In this document: one piece after another, positions 1-58,307 of the stretch
Layout of the letters: every line of letters begins with the position of its first letter
Numbering within the stretch: position 1 is the first letter of the stretch
Translations under genes and position numbers: made by a program
The notes under the pieces: model-generated
Database searches by the model: none
What the model saw: only the letters and a program-made list of their open reading frames with translations
Told to the model about the DNA's origin: nothing
Source: Mycoplasmataceae bacterium
GTDB taxonomy: Bacteria; Bacillota_I; Bacilli_A; Mycoplasmatales; Mycoplasmoidaceae
Assembly: GCA_031258945.1 (NCBI GenBank)
Contig: JAIRME010000045.1
Span: forward strand, 1 to 58,307
Length of the DNA stretch: 58,307 bases
Direction: 5' to 3'

Positions 1-114
1 AAAAAATAAATAAACTATTCTAAAAAAAACTTCACAATTTTGTTAGTTAGTCACAAATTTTAAATTCAAGTGAAATACATTACGCTTGTAATAAGGTAAT
101 TTATTTTATTTATG

Positions 115-285
115 TATAATCTTTTCTCGCACAACAGCGAAATAGTATTAGTTGTCTAATAGCTAGTAGCAAAGTGTTAGTAGTAAGTTAGGCTGATTTA
201 ACCGAACCTATTAATACTAGATTAAGAAACTAAGAACTATTTAATACTTTTGTGCCTAAATTAATTAGGAGAAAAATAATATACA
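115..285 (+). promoter_or_regulatory. rpsD promoter and candidate S4 autoregulatory leader
   Basis: A TATAAT hexamer at 115-120 gives a predicted start near 127 and a leader of about 160 nt, unusually long for this compact genome. At its end CCTAA (255-259) can pair with TTAGG (265-269) around a five-base loop. This buries the Shine-Dalgarno AGGAG (267-271) of rpsD. Ribosomal protein S4 is known to repress its own translation in other bacteria, so a leader that masks the ribosome site fits. The hairpin is seen; S4 binding is inferred. No good -35 hexamer is visible. Confidence 0.45.
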
Positions 286-894
286 ATGAGATATACAGGT
301 AGTGTAAATCGTAAATCACGTCGATTAGGGTTTTCAATTTTAGAGAATAATAAAGAATTTTTAAAAGGTAAAAAAAGAACTTATGCTCCCGGTCAACACG
401 GACAGGCTAATAAAAAATTAAGTGGTTACGGTGAACAATTGGCTGAAAAACAAAAAATTGCATATCTTTACGGTGTAAACGATCGCCAATTACGTCGTTT
501 ATTTACGGTTGCTAAAAAAATGAAAGGATCAAATGCTTTAAATCTATTAATTGTTTTGGAATCACGTTTAGACAATTTGGTTTATCGCATGGGGTTTGCC
601 CCTACACGTAGAAGTGCTCGTCAGTTAGTTACACATGGACACATTTTGGTAAATGGTAAAAAAGTAGATATCCCTAGCACCATTATTCCGCCTAAAGCTA
701 TTGTGAGCATTAAAGAAAAATCACATAAGTTACCTCTAATTACTCGAGAAGAAAAAGTGGGAACGTTAGGATTTGTAAAAGTTGATAATGCAACTTTTAG
801 TGGTGAATATTTAAGATATCCTGAACGTAATGAACTAAATCAAGAAATTAACGAAACATATGTTGTAGAATGGTATAACCGTCTTGTTAAATAA
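286..894 (+). CDS. rpsD: 30S ribosomal protein S4
   Basis: Primary 16S rRNA-binding protein that nucleates assembly of the 30S body and also acts as a translational repressor in many bacteria. The 202-residue product has the usual bacterial length. It starts MRYTGSVNRKSRRLG and carries the S4 RNA-binding domain in the middle, around RLDNLVYRMGFAPTRRSARQLVTHGHILVNGKK (residues about 92-125 in pieces). Shine-Dalgarno AGGAG lies 14 bases before the ATG. The gene stands alone behind its own promoter, as rpsD does in other Firmicutes relatives, and is followed by a convergent membrane-protein gene. No internal UGA codons occur. Confidence 0.98.
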   Translation: MRYTGSVNRKSRRLGFSILENNKEFLKGKKRTYAPGQHGQANKKLSGYGEQLAEKQKIAYLYGVNDRQLRRLFTVAKKMKGSNALNLLIVLESRLDNLVYRMGFAPTRRSARQLVTHGHILVNGKKVDIPSTIIPPKAIVSIKEKSHKLPLITREEKVGTLGFVKVDNATFSGEYLRYPERNELNQEINETYVVEWYNRLVK

Positions 895-952
895 ATGTAT
901 TATTTGTTGTTTGATTAAATAAGATTAAACAAAGCACTAAATAATCATAAAT

Positions 953-2128
953 TTACTTGCTCTTGAAAATTGGTTTTTTATTTTTTCTTGCTTTAATAAA
1001 AATCACTAAATAAGTAATAAAACCACCCAAACCAATAATAGCAGGAAAATAAGTGGTAGATGTCCTTCACATAAAGATGGCATTATCAATTCCTGGTTTT
1101 GTGCCCTCTTGATAAGAAAGTAAAATGCGCATTTGTAATTGCATCATACCTTCACCACCTGGGATTGGTAAATAACGATTAGCTGTTGTTACTACGCTAA
1201 CTGAACCTACGACTTTAATAAAGGTAAGAAAATTAAAAAAAGTGTTGTCACCAAAATGTACAACTACTAATGAAGCATACATTGTAATAAATCATAATAA
1301 AGCAGTGATTAGATATATAAAAGCAATTCATAAATTATTTTTTCATTGTTTTAAATAATGTTTTGCACTTCTATATAAAGCACCTTCAACTAAATATTTT
1401 TGATATGTTTGACTTTTTGTGTGATATTGTAAATGGAAAAATTGCTTGGTACGATTAAAAATACGCGAAAGTAGATAATGAATTTTTTTATTAAAGCCAG
1501 ATATTCAATAAAAAACAAACATCAAAAGATCTATTCCTATACCTATGCTCGCTAGAATAACTACTATCATTCCTGATTTATTATCAAAAGAAAGAATGAT
1601 AGAAAATTGAGTGGTTAAATATATAAAAGCTGGTAAAGTAATAAATACTAATATGGTATGATAAATGAATTCATTGATCCATACTATTGCTGTGGCTTGA
1701 GCCGTCGTTACACCTTGAGTTTTTAGCCAAAACATGTTGTATGGCTCAGTTAATAAGATACCTGGAGAAATAGCCGTTAAAAAAGCCGAAGTTGAATAAT
1801 ACAATATTGCTTCTTTTAGAGGTACTTTGATCCCTAAAGCTTTTAGTCTAATCATATATGGTACAGAAACATTAAAAAATTTAAAGAAAAAATATGTAGT
1901 TAATAAAATTAACATGAATGTTGCCATTGACTTGGTGTTGGGATCAATAAAAGCATCATGGATTTCACTAAATAAACTAGAAAAGCTAAACTTATTAAGA
2001 ATAGTAGTAAACGATATCACTACCAAAGCAATCATAATAATTAAGGCAAGAGCTATAAAAGTAACTTTTTTAGCATCAAGAAAAGCATGCTCAGATTTAG
2101 ATTTTTGCTCAATGGTTTTGTGGTTCAT
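953..2128 (-). CDS. Flippase-like integral membrane protein (LPG synthase TM / UPF0104 type)
   Basis: A 391-residue polytopic membrane protein, intact only with UGA as Trp (for example codons at 1505 and 1067). It has an N-terminal cytosolic stretch of about 20 residues followed by many hydrophobic segments. The hallmark near residue 325 is PIPGGEGMMQ, matching the P-PGG-G motif of the lysylphosphatidylglycerol-synthetase transmembrane / YbhN family. Family members flip or help synthesise lipids; the aminoacyl-transferase domain of MprF is absent, so this is the membrane module only. The ATG at 2128 lies 165 bases from the divergent tsf start. The C-terminus ends in a basic tail after the last helix. 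Lipid substrate unknown. Confidence 0.8.
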
Positions 2129-2293
2129 TTAGTTTATGATTATAGTAGGTTAGAGAATATAGCAATCTAATCAATATTTTTACATAAAACACATCATGCT
2201 AAGAACGTTAACTTTATACATAACGTATTAATCTTAATATAATCACAGTCATTAGTTTATCAACAAAATTTTATAAATATAAGGATGTAATAT

Positions 2294-3175
2294 ATGGCGA
2301 ACATGGACTTAATAAAAAAACTACGAGGTATGACCCAAGCTGGTGTAATGGATGCAAAAAAAGCTTTGGAGGAAAACGGTGATGATTTAGATAAAGCCGC
2401 CCAATGACTAAGAGAAAAAGGAATTGTAAAAGCCGCTAAAAAAGCATCTGCTGTAGCAACTGAGGGAATTATAAAAATAATGATTCATGCTGACAAAGCT
2501 TTACTCATTGAAATTAATTCTCAAACAGATTTTGTAGCCATGAGTAGTAGCTTTATTGAATTATCAAATGAAATCACACAAGCTATTTTTAATGCTAATC
2601 CAAATACCCTAGAAGATGCGTTAAAGGCAAAAACAATTAAAGGTTTAACAGTAGAAGAAGCATGTACAGAATTAACAGCACGTATCGGTGAAAAAACTGC
2701 TGTTCGTCGTTTTGAAATAATTAATAAAAAATCTGATGAAGTATTTGCTCATTATGTACATAACAATAACAAAATCGGCGTATTATTAGTACTAACAAAA
2801 GGTTCAAACGATATAGCCGGACATGATGTTGCTATGCATGCTGCTGCAATGAATCCTAAATTTTTAAGCCAACAAGATGTTGATCAAGCATGACTAATGA
2901 ATGAAACAAAAATATTAAAAGAACAAACAATTGCCGAAGGTAAGCCTGCTGATAAAGCTGAGATGATCGTGAAAGGTCGTGTTAAAAAAATGTTAGCAGA
3001 AGTTTGTTTACTAGACCAACAATTTTTTAAAGATCCTTCTAAATCAATTCAAGAGTTTTTAAATAGTCATAAATCAATTGCTATTAAATATCTTCGCTAT
3101 GAAGTTGGTGAAGGCATTGAGAAAAAAAATAACGATTTTGCTGCCGAAGTAGCTGCTCAAATGAAATTTAACTAA
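2294..3175 (+). CDS. tsf: Translation elongation factor Ts
   Basis: Guanine-nucleotide exchange factor for EF-Tu. The 293-residue protein opens with the conserved UBA-like N-terminal domain (LIKKLRGMTQAGVMDAKKAL) and has the EF-Ts signature EINSQTDFVA near residue 75 and the C-terminal KSIAIKYLRYEVGEGIEKK. UGA codons at Trp positions (2407, 2891) must be read through. AAGGA (2281-2285) precedes the ATG. It is first in a block tsf-pyrH-frr-uppS-cdsA-dxr-polC; rpsB, the usual upstream partner, is not here. Its stop codon shares one base with the pyrH start (TAATG), indicating translational coupling. Confidence 0.97.
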
Positions 3176-3888
3176 TGATAAAAGAACGAATTATTATAAA
3201 AATATCAGGTGCGGCTTTAAAGGAAAGTCAGCATAATCATATTTTATCTTCCATTAAATTAAAAAATATTGCTAAGCAAATTAAAATTATCCATCATAGT
3301 TATGATGTTGGTATAGTTGTGGGAGGAGGTAATATTTGGCGTGGTGGTACCAGTGATTTAAAATTGTATCGCGAAGCACAAGCTCATTACATGGGGATGA
3401 TAGCTACCATCATTAATTCCGTTGCCTTGAAAGAAGCTCTGCTTAAGATAGGTGTAAAAGCTGAAGTTCATTCTTTGTTACCATGCCCTAAAGTGGCTAT
3501 TAATTATCAAAAGAATACTGCTAATAAAGCATTAAGTCAACACAAAGTAATAATTTTAGCCGGAGGTACTGGTAAACCTTTCTTTAGTACAGACACAGGC
3601 GCTGCACAAGATGCAGTTGAATTAAAGGCGAAAAGCATCATAATGGGTAAGGATGGTGTGGATGGTGTTTATTCAGATGATCCAAAAAAAAATAACAAAG
3701 CAATTCGTTATGCGCATTTAACCTTTCAAAAAGCTATTAATGAAAAATTAAAAATTATGGATTTAAGCGCTTTAAAAATATGTCAATCTCATAATATAAA
3801 TATTGTAGTATTTAACATGGAAAGAAAGAATGCTATTGTGAATGCTATAAATCACAAGATACCAATTACGATAGTAGACAATAAATAG
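3175..3888 (+). CDS. pyrH: Uridylate kinase
   Basis: Phosphorylates UMP to UDP in pyrimidine nucleotide supply. The 237-residue product is the expected length for the bacterial hexameric amino-acid-kinase fold. Visible motifs are the N-terminal phosphate loop KISGAALK, the glycine loop GGGNIWRGG (about residues 50-58), and KDGVDGVYSDDPKKN toward the C-terminal third. The ATG overlaps the last base of tsf. frr follows after seven bases, so it is an internal gene of the operon. Confidence 0.97.
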   Translation: MIKERIIIKISGAALKESQHNHILSSIKLKNIAKQIKIIHHSYDVGIVVGGGNIWRGGTSDLKLYREAQAHYMGMIATIINSVALKEALLKIGVKAEVHSLLPCPKVAINYQKNTANKALSQHKVIILAGGTGKPFFSTDTGAAQDAVELKAKSIIMGKDGVDGVYSDDPKKNNKAIRYAHLTFQKAINEKLKIMDLSALKICQSHNINIVVFNMERKNAIVNAINHKIPITIVDNK

Positions 3889-3895
3889 GAAAAAC

Positions 3896-4453
3896 ATGCA
3901 AGAATGAAAAAAATTACAAGAAGAATTTGAATTAGAAGCAAACGATGTTACTAATTGGTTGGATGATGAATATACACGGATCCGTAGCGGTCGTGTTAGT
4001 TTAAACATTTTAGATATTGTCAAAATAGAAGCATATGGTGAAATGATGAGCTTAAACCAAATTGCTAACTTGCAAATTGTAGATGCTCGTCAAATTTTGA
4101 TTAAACCATATGATCGCGGGCAAATTCACGATATTGCAAAAGCTATTACAGCTAGTCAACTGAATGTTAACCCTCAAGTTAATGCTGATAATATTCGCTT
4201 GATATTTCCTGCCCAAACAGAAGAAAATCGCCGACAAAATACTAAAAAAGCTAAGGAAATTTTAGAAATAGCTAAAACTAAATTGCGTAACGTACGTAAA
4301 AATATACAAGATCAATACAAAAAAGTAAAAGACACTGTTAGTGAAGATTTAATTCGTTTTTTTGAAGAAGAATTAAATAAAATTACTAAAACATACAATA
4401 ATAAATTAGAAGATATTTACAATAAAAAAGAACAGGAATTAATGCGTATTTAA
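3896..4453 (+). CDS. frr: Ribosome recycling factor
   Basis: With EF-G, splits post-termination ribosomes. The 185-residue length is standard. The start at 3896 is preceded by GGAAAA and gives MQEWKKLQEEFELE, where the fourth codon is a UGA Trp; starting only after this UGA would remove the first helix of the coiled-coil domain. The conserved TRIRSGRVS near residue 27 and the C-terminal long helices rich in Lys/Glu (KAKEILEIAKTKLRNVRKN) are diagnostic. It lies seven bases after pyrH and two before uppS. Confidence 0.96.
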
Positions 4454-4455
4454 AA

Positions 4456-5124
4456 ATGTTAAATAGTATTCCTCAGCATGTTGCCATCATTATGGACGGT
4501 AACGGACGTTGAGCTAAGCAATTAAAAAAAACTCGTACTTTTGGGCATAAAAAAGGTCTCACAATTATTGACGAAATTGTGAACACTGCCATTAAATATC
4601 ACATTAAAGTATTGTCACTTTTTGCTTTTAGTACCGAAAATTGACATCGTTCATTAAAAGAAATTAATTTCATTATGCATTTAGTTGAAAATAAATTAAC
4701 AAAAAAGACATTGACTTCTTTTAATGAACACGGTATACAATTTCGTTGAACAGGTTTTGAAAAACATTTACCTCAATCAATGGTAAAAAAAATGTTATTA
4801 ATGCAAAGTGCTACTAAACATAATTCAAGAATTATTTTAAACATTTGTTTTAACTATGGAGGTAAACAAGATATATTACAAGCCGTTCAAAAATTTAAAA
4901 TTGGTGTTAACTTTGAAAATTTGCTTTTAACTAAGGATCTGCCTTCAATTGATTTACTTATTAGAACCGGTAACGAAAAACGCATTAGTAATTTTATGCT
5001 ATGACAATTAGCATATGCTGAGATTATTTTTGAACCAATTTTTTGACCAGCTTACAATTCCAAAATCTTTTCAAAAAATTTATTAGAATTTTCTAAGAGA
5101 CAAAGGAGATTCGGAAGAGTCTAA
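4456..5124 (+). CDS. uppS: Isoprenyl (undecaprenyl) diphosphate synthase
   Basis: cis-Prenyltransferase that condenses isopentenyl diphosphate onto a prenyl diphosphate. At 222 residues it is slightly short for the family. The N-terminal HVAIIMDGNGRWAK is the catalytic signature (Asp in MDGNGRW); SLFAFSTENWHR and the C-terminal DLLIRTGNEKRISNF...WQLAYAEI motifs are present. Several of these Trp residues are UGA codons. In a wall-less cell the product cannot serve peptidoglycan, so another lipid carrier role is likely. It sits just upstream of cdsA with a one-base TAATG overlap, and dxr, which supplies its substrate, is two genes further on. Confidence 0.95.
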
Positions 5125-6239
5125 TGATTGTTAATAAATTAAACAAAGAAATGAAAGACTCCATGAATAAACGGACTCGTAGTGGTCTTTTGATGATGTG
5201 TTATGGATTTGGTATTTTATTTTGTCTAACTTTAAGCGATCAATTTTCTAATGGTTGAGCTAGTTATTTACCAGAAAATATTCATAAAAATATTTCTTTT
5301 GCATTTGCGATTATTAGTATTCTAAGTATTGCTTGAATGAGTATTTTTATAGCAAGAGAATTACATCACTGTTTTATTGATACGAACAATAGAAAACATA
5401 TCATTTTCATTGCGATTAGCATGTTATTGATCCAATTAGTACCTACTTTTATTTGGTTGTACCCTAACTATTTCACTGTTAACAATAAACTAATCTGGTT
5501 TTTGGCATTTTTTATAAGTGTTTTAGTCATATCATTGTTTAGTTTACCATTTCTATTCATAATGGTTAACCATAGTAAAAGACCTACACAATTTAACAAA
5601 ATTGTATTCCCATTTTTAGTAATTGGTATAGGGTGAACATTAGGATGTGTTTATTATTTAAGCATTCAAAGGTATTGAACTACCATCTTAATTTTGGTAG
5701 CGGTGGTAGTAGTTTGCGATATTGTTGCTTATTTTGCTGGAATATTATTTGGTAAACATAAAATGGCTCCAACAATATCTCCTAAAAAAAGTTGAGAGGG
5801 GGCTATTATCGGTTCGATTGCTTCATCTGCATTAATTATTCTATTTATTTTTCTATTTTCATTGATTCCCCATATCCCTTGCTCAAGCATGGATACACCT
5901 TTTAATTTTTTTGGTGTACAATTTGAAAACTATTTTAACAATATGTATAAAAATTGAGTATGGTGAGTAGTGATTAGTCTCATTATTATTACCTTAACTT
6001 TTTTTTCAATTTGTGGCGATTTATTATTTAGCTGATTCAAGCGTAAAAATAATATCAAGGATTTTGGTAACAGTTTACCAGGACATGGAGGTTTTCTTGA
6101 TCGCATTGACTCATTCGTAGTGGTAGTAGTAGTATTTGCTATTATTACTTTTATCATTTCCATTTTTACCATTATTTATCATGCATCTCATGATAACATA
6201 GATATTTACAAATATCTATTTAGAGGTTGATACAAATAA
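5124..6239 (+). CDS. cdsA: Phosphatidate cytidylyltransferase
   Basis: Makes CDP-diacylglycerol from phosphatidate and CTP, the entry to membrane phospholipid synthesis. The 371-residue polytopic protein has multiple hydrophobic helices, the family segment [29 protein letters not shown] (residues about 195-225, given here in pieces: CDIVAYFAG and SPKKSWEG) and the C-terminal GFLDRIDSFVVV. The start overlaps the uppS stop; the stop overlaps the dxr start. Position between uppS and dxr is the standard order. Confidence 0.95.
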
Positions 6240-7321
6240 TGAGAATTCTGGTCTTAGGTGCCACTGGAAGTATCGGTCAACAAACTATTAGTATCATTAA
6301 AAAATTAAAATATCAATTGGTGGGAATTAGTTTTAACATTAATAGCAAATTAGCTGCCCATATCAAAACAAAATATAAATATTCACCAAGCGATCACAAA
6401 CATTCAAATGTTAGAAGTTTTAGCGAACTAATAAAAAAATCCAACCCCGATATTGTAGTTAATGCAATTGTGGGGTTTGCAGGATTAAAACCAACAATTG
6501 TTACGATTCAAAATAAAAAAACATTGTGTCTGGCTAATAAAGAATCGTTAGTAGTAGCAGGCAAATTCATAACACAATTAGCTAAACAAAATCATGTCAA
6601 AATTTATCCGATTGACAGCGAACATACGGCACTATATCAGATCATTAGCCAAACTCCAAATAAACGCTTTAAAAAAATATACATTACTGCTAGTGGTGGT
6701 CCATTTTACAAACTTCCAAAAAATCAATGACATAAAATTACATATCAGGAAGCCATAAAACATCCAACTTGAAAAATGGGTAATAAAATCTCCATTGATT
6801 CATCTACACTAATTAATAAATGTTATGAAATAATTGAAGCATATTGATATTTTCACACTAAGAATATTGAACCGCTTTATCATCCACAATCTCTTGTGCA
6901 TGCTATTGTTCAATATTCTAAGAAAAAGTTAATGTTTGTAAGTAAACCAGATATGAAATTATCAATTTATCAGGCTTTAACTCAATTTAAAAAAACATCC
7001 ATGCATGTTATTACTTATGACAGAAAATATCAATTAGAGAAAATTGATAGTAAGAAATGAATTCCTATTAAGTGGGCCTATCAAGTATTAAAAAAACCCA
7101 ATTCATCTTTACCGATTATTATTAATATAGCGAATGAATATGCTATCAATTTATTTAGGGTTCAAAAGATTAAATTTGATGATATTATTCCGTTAATTAC
7201 TAAATGCATTAATCATTTTAAAGTTACTAATATTTCTTCTTTCCCAGAGGTCTTTTCACTTCAAAAAAAGATCAACAATTATTTAAATTACAAGTTCATT
7301 AAACAAAATAATACCAAATAA
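6239..7321 (+). CDS. dxr: 1-deoxy-D-xylulose 5-phosphate reductoisomerase
   Basis: Converts DXP to MEP with NADPH in the non-mevalonate isoprenoid pathway. The 360-residue product is a little short. NADPH-binding GATGSIGQQT is at residues 8-17. The catalytic block contains CLANKESLV, IDSEHTAL, TASGGPF and the WKMGNKISIDSSTLINK segment; the PDMKLSIYQAL motif and NEYAINLF follow. The ATG at 6239 couples to the cdsA stop (TAATG); a TTG four codons upstream is possible but less likely. Internal UGA Trp codons are frequent. Presence of dxr indicates this lineage uses the MEP route, which only some mollicutes keep. Confidence 0.95.
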
Positions 7322-7336
7322 AAATATGCATTTATA

Positions 7337-10300
7337 ATGCAAACAACTATGGATAAGTTTAAAACATTTTTTTCACGTATAGGCTTACTTAACGAACCAC
7401 AGTTTGATGAACTTTCACGGCATGCACAATTTGAAATTAAATTACCTACCAACAAAGTTGGAGCACCACTCAAGACCACATTAAATATTCTTTTAAAATC
7501 CGTTCCATCATCTCAATTAATTAATACTTTGTACGAAAATATTGAAAATATTAAAGATAAACTAAATGTTGTCTTTATAGGTAATCCTATTCCAATTGAT
7601 ATACATCAGTTGAGTTCATACATTCTGCTTTTTTTTAAAATTAATGGAATTAATAATGTCTTATTGAATAATTTAATTCAACGTGAAAATATTGCAATTA
7701 CTGACTCTGGGTTAGTAATGATTACATACGATAGTAAATCTGAAATGAAAGAGTTTAAGTTTATTGAAAAAACACTATTGGATTTTTTACGTTCAATTAA
7801 TTTATTTGTTACTGGCTTTGACTATCAAGCTAATCACGATCAGAAGCAATTGAATGCTTATAAAAAAGTAAAAGAAGAAGAAATATTGGCAACATTAAGA
7901 CCGACTAATGTAGACGAATTACAACTACGTAGAGTTATTGCTTATAACCAAAATATTTTTATTAACAAATATAAAGACCCAATTACTAAAATATCAAATA
8001 TTGTCTACACTGGTGAAAACCAATACCTTAATGTGAGTGGAGAAATTTTTAAAATTAATGTTGATATATTAAAAAATGGCGCACAAAAATTTGTTTTTTA
8101 TGTGAGCGATTATGAAGATTCAATTGCAATTACTTTATTTGCTGGGGTAAAGAAAGCTTTCAATGCTTATGGGGCAGATATTAATCTACCGTTTCATTAT
8201 CTTAAATCTTTTGCAAAAGGAGACTGAGTTAAAGCACGGATTAGAATAGACCAAAATAAATATACCAATAACGAAATACAGGGTCTATGCAATTACATTA
8301 CCAAAGTTAATAAACCTAAACAATTTGCGAGAGATGATTTGGAACATAAAACAAGAATTGAACTATTGGCACATACTAATATGTCTATGTTTGATGGTCT
8401 AATTGAACCAGAAAAATTAGTACGTCGTTCTAAAACATATAATTGACAAGCAATCGGCATTGCTGACCGTTTCAATGTACATGCATATCCTGTGGTTATG
8501 AATGCCGCTGCTAAATTTAGACAAAAAATTGCTTACGGTTTAGAATGTAATGTTATTAATCGTCAAATTGATATTGTAATCAATCCTCATGAACAAGACT
8601 TGAATAATAATGAATATGTTATTTTTGATATTGAAACAACGGGATTAAATAATGAATATGACGAAATCACAGAATTTGGAGCCATTAAAGTTAAGAACGG
8701 CATGATAATTGATGAAGTAGATTGATTCGCTAGTATTTCTAAGCCTTTATCCTATAAGTTGCAAGAAAAAACACATATTACCAATGAAATGTTGATGGGT
8801 CAACCAAACATCAAGGAAATATTGAAAAGAATTGTACATTTTGTAGGTGATGCCACTTTGATTGCCCATAATGCTGCTAGCTTTGACATCCGTTTCATCA
8901 ATAAAAAATTACAACAAAATAATATGCCTATTTTAACTAATACAGTGATTGATACATTGCTATTGTCATATGCTATTAACACTCATTTAGTAAGACATAA
9001 TTTGGGAGTCGTAGCACGTGATTTAAAGTTAAACTACGATGAATCAACCGCACATCGTGCTAATATTGATGCTCGCGTTTTATATGAAGTTTGATTATCC
9101 ATGATACATCGTTTAGAAAAATTGGATATTAAAAATATTAATGATATCAATGTTAAATTACAAAATGATAAATTACATCATAACCAGTTTGGTCATTTTG
9201 TCGTCATTTATTCACGAAATCAGCAAGGGATAAAAGATATTTATAAATTAGTATCGCATTCTCATACGAAAAACTTACACCGAAAACCAAGAGTTTATAT
9301 AGATGAAATTAAAAATAATCGTGCTAATTTAATTGTTACAAATCATCCGACTGAGAGCGATATTTGGGATATTGCTTTAAACGGAAGCGATGAACAATTA
9401 GCAATGGCAATGATGTTTTATGATTATATTTTTGTAGCCCCTGTAAATAATCTATTGCATTTAATTCATCGCGAAGAAATTAACGAACAAAACGTAAAAA
9501 AAACAATCAACAGAATCATAGAAGTAGCTAATAATGTAAATAAAAAAGTAATCGCAGTTAGCGATGCGTACTATTTAGACCCTAATGAAAAAATTGCACA
9601 TGATGTTTATGTTCACACCAAACAAGGTGGTGGTAGTAGTCATCGCTTATACCGCTATGGTGATAGCAATAGTGTCATGCCAGATATGCATTTACGGACT
9701 ACGAAAGAAATGCTGAATGAATTTAATTTTCTAAAAGATGAAGAGAAAATTAGAGAAATTGTGATTGATAATACTCATTTATTTATCAATCAAATTGATG
9801 GTGACATTAGACCAGTAAAAACAGGCTCTTTTCGCCCTAAATTAGGTGATGTGTCAACTAAATTGAGAAATTTAGTCAATGAGCAAGTCAATCAAATGTA
9901 TGACAAGAAAATTCCTAAAATAGTTAATGATCGGATTGAACATGAACTAAAAATGATCATTGACAATGACTATGCTATTATTTATTGAAGTTGCTATTTA
10001 TTGGTAAAACAAACCAATGAAGATGGATACATTGTTGGATCACGAGGATCAGTTGGCTCTTCCATTGTGGCATATTTATCTGGCATATCAGAAGTTAATC
10101 CCTTAAAACCCCATTATTATTGTAAAAAGTGTAAAAACATTGATTTCAATGTTTCTAATCATGCCGATGGTTTTGATTTACCTCCCCAAAAATGCCCTAT
10201 TTGTGGTGCCATAATGCAAGGTGATGGTCATAATATCCCTTTTGAAACTTTTTTGGGATTTCCAGGTGACCCCAAAGTACCAGATATCGATTTAAATTTT

Positions 10301-11728
10301 CCTGGTGAATATCAACCTAAAGCCCATGACTTTATTCGTAGGTTATTTGGTGAAACTCGTACTTTTCGAGCTGGCACCATTTCTACTGTAGCAGAAAAAA
10401 CTGCTTTTGGTTGAGTACGTAATTATTTTGAATTAACAAAACCTAATGAACAACCGAAGAATTCTACCATTGAATGAATAGCCTCAAAGTGTATGGATGT
10501 AAAACGAACAACTGGTCAACACCCTGGAGGAATAATTATTGTGCCACAAGAGTACGATATCTTAGATTTCACACCATACAATTTCCCAGCTGACAATAGA
10601 GATGTCAATTGATATACAACTCATTTTGATTACAAAAAGATTCATGACAATTTATTGAAATTTGATATTCTAGGTCATGAAGATCCAACATCTTTAAAAA
10701 TGTTAGAAGATATTACTGGTATTAAAATTCAAGATATCCCTTTCCATGACGATGAAGTAATGAAACTCTATTATTCTATGGATTCACTTAGAATTGACCC
10801 TAATTTAATTTTGGGAGAAAAGATTGGCTCATTTGGATTACCTGAATTTGGTACACAATTTGTAAGAAGCATGTTGGCTGTTGCTCAACCTAAATCTTTT
10901 GCTGATTTAGTTCGTGTTTGTGGTTTGGCTCACGGAACTGATGTATGAAAAAATAATGCTGAACAATTAATTGTAAAACAAGGTATGAAATTGTCAGAGG
11001 TGATTACTTGTCGCGACGATATCATGAACTATTTAATTCATGTTGGCATCAATCATGAAGATGCATTTAAAATCATGGAATCAGTACGAAAAGGCAAAGG
11101 TTTAACATCTGATTGAATGTCTTTGATGCGTAAAAATGGTGTGAGCGATTGATATATTAATTCATGTAATAAAATTAAATACCTATTCCCTAAAGCTCAT
11201 GCAACGGCATATGTTATGATGTCGTGAAGAATTGCTTGATTTAAAATTCATCATCCATTAGCTTTCTATGCCGTTTACTTTAGCGTGCGGCCAGATGTAA
11301 GTGATTTACCAACTATCTTAAAAGGCCCAGATGCTATTCGTAATAAATTGCATGATGTTAAAACTCGTCTAGCCGATTTCAAAACCAAGGGTAGTGTAAA
11401 AGCGAAAGAGGAAAATTTAATCCCTATCTATGAGTTAGCACTGGAAATGTATGCCCGCGGATATTCATTTACTAATATCAATCTAGAAAAATCTGATGCT
11501 TTTAATTATATTGTTGAAGGCAACACATTAATTCCTCCATTCAAAGTATTAGATGGAATGGGCGAACAAGCAGCTAATTCTATCATTCAAGCTAGAAACG
11601 AACGACCATTCAGTTCCAAAGCAGATTTAGCAGCAAGAACTAAAATCACTAAATCTATCCTCGCAGCATTCAATGTAATGGGTGTAACTAATAATTTGGA
11701 CGAAGACAATCAATTAAGTTTATTTTAA
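7337..11728 (+). CDS. polC: DNA polymerase III alpha subunit, PolC type
   Basis: Replicative polymerase of low-GC Gram-positive bacteria. The 1463-residue product is full length when UGA is Trp. Order: an N-terminal domain and OB fold; a PHP domain beginning near residue 345 (HTNMSMFDG); a proofreading DEDD exonuclease inserted in the PHP domain (FDIETTG with Asp431 and Glu433); then the polymerase. A zinc-binding CKKC...CPICG pair lies near residues 925-955, the catalytic PDIDLNFPG near 981, and [15 protein letters not shown] near 1107. It closes the tsf operon; proS and rseP, which often separate dxr and polC elsewhere, are absent. The start has no clear Shine-Dalgarno; ATG at 7349 is an alternative. 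Confidence 0.97.
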
Positions 11729-11853
11729 AAATATGTTGAGTTAGTTTAAATTGTATATTAATTTTTTCATGAAATATCTCCTTGTTGAGTGCTCCACTTT
11801 TAGGGGTACAGCTTGCCATATTCATTTGTTATAAGAATTACTCAATTAAAATC

Positions 11854-11859
11854 TATAAT
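11854..11859 (+). promoter_or_regulatory. -10 element for xylAB
   Basis: A perfect TATAAT 31 bases upstream of the xylA start. The best -35-like sequence, TTGTTA (11826-11831), is 22 bases away, too far for a standard promoter, so expression may need an activator or rely on the -10 alone. The 160-base gap after polC shows no clear terminator or xylose-type operator. Confidence 0.5.
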
Positions 11860-11890
11860 GCTTTTGAAATATAGTGAGAGATAACAAACA

Positions 11891-13210
11891 ATGAATAATA
11901 TAGACAAAATTCCAGTAATCAAATATGAAGGGAAAAATAGTAAAAACCCATTAGCCTTTCACCATTACAACCCTAATGAAAAACTAATGGGCAAAACCAT
12001 GAAAGAACATTTGAAATTTGCCATGAGTTATTGGCACACAATTAATGCAAGTGGAACAGATATGTTTGGTGGCAATACCATGGATAAAACATTTGGACTA
12101 AACGAAATACAAATGTATAAAGCTAAAGCAGATTTTGCTTTTAAACTAATGCACAAACTTGGTATTCAATATTATTGTTTCCACGATATTGATGTTGCAC
12201 CTGAGGGTAATACATTAGCAGAGAGTGAAGCATACCTTAAAGAAATGACTAATCATTTATTGAAGTTGCAAAAACAATACAAGATTAAACTATTATGAGG
12301 TACTGCTAATATGTTTAGTCATAAAATTTTTATGACGGGAGCCGCAACAAGTTGTTGTGCTGATGTATATGCTGTTGCCGCGGGTAAAGTAAAAGCTGCA
12401 ATCGATGCAACAATTAAGTTAGGCGGAACTGGTTATGTTTTTTGAGGTGGCAGAGAAGGCTATGATACGCTATTAAACACTGATATGGATTTAGAGCTTA
12501 AACATTTAGGTAAATTTTTAAAAATGGCACGTGATTATGGACGTAAGCAAGGGTTCAAAGGAGATTTTTATATTGAACCAAAACCAAAAGAACCAACTAA
12601 ACACCAGTATGATTTTGATGTAGCTACTTGTGCTAATTTTTTAAGAACCTATGGATTAACCAGAGATTTTAGAATGAATGTTGAGGCAAATCATGCGACA
12701 TTAGCTGGTCATACTTTTCAACATGAGTTACGTACAGCTACTATTAATGGTTTTTTTGGCTCCATTGATGCTAACCAAGGAGATATGCTATTAGGTTGAG
12801 ATACCGATCAATTCCCTACTAATGTTTATGATACAACTTTGTGTATGTACGAAGTATTAAAAGCTGGTGGTTTCACTAATGGCGGCTTAAACTTTGATGC
12901 TAAAACACGACGTACTTCTAACACAATTTTAGATATTATTTATGCTTATATTGCTGGGATGGATGCTTTTGCTTTAGGTTTACGTAAAGCAGTAGCAATA
13001 ATCCAAGATCGTCGAATAGATAAATTTATAGAAGAAAAATATAAATCTTATCGTTTAACATCGATTGGTAAAAAAATTGAAAATAATAAAACATCATTAT
13101 TGGGTTTGTACAATTACAGTAAAAATATTCCTATTCATACCATTCATGTACCGAGTGGTCAACAAGAATATCTTGAGGAAATTTTTAATGATATATTGTT
13201 CAATCAATAA
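11891..13210 (+). CDS. xylA: Xylose isomerase
   Basis: Interconverts D-xylose and D-xylulose with two divalent metals. The 439 residues match the larger class II enzymes. Catalytic [10 protein letters not shown] (His and Asp), the metal-site segment [31 protein letters not shown] and GSIDANQGD...GWDTDQFP are all present, so it looks active. UGA encodes several Trp. xylB follows after nine bases, forming a two-step path to xylulose 5-phosphate. No xylose transporter or XylR is seen nearby. A xylose module is unusual in reduced mollicute genomes, which suggests acquisition or rare retention. Confidence 0.96.
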
Positions 13211-13219
13211 AAAATATTT

Positions 13220-14668
13220 ATGTTTTTAGGAATTGATGTTGGAACAAGTTCTTTAAAAGTAGTTTTAAGTGATCGTAATGGTAAAATTGTCGCCACTGAA
13301 TCAGCGACTTATGATATTTATTTACCTAAAGAAGGCTGAACTGAGCAAAATCCCAATGATTGATATCAAGCAGAAATTATTACCATTAAACGATTAGGCA
13401 AAAAATTTGATTTATCAAAAATTATTGCAGTCTCATTTTGCGGTCAAATGCATGGATTAGTTTTATTGGATAAAAATGACTATGTTATTCGGCCAGCCAT
13501 TTTATGAAATGATAATCGTACAATTGACGAATGTAAATATCTCAATGAAAAAATTGGTAAAACTAAACTAATTCACTATACAGGTAATATTGCTTTCACA
13601 GGCTTTACTGCTCCCAAAATATTATGAGTTAAAAAACACGAACCACATTTATTTAAAAAAATTCACAAAATTATGCTACCTAAGGATTACGCAGCATATA
13701 AAATGAGTGCTGTCTTTGCTAGTGATTTTAGTGATAGTAGTGGTACTTTATATCTGGATGTAAAACATAAGTGTTGATCTAAACCAATGTTAGATATATT
13801 GGAAATAACTGAAAAACAATTACCACAATTATTTGAAAGTTATCAGGTAATTGGAAATGTATCATTGAATTTTGCAAAATTAACTGGTATGTCTACCAAA
13901 ACCAAAATTATTATTGGCGGTGGTGACCAAGCAGTCGGCGCAGTGGGAACCGGGACTGTCGATAATAATCAATTGAGCATTTCATTAGGAACTAGCGGGG
14001 TTGTTTTTGCTGCAAGTCAAAGTTTTAAATCATTATCGTCTGGAGCAATGCATAGCTTCTGTCATGCGAATGGTCGTTATCACATCATGGGAGTAATGTT
14101 ATCAGCTGCGGGTGCATTTGATTGGTGATTAAAAAACATTTTAAAAACGAATGACTTTACACTCATCAACAAAGAAATGAAAATGAGTCAAGCCGATAAT
14201 TTGTATTTTTTACCATACTTAACTGGTGAACGTAGCCCCATCAATAATCCATATGCTCGTGGTGAATTTCATAATTTAGCATTAACTCATAATCGTGGAG
14301 ACATGTCGCGAGCAATAATTGAAGGTATTAATTTTGGCTTATTAGATTGTTTGAATTCCATTACTGCTTTAAAGATTAAACCAAAAGTAGCCAGAGTTAT
14401 TGGGGGTGGAGCTAAATCTGAAATTTGATTACAAATGTTAGCTGATATTTTAAATATTGAAGTTAGTAAAATTAACACATCAGAGGGTGGTGCATTGGGT
14501 GCAATTATTTTAGCCATGGTAGGTACAGGTAGATATAAAAGCATCAGTATAGCTTGTAAACAAATTATTCGTGATGTTCAAATTTTTAAACCTAATTTAA
14601 AAAAACATCAATATTACTTGAACAAATTTAGAATTTGAAAAAAACTATATTTAAAACTTTACATTTAA
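13220..14668 (+). CDS. xylB: Xylulokinase
   Basis: Phosphorylates D-xylulose to xylulose 5-phosphate for the pentose phosphate pathway. The 482-residue FGGY-family kinase starts MFLGIDVGTSSLKVVL (phosphate-1 motif), has SFCGQMHGLVLLD near residue 75, the ATP-binding GGGDQAVGAVGTG and SISLGTSGVVF in the middle, and VIGGGAKSEIWLQMLADI in the C-terminal domain. The last UGA (14636) is Trp; translation continues ten codons to TAA at 14666. It directly follows xylA. Full length for the family. Confidence 0.95.
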
Positions 14669-14714
14669 CTATGTAATGTAAATACCATTACATAATTGAA
14701 TATAAAAATAATTA

Positions 14715-14743
14715 AAAAACTTCGCTACTCACACGAAGTTTTT
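14715..14743 (+). terminator. Bidirectional terminator after xylB
   Basis: AAAAACTTCG (14715-14724) pairs with CGAAGTTTTT (14734-14743) around a nine-base loop. The A/T flanks give a U-run in both directions, so it can end xylAB and the convergent tRNA transcript. Confidence 0.8.
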
Positions 14744-14747
14744 CATA

Positions 14748-14821
14748 TGGAGCAGGTAATCAGAATCGAACCGACGACCACAGCTTGGGAAGCTATTGTT
14801 TTACCACTAAACTATACCTGC
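14748..14821 (-). tRNA. tRNA-Gly(CCC), CCA encoded
   Basis: A 74-nt cloverleaf on the - strand. Acceptor GCAGGTA pairs with TACCTGC, the discriminator is T and CCA is encoded. D-arm GTTT/AAAC, anticodon stem ATAGC/GCTGT with loop TTCCCAA, variable GGTC, T-arm GTCGG-TTCGATT-CTGAT. The anticodon (complement of 14787-14789) reads CCC, decoding GGG. Gly is supported by the anticodon and by similarity of the body to mollicute tRNA-Gly(UCC). Confidence 0.93.
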
Positions 14822-14963
14822 AAATAAAACAAGTAAATTATATCTTTACAAAAATCAGTAATTTAGTAATTTGAAATGTGTATTTTTTTTCAATTTGGCT
14901 TAGATGATATTTTTAAACTGCAAAAAAAATATTGTCGTTTTTAGGTAACGAAAAACTTTATAA

Positions 14964-15025
14964 AATCCCCCCCCTTGCCGTCACATAATAGGTAACATGT
15001 ATTTAATTAGCAATGGGGGGGGATT
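14964..15025. repeat. Inverted repeat whose arms are C8 and G8
   Basis: AATCCCCCCCCTTGC at 14964-14978 is matched in reverse by GCAATGGGGGGGGATT at 15010-15025, one base bulged, with about 31 bases between. Both arms contain an eight-base G/C homopolymer in an AT-rich genome. Slippage in either arm would change the stem. Confidence 0.75.
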
Positions 15026-15067
15026 AATTGAAATAGTGCTATAAGCACTAATTTAGTTCTTTCTCTA

Positions 15068-15106
15068 AAAACAAGATCTTTGACAACGCCAAAGGTCTTG
15101 TTTTTT
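15068..15106 (+). terminator. Strong terminator-like hairpin in a surface-gene leader
   Basis: AAAACAAGA-T-CTTTG (15068-15082) pairs with CAAAG-G-TCTTGTTTT (15090-15104), a 15-bp stem with one wobble and a seven-base loop, followed by T6. It lies 32 bases before the start at 15138 with no promoter between, so it may attenuate that gene or end a small upstream RNA. Confidence 0.7.
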
Positions 15107-15137
15107 GTTGCTATCTGACAAAATTAAGGAGAGAAAA

Positions 15138-16475
15138 ATGATACAAAATAAAACAACTTCAATGCAAAGAAAACACCATAAAAGAAGAATGGTATGAACT
15201 AGTATTTTATGCGGAATAGCATTAATGGGTACAGGTATTGGTATTGGTTGGGCAATCCATACTTCTAAAAAAACTAACCCTGATTTTACCAACCCACAAA
15301 TTCTGTTAAAGAGAACGGAAGGTGATCCTTCTTTAAAAAATGAAGGTGACTATATAGAATACAATGTTGAATGTAATATTTCTTTATCTAATTTTACTGG
15401 TTCTAATGTATCTATTTCTGATATTGAACAAATTGGTCAAAATGGTCAAGGGTTTATATGACTAAGAGGTTATACTCCAGACACTCACGAAGTCCCCATA
15501 GAAAAACAGACTCGAATTATTTGAAATAATCCTGATGATATTAGTAAAGGAGTGCGTTTACATATTGAACTTATTAAAGACTATGATGGTTCATTAGGAG
15601 AGTTTTTACCAATTGATGTTACTTTTACTATCCATGATGACAAAAATAGATATGAAGACGTAAAAACAACTGCTCATGTTGTATTAGATAGCGACAATGA
15701 TGAGCCTGTTATTACCAATGATCGCATTAGTAATGTTTCAACCATAAACATGGGGATGAATCGCGATACAACGATTGAAGATATAGTAAATTATTTACAA
15801 GCTACTAATGAAAGCATAAGCGGAACACAAACGCTAAATGATGATTTTTTTAGCCAAAATATTAACCCTTCACAAGTAGCGGCCTTATTTTTTATTGAAA
15901 CTTTGAATATTTGAAAAAATTGTTTGGTAGATTTTTTCAACACATATGTGGATACAGAACAAGAATATGCTATGGATACTTCTTTTTATGATTTTTCTCA
16001 GTATACAATTGATTTTAGAATAGATGATATTATTTATTCAGGATCAGATACGTTTGGTAATAAAAAATTTTTCTGTTCTTTTGAACAAGAAATATTTAAT
16101 AACAATAATGAGACTATAGATCTTTCTGAAAGTGGTGCATATTTTGTACCAAAATATCCATTTCCAAAAGATAGTTCTGATACCTTCTACCCTTTTTATG
16201 ATATTCCATCCGCGTATTATTACGGAATTAATAAAACAATTTCAGATGTTGTATCATCTTATACAACATCAACTGAAAGGTGTGCGACTAATTTATCAGG
16301 AGGTAGTAATTTTTCAGCATCTCTCATAGATAGCAATGAATATATTTCTGGTAATTTGATAAATTTATGAGTATACCCATATCGTACAGGTGGCATATCA
16401 TTATTCAATCAAACTGATTACACTCCAACATCCATTGCGGAACTATTTTGACCAAATGTAACTTTCGCAAATTAA
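15138..16475 (+). CDS. Membrane-anchored surface protein of unknown function
   Basis: A 445-residue protein with a basic N-terminus (QRKHHKRRM), one hydrophobic segment at about residues 20-39 (signal anchor, no lipobox Cys) and a long polar, Asn/Asp/Ser/Thr-rich ectodomain. AAGGAGAG precedes the ATG. Four regions join only through UGA Trp codons. No family is recognised. It shares style (anchor plus polar beta-rich body) with the surface proteins at 24-40 kb. Upstream are the G8 tract and a terminator-like hairpin, so expression may switch. It converges with the helicase gene; the 129-base gap shows no clear terminator. Confidence 0.75.
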
Positions 16476-16604
16476 TATTTTCAAAAGTATTTTTACAATA
16501 TTAAACTGACAATCATTCATATTTTATTAATTTATCATTGTGAAAAATTTAGTTGATATAAAACCTAATACATGTTAATCTAATATTCTATTCTGAGTTA
16601 ATAT

Positions 16605-18131
16605 CTATCTATGAGAAAAACGATGATATTTATGTTGTTTTTTGAAAGTATGACTACGCTCTCTTTTACGTGGGGAAGCAATTTGAACTTTAATTTTTCT
16701 ACCATTAATTTCTCTCAAATTCTGAATTTGTTTAACTAAATGACTTTTGACTTCAATAAAACTATAAGTGTCTTTCACTCAAACATCAGTAATGTCTGTT
16801 AAAGGAATGTTCATATCTTTAGACAAGATATGGGCTAAGTTTTTATTATCAATGTTATCCTTCGTACCGATTGTAATAAAAAATCTAGTGGTTGTTCCAA
16901 ACGATTTTGTTTGACGACTAAAAGTTTCATGTTGTGCATGCCCATCACGATGATTACGTTGAAAATTATTATGTTCTCTTCTAAAACTAGACTTATCAAT
17001 TAATGGGGCACTAAAATCAATACCTTCCATTTTATGTTCATTTAAATGTTCTTTTATTTCTTTTTCAATAGTATGTAAGTGATGGTGTACGTCATGCGCA
17101 ATTAATGTATAAGCACTACCAACCATTTTTGCACGTGCCGTTCGACCAATACGATGAATGTAATATTTCATATCTTTTGGTACATCATAATTAATAACTG
17201 CATCCACTCCTTTAACATCAATCCCCCGCGCTGCAATATCAGTTGCGACTAAAATTTGTAATTGACCTTCTCGAAAAGCTCGCATTACCCTTTCTCGTGC
17301 CGATTGTTTTAAATCACTATGCAAAGCATCCACTTTAAAACTTTGATCTCTTAATCGTCTTACTAATTCTTTAGCTTTACGTCTGGTATTAGTAAAAATC
17401 AAAACTAAATAAAATTGTTTATCTTTAATTAATTTAGTAATAACTTCAATTTTTTTAAATTCTGGCGTTTTAATGTAGTGTTGACTAATGGATGGAATAT
17501 CCTTTTTTTCAATTGTTGCCTTAAAAAACTTAGGGTCTTTCTGGTATTTTTTAGATATTTCCATGATGTTTTTATCCATGGTAGCAGATAACAATATTGT
17601 TTGATGATGGCCACTGACTTTATGTAATATTTTATCAATATCACGAATAAATCCCATATCTAACATTTCGTCAGCCTCATCCAGAACAACCGTTCTGATG
17701 CGTGTTAAATTAATTGTTTTACGCTCTAGATGATCTAATAATCTACCTGGGGTACCAATGATAATTTGCGGTTGATCTCTCAATAATCGTAATTGTTGAT
17801 TAATTTTTTGCCCGCCATAAATTGCTAATATTTTTAAACCATTAATGAATTCTCCGATTTTTTTATATTCGTTGGTAATTTGCAAAGCCAACTCTCGAGT
17901 AGGACATAATACTAAGGTTTGTATAAAACGATCGTCTAAATTAAAACGCTCTAATGTTGGCACAACAAAAGCACAAGTTTTACCAGTACCTGTTGGAGCT
18001 TGACCAATTACATCATGATTTGATAATGCTACAGGAATGATTTGAGTTTGAATATCTGTCATTTCTTGATAATTAGCCTTTTGAATTCCATCTAAAATTA
18101 TCTTTTTAATTTTTAATTCATTAAATTTCAT
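16605..18131 (-). CDS. DEAD-box RNA helicase with DbpA-like RNA-binding tail
   Basis: ATP-dependent RNA remodelling, probably in ribosome assembly or mRNA turnover. The 508 residues include the Q motif (near 20-33), AxTGxGKT (APTGTGKT, 45-52), DEAD (151-154), SAT, and HRIGRTARA in the second RecA domain. After a basic linker the C-terminal part (FFITIGTKDNI...ITDVWVKDTYSFIEV) matches the DbpA RNA-binding fold, followed by a basic Arg/Lys/His tail. The UGA at 16779 is Trp; stopping there would cut the RNA-binding fold in half. An imperfect 14-bp hairpin at 18152-18192 lies in the leader. CshA or DeaD would be reasonable names. Confidence 0.93.
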
Positions 18132-18817
18132 TGTATCATTTCTTTCTCATCGTTTAGTTTTTAAGAATATGGATTACTTAAAAACATTAAACGAACTAAG
18201 GCGTACCCATTAGAGTGAAGCACTAAGATTATAACCTTGATTCAAAACACAATACATAAAAGGTATACCCAATTTAGCTGCACAATAACATGCATCTTAT
18301 TCCATTGAAGTCTCAATAAATTTGATTAGTTTTACTTCAAAAACTATTCAATATTGTTTAACACAAAATACTTTTTACATTTTCATCACAAATAAATTCA
18401 TTCATAATAAGCTTTGCTTAATTGGAGAAAGAATAAAATGTTTTAAACATAAATAATGTAGACATGAAAATGAAGCTAAAATTCTTCAAGCAGATCACAA
18501 TCTAGTCAAAATTGGTGATAACATTCTTGTTGATATTAAAATAAAGAAACGTATGCCTCCCATATGATGCAGAGAATGTTGTAACACAACCTAAACGTCC
18601 GAGACGAAGTCTTGACGAATGCATTAGTGAATCAATTACTAAAACGGTTCCTAACTTTATTAACGAAGCTTTAAAACCAATAGTGTCGCGTTTAGACAAA
18701 CAAGATGAGTTTCATAGAGTTATTACTAACTATATGAAATCTCATCCTTAATTAAATCATAACTCAAGCCAAATATATAGTTCGTAGTTGTAATTAAAAG
18801 TCAAAATAATTGACTAA
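18132..18817. other. Region without an intact gene between helicase and uvrA
   Basis: 686 bases with no intact reading frame that fits a gene. It contains the helicase promoter area, the leader hairpin, and from about 18420 to 18751 a + strand stretch that looks like decayed coding sequence, described separately. Confidence 0.6.
18457..18751 (+). pseudogene. Decayed coding remnant, unknown family
   Basis: Two + strand frames look protein-like. The first (from 18457) reads CRHENEAKILQADHNLVK and on to VDIK before running into another frame; a TAA at 18454 and a similar upstream stretch (CFKHK) hint at a lost start. The second, shifted by one base, is open from 18548 to the TAA at 18749-18751, reads PKRPRRSLDECISES and ends MKSHP. 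Together they suggest one gene broken by a frameshift and a stop. I do not recognise the protein. Confidence 0.35.
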
Positions 18818-21649
18818 TTATTTTTTTAAATATTTCTTTAAATATTCAGCAGTGTATGAAATATTTACTTTAGTCAATAATTGTTCTGGTGTGCCTGTTG
18901 CAATAACTTTGCCACCTAGTTCGCCACCTTCTGGCCCCAAATCAATAATATGGTCAGCACACTTAATTAATTCAAAATTATGTTCAATTACAATAACAGT
19001 TGCTCCATGGTCCACTATTCGATTTAAAACATTAATTAAATTTTTAATATCATGAGTGTGCAACCCAGTAGTTGGTTCATCCAATATTAATAAAGTGTTG
19101 TTTGATGCACGTTTTTGTAAGAATTTAGCTAATTTGATTCTTTGAGCTTCGCCACCAGATAATTTAGTTGCTGGCGTGCCTAGTTTAATATAACCTAATC
19201 CTACATCATTCATTAATTCTAATTTGTGTCGAATGTTTGGAATATTTTGAAAAAAATCCAAAGCTTCCATTACACTCATTTCTAAAACGTCGTATATAGA
19301 TTTGCCTTTATATTTAATAGCTAATGTTTCGTCATTATATTTTTTGCCATTACATTCGCTACAAGTAATATATACATCTGGTAAAAAATGCATTTCAATT
19401 CTAATTACGCCGTCGCCCCAACACTTTTCACAACGCCCGCCTGGTATATTGAATGAAAATCTTCCTTTACTATAACCACGTGCTTTTGACTCTGGTAGTA
19501 AAGCAAATAATTCGCGGATATCATCAAAAACACTTACATAAGTGGCTGGATTACTTCGCGGTGTTCGACCAATTGGTTCTTGAGTAACCATAATTAATTT
19601 ATCTAAACCATTAATACCTACCAACGATTTAATTGATGGTGCTTTGGTAAACGGTGAAAATAACATCTTTTGAATATTTTTGGCTAATGTTTCATTAATT
19701 AATGTAGATTTACCACTACCAGAAACTCCAGTAACCACAATAAATTTGCCAAGAGGAAAAACAACTTCTAAATTTTTTAGATTATGTTCGTTGGCACCCT
19801 TTAAAATGATTTTTTGGCCATTACCAGATCGTCTTACTTTCGGTACAGGAATATTTAATTTACCGCTTAAATATTTACCTGTAATAGAATGTGGGTTTCG
19901 CATTACTTCAGTTGGTGTTCCTACCGCTACAATATTACCACCAAACTCACCAGCACCTGGTCCAATATCAATTAGATAATCACTGTTCATCATCGTTTCT
20001 TCATCGTGCTCTACCACTATTAAAGTATTTCCTAAATCTCGCATTTTTTTTAATGTCTTAATCAATCTGTCATTATCTTTCTGGTGCAATCCAATCGAAG
20101 GCTCGTCAAGTACATATAGAATGCCTGTTAAAGAAGAACCAATTTGAGTAGCTAAACGAATACGTTGTGATTCACCACCTGACAATGTAGCTGCATTTCT
20201 CGCTAAAGTCAAATAATTAAGGCCCACATTATCTAAAAATGTTAAACGATCAATAATTTCCTTCAAAGCTAATTTAGCAATTTGTTGTTGCTGCTCAGTT
20301 AACTTTATATTTAAAAGAAAGTCAATACATTCACGTACAGATAATTGAGTTACTTCAATAATATCTTTGTTATCAATTTTCACTGACAATGCAGCTGGTG
20401 ATAATTTTTTACCATGACATCATTCACAAGTTTTTTCAGACATATACTTGGAATAATATTGTCTTGCCATTTCTGAAGTAGTTTCCAAATGCCTGCGCTT
20501 AACTAGCTCCAATACTCCTTCAACATAATCAAATTTTTTGTAAGAATTACCACTACTAGAACGTAATTCAATATTAATAGGTTCTTGTGAACCATACATA
20601 ATTAAATCTAGCTCTTTTTTAGTAAATTTACTTAATGCTTTATTTTTATCTATTTTGTAATACTCTAACATCACATTGTATCTTTGCCAATCAATTGAAG
20701 TGGTATTAACAGTATTTTTAAAATAGTCTAAACCACCAGCATTGATAGACAACGCTTTATCAGGAATCATTTTATTTTCATCAGGTTCATAGGTAAACCC
20801 CAAACCCTTACAATGTTCACATGCACCAAGTGGTGAATTAAACGAAAATAATCTAGGTTCCATTTCAGGAATTGTAAAACCACACACTTTACATGAATGT
20901 GACTGGGAATATAAAATTTCGTTTTCTTCATTGATAACTATCACTTTGCCTTCACCATATTTTAATGCTGTCTCTAACGCATCGTTGATACGTGATTTTG
21001 TTTCATGATCATGATGTGCAATAATACGATCAACGATAATATGGAGGTTGTGAAATTTATTTTTATCTAATTCAATTTTCTCATCCAAGGAATAATTCTG
21101 ATTGTCAATTCGAATGCGTAAAAAACCTTCACTTCTTAACTTTTCCAATTCTATTTTAAAAGTACCTTTTTGATGGTGTGCATAGGGTGCTAAAATCTGT
21201 AATTTATCGCCATCTTTAAAATTTTCCACAATTTTGTTCAAAATTTGTTTAGTGGTTAATGTTTCAATCGGTCCATGTCCATTAGGACAATATGGAATCC
21301 CGATACGAGCAAATAATACTCTTAAATAATCATAAATTTCAGTTACTGTACCAACAGTAGAACGAGGATTATGTGAAGTTGATTTTTGATCAATACTAAT
21401 GGATGGAGAAAGCCCTTCAATTAAATCAACATCTGGTTTTTCATTACCGCCTAAAAATTGGCGTGCATATGAAGATAATGATTCGAGGTAACGTCTTTGT
21501 CCTTCAGCATAGATAGTATCAAATGCTAGTGATGATTTGCCCGAACCAGATAAACCAGTAATTACTACTAATTTATTTTTAGGAATAATGACGTCAATAT
21601 TTTTGAGGTTATTTTCTCTTGCCCCTTTAACAATTAATTTATCAGTCAT
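18818..21649 (-). CDS. uvrA: Excinuclease ABC subunit A
   Basis: DNA-damage recognition ATPase of nucleotide excision repair. The 943 residues are full length. First ATPase: GLSGSGKSS (32-40). A zinc-binding CKVCG...CEHCKG pair lies in the insertion domain and CEKCWG...CSECNG in the second half. Two ABC signatures ([12 protein letters not shown] and [12 protein letters not shown]) with Walker B ([22 protein letters not shown]) and the second Walker [10 protein letters not shown] are visible. One in-frame UGA (20420) is Trp in the segment after SEKTCE. It is the third gene of a - strand operon, starting six bases after the preceding small gene. Confidence 0.97.
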
Positions 21650-21655
21650 GGGAAA

Positions 21656-22000
21656 TTATTTCTTCTTTTTTAAGTTAGCAAATGATTTGGTAATGTTATC
21701 GCTAAGAATTGTAATAACCTTATTGGTTTTCTCAGCGGCTTTGGTAGCATCAATTCGTTTTATTTTTTCTTTAATCAATTCAATTTCTGCATCCATTCGA
21801 ATACGTATAGATTCATCGCTTACATCTTTGGGAATAGTTAAATAAGTGTGAATGTCATCCAAAGCACTAATGATAGATGGTTGAGCCCTATCATATTCTT
21901 TTAAAATATCTCGTCTTAAACCTTCATATTTTCTATTGGTTAATAATTGATAACCAATATAAATGACTGCAGCCAGCGCAATTTTTCGACTAATACTCAT
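21656..22000 (-). CDS. Small membrane-anchored coiled-coil protein
   Basis: A 114-residue protein with an N-terminal hydrophobic segment (residues 6-20, [15 protein letters not shown]) and a long charged helix ending in a Lys run. Not recognised as a family; YtxH-like small envelope proteins are similar in design. It sits between another anchored helical protein and uvrA; its start at 22000 overlaps no gene but lies one base after the previous stop. Function unknown. Confidence 0.7.
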
Positions 22001-22001
22001 A

Positions 22002-22349
22002 CTATTTATCCTTAGCGGTAATATCTTTTAATTTGTTAATGAATTTACTAGCAGTTTCTTTATTTTTAGTAACATACTGCATCAAGGCATCTGCATTTTG
22101 ATTAATTAAAGATTCAAATAAATCAATGAAATTAGAAACCTTACCTAAAGCCTCAATCGTGGGTGCTAAAATTTCAGATTTATATGTTAAGTCTTCTACC
22201 AAATAGTCCAATTTCTTGGCAACAATACCAATTTTACGATAAGCAATAATCATGTATATTAAAGCTATTAATAGCACTAATAAGACTATACAACCAACAA
22301 TGATAATTATTGTTATACCTGTGGTTTCAGTTGAGCTAGCATTTAACAT
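22002..22349 (-). CDS. Small membrane protein with helical tail, DUF948-like
   Basis: 115 residues: an N-terminal transmembrane segment (about 12-34, rich in Ile/Leu/Val) followed by an amphipathic helical tail (KKLDYLVEDLTYKSEIL...). The layout resembles DUF948/YtxG proteins, often paired with a YtxH-like partner, as here. TATAAT at 22356-22361 lies six bases before the ATG with no Shine-Dalgarno, predicting a leaderless mRNA for the operon that includes uvrA. Confidence 0.7.
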   Translation of the reverse strand: MLNASSTETTGITIIIIVGCIVLLVLLIALIYMIIAYRKIGIVAKKLDYLVEDLTYKSEILAPTIEALGKVSNFIDLFESLINQNADALMQYVTKNKETASKFINKLKDITAKDK

Positions 22350-22355
22350 GACCCA

Positions 22356-22361
22356 ATTATA
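22356..22361 (-). promoter_or_regulatory. -10 element of the uvrA operon
   Basis: TATAAT on the - strand, six bases upstream of the ATG at 22349. Transcription would begin at or next to the start codon. The 151 bases to 22500 otherwise hold no convincing gene. Confidence 0.55.
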
Positions 22362-22500
22362 TATTTACAAATCTGGTAAAAGCGATCAAATTTATAACTA
22401 TTCACCGAAGACAAGGGAACGTTCGTCCACATACACAAAAGATAGTAAATCATGGTTTAATCCGGTTATTGTACTGTTTTAAGGGATGTTTTCAGCCTAA

Positions 22501-23274
22501 CTATTCATCATATATCATTATTTTGCAAAGAACAGACCCAGCTTGTTGTGTTGGTGAAATGGCTTTCAAGGTATAACCATATGTGCCAGCTGGTGCTGTT
22601 AATGTTCCTGTTATTGCCCCTGTGTTAGCGTTCAAAGTTAATCCTTCTGGTAAAGAACCACTTGTACTATACATAATATTGTCGCGAAGAGCACCGGTGG
22701 TATCATAACATTTCACATTATCGTTTATATTTACCGTCGCCCCAGTATTAATTAAATAGTCATCATCAACATTAGTAATAAATAAAGAATCCATGGATGG
22801 GTTTGTTCACATAGCATCAATAATTATCTTGTTTCATGACACTGTTGAAAGATCTGTTGTATTTATATCTACTTCATCATTTGTGCCTCAACAAGTAATG
22901 GACATTGAACTATATGTTGGTATTCTTTTAAAATAAATTATTGTTGTTCCTTTTCCTCCTTCTCCTCCTGATGTGGCACTGAAAAAAAATACATTCTGCG
23001 ATCTACTAAAAGAGTTATTTAATGAATACCTTCCAGTAGGACTTTTATCGTTCGCAGTGGTCGCGACAAGTTCATATGTTCCAATAGAATAATCATGTAT
23101 GGCATCCCCGAAAACAATGTCTGAATCAGAGTCCATAGCAAGGCATTTCAAAGTTTCAAAATTAGTGGCAAATGTCGGTGTTTTGGAACAGGCACTAATA
23201 AAAGATATCGGAAACGTAATAGATGATAATGCTAAGATTGGGGTCGCGAACTTTAATAATTTTATCTTTTTCAT
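22501..23274 (-). CDS. Lipoprotein with Ig-like (He_PIG type) domain, phase-variable promoter
   Basis: A 257-residue lipoprotein. The signal peptide ends in a lipobox (SFISAC, Cys29). The UGA at 22888 is Trp. The C-terminal 60 residues read SGSLPEGLTLNANTG and AGTYGYTLKA, the pattern of putative Ig/cadherin-like He_PIG domains that form extracellular stalks. It lies behind a promoter whose spacer contains a nine-base homopolymer, so expression probably switches. AGGAG lies 10 bases before the ATG. Ligand unknown. Confidence 0.85.
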
Positions 23275-23305
23275 TTTTTATTTCTCCTTGGTTATCTAAA
23301 CATTC

Positions 23306-23336
23306 ATTATAAAGTAATGGGGGGGGGAGTTGTCAA
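23306..23336 (-). promoter_or_regulatory. Promoter with C9 tract in its spacer
   Basis: On the - strand a perfect TTGACA (23331-23336) and a perfect TATAAT (23306-23311) are separated by 19 bases. Nine of these (23319-23327) are a C homopolymer. Loss of two C would restore the optimal 17-base spacing. Spacer-length switching is an established phase-variation mechanism. Confidence 0.85.
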
Positions 23337-23339
23337 CCC

Positions 23340-23641
23340 ATAAAGGGCAACTATATCACCAACGCGCGTATACGTATGAGCGCGAAACATACCTAACATG
23401 TTAGGTAAATTCTGTAATAATCATTGATAAAAATCAAAAAAAATAAATTATAAAAATTTCTAAAAAAGTCTTTTTTTAGAAAATTATTATGTCGAATATT
23501 TACCATGTAAGTACATGATCTAAAATGCCACGGCGAATAGTTACTTATACTTTTTTTACTTGATACTTACTTAGCGGCTCTTATAGTTAAAATAAAATGC
23601 ATTTTGAAAATGATAGTGCTTGGATATATATTTTTTTCATT
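23340..23641. other. Gene-free region with palindromes and a terminator
   Basis: About 300 bases without a gene. It holds a perfect 16-base palindrome ACCTAACATGTTAGGT (23391-23406), a GC-rich imperfect palindrome around CGCGCGTATACGTATGAGCGCG (23363-23384), CATGTA-AG-TACATG (near 23504), and an A/T hairpin (ATTTCTAAAAAA at 23456-23467 with TTTTTTTAGAAAAT from 23471) that can terminate the gene ending at 23642. Confidence 0.6.
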
Positions 23642-24580
23642 TTATACTACTTCGTAACTAACAATAATTGAACCAAAATAATTGTCGCCAAAAGCTTCAA
23701 TATAACATACACCATGATTAGGTTCACTAGTTACCACTTGCGATCAAAATGCTTCTCATCCACTCAATGGAGTTGTTGTAGTGTTTAATAATTCTACTCT
23801 TAATCTAATGTCTTGTCTATTTGGTTGTTTGATAAAAGTACCTAAATTTTTGTTAACAATAATAGTATTAATATCAACTCCTTTTGGATATTCAAAAGTA
23901 ACTTGTGCCTGCCCGCTAAAGAACGAATTCCCCAAATTAACATTAATCATTGCACCAAAATCATTAAAATTAACAGTCAATTGCTGGAGTACTTCATTCC
24001 ATGAATGTAAATCTCAATCATTAGGTGAAAGTTCATTCATTGCAAAAAAAGTTTTAACCACATCTAATTCGGTTGGTTTCCCATCATAAAAAGAACCAAT
24101 ATCTTTTTTAGGTAGTTGACCAATATCTCTTTGTGCAAGATAACAAATAATTTCAGGTGATTTAAATTCTTGTTTGTGGACTGATGCAACTAATCAAAAC
24201 TTAAATTGTAAAACATCAGTTGGAAAGATAACATCATCGCGAAAAGAAATCGTTAATGAATGTGTTCCATCATCATCATTACCATGCAATCCTTCTATTT
24301 TTAAAATTTGATCTCAACTATAAGTATCTGGTAGATTAGAGTATTCAGTTCAATGAATATCATTTCACTTTATCCCTCCCCCCCCAGCATACTCCACTGA
24401 TAAAACTGTACTATTGTAATTAGTATTAACACAGCTAATGGACTCGTATGATAATGCATAATTAATGCTAACCTCATCATTCGACTTTCTCATTAAAAAT
24501 CAATATGTACAAAATCCGCCAGCACCTACAACTGTAAGCCCTATTATTGGCAAAATAATCTTAAGTTTCTTTTTTTTCAT
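23642..24580 (-). CDS. Surface protein with in-frame G8 coding tract (ON)
   Basis: 312 residues: basic start (KKKKLK), one hydrophobic segment (about 6-29) as signal anchor, and an Asp/Thr-rich ectodomain. Codons 66-68 are GGG GGG GGA, from a G8 homopolymer at 24378-24385. The frame is open through it to the TAA at 23642, so this copy is ON; one base gained or lost would shift frame near residue 67. Seven or more UGA Trp codons are used. The segment NSFFSGQAQVTF resembles FYTGSVTIT and MYTGEIKVVF in the preceding gene, suggesting shared repeat modules. It starts 35 bases after that gene. Confidence 0.8.
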
Positions 24581-24615
24581 TATTCATAATTAGTAATACC
24601 AAAAAGTTTGACTAT

Positions 24616-25893
24616 CTAATATGAAGTACTCCAAGTAATAGTAACAGAACCAGTGTAAAATAAATTACCTGGAATTGGTTCAAGAGTAAAAGTACCATCA
24701 GACTGTCAATCATTTCAAGTTGATACATTATTTCAATTACACCCACTAGGTAATAAGATAGCATCCCAATTAATAGCAGTATCTAAATTCGCGTCAAGAG
24801 CTTGCATAAAATCAGCAAAAGTAGGTTTTTCAATGAATGAAAGAACACGTTTATCACCCGGAACAACAGTTTCTAAATTTTCTCCAGTTGGTTCTACAGA
24901 ATAAGTAATTTGTTTAATACCGGTTCAATATTCATTCCCTTGCTTAACGCTTAATGTTCTACCACCTTGTGAATAAGTACCAAAATTTACATCTTCTTGA
25001 ACTATGTTTTCCTTGGTACCGAATGCATTCTTATTGGTTTCCATAAATCAGCTAAATATCTCTAAATCAGAAGGATCTTCAGCCAAAGCTCCTCCTGCAC
25101 TCATATTTGTAATGGTTGCCGAACTGAAGTTGATACGTCCAACATTAAACACAACTTTAATTTCACCTGTATACATATTGGAATAATCAATTGGAAGAAG
25201 ATTAACTGAATAAGTATCAACATCATCGCCAGCATCATTCCATTGTAATCCTGTAGAACTTTTTACATCGTCAATTTTGATTTGGTTAATATCTAAAGCA
25301 CCGTTATATAAGGTTGATGCATCCAATCACTTCAATAAATTTGTTTGATTATCAATACCTTTCAAAGAAGACACATCAACAGCACTTTGTGTTGATAACC
25401 AAGTTGCATAACTACTGTTTAAATTTACTACATTGTCTGTTCCATTAAAAGCTTGGTTCAAAGTAATAGGAGTAGTTGGGTTTTGTTGCGCTCATTGAAT
25501 ATTAACTACATTACCTGAATCAGTTTTGTAATCAGGTGATCAATCTACTACTTTAACCTGAGCTGTACATACACTAGGGGTTGACACATTAATATTATTA
25601 AAAGTTCATTGATTAGGATGTCAATTATCATCTTGGGAACCACTTGGGTTATTAGCAATTTTTAAAATACTATTTAATTGACGAGAATTAGGGGTTATAT
25701 TGACTCCTCACGGAACAGTGCCTAAATTTGTAATCGTAAGAATAGAAGATAATTCTATTGGGTCTCCAACTGTCTGTACATTAGAATGACTATTTAAAAT
25801 AATGTTTGTAACTACTCCAGTAGTCATTCCTAATAATCCAGCTGCAGACAGCGAACTTGCTGTCAAAATTACTATTTTCTTTCTCTTATTCAT
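24616..25893 (-). CDS. Surface protein, paralogue-like to its downstream neighbour
   Basis: 425 residues with a basic start (MNKRKKI), a hydrophobic segment (about 8-34) and no lipobox Cys, so anchored rather than lipidated. The body is polar with short motifs MYTGEIKVVF and FYTGSVTITW that recur in the next gene; such beta modules are familiar in mollicute surface proteins. Intact only with UGA as Trp (25708, 25048 and others). TATAAT at 25930-25935 is the likely -10, and a nine-base C tract occupies the -35 position, so the two-gene operon is a phase-variation candidate. Function unknown. Confidence 0.78.
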
Positions 25894-25929
25894 ATGAATT
25901 CCTTTACCATAACATCTGCTAACGAAAAC

Positions 25930-25964
25930 ATTATAACATTTTCGTCATTATTGATGGGGGGGGG
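25930..25964 (-). promoter_or_regulatory. Promoter with C9 tract at the -35 position
   Basis: On the - strand TATAAT (25930-25935) lies 37 bases before the ATG at 25893. The C9 homopolymer (25956-25964) covers where a -35 hexamer would sit with a 17-base spacer; no TTGACA is present. Tract length may set contact with polymerase or a factor. Confidence 0.65.
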
Positions 25965-26004
25965 ATTTATGATGCTATAGATAAAAAGCGAAAATCTTAT
26001 TAAT

Positions 26005-26709
26005 TTAACTTTTTGGTTTAGATGAATCCTTAGTTTCTCTTTGCTTATGTGTACCAGAGAAGATGTAAAGAACCAAATTGGATATAAGCAACCCAATAAT
26101 TATCATCATTAATAAAATGAATACGATTCCAAAAGCAGTAAATTTTCCGTCAAAAACTACAATTTGAAATTCTGGCACTATGTTGGCCGCACCAATTAAA
26201 GCAAAAATAATTAATATGAATATACAAGTAATAGAAATAGTCAGAGATGCAATATTGAAATTGTAAATAATTATTTGTTTATTTCATTCTCTTGGTTGAT
26301 TGGTTTTTTTAAACTTATTTGTTGGTTTTAATGCTTTTAATTCTTTACGAAAATTAAGCTTAGTAGCTAATAATTGCTGCTTTAATTGCTTAATCCGTGC
26401 TTCATTCTTTTGTTCTTTAGCACTTACTAAAGATGTTTTTAATTCCTTTTTGTGCGTTAAATATTTTTGTCTTATGATTTGTTTCGGAGTTAATTGTTTA
26501 ATTTTTTTAGGCTTATTTGCTGGTTTTAATGCTTTTAGTTTTTTACGATAATCAATCTTAGCAGCTAATAATTGCTGCTTTAATTGCTTAATACGTATTT
26601 CATTTTTTTGTTTTTTAGCACTTATTAAAGATGTTTTTAATTCCTTTTTGTGCGTTAAATATTTTTGTCTTATGACTTGTTTTAAATTTAATTTTTGTAT
26701 TTTTTTCAT
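26005..26709 (-). CDS. Coiled-coil repeat protein with two C-terminal transmembrane segments
   Basis: 234 residues. The N-terminal 140 are very basic, built from two tandem 66-residue repeats, each containing IRQKYLTHKKELKTSL and IKQLKQQLLA; the DNA repeats nearly identically with a 198-base period. After the UGA Trp at 26284 come two hydrophobic segments (about 150-175 and 193-215) and a charged tail. The repeats likely form an intracellular or surface helical bundle. It is the last gene of the four-gene operon from 33256, four bases after the previous stop. No family recognised. Confidence 0.78.
26284..26690 (-). repeat. Two 198-bp tandem coding repeats
   Basis: The stretches around 26451 and 26649 repeat with a 198-base period (66 codons) and few differences. 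Recent duplication or unequal crossover is likely. Confidence 0.8.
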
Positions 26710-26713
26710 TTTC

Positions 26714-28018
26714 TTATGCTTCCAGTTGACTTGTAATGTTTGTTATAAAACTATAGTTTAGTTGATTGTTGTTATCGTAAAGGTTAATAAATCCTGTAAA
26801 ACCTTCAATTGAAAAAATATTACAATGAAAGTCAGGAATATTTAACCAATGATGACGGGCATCATCTCGGGTTATCCAAGGTATTGGCATACTTTCGTCT
26901 CCGTAAGCCGTCAAATCTATTTTAATAATATAGCGTGATAACCAAGCATCCATTGTATCGCGTTCGACTATACTTTCGTCTGCACGCAAACCATGAATCA
27001 AATCTACTAAACGTACTTTTTTAATTGTGTAATTGTCTTGAGATGTGTCTTTCCCTAGTTCGCAACGTTGAATTATCCCTATACCTTCACCATCATACAT
27101 CATGTCTGCTGCTATATAATCTTCGGAGCGAGAAAGTTTAGATGATCAACTTGGTTTAACTATTTCACCATAAGTTTGATTAATTGGTTCACTACTTAAA
27201 CGATCCAAAACTTGGGTTTTAGTTCCCTGAAATGTTCAATTTTCAAAATTTTGAGTTGGATCGTTTGGATCATGAAATTGATATTGACCAGTTCATTTGA
27301 AGTAACAGCCATCTTTTATTTTTAATGAAAACATATCATCCATACCATCAGGTACTAAAGCAGTTTGAAAAGCATCATAAACACTAATTTTGTTGTTATT
27401 TTGGTCATAAAGTGTGAGTAATAAATGAATATCAAAACTTTCCAAATTTAAAAGTGGGTTAAGTTCTGTGGTGACAATATTCTTTGATCACTCAAATGTG
27501 CTATTCGTGTTATCTATCGGTGCATTTGCTCATGTAGACATATAGGTATCGAAGTTATATTTACTTTCGTGTAATTGAATACTTGCTATATCCGATGATC
27601 CATATGAATTATGATAAAGAAAACCAAATTTAAAATCTGGATTAACCATTCCTGCTTGAACACATTCTTTTAATGTAACATAATTATTTTCACCGTATTT
27701 GTTTAAAAAATTATCTATATTAGGTACAGAAAAAGAAGCAGTATAAAAATCTTTATCAATAGTCATAGTCCAAGTAGTGTCTGTTTCTCCCGCTATATAA
27801 TGACCTGGGTCCACCGGTTGCATCCCTAATGTGGCATTATTTCATTTATCGTCATCCGGTAAATTAATAATATTAAACTGCGGTTGTAAGCCTAAATTAC
27901 CAGTTAAATAGTGTTTACTTAAATCTTCTTGTTTATGTGAAATTAAAATTGATGAAGACACAACTACCGTAATAGTAACTAACCATAAACTTGCAATAAT
28001 AGGAAATATTTTTTTCAT
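26714..28018 (-). CDS. Anchored surface protein of the four-gene operon
   Basis: 434 residues with a hydrophobic N-terminal signal anchor (about 4-26: IFPIIASLWLVTITVVVSS) and a polar ectodomain containing many Trp and aromatic residues. No lipobox, no known domain. Several UGA Trp codons. It begins two bases after the Ig-repeat gene and ends four bases before the coiled-coil gene, so it belongs to the operon 33256-26005. Co-transcription with the large membrane protein suggests a common surface complex, but this is inference. Confidence 0.75.
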
Positions 28019-28020
28019 AA

Positions 28021-30033
28021 TTATATTCCTCCTTTCACTATTGGATCTTGTTCTACACTAACATTCAAAGGATATGTTGTATAACCAACGGCTGCAGTTT
28101 TAGTGTTAAAAACATAGATCATTAGCACAAATCCATATGATGAAATAGTGCCAGTAGCAGTAACATTAAGTTTTCCACATTGTTTATAAGTTGGGTCATT
28201 CACAGTTTCAAAAAAATTAACGGAAATATTATCAGCGTCGTATGTTAGTGCATATGAATAGATCAAGTCAGTAGCACTTCCCGATATATTAAATATAATG
28301 TCCCTTGTTTCATTTTGTGCTAAAACTATACTAGAAGTACTTTCATCTTCATATTTTATATTACGATAAGTTGGAACCATATCAGTTGTTGGAATGGAAA
28401 CAATTACCAAAGTAATATTTTTGGTGCCATCAGTTAATCCATTTTTGGTACATTTAATGGTTAAACTATATGTTCCTACTTCTGCATCTGTAGTTCAAAC
28501 TAATTGTCCTTTAGTAGTGGCGGACATTGAAATTCAATTTGGTAGTGTACCACTCGTGGCAGTAACACTTCATGTACCAGTATTAGTAATATTTGTGCCG
28601 GTATTATCGCCTGCTTGAAAATCTGCGGTGCCGGCTGTACTAGTAGCACCTTGAAGATTACTAGTCCCATAAATAGTGATAGATGATGGAGTTGGAGCAG
28701 TATTAGAAATCAATAAAGTAACATTTTTAGTGCCATCAGTTAGTCCACTTTTGGTACATTTAACGGTTAAATTATATGTTCCTACCACTGCAGCTGTAGT
28801 TCAAACTAATTGTCCCTTAGTGGTGGCGGACATTGAAATCCAACTTGGTAGTGTACCACTTGTAGCATTAACACTCCATGTACCAGCATTAGTAATATCT
28901 GTGCCAGTATTATCACCTGCTTGAAAATCTGCAGTACCAGACGTATTAATAGGACCTTGAAGATTATTTGTCCCATAAACGGTGATAGATGATGGAGTTG
29001 GAGCTATATTAGAAATCAATAAAGTAACATTTTTAGTACCATCAGTTAATCCATTTTTGGTACATTTAATGGTTAAATTGTATGTTCCTACCGCTGCAGC
29101 CGTAGTCCAAACTAATTGTCCTTTAGTAGTGGTGGACATTGAAATTCAATTTGGTAGTGTACCACTTGTGGCAGCAACACTTCATGTACCAGTATCAGTA
29201 ATATTTGTGCCAGCATTATCGCCTGCTTGAAAATCTGCGGTGCCGGCTGTGTTGATAGCACCTTGAAGGTTACTAGTCCCGTAAATGGTGATAGATGATG
29301 GGGTTGGAGCTACATTAGAAATCAATAAAGTAACATTTTTAGTGCCATCAGTTAATCCGCTTTTGGTACATTTAATGGTTAAATTGTATGTTCCTACCGC
29401 TGCAGCTGTAGTCCAAACTAATTGTCCCTTAGTGGTGGTGGACATTGAAATCCAACTTGGTAGTGCACCACTTGTGGCAGCAACACTTCATGTACCCGTA
29501 TCAGTAATATTTGTACCAGCATTATCGCCTGCATGAAAATCTGCAGCTCCAGCCGTGTTAATAGCACCTTGAAGATTATTCGCACCATAAATATTGATGG
29601 ATGTTGGAGTTGGCGCAGGATTTGTAATAGTTAAATGAAATTGTTTTGAACCATTTTGATTCGTGTCTTTTTTAAAATAAGAAATAGCTAATTCGTAATC
29701 ACCAGCAACTGCATCCGAAGTTCAATCTAGTTGGCCTTTATTTGATGTGGACATTGAAATCCAACTTGGCAATGTACCGCTTGTAGCAGTAACACTTCAT
29801 ATACCATCATCGGTAATGTTTACGTTGCCATTATTAACTGCTTGAAAATCACTACTATCTGCGACTCCTGATATGCCTGAATGATTCTCCGTTCCATGTA
29901 TGACTACATCAGATGATCATTTGCTACTAGCGATTGCTATAGCGGTTATTGGAGTAACAATTGTTGCAGACAATAAAAGAGAAGCACAAATTATTGGAAG
30001 AGGTTTTCCCCATGATAAAATACTTTTTTTCAT
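28021..30033 (-). CDS. Surface protein with near-identical Ig-like repeats
   Basis: 670 residues. A hydrophobic signal segment (about 12-36) is followed by one diverged and four nearly identical 102-residue repeats, then a unique C-terminal domain of about 135 residues. Each repeat carries GTLPSWISMS and VGTYNLTIKCTKSGL, an Ig/He_PIG-like beta domain. The DNA repeat is 306 bases. UGA marks one Trp in most repeats (GTWSV). Such arrays extend from the surface and change length by recombination. Second gene of the operon, starting 10 bases after the first. Confidence 0.85.
28394..29617 (-). repeat. Four 306-bp tandem repeats
   Basis: Units start near 29617, 29311, 29005 and 28699 (- strand). 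A landmark (AGATGATGG on the + strand) recurs at 28681, 28987 and 29293, exactly 306 bases apart. A diverged fifth unit precedes them at about 29920-29618. Confidence 0.9.
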
Positions 30034-30043
30034 AATAACTATC

Positions 30044-33000
30044 CTACTTAATTGGTAATGGTATGATTCATTCAACTAATAATTTTTTATTGTCGACTTG
30101 AATAATGGCTTGAATGGTAATATTAAATGTTTGGGTAGGAAGATGATCAATCCGTAATTTGTTACCAATTAATGTAACATAATTCTCGGGTTTATCTTCG
30201 GTTGATAAAATATTCCAAACTATTTTGGAATTATCAATGGATGAACCATCACTCATTTTAATTACTCTAAAAATAATTTCATCACCTATTACAGTATTAC
30301 CACTACTATCAATTGCAAAATTTGGTTTGTCAGAAATAATGCCATATGAAACAGTACCATCTGAAAAATTAAAGTTAGCAAGATCATCGATATAAATTTG
30401 TATTATTCCTAAAACAGTAGTGAGTGCAACCAATAATGCTGTTGCAATAGCCATACCTATTGGCCCACCTTTAAATCCTTTTGGAAGTTCTGGCGATGAA
30501 CCACCTGCAACACCAGCAGCATCAACTGCGGCCATCGGTTCTGGTGGAAGAGCAGCAGGTGCATCCGGTGCTGGGGCTGGTTCAGGAGCTGGATTAGAAG
30601 AGGAGGAAGAGGAGGAAGCTTCTGAATCAGAAACATCATCACTATTTGGAAGACTACCATTTTCTTCTTCCTCTTCAGCAGCAATATAAGTTAATGGACT
30701 ATCACGAGTAAGTTCTGGTGCATGTTGTTCAACGAAAGCACATGCACCATCTAGGTCGGCTGGCGGGTCTACTCCATTGACACTATAACTACCGGATGAA
30801 TATTGACTAATTCGTCCACCTCATCTCATTCACACCGTTCCAAATAATTTCACACCAAGCATTAACCCTGGTAATGCTGCAGAACCTATCATAAAATAAT
30901 TAGAATACATTTCCGAATCTGTTAAGGAATCCATAATTGCTCTTCATTTTGCCAAATTTTGTTCTTCAGCATTATCATTTTCAGCGGTAATAACATTCAT
31001 TATGTTTGTTAAAAAAGTTCTATAGTCAGTCGTCATTGTAGCAATGGTACTTGATATATCATTTGCTGCTTGTTGTTTAATTAACAAATCTTTATGTGGG
31101 TCTCAAATGGTTTGATATCGTGCTAATATTGAAGAACCAATTTTTGCAAACGTATCTTTAATATTGATATCATAATAATTAGAGAATTTTTTCCATACTT
31201 TTTTGAACTTACGAATTGAATCAATTTCTTTCCCTTCTACTACATCAGCAGTAACGAGTAAACCAACTGCTGCCGTATTTAAAACAATTGAAAATGATAA
31301 ATACGCTGCAAATCCGCCAGATGCTATGAGGATAGCCGTATCAGTAGAAGTCAAAGCAATTAATCCTGCTTGTGCTACATTCATACTTGCTAAAAAACTA
31401 ATTTTTTGAGTCAATATTTTATCGACATTATCTTGGTTTTGATGTATGACTGTATTTAAACAATCAAAAAAATTCAATTTATTCATATCTTCTGTAACAT
31501 GGGTTGCAAAGTCTATCACTTTTGCTCATTGGGGATCAACATAAAAATTAATCCAAATATCGTTTTTAATTGTCCCATTATCATTTCAATTAAAAGTTTG
31601 CGCCTCGTAATTACCGTTATTTTTATCAGAATCAATAATGGCTCAATGTGCAAGCACAGAGAAAGCATGTTGCCCAGCACCTTCAGAATTAGTATTAACA
31701 TCAGTCACCACTAATTTTAACTTCTGATTTGCATGAAAACAACCATCTTTAATTGGAATGGCAGGATTAATTTGCGGAATATCAATTCCTTTACATACGG
31801 ATGGATCAACATACATCGGGTCATCTTTACTAACTATATAATCTTGGTTAGCATCCTCTTTACCATAAGTCGACATTAAATAATAAAGTGGTATTCTAAT
31901 ATCTGGGCTACTAACATCATAGTAACGATCTTGATTGGAGTCATAACTACCAGAAGTAATATTTACAGATTTATTTGGATAATATTCATGTTGTGAAATA
32001 TATTTAACTTCATCTTTTTTAACATTGATTTCGATTGACAATGGATGAGCATCATCATTAATTGGCGCTCACAAAACATTAGATTGATCTTGATCAGAAG
32101 CAGTAGCAGAAATTCCAAATTGAAGATCTAAATGACATTTATGGCTGTCAGCTCATACATCTTTACCAGTAATTCTAAGATGTAGTTTATAACCAGGTAT
32201 GATTTCAGCCAATCCATAGGTTGCCCCGTAACCAGAATATGTTGAAAGTGGTTTAATTTCATATTGATTTAATGCATTATCATAATCACCACTTTCAGAT
32301 GGTTTTAAATCGTTAACATTGATATCTATATTTGATAGATCTACTTTACTAAGTATTGCTCCTTCTGTACGATCGTAGGCAAAATTAAACAATTGACTTA
32401 AGTCATTTGCACCAATTTCATCATTTACATCATATTGTCCATTAGCCGAATAATCTATAATTTTCTTAGTAAAATCGGTATCAGGAATAACTGTTAATAA
32501 TTGATTTAAATGTCTCTGGGCAAAATTTAGAGCCGCTTGTTTTTGTATGTCAGTAGAAGTAGGAGTATCAGTTAAATTTTTACTTTTAATTTGTTTAGCA
32601 GATAAACCATTTTCAAACATGCCAGTTGCTAAATGATATGTAAATTCAAATGGATCTCATAACTGATTCTCACCTTGCGTGGTAGTGACGTCAAAAACAT
32701 TACTAAACTGATCTGTTTTTTGCTTGGCTTGAGTTGGATCAACACCAGCAGAAATTAACATATTCATATAGCTACCCATCGTTGCTTCTTTGTTTTTAAT
32801 TGCCAATGAATAATCATTAAGATCAGCACCAATTTTTGCTGCTTCTCTTAAAATAGCATTGTATTTTACATTTAATAAATCTTGTTCATTATCTTGCTTA
32901 TTCTTATTGTTACCAATACTTTGAAAATCAGAAACCGCTTTATTTACATTGAATAAGAAAGCTCCTGTTTGTTTTATCACATCATCGTGAGCCGAATTAT

Positions 33001-33256
33001 CATATCCATCTTTATGATCCATTCAATAAATTTTTTTACTAATTTTTGTTAAAGCATCGTTTAACAATTGAGCAACTGATCCTTCAGTTGGTAGACTACT
33101 ATTAGCATCATTTAATTTTTGATTATTTTGCTCTTGAGCATTTATAACAACAACAGGAGTAATAATAGCTGATGAAATCAGTACTCCTCCTGATAATCAA
33201 ATTAATCACTTTAATTTAAATTTCCTTTTTTTGGTAGATAGAAAAAACATAGACAT
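30044..33256 (-). CDS. Large membrane-inserted surface protein (1070 aa), operon head
   Basis: A 1070-residue protein read through many UGA Trp codons. It has a basic start, a signal anchor (about 17-38), a helical N-terminal region, a beta-rich middle, a long hydrophobic alanine-rich stretch (about 620-675), a helical part, then an acidic/serine and proline/alanine-rich linker (EEEE..., SSSSSSS, PAPEPAPAPDAP; about 860-905), a transmembrane helix (about 930-957) and an outer C-terminal domain. AAGGAG lies eight bases before the ATG. TATAAT at 33296-33301. No family recognised. The architecture parallels the protein at 37056-40160. Head of a four-gene surface operon. Confidence 0.8.
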
Positions 33257-33595
33257 AGATATGACTCCTTACTCTTTTACAATTTATTGGAGGGAATTAT
33301 ATAAAAAAAATATAAAAAACAAAATTTATTTTTCAAATTAGGTGGAAATTTACACTTTACTTTACTGAAATTTGGTGTAAAAACCAGATAAAATTATGTA
33401 TCAAATTATAAGTTTGGATTAAAAATTAATTAAGTGACAAAACATTATTTTAATCTATAGTAAGTTTTAGTATGAAAAATAGCCCTCACATGAGGACTAT
33501 TAGTACACCTACATAGCAGGTGCAAAATGAATTATGAAAGATGTTAACATAGTATAATCATGACATAAGTGGAAGCAAAGAAAGAAAAGTTCAAA
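33257..33595. other. Divergent intergenic region with two hairpins
   Basis: Holds the -10 of the four-gene operon (- strand TATAAT, 33296-33301) and of the + strand lipoprotein (TATAAT, 33553-33558). Between them are two hairpins: AATAG-C-CCTCA-CA-TGAGG-A-CTATT (33478-33501) and CACCT...AGGTG (33506-33522). On the - strand the first is followed by a T5 run and looks like a terminator. Confidence 0.6.
33478..33522 (-). terminator. Double hairpin, candidate terminator on the - strand
   Basis: Two adjacent stem-loops followed on the - strand by TTTTT. It could stop antisense read-through from the gene at 36916-34304 before it reaches the operon promoter at 33300. Confidence 0.5.
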
Positions 33596-34291
33596 ATGAA
33601 AAAAATTAAAACAATTGGGGCTTTAGCCGTTGGAGTTGGAGTAATAGGAATGACATCATCAATTGCTCTCACTAGTTGTGTTTCGCCTAATCTTGTTTTC
33701 AATGATGCATCAGATTTCATCAATTATTTTCATGATTCACAGCATCATGTTGAATACAATAAAGACAGTGATAAATTTAATATAACAAGTGATACACCGT
33801 ATACAGAAATCATTAATTATTTTATTTATGATCATAGAGTTGATGGTAAGAATTTATTGTTTAGTATGATTTTCATGGATGCCATTTCTTCTTCTTCTTC
33901 TTCTTCTTTTATAAAGCCTTTGAAACTTAAGATTGATGTCGGTTACCAAAAGGCATCTTGAGAATTAACAAGTGATTTTTATTTAAATACAATAACCATG
34001 ATAGAAAAAGGTTCATTTGCTTACTTAAAGATCGCTGATGATAGTGTAGTATTAGACTCTAAGATAAAAATAATTACTGATTCACCGCGAGGCATATTAA
34101 TTAATACAGTTTCTAAAAGTATTCACTTAACTACATGAAATGGCGTTGAATGTCGTGTAGATACAAATGTTACAATTCCTGGAATTTCATATTATTTTAT
34201 AAGTATTATGTTTTATTCAGATCTTGTACAAGACAATTTTTTATTTTATATGCCTCAATTGTGATATCCTGAAGTAACTGGTAATACCTAA
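33596..34291 (+). CDS. Lipoprotein with serine microsatellite
   Basis: 231 residues. The signal peptide MKKIKTIGALAVGVGVIGM ends at lipobox ALTSC (Cys29). A TTC/TCT trinucleotide run (33886-33907) encodes a Ser7 stretch near residue 100; changes in copy number would keep frame. UGA codons at 33959 and later are Trp. A GTG at 33569 could extend the start by nine residues, but the ATG at 33596 gives a normal signal peptide. TATAAT lies at 33553-33558. Convergent with the Ig-like lipoprotein gene. Function unknown. Confidence 0.8.
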
Positions 34292-34310
34292 TACAACTAA
34301 GAATTAGGTA
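34285..34310. terminator. Convergent terminator hairpin
   Basis: TACCTAAT (34285-34292) pairs with ATTAGGTA (34303-34310) around ten bases. The stops of both convergent genes (TAA at 34289-34291 and at 34304-34306) lie inside the arms. An A/T-rich flank on each side could serve both strands. Confidence 0.6.
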
Positions 34311-36916
34311 ATAATTATTTCTAATTGACTATTGAAAGAATAATATTTATCATTCTCTGAAATAGTCAATGTTACATAAAGTGTAGCGGCTGAAAGTACT
34401 GTACCATTATTTGAGGTTAATCAAAATGCGTTCTGATTATTTCGATAATTGAATTGTAAGAGTAATTGTTTAGCCGACGCATAAACATTAGTATACGCAT
34501 CTCCAGAAAAAGAATAATTCATGTACTGCGTTAGATCATCAGATTGAATTACACCATTATTATCAACAAAAATTAAATACAAAATTGGAGAATTAGTAGA
34601 AAAAGTATTGTGGAATGTAAAACTACTATTTTGCAAAGCAAGAGATACTTTATTTATAGTGAAGTAAAATGTTTGTGTCACTGTGGAAAAACCCGCTTTT
34701 TCTCATTTAATAGTAATTGGAATATTTTCAGCAGGAGCAGAATTAATAATAAGTTTCCCAGTTGTAGCATTAACACTAACATAACTTGGTGTATTCCCAG
34801 TTGTTGAAAAAGTACCACCTAAAATTTCACTTGAAACAGTTGCTACTTCTCTAGTTGCCATGTCACTAGATCAAGTCACATTTGTTTGACTTATGGAAAG
34901 CGGAGATGGATTCAAATTTGTTTTATATTCAAAAGTAAAATTTTCTGATACAGAAAAATAGTTAGGCTTAGATCATAATATAGTAAAATCGTATGTATCT
35001 TTAAATATACTTGGAATGGTTATTTTTCCAGTTTGAGAATCAATAAGTACACCATCAGCGTTATTAGAAATATTAAAAGTTCCACCTGATATTTCAGAAT
35101 TAAGATTAACAAAAATTTCAGTGGCTACTCCAGAGTATGTAGCAGAAGATTTACTTAAAGTTAAAGTAGGAGCTTTTCCATTTAAAATTTCAAATGTAAA
35201 ATTAGTTGTGGTTGTGCCTCAACCTGTTTTACTCCAAGTAATAGTCAAACTTCTTTCTCCAGGTGTAAGAGATCCAGGGATAGTTAGATTTCCTGTAGAC
35301 TGATCAATAGTAATTGAAGGATCATCTGTGCTAAAGTTTCCACCGTCTTCGGTAGATAAAATCTTTGCACCAGTAATATCATTCCCAGAGTAATAAAAAC
35401 CGGTTGACGGAGGTTGTAATGTTAAAGTGGGTAACTCATTATTTACAATCTGAAAATTAAATGTTTTGCTAGAAACTTGTTGAAAACTAGAATGTGTTCA
35501 ACTAATTGTAAAATTATGTTCCCCAGTGCTTGTGGCTGCGGGTATTGTCACCTTACCATTTTGGTCTACAGTCAAATTAGCTAACGAAGTACTATTAAGG
35601 CTAAAAGTGCCTCCAGATATAGAAGAAATTAAATAACTTTCAATGCTATTTGCACTATATTTAAAACTTTCATTTTGTAAATTAATTGTTGGTGATTGCC
35701 CTTTTGTTACTGTAAGATTAATTGTCTGAGTTTTGGGCGAATAATAAGCTTTTGTTCATTGAATGTCAACCGAATAATTTCCCGGAATAACTTGACTACT
35801 TAAGATTATAGCTCCATCCGAACGGATAGTAATACCATCGGTTGGTTCTGATGATAGCAATTTTGAAAAACTGCCATTAGGTACTGTTGCAGTTAATCCA
35901 TTACTACCACTTAACACAATTTCTTGGCCCGTGTAATACAAGTTAGATGGTTGGTTAAATATAATGCTAGGAGAATTGCCGTCTGTAATAGTAATATTAA
36001 AAGTAACTGTAATATCATCATAATTTGTTTTTTGCCATCTAACGGAAAGCGCATAATCATCAGGCGTCATATTACTAGCTAAAGTAATATTGCCATAAGA
36101 ATCAATACTAATTCTTGAATCACCAGATTGCTTAGTAAAAGTACCTCCACTTATGGTGACATCATCATTATCCACTGCTAAAATTTTTATGCCCGATATG
36201 TCTCCACCAGTATATGGTGTGCTATATTTATGGGAATCGATAGTTCCATTTTCAAAAATTAAATCAGTTGCAATGCCACGTTCAACTACAATAGTCGTAT
36301 TATTTGTTGCATCTTGGTAATTTGTTTTGATTCATTGTAAGTTAATAGAATAAGAGCCCGGTGGTGTTCCTTTAGTAACTTTAATTACATCATTACCAAC
36401 GACACTAAAATAGTTGGGGTATACATTCCTATTAATTGATAATTGACCGCCAGTTATTTCTTTTGTGCCTTGTGTAATGATTACATCTATAAACTTGTCA
36501 TCATTATCATTTCAAATAATAGTGGAAGTAGATAATGAAATTGTGGGTTTAAAACTATTTAAAATTTCAATCGAAAAAGATTTTTGAGTTGTTTCATAAC
36601 CTTTTTTTTCTCATTTCACTATAAAACTATACAATCCTACCTCAGTTGTACCAGGAACGAATATTGAACCATCACTTCAAATATTAATGTTTCCTTGCGA
36701 ATTAACTAGAGTAAATTCTCCTTCCAATACTGATGAAATAATTTTAAAAGATTCTATGGGTTGACCGGTTCATTCGGCAGTGGTTTGATTAAGTGAAAGT
36801 GTAGCTTGTTTTTTTGTGCAAGAACCCAGAATAGACATTGAAGACCCTAATGTTATACAGCTTGCAATGATACTAAGATATGGAAAAAGTTTTTTAGTTA
36901 ATCTTTTCGACTTCAT
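34304..36916 (-). CDS. Large lipoprotein with tandem Ig-like domains
   Basis: 870 residues. Signal peptide with lipobox SILGSC (Cys33). The rest consists of about eight diverged repeats of 90-100 residues, each with a pattern like GxISIxxxTGxLTIPxxxxxGxYxFxIxWxKxxY (spaced residues), typical of extracellular Ig-fold modules. Each repeat usually ends in W-K/T, with Trp often UGA. Unlike the array at 28-30 kb the repeats are too diverged for easy recombination. TATAAT at 36952-36957 and a GAGAG lie upstream of the ATG. Likely an adhesin or stalk; target unknown. Confidence 0.85.
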
Positions 36917-37055
36917 AATTTGTAACTATCACTCTCTAAATTCTATACTTGATTATATTCATGTGTTGAAAATAATCGCAAAAGAAAAAATAAAATTTAT
37001 AGATTAAAAATGTATTGATATAATCGTAAACAATTAATAAATAGGAAATAAAAAG

Positions 37056-40000
37056 ATGAAAATTAAAGCTAAAAAAGCCATCATAGGTTTTGCATCGATA
37101 TCAGCAGTATTAGTCGCTGGGTTAGGAACGACATTGGGTGTTCTTCTCAGTCAGAAAAAAACAAATGATACGGTTAAAATAACAATGGACAATGTCTATT
37201 CAATTAGAGATTATCTATTTAAACGTTATACAAAAGTCCTTACTGATGCCGCGGATAGTCAATCGTACATAGAATCACAAATTGCTAAAGTTCAAAGTGA
37301 TGTTGACACTATTATTCAAGAGGGCATAAATGGTTCGTTCCCTGCTGAAACAATTTATGCCAATATTTATGCATATGGATATCGAATTAATATCGACATT
37401 TACGACTGAAGCATGCTGGATGCATTCATACAAAGTTCTCTATCGGCTTTGAAACAAATTCTATATTCTACTGGTCTACCACAAAATAAAGCTGATGTAA
37501 TTTATAACACTTACAGTAGATTGATATTGAGCGAGATTGATAAATGCAAAAAAGAATTTATGAGCCCGTCCGAAATAATTAATCACATGAAAATATTTGG
37601 GCAAAATATAGCAGTTGAAGCTTTGGCTGATGACTATGAACAATTAGCTCAATATTACATTGATAATTTTGCTACTTCCCAAAAATTACAATTAACTAAT
37701 AGTTTAAACTACTATTATGATTCATTTAAGAATAATGCTCCTTCTTTAGATGATGTCACAATAATTTTAGGAAATGTATTAAAATATGAGAATTTAACAC
37801 TTTCTAGTGACATTATTAATCAAATCTATAATCATGATAATCAAAATAATCAAGTTGATTATCAGTTAATGTCTAAAGTAGCGTCTTTTGATGATAAAAA
37901 TAATCTTATTGAGATTATTTTTAGTATTAAAGATAATATTCACAAAGATGCAAACGGTAAAGATATTATTAAAACTGCTACTAAAACTTTCCAGTTTTAT
38001 TTACCTTATTCACCCCATCAACAAGTTAGTAATATTGAAAATGAAATGCGAACACATGCTTTTAATTTTCAAGATAATATCACCTTTGCCGATTGGGGAG
38101 GAGCTTTTGAACAAATCAAAAATATATTGGACAATAAACCATTTCCTATAAATCCAGACAACAAAATACCAATAAGAGGATTGATGGATTTTATGTCAGC
38201 CGTATTTACAGTGGATGGTAAACCTTTAAAAGATAGCGATTTATCAACCAAGTATGAATTTCAATTAAATGTCTATGGTTATAGCGCAAACACCAACCAA
38301 ATAGACTTTGAAATTTTGGTAGGAATGCCTAACGATTATAGTATTAACGATTACATTGCTCCTACCAGCGATCAAGATAAGGGTGTGCCGGCATATCCAA
38401 TAAGGTCATATGCATTATTCCCAAGAGTTGTTTTGCAATATCCGTCTGCTACCAATGTGCAAGTAGCACAATTACACCAAGCAATTGAAGAAAATGATGC
38501 TTTAGTTGATGTATATAGCCCCAAAAATATTAATGATTTACAAAATGCTTTTAATGTGCAAGTAGCATATACATCTGAACAATGTGCAGCAGCGACTGCT
38601 TTTGGAGTAATGGCTGGTATATATTATGCAGCTGCTCCTGAATGTTTTGGTGCTACTATTGGTCATGCTATTTCATGTACCGTTGCAGCGGCTGCTACAG
38701 CCACTGGGGCAGTATTAGGCGGTATTGCAGCCCATACAATCCAAGTACATAAAGATACTTTGTCTGAAGTCATGAAGAGACAAGCATATCAACAATGAGT
38801 AGAAAGTAGTTTAGCCTTGGGTGTTGTATTAAAAAAATATAATAACCCATTAGAATGAATTTCATATACAGATTTTACAAACATAGAAGCAATGTGACTA
38901 AATGTTACAACAATTGCAAGTGAACTTTTTTATATTTCATCAGCTCAGCAAACTACTGATTTATTTTTAGGGATTCTTGGTTTAGCTAATAGAAGTATGA
39001 TAGAAACTGCTTCTAATCCATTCCGGATTATGGCTTCGTATGAAGTTGTTGACCCAGTTAGTCATGAATCGCATGTATTCGCTAATAGTATCGTGGAAAG
39101 TATATCGACATATAGAGGTCTATTGGCACAAGGAGAAAATCAAATAATGATTGAAGATACTTTACCAATTCGTAACTCAACGACGGGGGCTCCAATGCTT
39201 TTTAAAGATCTTACTGATGATGAAAAAAATGTAGTTAGAGCAGTGGTATTCTATGAAGGAAACCCACTTGATTTTTGAAATATGGCAGAAGATTTTGTGG
39301 CTAATCCTATTTCTGATAATATCTTTGCAACACTTATAAGAACATGAATGAGGGACTTGACTATAGAACAATTAGTTAATGATACTGAAGAAACATTACG
39401 AATGGCAAGAACACTTGTAAGATTATCTGAAGAATTAGATGATGTTGTGCAACATTTTATAATAAACGGAACTTTAACAGTTGATAACTTATCCACACTA
39501 AAAACGATTTTTTATACATTATGCTTGGATGGACGATTTACTTTACCAGATGCAGCAGTAGTTGGTTCTCGCTTTGTACAAGTACCGGCTTGTAGACCGT
39601 TTTATAACTTATGAACTGAATTCAGACCTGGAGGAGCAAGTAATTTACCGGCAGATCAATTTAATGCTCAATTTGATGCTGCTTGAGACCGATATATTGC
39701 TAATTTTAGACAAAATTATGATGGCACTTTTACTCCGATTACAATGAGAGGTGGAATAACTCAAAATGGACATGAAACTCAATTTGTCCCTAGCGAAAAT
39801 CCTGATGATCTTGGAGAGTTAATTATTTCTACAACACCATGGTTTGTGGGTGATGGTAGTAGCGATTCAACTTTTGGTCAATTAGTTGCAAATACTGGTT
39901 ATAGAACAATTACTCCATCTGCAACTTCACGCGGTACTTTTGTTGTTTCAGACACTGAGGGAGATTTAGTTGCAGAATTAAAAGGAATAGATGGATTTAA

Positions 40001-40160
40001 AGCCTATTTATTTTCTGTAAGAGATCAAATGCAAGCAATATCAGTCATTACAAAAACAGCCATTTTTGCATGCCCAGCAGTAGAAGTTGCTGTTTCCATA
40101 GGAGATTTAATGGCGCAAATAATACTTACTATTTTAACGACTACATATGCTCCATTTTAA
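37056..40160 (+). CDS. Large membrane-inserted surface protein (1034 aa)
   Basis: 1034 residues through several UGA Trp codons. Basic start and signal anchor (about 8-30), helical N-terminal region, a mixed middle domain, an alanine-rich hydrophobic stretch (about 508-560), then a long C-terminal region ending in a hydrophobic segment. AGGAAA lies eight bases before the ATG and TATAAT at 37019-37024. Architecture matches the 1070-residue protein at 30044-33256, so the two may be distant paralogues. A fragment resembling residues about 85-120 is duplicated just downstream. No family recognised. Confidence 0.8.
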
Positions 40161-40194
40161 GATTAGATAGTAATTATTAAGAGTGACATAAATT

Positions 40195-40383
40195 ATGCAG
40201 CCAAGGATTAGTGATATTCAAAACATTGTGGATATTTCAATTAAAGATAACATAAGTAGTTATTCGCTTGTAGAAATAATTTATCCCAATATTTGTGCAT
40301 ATGGCATCAAATTAGTACAAACATCTAAATATCAAAAACAATGAGTAAATTTGTGGGTTTTCAGTTTTAAGATAGTTAATTAA
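40195..40383 (+). pseudogene. Duplicated N-terminal fragment of the upstream gene
   Basis: A 62-codon frame (ATG 40195, TAA 40381) whose middle, EIIYPNICAYGIKLVQT, aligns with ETIYANIYAYGYRINID of the large protein at 37056, and whose start (DIQNIVDISIKDNI) aligns with KVQSDVDTIIQEGI. It lacks a signal peptide and the remaining 900 residues. Probably the relic of a lost tandem copy, or a donor for recombination. Confidence 0.7.
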
Positions 40384-40421
40384 AATTTAACGTTCTTCAA
40401 CTAATATTTTAAAGAATATGG

Positions 40422-41918
40422 TTACTTTGATTTATGTTTATTATTCGTTCTTTTAATTGCTAAAAAAGTGATAAGACATAATGATAATAAAATTGTTGGT
40501 AGAATTGATAATAATAAAATTCTATCCAACTCACTACTAGGTTGGTGAATAGTGATATTAAAAAAATATTCGTTCACTATTTGATTATTTCAGTTTATCG
40601 AAACTGAATTTTTATATACTCCATTTTTTACTGAATTATCAATAATTCAAAAATTTGCATCTGATACAAAAGTGACGTTTTGAATCAAATTAGAATCAAT
40701 CTTAAACGATAAATAATTTTTTTGAATAGGTCAAACTAGTTGATTAAAGCGAATAGCAAGTGGAGTAAAATGTAAAATATTATTTGTTTTTCTATCATTT
40801 ACAATATCGATTTCTGTAGCAAAATCTTTTCTAGCTAAAATTTCATTAAAATATAAATCTATGTAATTAGCCGTAAAAATATTTTCGGGATCATTAGACA
40901 AAAAAGAAAAAGTAATTGTATCCGTAACATATATTTGTGAATCATCCATTGCCATAAAGACAATAATGAAAGCGTACATGTTTGGATATAAAGTGTAATA
41001 GTATGGATTAATATAAAAACCGATATTGCCATTCGCATCCGGTTGAGTTAATGAAATCCATCTGGTTTGTAGATATGATGCATTTTGTGGTATTAATTTA
41101 ATTTGCAACGCCGGATTAACCCCATCATTATGCGAAAAATGATACATTGATTCAAAATTAGTAACTTTAGAAGAATTACCTAAATACACAATCCCATCTG
41201 ATATCTGGGAATCTCTTGTAACTAAAAATTGATCGTTTTCAGTAGCTTCAAACGGTAAGATTGCATAGTCTAGAAGGTTAATGTTTTGTTTGTAAAATTT
41301 AACTAATGATGGTGGCACATGTAATTTAGAAAATTTAGTACCAAACGGTAAGAAGGCATCTTTACTAAAATTAACTACATTAGTTGATGTCAAATAATAA
41401 TTACCTACTAAATCAAGACCATTGAAAGCTAATGCATCAATTGATTTTACATTTGGTGGAATGATAATATTTCCACTAATCATCGTACCACCAAATGCCC
41501 CTTTTGATATATGCAATAAATTTTGACCTATTGATAAAGTTCCACTAATAAGTTTGCAATCAGCAAAAATGAAATCAGACATCTCAGTTATTTCATAAGT
41601 CTCTCCCATGTAATTTACATAATCCGGTACTTTTAAATTAACTGCTTGAAATACTAATTTGTCAGAAGTGGATGTGAGAGAAACTTGGCCAAATTTATCT
41701 GATGTTGGCTTTTTTAAGATTGTAAAAGTAATCGATCCATTTGTTATATTTCATTCTTTTAATTGAGATTGATCTAAAGTAAAAGACGTTTCATCTTTTA
41801 TATGTGAATTGGAAAAATCATTTTTTCTTAGTGGGCTTTCTTTTTCAAACAAAATAAAAGATAAAACAATGAATGGTAATAATATAAATGTTAATATTTT
41901 AATGCAAGTAAATTTCAT
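40422..41918 (-). CDS. BspA-type leucine-rich repeat protein with C-terminal anchor
   Basis: 498 residues. N-terminal hydrophobic segment (about 5-24), then a region with LRR_5/BspA-type repeats (about 105-205; motifs FIFADC, HISKGAFGG, IIPPNVKSIDALAFNG, NFSKDAF), a beta-rich domain and a C-terminal transmembrane helix followed by a basic tail (KRTNNKHKSK). BspA-like proteins are surface adhesins in several host-associated microbes. It starts eight bases after the previous gene and is the last of a three-gene operon from 45473. Confidence 0.82.
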
Positions 41919-41926
41919 CAGACAAA

Positions 41927-43117
41927 TTATTCTTCCTGTATTTTACTTGAGTCAGTGATATTAAAAAATGATATGTATGGTAAGTATGCTTCCTTTGCTC
42001 CAGCTGGTACATATACCGTTTCGATTTTATTACAATTAGCGAACGGTTTAGTACCGCTTTCAAAGTGTGGAGGAGTAAATGTTTTAAAATGTAATTGTGC
42101 TATATTAGTATCATTTGCGAAAGCCAAATCTTTTATTTCGGTAATATTTTGCGAAAAATACACATTTTTAATATTTGCATTCCCTGCAAATGATTCTACA
42201 TCTATGGTTGTGCATAATGAATTAGAATTAAATATGACATTAAATTCTTTGGTAGTTGGTAATAGTTTTTCTTTAAAAACAGCTGGCTTAATATAGGTGG
42301 CATATTGGGGAATAACTAATGTATCATAAAGTACTAACGAAGAGTCAGAAGAATTAAAACTATTAATTATTCCATCATCACTAATCTCAAATAAATTAAA
42401 AGGTATTTTTTTTACTGAATTACTATTAATAAAATTAATGTTAATGGTATCTATCGCATCACCATATGTAGCTGTTAATAAAATGGTAATCTCTGAAAAA
42501 TCTAAAACATCCGTATTATTGTTAGTTATTGTAATAGTTTTATCGTAATAGTCTGTTGTAAAACTAATTCAAACTGGTTGCATCGTAACATCTCAATTTC
42601 AATGTAAATAATCACCTCATGGATAATTCACATTCGCTCCATAAGTAACAGTATTAGTTTTGTCTAACGGCCCATCTTGACCAGTTTTTTTTTGAATTTG
42701 GATAGTAGGTTGTTTAATCAAATACATGTCATAGCGATATATAGTTTTATCTTTATCAGTTTGTACATTTATTGTAAATTCAAGAAAATCTACAGTGATG
42801 GGGGTAGATGTATCTTTCACACGGACAGTAAAAGAAATAGAATTATTTGTGTGTTGATTGAAGGAATCTAATTCTAATGCGTTTGATAAAAATGAAGGTT
42901 GTTCTAATCAAATAGTTGTTCTATCTAAAACTAGTGGTAAGTCAGATGTAATCAAAACAGAATTAGTCGCACCTAAGGAATAAACAAGAGAAGGGCTACA
43001 TTCTCAATTAATTGTCTTACGTTCATTATTGGAACACGAAATGGTAAATGCTGTCCCTAAAACTGGTGTAAAAATCCAAATCCAACAAAAGATTTTATTT
43101 ACTTTCTTTTTAAACAT
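41927..43117 (-). CDS. Lipoprotein with C-terminal BspA-type LRR
   Basis: 396 residues. The signal peptide ends at a lipobox-like FTISC (Cys25). The first 300 residues are polar and beta-rich; the last 80 hold BspA/LRR_5 repeats (FAGNANIKNVYFSQNITEI, DLAFANDTNI, PFANCNKIETVYVPAG, in pieces). Many UGA Trp codons. Middle gene of the operon 45473-40422; spacing 10 bases upstream and 8 downstream. The shared repeat type with the next gene suggests the two products act together. Confidence 0.82.
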
Positions 43118-43127
43118 AAAAGTCAGA

Positions 43128-45473
43128 TTAAGAGGTTGATATTGGAGTAAAACTATATGTATATGAATCAAAAGATTTTATAGGATTTGTTTTATCTTTT
43201 TCGTTATCTTTTGTATCTTCTCTTCAATTGGGAGTAACATCACCTAATTGCACCAATTCAACATGATTAGCATCAATATACTTGAAACGAATTGAAGAAC
43301 CAAAATTATCAATTTGATATCTTTCAATATGATCAGAGCCAGACCATTTGATCTCATTAGCAGGTCCATCAACAATACTTAAATCCCAATTTCCACCTGA
43401 AATATCTATATCCTGTTTTGCTATCAAATCTCCATCAACACTATGATAACTTGAAGATCCTATATCAAAATGAACGGGAGAAACAAATCATCCTGATAAT
43501 TGATGAATATTTTTTACACTATATATATTACCATCAGGAGCAGTATACCATTCAATTGTGCCGTTACTAATCTGATCTGTTTGTAGGTTCACTTTGAATA
43601 TAAAACTTGTAATTTTTAAACCATGATAAATCTTTATACCGTAATCTGCTCAATGGTCCTTTGTCACATCTCAAACTGTTTCGGTAGTTGGAGTAGCTAC
43701 GCAAGTCATATTCATTCATTTATTTGTAGTATCTTGCTTTACAGTCAATAAAATACCATTAGTTTGATTAACTGTAAACGTACCTTTAATGTATTTACTA
43801 TTTGAAGATGCTGTAACAGTAACAGCAACTTGTCTAGGGCTAGAAAAGGGAGGGTTTAAAGGTGTAGTTGTAGTAATCTCATAATCGCTAATTGTCACAT
43901 TAGAATTTTTTTGTTTCAGAACATCTAAAATTTTATTATTTAATGCTTTACTATTAAATAACTTGCTTTGTACTTCAGCAGCCGGCACATTAGAAGGATC
44001 ATCAACCAAAACTTCAACATCAACAGGTGAAGATCATGTGCAATCATTTATTGAAGTCCTGTCGTCTTTAGGAAGAACACTAACATTAAAAGAATGTGCG
44101 TCCGATATTTTAGTTTGCCCAGTTGCTGCTGTTACGGTTATAGTTACAGCTATAGGAGCACCAGAAGTTGACTTACCTAATGCATTATTTGATAAAACAA
44201 AATCTCGTGAATTAGCATCGGGTGCCACACTTTGAATACTTTTTGCAATTGATGCAATTAAACCTTGATCTTCGTTAATTAATTGGACTTGTTCTGCTGT
44301 CAATGCTTGAGTAGGAGTTGGTGTATTTATAGATATAGTAGTATCATAACTCATATCTACACCATTTATAGATTGTGTATCATATTTACATAGTAAGTTC
44401 ACAGTAAAATGGAAGGTACTGTTAGGAATAAAGTATTTGGAAAAAGTTCCAGCTTTTACGGTGACCTTTACCGGTAATCTACCACTATAATTCCCATCGT
44501 TTTTGTGATCATCAAGAAATACTAAGCTATCTGCTTCTACATTTTCTACGCTAATGCCTGTAGTTGCTGAAATAGCAGCAATTGCTTTTGCTTTATAATT
44601 CGTAACAAATGTTGCGAAGGCTTCCGCAGGTACTTTTGTTGGAGTTATGGAAGCAATGTCGAAATTATATGTAGTGACAGCAACTGATGATAAATCTTTC
44701 TGTTCACCAAGAAAAATAAATATTTCACAATCAAATGTAAAACTACCAATTAGCCCAGAAACATTTTTATCAACGGCTTGCACTAATATTGGATAAGTAG
44801 GCATAGTTGTGTAATCAGCTACATCTGGCACTTCAATAGTAAAATTAAAATCTTTTGAAGTGACGGTTGTTTTTCCAGACTGTTGTGCTATAGTAGCAGC
44901 TATAAGACCAGCTAATCCTGGATTATTATCAATGGTTTCATGAATTACACTAGCTGGAACTTCAAGCGGGTTACCATTTTTGTAAGGTACTGGTATAATT
45001 TGTTTTTTTATATTCCCTTGGCATGCTCCAATATCGTATCTCACTGTATTGTCCGCTTTAACATAGACAGTAAAATACTTTACTCCTCGTAATACTCCAG
45101 TTCTAGTGGCAACTATTGACATTTCAACCGGTACTTCGACAGTCATATCAGCATTGGGAACGGGTAAAGAAGTAATAGTGTAATCATTCGTCGTAACATT
45201 TGGCATATGTTTAGCAATTAATGATTGGATATCACGGTCTAACATGCGATCAATATTGATGGATTGCTCTTCAGCAGTTGTAACATGGGTGGGGTCAGCA
45301 GCATAAATTTCAATGTGTTCAGTAGGAATTTCAGTGTCTTGAATAGTTGATAAATCAAATATTTTTGGTTCATCCGGTTTACAACTTGTACTAGCTACAG
45401 CCATTGAAGCTACCATTGTTGTTGCTAACGTACTAGATAAAATTCTAGTCATTTTCTTTTTCATTTTTTTCAT
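43128..45473 (-). CDS. Large lipoprotein with tandem alpha/beta repeats
   Basis: 781 residues. Signal peptide with lipobox VASTSC (Cys31). At least four repeats of about 100-125 residues follow, each with a segment like P-A-E-V/L... helix, then V-T-DY-I/F and a strand ending in FTV. UGA Trp codons occur from 44034 on. AAGGA precedes the ATG. A perfect palindrome lies 20 bases upstream of the start. Head gene of the BspA operon. Repeat type not firmly recognised, but similar polar repeats occur in mollicute lipoproteins. Confidence 0.8.
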
Positions 45474-45492
45474 CTTATCCTTATTTAAAATA

Positions 45493-45511
45493 TATATTGT
45501 TAGACAATATA
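45493..45511. promoter_or_regulatory. Perfect palindrome upstream of the LRR operon
   Basis: TATATTGT-TAG-ACAATATA, an 8-3-8 perfect inverted repeat 20 bases before the ATG at 45473, inside its leader or promoter area. Candidate operator. Confidence 0.5.
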
Positions 45512-45556
45512 AAAAAAGATCATTTCCAAAAATAATTTTGAAAAAAATATTATCTA

Positions 45557-45582
45557 TATACTATCCAACGACACATAGTATA
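45557..45582. promoter_or_regulatory. Inverted repeat TATACTAT...ATAGTATA
   Basis: Eight-base arms separated by ten bases. The right arm also reads TATACT, a -10-like hexamer on the - strand. A related palindrome (ATACTA-TG-TAGTAT, 47017-47030) lies at the start of the neighbouring lipoprotein gene. Confidence 0.45.
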
Positions 45583-45710
45583 CCACTAATAGAACAAAAA
45601 TGTTTCTAAATTCAGCAAATATGGGTTTTGTATCATAACTTCTTTTTGATAACTATTTACCGGGATATGTTGATTGTAATAGCAAAGTTTGCAATCCACC
45701 AAATTTAAAA

Positions 45711-47018
45711 TTAACTTTTTGGGGGTATTGTTAATTTAGGTGAAAAATACACTTTTAGATCCGTTGGATCAGTGTATCAAAATGTTTTTTCAGGAAAAGA
45801 AATAGATTGTGGTTCACCGAATTTTTCAATATTTCAATACAACAAATTTTGTATTGTCCCATTAAATTGTAGTGCAATTTGATGGGGCAATAATGTTGTG
45901 TCAACATAATAATTTGTAAAAGGAAGGATAACGATGTAACCGCTGGAATAATAGTCTCAGCTATTAGGAAGATATATATTATTATCAATATCCACCGGCG
46001 ATTGTACTATTAAAGTAAATTCATTATTTGAATAAATCGTTCCATTTGAAATGTATAAAATCGCATGCTCAGGAATAATAATAGAATTAGCAGAAGTAAT
46101 TACACTATCGTGATGATGAAGTAGATTAGGCGTTGTGTTATCATATTCAATGGAAAAATTATTTGGTAAAGTAACCATTTCGTTTACCCAATAATTTCCT
46201 GATGAAGGTATGTCGTTCAATCAAAGCAAAGTGTAAAATTCGGAAACACCAATCGGAATGGAGTTACCAAATTGTAAAATTAAATTTTTATTCGTTGGAA
46301 CAACGAAATTAATTACAATTTCATTGTTGGTAATGATGGTATTATCTGATAGAATTTGAAATATTGTATTAGGTGGTATTGTTAATGTTGTATTATCCCC
46401 ACGAGCTACAGGGTTATCGCTATTTAATTCAATGTAAATGTTGCCCCAATCATCATGAATAGAAAAATATGATGGAAGAAACTGAGTGGTGCACAACAAC
46501 CAACGAGAATTTTGATGAGTGGTAACATTAGAAATTAAAGATTTTTGATTACCTGAAAATTCATCTAGTCATAGATTTCCCTTTGCTAGAACTATATTGC
46601 TAGAAGTGGTAAAACTTTTTACTTCAATTGTAATTTGGTTATTCACATAACGTATTGAACCTACTGTATATGAGAAAGAATTTTTTGGTAATATGAGATC
46701 ACTAGTGATGGGTTCATTTGTAGAAATATCCACTCATAATTCATTATTGGTAATAGAAAAAAGGTTATTTTTTGAAAAATTTCATTTACCTCCCGTTGGT
46801 AAATCTTGGAATATCATTTTTTCTTTAAATTTGTTAACACCAATAGGAATAAAATTACCTTTTTCTAGAGAAAAATTTGAATAGTACTCATCTTGAACAT
46901 GATTACACGAAGTTAATATAAATGATGGTGAGACAATGCATGAAATAACGGCAGATGAAGCAATAAATAATTTAACCGATTTTTGAGATTGTTTATTTTT
47001 TTGCCTATGTCTACCCAT
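45711..47018 (-). CDS. Lipoprotein with repeated beta motifs
   Basis: 435 residues. The start at 47018 gives MGRHRQKNKQSQKS, a hydrophobic segment and lipobox FILTSC (Cys36); the frame is open further upstream, but those residues would precede the signal peptide. Three or more repeats share I-P-I-G-V-(N/S)-(K/E)-F and L-P-x-N-x-(F/I) motifs, each with N-N-E and I-Y-S-N/T-N-N-E strands. UGA Trp throughout. TATACT at 47026-47031 sits seven bases before the ATG, with no Shine-Dalgarno. Stands alone, 237 bases before the next operon. Confidence 0.78.
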
Positions 47019-47159
47019 ACTATGTAGTATATCATAAATACACTTTACCCCTCGCTTGGTATAACTAAATTCAATTAATTTACACCATTTTATCATTTTT
47101 TTCGATTTGACTATTTTCAATGCTCTAATATTTTTTCTAGTAATTGTATAATTCAAAAC

Positions 47160-47885
47160 ATGACACAATTAATTGCTCATCGCGGAGCTTCAAAGCATGC
47201 ATTAGAAAATACAAAAAAAGCTTTTGAAATTGCAGCATATAGTAATAATGTATATGGTATTGAAACAGATATATGAATAACATTAGATGATATTTGAGTT
47301 TGTTCCCATGAAAGCAATCCTTTTAATGATAAAAAAATTCATATTAACCAAGTGAACTATCAAGATATTAAAAATCTAGTATTAGATATTCCTAAAGCTA
47401 AATATCAAGATTTTGTCAATAATTATTTATGTACTTTTAACGAATATTTAGATGTTTGCCAAAAATACAATAAAATTCCTATTGTTGAACTTAAGCAACC
47501 TAATTTAACTAAAACTCAACTAATAAATTTAATTAAAATCATCACACAAAAAAAAATGCTTTATAAAACTTCATTCATTAGTTTTGAATACGATTTATTA
47601 AATTTATTAAAACTAATAGAACCTAAAATTATAACTTATGATTTAATCGATACTAAGTTTACAAGGAATGGATTAGGAAAAACCGGTATAAAACATGCCA
47701 TTAATCTTAAACATAATATTAGTGTACGTCATTTTCTAGCTACTAAATCATTAATAAAAATAGCACATGATAACAATGTATTGATTAGCATTTGAACTGT
47801 TGATAAAAAAAGTAATGCGTTAAAATATCAAAAACGCGGAATAGATTTTATAACTTCTAATGATATCAATTTATTTAACGATTAA
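47160..47885 (+). CDS. glpQ: Glycerophosphodiester phosphodiesterase
   Basis: Hydrolyses glycerophosphodiesters to glycerol 3-phosphate and an alcohol. The 241-residue product is the size of cytosolic UgpQ-type enzymes and has no signal peptide. Catalytic signature AHRGASKHALENT at residues 6-18, metal-site GIETDIWITLDD near 35, VELK near 115, and C-terminal SIWTVDKKS. TATAAT (47147-47152) is seven bases before the ATG with no Shine-Dalgarno, predicting a leaderless mRNA. In mollicutes this enzyme can feed glycerol 3-phosphate to peroxide production. Its 3' end overlaps the convergent tsaD by 15 bases. Confidence 0.92.
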
Positions 47886-48812
47886 ATAAGTATACAAAGC
47901 AATCATTGCGGCATTGTCATTTGTATATTTTAAATTAGGTAAAAAAACTGGTTTGGTGAGTTTTTTAACTTCTTTGCGTAATAATTGATTGGCGCTTACT
48001 CCACCACCAATAGTTATAAACTTAACTTGCGGATACTTTTGTAAATAAAAATTCAATTTAATCATAACTTCATTAACAACTCATTTTAACAGAGAAGAAG
48101 AAATTAAAATTTTGTCTACCCTTTGTTTTTTCATTTTAATATTATTAATCAAATTAAATATGTGCGTTTTAATTCCTGAGAAACTAAATTTTGCTTCCGG
48201 TTTGAAATGATGAATTAATTTTAAATTAGTTTTGTTTGGATTAAAACTCTTATCAATATTTACCCCTCCAGGATAGGAAAAACCTAAGGTGCGACCAACT
48301 TTATCTAATATTTCACCAATTGCATCATCATTTTTTTGATTTAGTGTTCGAATGTCATTAACCGATTTAACTAAATATATACTTGTATGCCCGCCTGAAA
48401 CTATCAACGACATAAAAGGATAAGAAATTTGTTTAATATTATTAATCGCAAATGAATAAACATGACCATATATATGATCAATAGGAATGAGTGGAATTTT
48501 TAATAATTTTGCTAGCGATTTAGCAAAAATCTTACCCATATGTAGCGAACCTGGTAATCCTGGTGAAACTGTATAGGAAATATGAGTTAAATTGGTAACT
48601 TTAATCTTAGCCAATTTTATCGCTTGTTTGTAACAAATAGCTAAATTTGTTTCGTGATTCCGTGCAGCAATTTCAGGTACAATACCTCCATATCGTTTAT
48701 GTTTAACTTGTGATGATAACACCACACTGCTCAATATTTGTTCGTTATGAGCAATAGCAATTGCTGTATCATCACACGATGTTTCAATCGCAAGAATGTA
48801 ACAATCTTTCAT
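47871..48812 (-). CDS. tsaD: tRNA N6-threonylcarbamoyladenosine synthase subunit TsaD
   Basis: Transfers threonylcarbamoyl to A37 of ANN-decoding tRNAs. The 313 residues begin ILAIETSCDDTAIAI, with IVPEIAARNHETNL, the metal-binding HIYGH, LIVSGGHTSIYLV, KFSFSGIKT and the C-terminal GGGVSANQLLR and TNDNAAMIA. UGA at 48081 is Trp. Its ATG overlaps the potD stop (TAATG), making it the last gene of the HAD-pot operon, an unusual partner. Confidence 0.96.
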
Positions 48813-50422
48813 TAAATTTTCTCTTTGTATTGCATGTAAACCATACTCATATTGGATTTTGCTAAATTTGATAACGGTAATTCCAACAAACGTCCATCAT
48901 CTTCACCAAAATTAACATTATTAATTTCTGCTAATAATTCAGCTTTATTTGAATTGTCTGGATACAACATATCAAAATATGAATTATTCTCGTTAGGGTC
49001 ATCAGTCTCACGTGCTACGAATCGATTTAAATTTCATAAAGTAGGCGTGTATGCCACAAAATCAAAATTTAAAGTAGGCCCATATTCAAATTCATCATCA
49101 TCGTTTAAACTACCTATTCAAGGTTCATCTTGCTCATCATCATTTTCACTTGGTAGATTGCAACCATCTAAAACGGTATGCTCTAAAACATCATAAATCG
49201 CCTGTTTTTTTGAAGAATCATTTACTTTTTTATTAATTACCATCATATCCAATGCTACTGGTGTATCTTTGGGTTTAACAATGTGAAAATTTCCGTTGAT
49301 CAATTCACCATCCTCTTCTTCTGGATCACAATACCATGTATCTTTCCAATTATCAATTCCAGCTCCCATTGCCGCATATAAAACGTCACCATTGTAACCA
49401 ATGATACCATTTGCGTCAGCATAATTTGGATTTTTAGTCGGCTTGGCAAATGAATATAAAACTTGTTGACTATCAGAATTTAAACGAAAAGTATTCGGGT
49501 TAAATTTATTGGTTAATTTAGAATAAGTATCTTGAATTTTAGAAACAGTTGTTTCGTCATTTCCTATAGTTGTGCTTGGATTAATGCTTGGGCTAGGATT
49601 ATGATTTTGAACATCATAAATTAAATGAGACATATCATAATTAGTGCGAGAATCATCCACCATTGTCATACTGGGCCCACGAGATGTTGGCTTAAAACGA
49701 TCATCTGTTGTACCTACTTTTGGGCCGATAACATTCGTAATATCTTCCCAAGTTATAGGTTCTTGCGAAGGGAGTACACTATATCAACCATCGTCATGCT
49801 CAGTAGACGATGGTAATTCATTGATGTATTCGCCATGATAGGCAAACATTCAATCTTGTAAAAAATAAGGAATGGCATAATTTAAAATAGACTTATCCGT
49901 TCCATAGTAATGTGCTTCATGAGCATATGAATCAACAGCATCAATTACATGATCAATTGTATCGCTAAATAATCATTGAGCATTTGCAGTGTCAGGATTT
50001 TCAGAATCAAAAGGATCATAAGTATCTGATTTAGGACGAGCATTATTAATTATTTCGTATTCGTCAATATTTTCATTTCTTTCAGAATCAGCAGTTAATT
50101 GATAAGTCTTACCCAAATAATTTCAATCAATTTCACCAAGAAAATTCTTTTTAATTAATTCCAAAACACTATATGTTGAAGGTACGGCAATGTCGTAAGA
50201 ATTAGCAAATTTCGCTAAAATATCCTCATTTGTTGAATAATTTACAAAATTAATGGAATGTTTATCTCGTAATTGATTCATCAAATCAGGCGACATATAA
50301 CTTTCAAAATTAGCTAACACAATACCGCTAGCACTACAAGAAGCTAAACTTAATGGCGAAATAATAGTAAGTGTTCCCAAACAAATTGGTAAAGATAATT
50401 TTAATAGTGTATTATGTTTCAT
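48812..50422 (-). CDS. potD: Spermidine/putrescine-binding lipoprotein
   Basis: Solute-binding component of the PotABCD importer. 536 residues, longer than typical PotD (about 350), with extra acidic segments in the middle and C-terminal part. Lipobox SLASC (Cys29). The N-terminal region follows the family: NFVNYSTNEDILAKF, YDIAVPSTYSVLELIK. UGA Trp codons in number. Position directly after potC supports the assignment; sequence similarity alone is moderate, and other substrates are possible. Confidence 0.85.
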
Positions 50423-51288
50423 TATGATTCACCCTTTGTAGCAGAAATCCATGCACTTTTTTCATTTGTCTTTTTGATTTTGAAATACTTACGCATACCA
50501 ATAATGATAATGGTAATTACCGTAACAATTACCACTAACGCACCGAAAGTAATCACCCAAGCTTTAAAGAAGCCTTTACGTGTGGAATAAATTAATGTAC
50601 CAATAGTTTGAAATGAGCCATTTACTAAATTAGTAATAATGAAATCATCTAATGACATTGCTAATACTATAGCTATAGCCGATAAAATAGCAGGCATCAA
50701 ATATGGGATAGTAATTTTTCAAAATGTATCTATTTTAGTATGACCTAAATCATAGCTAGCAAGTAATTGATTTTGATTCATTTTCGCCATTCGCGGATAA
50801 ATTGCCACAATTGCATATGGAGTGCAAAAAGAAATATGCGCTAATATTACGGTGAAGAAACCTAAATTAAATCCTAATGCTACTCATGTGGAAGAAAATA
50901 ATAGTGCTAAACTTATGCCCGTAATCGCCTCAGGATTTACAATCGTAAGTTGAGTTGTAAAACTAATAGCTTTTCGTTGGAATGGTCTAGCTCTTCACAT
51001 TCCAAAGCATGTCACAATCGCTAATAAAATGGAAATAGGTACAACAATAAGTGATAACAATAATGAATTAAATAGAGCATTTAGAAATTCATCATCTTTT
51101 CATAAGTCTATGTAATTTACAAAAGTTGGCGTACTAAAATTTGGATTAATATTTCCGCGCGCTGTTGGTTCTGAAAAACTTAATAAAACGATAAAAATTA
51201 AAGGTAAATAAATCATAATTAAAACCACATAAATATACCATCGCCTAAATCAACGTGATAAAGTAAATCATGAAAAATGTTTATTCAT
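50422..51288 (-). CDS. potC: Polyamine ABC transporter permease PotC
   Basis: 288-residue permease with six predicted helices and the EAA-type loop LLASYDLGHTKIDTFWKITIP. LDDFIITNLVNG near residue 205 is typical of PotC. The start overlaps the end of potB by eight bases and its stop overlaps potD (TAATG). Works with PotA and PotB in the membrane. Confidence 0.93.
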
Positions 51289-52150
51289 ATTTACTCCTTG
51301 CAGTTTTAAAATGTTTTCAAATTACTTTGTGAAATAAAATATAAACACCAAACCCACCTAGCATCACTAAACTTAAAACTAATGATAATGTAGAGGCTCT
51401 TGCCAATGCAATATCACTTGTTAATCCGGCTTCACCTTGATCCACAATGATATCTCCTATCATAGAACCATTATTGTTATTATTCAAAAATTGTGGTACT
51501 GCTACAGTGGTTAAAGCAGGTAAAAAAACTAAAGTAATGCCTGAGGCTAATGCTATTTTTGTATAAGGTAGAGTCACCTTAAAAAATGTTTTAAAAGGAC
51601 CATAACCAAGATCATAGCTTGCAAATATTAAATTTTTCGGCATATCATTTAAAACAGAATATAAAGGCATAATCATAAAAGGTAAATATAAGTAAATTAA
51701 ACCTAAGATAGTTCATAAATTACCATATGTGGAATTATTATAACCAGCACAAATGTCAAAGAATGTTTTCAACCCTACTAATTTAACTAAAAAACTTGTC
51801 CACACAGGAGCTGTGGCAATGAAAATAACAATTGTTTTGAATACTTTATTTTTACTAGTTGATAAAAAATAAGCAAACGGATAAGCAATTAAAATACAAA
51901 CAACTGTAGTAAGAACGGCAATAATAAAAGAAATTAAAATCTTTTGTCATATAAAACCGTCGATAATTGCTCAATTATCCGCTACAGTGGTTTCGCTAGC
52001 CGGAACAAAAGCTTTAATAAAAATCATTAAAAGAGGAACAATAACTAAAATTAGTGACACTAATGTAAAAGGTATTAAAAGTACTCAATTTTTACCTGTG
52101 CTTTTCATACCAAAAACTTGATACTTTAAAATTTTAGAATCTAAACTCAT
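51281..52150 (-). CDS. potB: Polyamine ABC transporter permease PotB
   Basis: 289-residue integral membrane permease. EAA loop FASYDLGYGPFKTFFKVTLPY near residue 180; PVWTSFLVKLVGLK is typical of PotB. The UGA at 51317 is Trp. The ATG overlaps the potA 3' end by 17 bases. Pairs with PotC. Confidence 0.93.
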
Positions 52151-53759
52151 TTGGTGCCCTCTTCACTTTATCTACCATAACATGGATGTTAATAGTATCT
52201 CAATCTAACCCCACTAATTGATTGTGATTAATTTGTTTCACAGATTCTACTAAGATTAAATAATTTTTACATTTAACCTGGACACTATACATTTGACCTT
52301 TATATATACTTTCTATTACACGACCATTGATAGTACCTTTTTGATATTCAGTAAAATATATATCCTCTGGTCGAATCATAAACTTAATTGGTGTATAAGG
52401 TTTTAAACGTTTACTAATATTCTCATCTATGTTAAATGTTTCATCAAAAAACTTAATTTTGTTATGACCGATATATGTAGCTGTAAATAAATTAGCTTTT
52501 CCAATAAAACTCGCCACTCATTCATTGCGAGGACTATCGTAAATCTTCTTAGGTGAATCAATTTGTTCTACTCGTCCTTTTGACATAACTACTACTTTGC
52601 TGGATAAAGTAAGTGCTTCCTCTTGATCGTGAGTAACCAAAATAAAAGTAATGCCTAATTCCCTATGTAAACGTTTCAATTCTAATTGCATTTGTTGACG
52701 TACTTTAGCATCTAAAGCCGATAGTGGTTCGTCCAACAATAAAATATCTGGTTCTACTACTAAAGCTCTTGCTAACGCTACTCTTTGTTGCATGCCGCCT
52801 GAAAGTTCATTGGGGTATTTATTTTCGTTGCCCGTTAATCCAACTAATTCAATAATTTCATTGGTTTTACGTTTAATCTCATCATATGTTAATTTACGAC
52901 TAGTATTTTTCTTTTGAAAATTACCTTCCTCAGTCATAGGATAATTTTGCCAATAGGAAGATAACTTATCTAGTTGGTTATATTTAAAGGTTAGCTTATC
53001 GTATTTAACATCAATAGGTAATTTATATAGATATCATTTACGTAATTCTAAATATAAACGTTCTCACTTATTTAAACCATTTAAATTGTACTTAATTAAA
53101 CCTTTTCTCTTTCATAGTCTTTGATTTCAAATGTACCTAAACTCACGATTTCGGTTAATCCTAGAGAGTTTTAGTTCGGCAGAAGGCGTAGTATGTTCAC
53201 GTAATTTTTTTAAAAAATAATCGGACTTCATTTTAAATTGAGCATGTCGCATACTTTTAATATTGTCTACTTCTTGATAAGTTTTATATTGTGCATCTAA
53301 TTTTACTAATTGACGTAAAAGTTTACCTTGCTGAATTTCAATTTTTTTAATTTCAAGAGCAGCTCTTTTAATCGCAATACGATAAACATTTTCACTTTCT
53401 TCTTTTAATTTAGGTGATATATCTTTCAATTGCTTACGCATTACTTTTAAACCATAGGCAATATTTTGCTTTACATTCATATTGGGAAATAATGCATAAT
53501 CTTGAAAAACAGTGGCAGTCGGTCTTTGATTAATCGGTAATTCTTTAATATCAATATTGTCCACCAAGATGCGGCCATTAGTTGGCATATCAAATCCGGC
53601 TAACATTTTTAAAATTGTAGTTTTGCCACAACCAGATGGTCCTAATAAGGTAACAAATTCACCTTTATTAATGGAGATATTAATATCCTGTACAGCAATG
53701 TAACCATCATCATACACTTTTTTAATATCAATTAATTGAATGTAATTTTTTATTGCCAT
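52134..53759 (-). CDS. potA: Polyamine ABC transporter ATPase PotA with internal insertion
   Basis: Energises polyamine import. 541 residues against about 380 in E. coli. Walker [10 protein letters not shown] (40-48), Q-loop FQDYALFPN (Gln86), then about 200 extra residues, rich in Lys, Trp and Tyr, before the signature [15 protein letters not shown] (from 319), Walker B ILLLDEP and switch His in [13 protein letters not shown]-like C-terminal domain follows. A similar insertion is known in mycoplasma PotA. UGA Trp codons lie in the insertion (53127) and near the end. It follows the HAD gene by three bases. Confidence 0.92.
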
Positions 53760-53762
53760 TAA

Positions 53763-55484
53763 TTACCTATTAAAAACATATGATTGAATTGCTTTATTAA
53801 CAATCGTACTAGTTTCTTCATCTAAAACATGACCCGCTGATTTACGAACTGACTCACTTGATGACTTAAACGTAATGGAATGTGATGATAAAGATAACAT
53901 TGAAATATCATTCTTTTCATCACCAATGGGCATTGTTTGTTTAATATCTATGTTTAAATAATTGCATAATCTTTCCAATGCCTTACCCTTGCTTACATTT
54001 AACGGCATAATTTCAATATTATGTTTGCTACTAGAAGAAATTTCATAATCGTATTTGTATTTTTCCAATAATGCTGACATACGAGCTTTATCATTTAGAG
54101 ATTCAAAATGCATAATGAATTTCATAACTTTATTTAATGGCATATTCTCATCGATTAATTTGTGTTCTCTTGGTGCTCAAAAATTTTTTAACATACCTGG
54201 ATGTCTAGAAACATAATAATTGTAAATAAATTTTTTATTGATCAAATAATGAATTTGTTTTTTTTGGGTTATTAAACTATCATTATCATAATCAATAAAA
54301 GCTTCTATGGCAATTTGTTTCTCTCTCGTTTTATTATTTTCAAAATGATGAAAAATATTAATCACTTGTTTAGCTAAATCAGGTTCCATTACTTTTTCAA
54401 AAAGATATCGTTGGTTAGCCACGTCATAAATACAACCACCATTTACACAAATAGCAAAAAGATTTTTTCGATTTTTAACTTGAAAGTAATTTGCTACTAT
54501 CAAAGTATCATCGATACTCCTACCAGTACACACTACAAAATATTTATGATATTTATCTACCAATTCATGCACAGTATTTTTTGTAGCTAAATCAATTTCT
54601 TTGCTACCATTTTTTAAAAGTGTGCCATCTAAATCACTTGCCACAAGTTTTATTTCATTTACTTGATTATCAAGAATATATTTATTAATAGCATGAGCCA
54701 CAGCATTTTTTTTGTAATCTAAATAATAAGTCGCTTTACTTTTTAAAATATCACTTTTAGTTTTAACTGCTATTTTTAAATTAGCAACTATAAATGATGG
54801 TAAATCATTATTGGAATCGCCAATAGCAGCAATATCTTGTTGTTTAATTTTTAATTTATTGGCAACAAATTTAATACCATAACCTTTATCAATATTTTTA
54901 AAATTAATTTCAATTAATCTAGGATGAGAGTAAGAAAAAGTTAATTTATCACTATATTTTTCTTGCAAGAATTTTAAGACTTTAGATATTTTATTTTTAC
55001 TAAAAGACATAATATTTATCTTATATGAAGACAAATCGTCAATACCGTCTTTTAATTTCAATAAATTAACACCTTTACCAAATCATACAATAAGGTTAAC
55101 AAAACTTTTAGTTACGTATACAGCTTTACGTTCAGTTGAATATTGAGTATAGGCTCAAAGTACTAATTTATTTTTTAAAGCAAATTCTTTTAATTCTAAA
55201 GCAATTTTATGAGGAATTTTTGCATCGTTAACTTGCCCAGTTTTTATATTCTTAATATACGCACCATTAAAAGCAATAACATACTCGGATTTAGTGTTGG
55301 TATATCGTGCAACTGCAATAGCGTATTTTTCAGCAGAAACAATAGAACGACCCGTTGTAATTACTGGAATGCCGCCCTGATTTGTGTATGCTTTTAATGA
55401 TTCAAAGTTGGATTTAGAAATGCGTTTAGATCTAGATAATAAGGTACCATCTAAATCGACCGCTAATAATTTATATTTAATCAT
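53763..55484 (-). CDS. Tandem fusion of two Cof-type HAD phosphatases
   Basis: 573 residues in one frame, joined at UGA Trp codons (55155, 54177). The first HAD domain has AVDLDGTLLS (motif I, residues 8-17), TTGRS and the motif III/IV pair KGYGIKF...AIGDSNNDL. A second complete domain starts near residue 278 with ASDLDGTLLKNG, VCTGRS, KGKALERL and PIGDEKNDISML. Cof-type HADs dephosphorylate sugar phosphates or flavins and are normally single-domain of about 270-290 residues. Both copies keep all catalytic Asp. First gene of the pot-tsaD operon; TATAAT at 55547-55552. Substrate unknown. Confidence 0.88.
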
Positions 55485-55611
55485 TTTCAGTATGTTTTTT
55501 CATCTCCAATTTTTCTTTGAATTTTACTTTGTAAAAAGTCACCACGATTATAGTAGTAAATAATTGATTATCTATCTTAAAAAGATGATAATTCACTACT
55601 TTTTTAAAGTA

Positions 55612-55638
55612 TTAGCACTCAAATAAATAGTGTGATAA
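55612..55638 (+). promoter_or_regulatory. CIRCE operator overlapping the hrcA promoter
   Basis: TTAGCACTC - nine bases - GTGTGATAA. The left arm is perfect and the right matches GAGTGCTAA at seven of nine. It overlaps the -10-like TAAAAT (55636-55641), which lies six bases before the hrcA ATG. HrcA binds CIRCE, so the gene should repress itself. Confidence 0.85.
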
Positions 55639-55647
55639 AATTAGTGC

Positions 55648-56658
55648 ATGAATATATCTAAAAGACAGGAAGATATTTTACGAATTATTGTCGAAGAATA
55701 TGCTTACACTACTGAACCAATTTCTTCTAAAGAAATTATTCATAAATACATGTCGGATCTGTCTAGTGCCACCATTCGCAATGAAATGGCTTATTTAGAA
55801 AAAATAGGATTATTAGAAAAAACCCATACATCTTCAGGCCGCATTCCTTCAATTGATGGATACAAATACTATGAATCTAACATTTTGAAACCAAAACTCT
55901 CTACTAATATCAAAAATAGATTAGAAAAAATATTTGCTCAACGCGATATTTCAATTGATGGTGTTATTGATCAGTCTGTTTCTATCATTAATGAATCGCT
56001 TAAATTACCATCAGTTATTACTACTGAGCAAAGCAATGAATTATTAAAACGCTTTGATTTAATTCAGATTGACGAACACACTGCGCTTATTCTTTTAGTT
56101 ACTTCTAGTGGAGCGATTAATAAAAATACCATTCATTTAAATGACAATAAACAATTAGACGATATTAGTGTTTGTGTTCGCATCTTCAACGATCGATTAA
56201 TTGACACCACCATTAAGGATGTACCTCAAAAAATTGAATCTATCAAAGAAATTATTAGATCAGCAGTTCATGAATATGAATTTTGCATTCGCCAAATTAT
56301 TGAGAAAATTTTTGACTTTAATAAAATACCAACTGAAACTAAAGTTCATGGTACTAAATGGTTAACAACTCAACCAGAATTTCAAAATATTCAACACCTT
56401 AACAAGGTGTTAGCGATGTTAGAAGATACAAATGTTTGGAAACACATTTCTTATGTTCAGCAAAAAACCGGTAAAACTCTAATTACATTTGGTAGTGAAT
56501 TTGGTGCCAATGAGTTGGCTATTGCTTCTACTACTATTACTTCTAAAGGAAGTAAACATCAATTGTCTATTGTTGGGCCAACTAGGATGGATTATTCACA
56601 AATTAAAGGTTTGTTAGAATTCATTAAAACGGAAGTAGAAAAATTGAATGCAAAATAA
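55648..56658 (+). CDS. hrcA: Heat-inducible transcription repressor HrcA
   Basis: Represses chaperone genes through CIRCE. 336 residues, usual length. N-terminal winged helix with RQEDILRIIVEEYA, SSATIRNEMAYLEKIGLLEKTHTSSGRIPS (in pieces) and the C-terminal regulatory domain ending GPTRMDYSQI, KGLLEFI. No Shine-Dalgarno; the -10 is six bases upstream, so a leaderless mRNA is likely. The dnaK/grpE genes it normally precedes are not here; an unknown gene follows one base later. Confidence 0.95.
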   Translation: MNISKRQEDILRIIVEEYAYTTEPISSKEIIHKYMSDLSSATIRNEMAYLEKIGLLEKTHTSSGRIPSIDGYKYYESNILKPKLSTNIKNRLEKIFAQRDISIDGVIDQSVSIINESLKLPSVITTEQSNELLKRFDLIQIDEHTALILLVTSSGAINKNTIHLNDNKQLDDISVCVRIFNDRLIDTTIKDVPQKIESIKEIIRSAVHEYEFCIRQIIEKIFDFNKIPTETKVHGTKWLTTQPEFQNIQHLNKVLAMLEDTNVWKHISYVQQKTGKTLITFGSEFGANELAIASTTITSKGSKHQLSIVGPTRMDYSQIKGLLEFIKTEVEKLNAK

Positions 56659-56659
56659 T

Positions 56660-57298
56660 ATGTTTTTTTGAATAAAAAATAGATTTTTAGTTAAATCTAT
56701 CCATAAACAATTACTTAGAACAATTCGTAAATTTCAACCAAATTATATAATTGACTCAACTTTAGACCCTCAAATTAAAATTTTGTCTTTTACTACATAT
56801 TTTCTTTTCTTGCAACTTAAAATGCCTAACATTGCCTCTACTATTGATCTGCTTGAGAAAAATCAAATAATTAAAGCATATCTAGAGATAATGCAAAATG
56901 ATAAAGAATTAGAAAAGACTAAATTGGTTATTGCAAAAATTAAATTATCATCTGATATCAATAACGAACAAATTTTATCGCCTCTAATCCCCATAGAATC
57001 GTTAATTAAACTAATTAATCTTCTGCTTGATAATGTAAAAATAAGTTTGTCAACCGAAAATATGATTAAAATGTTTAATTTAATCACCAAATTATTCTTA
57101 ATTAATTATTACACACCACAATTCAGATTGATGGCAAGTGATAATATGTCTAATGAATATCAGCAAAATCTAGATTTTGTTTTATTGCAAACAAAATTAT
57201 TAGCCGAAATTCATAGAATATTACGCATTATGATGCCTAATAATATTAATTCGCTCGTCATCTTTATTAACTACTCGTTAAAACCACTAAAAAAATAA
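56660..57298 (+). CDS. Unknown protein coupled to hrcA
   Basis: 212 residues, ATG one base after the hrcA stop. The fourth codon is a UGA Trp (MFFWIKNRF); starting at a later codon (56783) would drop 41 residues. Helical throughout, rich in Leu, Ile, Lys and Asn, without signal peptide or clear transmembrane segments. No family recognised. The genomic place is that of grpE in many Firmicutes, but GrpE features are not seen. Confidence 0.65.
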
Positions 57299-58042
57299 TT
57301 AACTTTGCATTAAGCGACAAGCTTCAATATCAGCATATACAGTCACATCTTTATGATACAACAAAGACGTAATCGGTCAAATAGATGAATATTTTCCTTC
57401 AAATAATTTACTAATTGGTGCTGCTTTCGTATGCCCATCAGCTAAAAGAATTATCTTCTTAACATTTAATATTGATTTAATACCCATCGTTATAATCTCT
57501 GTAGGAACATTAATTTTTTCATCAAAAAAATTCATAAGATAAGTACGCGTGTTATTTTCTAATTTACCGATATGAGTGGTTGTATTAAATTTGGTATCTG
57601 GTTCATTAAAAGCAATATACCCATTGGGACCAACAGAAAGAATTAACAAATCAATTCCGCCTAATGTTTGTATTTGTTTATCGTAAATTTTGTAATTATC
57701 AAGAGAAGGAAAGTGTGTATTTTCTAAATTGATATCAATCCTAGAAAACAAAAAATTATTCATAAAATTAGTTTTAGAATATTTTTTGTATCTTTTGTCA
57801 ATATCAATATATTCATCAGTATTAAAAGAAATTACATTAGTAAAACTAATTTTATTTTTTTTAGCTTTTAATGCCATTCGCTCATATAACGGTTTAACAG
57901 TAATGCCAGCGCTAAAACCCAATACTGGTCGTTTGTTTTGATGCACAAAATCACAAACAACAGTAGATACTTTGTCCGTCATTTCCTCGCTATTAATGCA
58001 AGGAATAAATTTAATAACGTTCGTCTTACGAAAAAATGGCAT
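57299..58042 (-). CDS. nagB: Glucosamine-6-phosphate deaminase-like protein
   Basis: Family enzymes convert glucosamine 6-phosphate to fructose 6-phosphate and ammonia. 247 residues, near normal. The phosphate-binding GFSAGITVKPLYERM, SFNTDEYIDID (catalytic Asp kept) and SVGPNGYIAFNEP are recognised. In the last motif the usual GHIAFNEP His, which opens the sugar ring, is Tyr (GYIAFNEP). Activity is therefore uncertain. UGA at 57377 is Trp; the true end is TAA at 57299, one base past the convergent unknown gene. Divergent from the phase-variable lipoprotein. Confidence 0.85.
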
Positions 58043-58073
58043 AAATATAAAAGATTATTATATTATTTGTAAG

Positions 58074-58079
58074 TATAAT
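58074..58079 (+). promoter_or_regulatory. -10 of the terminal lipoprotein gene
   Basis: TATAAT six bases before the GTG at 58086; no Shine-Dalgarno. A - strand TATAAT for nagB lies at 58057-58062, so the two promoters are back to back. Confidence 0.55.
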
Positions 58080-58085
58080 CCCATC

Positions 58086-58307
58086 GTGAAGTTCAAGATA
58101 GTCAAATCATTATTAATATTAAACTGTGCAATTGTGGGGGGGGGTGACTCTTAGTTTATTTAGCACTTCGTGCTCTAAACCACAAACAGAGGTTGATCCA
58201 ACTGATTATGTAGGTAATGCAGACGGTAGTAATTGGAAAGGTTATGTAAGTGGGACACTTACATGTACATTTGATGATGATAACGGTTCTGCAACACTTA
58301 TTAATGG
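58086..58307 (+). CDS. Phase-variable lipoprotein, frame-shifted OFF by G9, 3' end beyond window
   Basis: From GTG 58086 the protein starts (M)KFKIVKSLLILNCAIVG and meets a G9 tract (58136-58144). With nine G the frame stops at TAG 58152-58154 after 22 codons. With eight G it continues VTLSLFSTSCSKPQTEV, a complete signal peptide with lipobox STSC, and stays open to the end of the window (VDPTDYVGNADGSNWKG and on). So the gene is a typical mollicute lipoprotein now switched OFF by one extra G, assuming no sequencing error. Confidence 0.8.

Follow-up and report, generated by a model that had tools for sequence, protein, structure and literature searches.

Candidate phase-variable poly-C promoters and a putative frame-counting leader attenuator at surface-protein genes of an uncultured Mycoplasmataceae lineage

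Background

In Neisseria meningitidis the size of a poly-C tract in the promoter of opc (opcA) controls transcription of the encoded surface protein, according to the account of Sarkari et al. (1994) relayed in PMC3960869. Among mollicutes, promoter switching by repeat length is known for vlp of Mycoplasma hyorhinis, with a poly-A tract, and for vmm of M. mycoides, with a dinucleotide repeat in the promoter spacer (PMC10502178). A further arrangement, the phase-variable attenuator, has been described for the two pilus loci pil1 and pil3 of Streptococcus gallolyticus (Danne et al. 2014, PMC3894217), and in the open-access papers searched we found no other case of phase-variable attenuation.

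Here we describe a poly-C promoter in a contig of 58,307 nt (JAIRME010000045.1, contig 35 of the genome, henceforth the window) from a Mycoplasmataceae bacterium whose assembled genome comprises 835 kb in 46 contigs, is AT-rich (about 30% GC) and uses TGA as a tryptophan codon. By UvrA its nearest named relatives, at 92-82%, are uncultured 'Mycoplasmataceae bacterium' metagenome-assembled genomes, for which the isolate codes allow us to guess at the termite gut as host; in relatives a syntenic lipoprotein gene lies upstream of uvrA. Comparisons used one assembly per species, and the genus set comprised 36 genomes, with that of the window counted among them.

The promoter at 23306-23336 and its lipoprotein gene

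Read on the minus strand from 23336 to 23306, the promoter consists of TTGACA, ACT, C9, ATTACTT and TATAAT, with a spacer of 3+9+7 = 19 bases. The relevant features are:

23331..23336, minus strand: -35 box, TTGACA
23319..23327, minus strand: C9 tract within the 19-base spacer, one of the 15 poly-C promoters checked in this genome
23306..23311, minus strand: -10 box, TATAAT
23284..23289, minus strand: ribosome binding site, AAGGAG
22501..23274, minus strand: lipoprotein of 257 aa (code 4) with lipobox ISACSK and a C-terminal putative Ig domain (He_PIG)

The preliminary description of this locus had placed the promoter at exactly these coordinates; its two consensus boxes, its 19-base spacer including C9 and its arithmetic that C7 would give a spacer of 17 all withstood recounting, and the lipoprotein it had assigned to 22501-23274 is indeed an RBS-preceded gene downstream of the promoter. 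The open reading frame begins with the ATG at 23274, ends at 22501 and contains three TGA codons read as tryptophan. Like the opc, vlp and vmm promoters, this promoter carries a simple repeat between its -35 and -10 boxes and precedes a gene for a surface protein, presumed to be exposed in view of its lipobox and Ig-like domain. Transcription is expected to start near 23299, which would give an unstructured leader of 25 nt; between this point and the lipoprotein gene there is neither a terminator nor a leader ORF switch, and the pil1-type arrangement of a repeat in a leader ORF ahead of a terminator is thus absent from this promoter.

An exact TTGACA-N14..22-TATAAT occurs once in the window, at this promoter. 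The boxes alone would be expected 0.68 times by chance in Markov-1 sequence of the window, and boxes together with the tract appeared in none of 60 simulations. Three runs of C9 or G9 are present in the window against 0.02 expected, and runs of six or seven C or G are found nowhere in its 58 kb; the long tracts therefore form a separate class.

A decayed paralogue of the lipoprotein gene, interrupted by internal stops, is found in the same genome with 79% DNA identity over about 1 kb, and its promoter retains TTGACA followed by C8; the comparison is one of eight against nine C with other changes adjoining the tract. A perfect palindrome, TACCTAACATGTTAGGTA, at 23390-23407, about 54 bp upstream of the -35 box, is a possible operator, and it too is mostly retained in this paralogue.

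Two further tracts lie in or upstream of other surface-protein genes nearby in the window:

24378..24385, minus strand: G8 tract within the coding part of the neighboring surface gene 23642-24580 (codons GGGG), in frame as assembled
25956..25964, minus strand: C9 tract upstream of the surface gene 24616-25893; AATAAT follows it after 3 nt and TATAAT after 20 nt, a candidate promoter

The G8 run is a tract of the translational type, in which a change of one base would shift the frame of the protein. In the region 25893-25964 the TATAAT downstream of the second tract falls within an inverted repeat, ACGAAAA...TTTTCGT. Elsewhere in the window a C9 at 58136-58144 lies upstream of a non-surface gene, 57299-58042, which by eye we take to be a glucosamine-6-phosphate deaminase, and in the surface-protein gene 28021-30075 a unit of about 100 aa recurs several times, in frame and almost unchanged, making the gene a candidate for size variation.

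Poly-C promoters as a genome-wide class

We located all C9 tracts of the genome and extracted their surroundings. Many directly precede a TATAAT and share the orientation of a surface-protein gene, and most poly-C promoters of this genome precede genes for surface or secreted proteins. Counted with overlaps, C8-N2..10-TATAAT matches 24 times here and 43 times in one congener (G002), as against 0-3 per genome in 246 other genomes of the order, and the reversed-pattern controls gave no match in this genome or in G002.

In the 15 promoters checked here a tract of C8-C11 stands 4-9 nt upstream of TATAAT. In twelve of them a hexamer that agrees with the -35 consensus at four or more of its six positions precedes the tract by no more than 5 nt, for which the null expectation is 0.30 each, and a recognizable -35 at the tract is absent from the remaining three. 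The spacers of the twelve measure 14, 15 (four times), 16, 18 (three times), 19, 22 and 24 bases, a spread to be expected if a population of tracts had been sampled at various lengths. In one pair of near-identical copies the tracts read C9/G9 in one and C8/G10 in the other, with two differences in about 56 flanking nucleotides. About half of the poly-C promoters, 7-8 of the 15 checked (one with an interrupted G tract), feed a second switch in the leader that is described below.

The poly-C promoters of G002 are mostly C9, near-identical copies included, and no clear -35 was found beside their tracts; the mechanism may thus differ in that species. Many of its promoters (e.g. L126:145, L249-L266) share a conserved CACCACAAAT-Cn-GGTGTA-TATAAT, with an ATG about 6 nt past the -10 box, so that the lipoprotein genes they precede are apparently leaderless. 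At least one such gene (L126:227, minus strand) has a second tract, G8, in its signal-peptide codons.

A leader module with a second repeat

The module that follows about half of the poly-C promoters checked in this genome is represented in the window by the copy at 14967-15138, ahead of a surface gene:

14967..14974, plus strand: C8 tract of the poly-C promoter of the module
14957-14962 and 14984-14989, plus strand: weak -35 (TTTATA) and -10 (CATAAT) of the same promoter, spacer 21
14997..15014, plus strand: start of the short leader ORF, ATG TAT TTA ATT AGC AAT, 7 nt past the -10 box
15015..15022, plus strand: G8 tract within the leader ORF
15034..15050, plus strand: hairpin P1 of the leader, TAGTGCTATAAGCACTA, with compensatory changes in relatives
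15067..15108, plus strand: intrinsic terminator, separating the leader ORF from the surface gene
15138..16475, plus strand: membrane-anchored surface protein of 445 aa (code 4) under the leader module

As the ATG stands only 7 nt past the -10 box, the leader ORF is apparently leaderless. Across copies the order of parts is a poly-C tract (in some copies), TATAAT, 6-8 nt, ATG, 4-6 codons and G8-G11, then a small hairpin, a pyrimidine stretch, the intrinsic terminator, a ribosome binding site and the surface gene. The modules of G021, G033, G006 and G019 and two of those in G024 carry (GA)n where the others have a G tract, the order of parts being unchanged; at the (GA)n loci (L203-L208 in G021, L200 and L201 in G024, and L244-L248) the modules are otherwise homologous. 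Of the 16 stem pairs, 12 show compensatory changes, and 95.5% of cells pair as opposed to 37-51% when slid.

A covariance model of the module has 24 matches in this genome and more in six congeners. Over the order the module was detected in 6 of 248 genomes, all of this genus, with a seventh congener weakly positive; a second, broader model had no match in the rest of the order sampled, and G002 had no covariance-model match. In view of this restriction to one genus among 248 genomes of the order we reject a general mollicute element. A downstream start could be read in 58 modules; the protein that follows has a strongly hydrophobic segment at its N terminus in 50 of them and a lipobox-like motif in 28. 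A distant relative of the lipoprotein at 22501-23274 (30% identity, in G024) also sits under a leader module.

The pil1-type arrangement, a repeat in a leader ORF followed by an intrinsic terminator, is found in the window copy and 65 others, translation of the leader being putative. These 66 modules, which have both a tract and an ATG and come from six species, were used to examine the reading frames. None has an in-frame stop between the ATG and the tract. Past the tract, the three frames typically comprise one with a stop at 4-14 nt, one with a stop at 18-36 nt and one that is open past the 5' arm of the terminator; as at pil1, it depends on the frame whether the ORF extends to the terminator. 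At least one open frame is present in 65 of the 66, and the full three-frame pattern in 60. A plain shuffle test over seven clusters gave 0.16, which is not significant; as this test is too weak alone, we ran a neutral simulation along the module tree, in which the means were 48-50 modules with an open frame and 27-33 with the full pattern. At least 65 open modules were reached in 0.1-0.25% of neutral runs, and the observed full pattern in 0 of 4000. Since the stop-position thresholds were chosen after inspection of the data and the shuffle was not significant, we regard the frame evidence as strong but not as independent proof.

As assembled, 18 leaders have the open frame (predicted ON) and 48 do not (predicted OFF), the former being near one third. 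Near-identical leader pairs differ in tract length in 17 of 21 cases, one pair with identical 56-nt flanks having GA repeats of 16 and 22 nt, and to judge from these pairs the leader tracts change fast. In the window copy the leader ORF at G8 meets a stop 22 nt past the tract and at G9 would run through the terminator, so that G8 is predicted to be OFF and G9 ON.

Alternative explanations

One rival concerns the leader: the length of its purine tract might act through RNA structure, by pairing of the G or GA tract with the conserved pyrimidine stretch, and not through the frame. For the G000 copies RNAalifold does predict such pairing of the G tract, and the pyrimidine stretch is retained where GA replaces G. 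However, pairing between homopolymers can slide, so that one unit more or less would change little, whereas it changes the frame every time; and the ATG before the tract, the stop-free stretch between them and the three-frame stop pattern are all conserved. In two degenerate copies (L239 and L199), moreover, the ATG is missing along with an intact tract. We hold an effect through structure to be unlikely, though it deserves consideration, and prefer frame counting by the leader ORF.

For the promoters, the poly-C could instead be a fixed element of constant length, a DNA structure or a regulator-binding site, with promoter strength depending on some protein or on the stiffness of the G:C run itself. 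The situation in G002, with its prevalent C9, its tract set within a partly palindromic CACC...GGTG and its want of a clear adjoining -35, is what such an element might produce, and the palindrome upstream of the -35 at 23331-23336, largely retained in the paralogue, could be taken in the same sense. Yet tracts range from 8 to 11 within each genome, near-identical copies differ, the distance to the -10 box varies and the spacers of 14-24 seen here are unlike a fixed geometry, all of which makes this explanation improbable.

We give still less weight to an ordinary constitutive promoter in which slippage has left the C tract behind as a neutral by-product. The genome does contain many C and G tracts, some of them within coding sequence; but the tracts cluster 5' of TATAAT in sense orientation (24 against 0 reversed) and at surface genes, and the window has C8 and C9 runs with none of C6 or C7, so that a by-product appears distinctly improbable. 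An invertible promoter of the Mycoplasma penetrans kind, with the opposed C and G tracts that many copies carry about 50 bp apart as arms of the invertible element, can be dismissed as extremely improbable, since the C and G tracts have different flanks and fixed roles, every copy reads one way into its surface gene, and the promoter at 23306-23336 is bracketed by no inverted repeats of the p35 type, having around it only A/T-rich imperfect inverted matches.

A model of two stacked switches

What remains is a slipped-strand phase-variable promoter, a reading that these comparisons support well without proving it. We consider it likely that the locus is a promoter of the sigma-70 type whose spacer is set by a hypermutable poly-C tract, and that it belongs to a genome-wide set, part of which has the second leader switch. 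During replication, slippage would add or remove C residues and thereby move the spacer away from or toward about 17 bp, and transcription of the lipoprotein gene would change at random, and heritably, between high and low or off. With C9 (spacer 19), as assembled, the promoter would be weak or off, and with C7 (17) or C8 (18) it would be strong. The C9 promoter is thus probably a random on/off switch for a surface lipoprotein. The preliminary description had spoken of a ready-made on/off dial; the genome-wide evidence lends weight to the mechanism so proposed, but the promoter is one member of a family and does not stand alone, and the second switch borne by part of that family had been overlooked.

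In the leader, a ribosome translating the open frame is proposed to trail RNA polymerase into the terminator stem and so prevent termination, while in the two other frames it would halt early and transcription would end. Transcription-translation coupling is documented for bacteria, and M. pneumoniae is discussed in that literature. This switch would be independent of the poly-C switch, tract length setting whether the ribosome reaches and breaks the terminator. We lean toward the broader proposal, with less assurance than for the promoter itself, that two stacked slippage switches run the surface repertoire of one uncultured mycoplasma lineage: the poly-C tract would decide whether the RNA starts and a leaderless frame-counting attenuator, based on Gn or (GA)n and numbering up to dozens of copies in a genome, would decide whether it continues, the type of repeat having been exchanged between species with the frame logic kept.

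Comparison with known systems

Because a C-tract switch is known from Neisseria and switches based on other repeats from mycoplasmas, the promoter at 23306-23336 by itself adds one member to a known class. It shares with opc a homopolymeric C tract in the promoter of a surface-protein gene, a tract whose length would likewise govern transcription; it differs in belonging to another phylum and to a whole set of promoters, some with a second leader switch. With vlp and vmm it has in common that slippage of a simple promoter repeat would serve as the switch of a mollicute lipoprotein gene, but here the repeat is of C in a genome of about 30% GC, and the likeness is one of arrangement, with no homology claimed.

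The leader module resembles pil1/pil3 in that a repeat lies in a short leader ORF, its number determines the frame, and the long frames would take the ribosome into an intrinsic terminator before a surface gene. Unlike pil1/pil3, where the repeats are GCAGA, the module uses G or GA, has no ribosome binding site for the leader and a start codon about 7 nt past the -10 box, carries an additional conserved hairpin and pyrimidine tract, and can number dozens in one genome, often combined with a poly-C promoter; its pil1-like function is a prediction from the genomes. If the frame-counting reading of the leader is true, phase-variable attenuation would be a genome-wide regulatory language in mollicutes too, and one could test directly how regulator-poor genomes make individual cells differ and how the switches in promoter and leader act together. 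What is new relative to the described systems is the combination of two switches, the exchange between G and GA, the leaderless ORF and the copy number.

Follow-up and report, generated by a model that had tools for sequence, protein, structure and literature searches.

The two-gene operon at positions 25893-24616 and 24580-23642 (minus strand) of the DNA analysed here is best read as an operon for surface proteins that is subject to simple-sequence contingency control, in which a C9 tract at the promoter sets output and a G8 tract within the second gene switches that gene. We put the probability of this reading at roughly 60%. Slippage at C9 and G8, the effect of C9 on the promoter and the surface location of the proteins are what we infer, and support is stronger for the promoter tract than for the coding tract. 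The stretch analysed, referred to as the window, is contig C35 (58,307 nucleotides) of a draft genome that totals 835,014 bases across 46 contigs and has a GC content of 30.6%. Genes in the window are open only when UGA is read as tryptophan, and the closest named relative by ribosomal protein S4 is the Mycoplasmataceae MAG Pcl387_bin181 (95%). As another MAG of the Pcl387 set was described from a lower termite (PMC12887300), a termite-gut origin is likely for the source bacterium, a member of the Mycoplasma group.

Both genes of the operon encode predicted surface proteins with an N-terminal membrane helix. Gene 1 (425 aa) is preceded by the Shine-Dalgarno sequence AAAGGA; gene 2 (312 aa) has no Shine-Dalgarno sequence. 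Neither gave a credible match in Pfam or NCBIfam, a genome-contig search returned no named relatives of gene 1, and single-sequence structure prediction of gene 2 was unusable (pLDDT 34). Orthologs of both genes were found adjoining each other in two congeneric genomes, G024 and G042, at 60–62% identity for gene 1 and 51–53% for gene 2 (60% and 51%, respectively, in G024). The two genes are separated by about 35 nt, and their order and tight spacing are kept in both congeners, which bears out the operon proposed from sequence alone. Promoter-like sites upstream of gene 2 were not above shuffle level, and a separate promoter for this gene was rejected. Directly after gene 2, at 23640-23590, an ATG-AAA-AAA start opens a frame of just 17 codons. 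At the matching position a third operon gene is present in both congeners, of which the short frame is possibly a decayed remnant.

Long C/G runs were found to be far more frequent in the window than expected by chance. Run lengths spanned 1–5 nucleotides, no runs of 6–7 were present and six runs reached 8–9, compared to a mean of 0.03–0.22 runs of at least 8 per window, and a maximum of 2, in Markov sequences of order 1–3. A MutS domain was missing in 36 out of 36 congeneric genomes, with controls positive in 11 out of 14. Genome-wide, 70 runs of C8 or longer were counted. A perfect TATAAT followed within 30 nt downstream for 21 of these 70 on the C strand, compared to 1 in 70 when the G strand was taken and to an expectation of about 1; 2 of the 21 represent leader modules, described below, read from their back side. 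That such runs arise without selection for slippage, through mutation bias or errors in assembly, is the least probable of the explanations weighed here. The source is a draft metagenome assembly and homopolymers are error-prone, but the placement of the tracts ahead of TATAAT is strand-specific, tracts recur at equivalent positions across independent genome assemblies, and GA or AC repeats replace G tracts at the same leader position. Around 15 of the 92 contig ends of the genome (G000) have a C/G tract no more than 400 bp away, which is above expectation, and module repeats or tract heterogeneity may be responsible for these assembly breaks. Tracts of G7–G8 were also seen within genes of metabolic or transport-like appearance (L030 1604, L026 4021 and L024 3941), namely PTS-like proteins and an ABC ATPase, the latter presently out of frame.

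The promoter of the operon was predicted from a TATAAT box at 25930..25935 (minus strand) that is preceded by TGT, giving an extended -10 element (TGTTATAAT). The C9 tract (25956..25964, minus strand; G9 on the plus strand) ends 20 nt before this box, and the -35 position carries no good hexamer. The sequence-only reading had placed C9 at the -35 region; the tract is present there and can now be positioned at or just above -35, outside the -35/-10 spacer. Distances from C tract to TATAAT in the genome fall mainly into two classes, one of 4–9 nt, which places the tract between -35 and -10, and one of 19–20 nt, which places it at or above -35. The operon belongs to the latter class. A search pattern fixed at a distance of 17 nt returned 3 matches only, and this geometry was discarded as wrong.

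Some Mycoplasma surface-antigen promoters, such as those of vlp in M. hyorhinis, carry A tracts in the -35/-10 spacer. The loci described here resemble them in that Mollicute surface genes carry promoter homopolymers, and they differ in the use of C rather than A tracts. The operon C9, at 20 nt from the -10 box, does not share the spacer geometry of vlp. That geometry was observed for the C9 tract at 23319..23327 (minus strand), located between TTGACA and TATAAT in a 19-nt spacer upstream of a lipoprotein gene (23274-22501), and for the other loci of the 4–9 nt class. The lipoprotein gene carries an Ig-like domain (PF05345), and a C7 in place of C9 would give its promoter the usual 17-nt spacer.

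As C9 lies outside the -35/-10 spacer, graded control fits the operon better than a clean on/off switch. Replication slippage in C9 would change the alignment of upstream DNA with the extended -10 promoter, and the tract is expected to act like the T tract of Helicobacter pylori sabA, so that C9 length would set operon output most likely as a rheostat rather than strictly on or off. The extended -10 element may keep up a basal output, or may leave the promoter insensitive to C9 length. In G024, the only genome available for promoter comparison as in G042 the contig starts within gene 1, the orthologous operon has a C9 with an identical 20 nt to TATAAT (L065 4740-4748). That both tract length and spacing are unchanged between two species whose proteins are about 60% identical might suggest that C9 is a fixed structural or protein-binding promoter element, for example an activator site or a nucleoid feature, conserved for its function and not for its variability. 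This we consider unlikely: C-tract lengths among the tract promoters of this genome span 8 to 12, and the occurrence of two -10 distance classes speaks against one fixed binding site.

The G8 tract (24378..24385, minus strand; C8 on the plus strand) was confirmed inside codons 66-68 of gene 2 and in frame, as had been proposed. It begins exactly at codon 66 (GGG GGG GG|A GGG). A length change of +1 or -2 would give a product of 81 or 80 aa and a change of -1 or +2 a product of 69 or 70 aa, compared to 312 aa for the intact protein. The gene 2 protein would accordingly be on at G8, G11 and G5 and off at other lengths, leaving the first protein unaffected. Residues EYAGGGGIKW in the window correspond to EYSGVKW in the orthologs, whose codons TCT GGT GTC and TCG GGC GTA are replaced by GCT GGG GGG GGA GGG ATA. 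The tract is therefore a lineage-specific, frame-keeping insertion of three codons that is missing from both orthologs.

These observations lend some weight to the possibility that only the promoter tract switches and that G8 is a recent, tolerated glycine insertion, selected to stay in frame and without a regular off state. In addition to its absence from both orthologs, an A interrupts the tract after G8, and coding tracts deeper than codon 60 were in frame in 8 out of 9 cases compared to 8 out of 15 start-proximal tracts, a bias that weakens the case for a regular off state of gene 2. We nevertheless regard this explanation as doubtful, although less so than a fixed C9 element. Codons rich in GGG are rare here and avoidable, GGG making up 9% of glycine codons in other window genes and 3 out of 4 at the insertion; the lack of runs of 6–7 in the window gives those reaching 8 the appearance of being selected or self-propagating, and MutS is absent. 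Because G8 is absent from the orthologs and deep intragenic tracts are mostly in frame, gene 2 may be switched rarely.

Slippage of a coding-region G8 run could also occur during transcription, in which case one template would yield a mixture of in-frame and shifted gene 2 products. This explanation is highly improbable, given that the in-frame DNA state requires no slippage and that a length difference was seen at the DNA level at another tract. The latter, a G9 tract, is located at 58136..58144 (plus strand), close to where a lipoprotein-like gene starts. The ends of contigs C1 and C35 overlap over 365 bp and are 97.5% identical there, differing by 8 substitutions and a single gap; this gap falls in the tract, which is G9 in C35 and G8 in C1 (L012 3994-4001). 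The gene is open with G8 and not open with G9. The two alleles constitute a strain-level difference and point to variable tract lengths within the population sampled, at a tract separate from C9 and G8 of the operon. A further, likely source of size variation in the window is a surface-protein gene at 28021-30075 that contains a tandem array of near-identical units, each of about 102 codons (SSITIYGTSNLQG...).

Contingency control by C9 and G8 together has a precedent in sabA, where a T tract adjoining the -35 element is stacked with a CT repeat in the 5' end of the coding region (PMC4081817). The promoter-proximal homopolymer, which lies outside the spacer, gives graded output and the coding repeat acts as an on/off switch; variation in repeat length is proven (PMC4081817). 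The operon is alike in that a homopolymer outside the spacer, adjoining -35 of the predicted promoter, is stacked with a coding repeat in which a change of one nucleotide in either direction would abolish the full product. In sabA, however, both repeats act on one gene, whereas the coding tract of the operon resides in gene 2 and not in gene 1. The operon tracts are C and G, in a bacterium that reads UGA as tryptophan, and not T and CT, and the operon is likened to sabA, with its proven length variation, on the basis of its sequence. These differences aside, the operon can credibly be regarded as a two-repeat contingency locus of an established type, with sabA-like stacking. It would belong to a set of dozens of repeat loci spread over the genome, in which a second repeat is often found below a promoter C tract.

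The sequence-only reading had anticipated at least three output states for the operon, namely no protein, the first protein only and both. This is supported in part: changes in G8 are predicted to truncate gene 2, while for the promoter graded control fits better than a clean on/off switch, and the state with no protein may not be reached if the extended -10 element sustains a basal output. The stacking itself could be coincidence, because pairing of C tracts and G tracts outside the leader modules is not clearly above chance: a G tract was found within 2.5 kb of a C-tract promoter at 5 out of 12 loci, and in view of how the loci were chosen this does not clearly exceed the local density of 0.1–0.27 per 2.5 kb. 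The cleanest stack of a promoter and a coding tract in the genome was seen at a single lipoprotein gene (L045, G000:C41:52040-52145) with a C9 promoter tract 19 nt from TATAAT and a G9 in signal-peptide codons 11-13.

The idea of stacked repeats is stronger at a family of leader-attenuator modules, one of which lies in the window at 14967-15138 (plus strand). A C8 promoter tract (14967..14974) is followed by a -10-like CATAAT (14984-14989) and, 7 nt after it, by the ATG of a leader ORF (14997..15126) that is a member of covariance-model family R1. A G8 tract (15015..15022) is part of both the leader ORF and the 5' arm of a first hairpin, and an intrinsic-terminator hairpin (ACAAGATCTTT..AAAGGTCTTGTTTTTT) at 15067..15106 precedes a surface-protein gene starting at 15138. 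The leader has a folding z-score of -5.7. With G8 the leader ORF meets a stop after 15 codons, while with G9 it would stay open for 43 codons and run through the terminator; the leader is at present in the short frame, presumably the off state. The pair of C8 and G8 was also considered as an invertible element and rejected, the arms being merely 8 nt long and the intervening promoter and ATG always being oriented alike relative to the downstream gene.

The order of elements in the modules is TATAAT, about 6 nt, ATG, 4–6 codons, G8-10, hairpin 1, intrinsic terminator, Shine-Dalgarno sequence and surface-protein gene. The G tract lies around 25 nt after the -10 box, downstream of many C tracts, and pairs with a pyrimidine arm to form hairpin 1, and the terminator has the form ACAAG...CTTGTTTTTT. 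An alignment of 19 copies backs both hairpins, including compensatory changes. With a covariance model, about 20 full copies were found in this genome along with 50 matches in G042, 15 in G024 and 12 in G021; the search gave no match in most of the other congeners, and comparison of the leader to Rfam gave no match to a known RNA family. At about nine loci, including 14967-15022 of the window, a promoter C tract is stacked with the leader repeat, and the other leader loci have the leader repeat alone. One copy in G024 has (GA)11 at the position of the G tract. A complete C-tract/G-tract leader module is also carried by L043 (G000:C40, 4527 bases), whose first 101 bases are identical to its last 101 bases, as would be expected of an element of about 4.4 kb that is circular or tandemly repeated.

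The reading frames of the leaders are closely tied to the terminators. From ATG to tract the frame was open in 19 out of 19 copies of this genome, compared to 12 and 11 out of 19 for the other two frames; in the sister species the corresponding counts were 36 out of 36, and 30 and 35 out of 36. An intrinsic terminator was located in 52 of the 53 leader copies examined. In all 52 of these copies the long frame after the tract enters the terminator, and in 49 of them both other frames stop 10–50 nt before it. In three genomes this pattern was seen in 18/18, 9/9 and 23/26 copies as opposed to roughly one third in dinucleotide shuffles, counts that do not amount to a formal p-value as copies within one genome are related. 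The long frame is presently occupied in 5 out of 19 copies of this genome and in 11 out of 36 of the sister species, which is near one in three. Leader modules were also considered as N-termini of long surface proteins, and this was rejected as no ORF of at least 90 aa spans the G tracts at any tract length.

Based on this arrangement, the length of the leader repeat would decide whether a translating ribosome prevents premature termination, and probably sets ribosome-dependent read-through of the leader terminator. A device of this type has been established by experiment for pil1 of Streptococcus gallolyticus, in which GCAGA repeats lie in a leader peptide ahead of a premature terminator (PMC3894217). 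The module at 14967-15106 and its relatives share with pil1 a repeat-bearing leader ORF, an intrinsic terminator and a leader stop that is placed upstream of or inside the terminator depending on frame. They differ in forming a multi-locus family in several species, in a start about 6 nt from the -10 box that makes them apparently leaderless, in the use of G, GA or AC repeats, and in an extra hairpin that includes the G tract, often with a C-tract promoter above.

The two-gene operon lacks such a leader, as neither a terminator nor a repeat was found between its -10 box and the ATG of gene 1 (25935-25893). Its ortholog in G024 (L065 4740-4950) has one, in which the C9 promoter is followed by an ATG 9 nt after the -10 box, by (AC)16 and, ahead of gene 1, by an intrinsic terminator. 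The present frame of this leader stops exactly at the base of the terminator and the other two frames stop 20–25 nt upstream. We lean, somewhat less firmly than for the operon itself, towards a cassette shared across this clade of Mycoplasma-like gut symbionts. It would consist of a C-tract promoter tuning initiation and an apparently leaderless leader ORF bearing a G, GA or AC repeat, the frame of which decides on suppression of the terminator, and it would control dozens of surface-protein genes. On this view the operon would descend from such a cassette, having lost the leader attenuator that its G024 ortholog retains and acquired a frameshift tract within gene 2.

The genome-wide array of leaders is the more novel result when compared to the operon. 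In the literature searched, phase-variable attenuation was encountered in one pilus operon only, that of S. gallolyticus pil1. The layout of the modules predicts that read-through depends on tract length modulo 3. Evasion of vertebrate antibodies is not the obvious reason for antigen switching in insect symbionts. If the proposed cassette holds true, a small genome would obtain combinatorial surface states from two layers of slippage, at initiation and at attenuation, with few protein regulators needed, and attenuation by repeat would be a recurring genomic device in uncultured insect symbionts.

Follow-up and report, generated by a model that had tools for sequence, protein, structure and literature searches.

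Does the far end of this contig carry a lipoprotein gene caught in a switched-off state by the length of a single run of Gs, as an earlier note proposed from the letters alone? The window, meaning the whole stretch of DNA that was analysed, is an entire contig of 58307 bp (G000:C35), and its end is a true contig end. It comes from an 835-kb Mycoplasmataceae genome in 46 contigs, 86% complete, whose closest named relatives are MAGs called 'Mycoplasmataceae bacterium'. The names of these MAGs resemble what we take to be a termite-gut series, and the organism is probably a wall-less gut bacterium related to the mycoplasmas, its sample host being judged from relatives only. TGA is a sense codon in the genes read, indicating genetic code 4, and neighbouring ORFs listed with table 11 therefore appear shorter than they really are; for the nagB-like gene next to the locus, table 11 gives 57377-58042, compared with 247 aa in code 4 (Table 1).

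As assembled, with nine Gs, the frame opens at GTG 58086-58088 and runs into TAG 58152-58154 after 22 codons, just as the note had read it. The TATAAT directly ahead suggests that the mRNA would be leaderless, beginning at GTG 58086. With one G fewer, the same start gives MKFKIVKSLLILNCAIVGGVTLSLFSTSCSKPQTEVDP... (GTG written as M), and the frame stays open to the contig end. This reading resembles the start of a prolipoprotein, with an n-region MKFKIVK, a core LLILNCAIVGGVTLSLF and the lipobox-like STSC, whose Cys codon lies at 58171-58173. The Cys is present and the -3 position is Ser, not L/V/I; other tract-bearing genes of this genome have LTSC, LASC and STAC in the same role.

The last 408 bp of C35, used as a query against the whole genome, gave a second match, the end of contig C1, at 98% identity. 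On C1 the run has eight Gs and is followed by an uninterrupted ORF of 412 codons, encoding an intact 412-aa lipoprotein. In Pfam, this protein matches LRR_5 at E 1.6e-33, with 115.8 bits against a curated cut-off of 27.7, which makes the product a BspA-type leucine-rich repeat protein. The remainder of the gene, missing from C35 because the contig ends, is thus found on C1 behind eight Gs, and the signal peptide and long open frame predicted for that length are present there, together with a lipobox-like motif that is relaxed at -3. The frame downstream of the tract is not decayed, since a second assembled haplotype holds the gene intact.

The overlap between the two contig ends contains the G9/G8 difference plus a handful of others, among which only the length of the G-run breaks the frame. 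These further differences indicate that C1 represents a genuine second haplotype, as opposed to a sequencing error; because they lie at several other positions, they also indicate two strains, which are not proven siblings of one switching event. In the relative L035, nagB adjoins a METRxERYRI (METRIERYRI) gene, followed by cmk, der and gpsA, and on C1 the lipoprotein gene is followed by the METRxERYRI gene, cmk, der and gpsA in the same order. This synteny shows that the ends of C35 and C1 represent one chromosomal junction, that is, one locus in two haplotypes, predicted from their frames to be OFF (C35) and ON (C1), and it rules out two paralogous loci. Judged by gene order, the lipoprotein gene is an insertion at the nagB junction relative to L035.

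Table 1. Features of the locus and of related tracts; positions refer to the window unless another contig is named.
Feature	Position	Strand	Remarks
nagB-like gene, glucosamine-6-phosphate isomerase family	57299..58042	-	Divergent neighbour; locus anchor in relatives
Stretch common to the C35 and C1 ends, ~365 bp	57943..58307	+	98% identical; starts inside nagB
TATAAT, probable -10 box	58074..58079	+	From sequence; 6 nt upstream of GTG
Frame as assembled (G9), predicted OFF product	58086..58154	+	GTG + 21 codons, then TAG
Lipoprotein gene, 5' part (signal peptide, Cys, mature N-terminus), frame-broken	58086..58307	+	Rest on C1, 412 aa, LRR_5
Poly-G tract, the putative switch	58136..58144	+	G9 on C35, G8 in C1 haplotype
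Predicted leader RNA; G8 (15015-15022) as hairpin 5' strand, then terminator-like hairpin	14990..15118	+	Upstream of a predicted surface protein, ORF 15105-16475
Further leader copies	C24:13160-13283, C36:208-331, C37:14323-14447		
C9 in predicted promoter spacer (TTGACA - 19 nt - TATAAT)	23319..23327	-	Lipoprotein gene 22501-23274
G8 tract within ORF 23642-24580	24378..24385	-	In frame as assembled

Homologues in other genomes show that the tract is shared by some relatives. A sister species (G043) has a homologue with 30% identity over 347 aligned positions (E 1e-36), which likewise starts with GTG, has TATAAT 8 nt upstream of it, and carries a G8 tract in the signal peptide that is in frame within a complete ORF. 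C1 and the G043 homologue, both with eight Gs, together support the earlier reading of a gene captured OFF, a state that we infer from the frame. An LRR lipoprotein of G009 likewise carries G8 within the signal-peptide codons, and its assembled version is out of frame. Near most of the best-scoring LRR relatives in the sister genomes, a G-run is absent, so the tract is no constant property of the LRR family; its presence in the G043 and G009 lipoproteins and its absence from most LRR relatives imply that the switch was gained or lost repeatedly. In another LRR lipoprotein (L086 of G006, near 327), we noticed C8 within a Pro-rich part of the coding sequence, directly preceding a conserved DYIGK/DYVGN motif and possibly forming another switch point.

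Long G-runs are a general property of this genome. It contains 69 runs of at least eight Gs, counted on either strand, and the window contains six runs of at least eight G or C, against 0.02-0.08 expected from the window's own run-length statistics. Third- and fourth-order estimates, which include the long runs themselves, give 0.2-1 such runs; with six runs in the window compared with fewer than 0.1 expected, the run-length statistics rule out a chance origin. In 249 kb read closely (30.5% GC, and picked to contain tracts, as the window was not), runs of five numbered 40, of six 2, of seven 1, of eight 34, of nine 26 and of ten 6. Among the sister genomes, the number of runs of at least eight Gs ranges from 0 to 67. 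The genome with 67 (G002) has neither a match to the leader described below nor an LRR match, and its tracts must therefore sit on other genes.

Within our genome, at least nine lipoprotein loci carry the tract in their signal-peptide codons; in the assembly some of these loci are in frame and others are not. Tracts also lie inside ORFs that, by inspection, encode an ABC ATPase, an ABC permease, a PTS-like protein and a MarR-like regulator. G8 runs in ABC transporter ATPase-like and permease ORFs were seen at C15:3934, C15:5859 and position 2840 of L124; the ATPase-like ORF is out of frame as assembled, and the run in the permease ORF is kept at the same place in G024. A further arrangement is poly-C shortly 5' of a -10 box, with an exact TATAAT 4-9 nt downstream in 15 of 70 tracts. 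Poly-C lies between -35-like and -10 boxes at 23319-23327 in the window, at C9:1828, C37:16535 and C24:13142, and in others, a placement that by analogy resembles transcriptional phase variation by promoter spacing. We also considered a tiny invertible promoter between paired poly-C and poly-G runs forming an inverted repeat, which was rejected, as the core faces the same way with respect to its flanks in all the copies that were read. Tracts are concentrated near contig ends, 18 lying within 400 nt compared with 3.1 expected (P about 1e-9), as one would expect where the assembly is interrupted by length variants or repeats. Finally, the 86%-complete genome yielded no MutS_V match in a search for MutS, in which controls matched in 11 of 14.

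As to mechanism and ALTERNATIVES, the best reading of these data is very probably that a surface lipoprotein gene undergoes phase variation by slipped-strand mispairing. A slip at the G-run would add or remove one G and would go unrepaired, mismatch repair being apparently missing. Eight Gs would yield the full signal peptide, the lipidated cysteine and a displayed 412-aa BspA-type LRR protein; with nine, translation would stop after 22 codons and no product would reach the surface. From the sequence we predict that the slippage is reversible, that the protein is lipidated and displayed on the surface, and that switching would serve to vary adhesion or recognition.

Two other explanations would remove the switch altogether. 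Single-base differences in G-runs are a common type of error in sequencing or assembly, and the G9 could be such a homopolymer error. Linked, independent differences nevertheless separate C35 from C1. Elsewhere the tracts measure 8-10 throughout, lengths of 6-7 being nearly absent, and assemblies of other species have tracts at homologous sites. Together these points make an error at this tract extremely unlikely. Alternatively, the frameshift could be fixed, the C35 strain having lost the gene and the C1 strain keeping it with no switching, and the few other changes between the haplotypes fit with this. Yet the sole disabling change falls in a 9-G run, the kind of site most prone to slippage, in a genome rich in such tracts, and the 222 nt available of the C35 gene show no other damage; we therefore regard a strain-fixed loss as very unlikely.

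Other explanations keep the tract functional and alter its output. If transcription or translation slipped at the run, both lengths would yield some full protein, and the tract would tune its level and not act as a strict ON/OFF switch. Ribosomal shifting has been raised for M. agalactiae, in which an out-of-frame P48-like protein was detected by MS (PMC2824730). Slippage of this kind could, however, coexist with switching at the DNA level, which it would soften, and as the explanation of the tract we consider it unlikely. An alternative start at GTG 58126 could in principle serve the G9 state with a short-signal version, giving protein in both states with two N-termini, as no stop follows in its frame before C35 ends and the Cys is retained. 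The product, MQLWGGVTLSLFSTSC, would lack a positive n-region, though, and the sequence offers neither a ribosome-binding site nor a promoter adjacent to this GTG, so we give this start hardly any weight. Slipped-strand phase variation of the DNA thus remains our preferred reading.

If so, a known mollicute switch is now placed in an uncultured lineage, and what is unusual is its scale, with 69 long G-runs in 835 kb, as well as a second use of G-tracts, ~20 of them forming a strand of an RNA leader hairpin. So many tracts suggest that stochastic control extends over the entire set of surface proteins. BspA-type proteins are believed to act in attachment, and the switch may decide to which cells or gut protists the bacterium binds. 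Both tract states are present in public assemblies.

A side finding concerns a leader of ~125 nt, present in ~20 copies in the genome upstream of surface-protein ORFs. The 18 aligned copies fold with the G-run as the 5' strand and a pyrimidine tract as the 3' strand of a first hairpin, P1; a terminator-like hairpin, P2, follows and ends in Us ~50 nt upstream of the start codon. Of 36 genomes of the genus, 9 contain the leader according to a covariance model, and four of them (G000, G024, G042 and G021) have many copies; outside the genus, other families of the order gave only weak matches (E >= 3e-7), and no Rfam family matched it above threshold. Across 56 distinct leader sequences, 95.2% of cells pair, compared with 45-61% when the structure is slid. 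The same sequences show 185 double changes vs 43 in shuffles, a count that leans towards structure, as the alignment was fitted to the model and holds mostly paralogues. In an independent MAFFT alignment of 41 leader sequences, compensatory changes were found in 14 of 23 pairs.

The G-run strand of P1 itself varies little across copies. That it pairs is supported by its partner, which stays pyrimidine, by the G021 leaders (L156-L160, for example G021:C12:35020-35153), in which (GA)n of varying length replaces poly-G, and by leader copies lacking a slippery run (L161, L162), in which the purine strand is kept and interrupted. G024 appears to hold both poly-G and (GA)n leaders. Our tentative proposal, which we hold to be possible and not yet probable, is that in the gut Mycoplasmataceae G-tracts act simultaneously in three places, namely signal-peptide codons, promoter spacers and the P1 strand. 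The leader would then represent a family of phase-variable RNA attenuators absent from Rfam, for which any slippery purine repeat pairing with a fixed pyrimidine strand would suffice. If true, replication slippage would retune an RNA structure, not a reading frame. The family may be new. One group of surface proteins (window 15105-16475, C14:1-520, C40:4079-4527 and C33:1-1752) shares an N-terminal motif like xYLKWKKHRR...GxGxGxxYAIW and a single N-terminal membrane anchor; two members tested against Pfam gave no match.

Poly-G switches are well known from other bacteria. The contingency loci of Campylobacter and Helicobacter comprise many G-runs of 8-12 in small, AT-rich genomes in which surface functions are switched; they differ from the present case in belonging to unrelated bacteria and acting on other genes. 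In M. agalactiae 5632, the spma genes, which encode surface lipoproteins, have poly-G of up to G13 in the 5' UTR (PMC2824730). By analogy, the leader tracts described here, with poly-G upstream of surface genes, may be comparable, although no RNA structure is reported for spma. Candidatus Mycoplasma girerdii, another Mollicute, switches leucine-rich BspA-like surface proteins through simple-sequence repeats; these genes are often OFF as assembled, metagenomes yielded length variants, and the nearest 16S sequences come from termite gut and rumen (PMC5476646). Its tracts (n=20) are mostly dinucleotide, with one G8 in a mod gene, whereas poly-G dominates here (PMC5476646). Closest in design are M. 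bovis P68 and the M. agalactiae P48-like gene (MAGa1620), where a G8-G10 tract decides whether signal peptide and lipobox are in frame (PMC2824730, its ref. 48). Both they and the C35/C1 locus combine a Mollicute host, a lipoprotein gene whose 5' end contains poly-G of 8-10 and a one-base frame toggle, represented here by G9 (C35) vs G8 (C1) at the same locus. The P68/P48-like protein is, however, a basic membrane lipoprotein, whereas ours is a BspA-type LRR lipoprotein: the Pfam search with the C1 product gave LRR_5/LRR_8 only and no P48/P68 family membership. Our locus also differs in its GTG start right after a -10 box, in its uncultured lineage and in the ~70 tracts of its genome. The design is therefore already known in Mollicutes, and the gene described here combines the poly-G of the P68/P48-like system with the protein type of Ca. 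M. girerdii.
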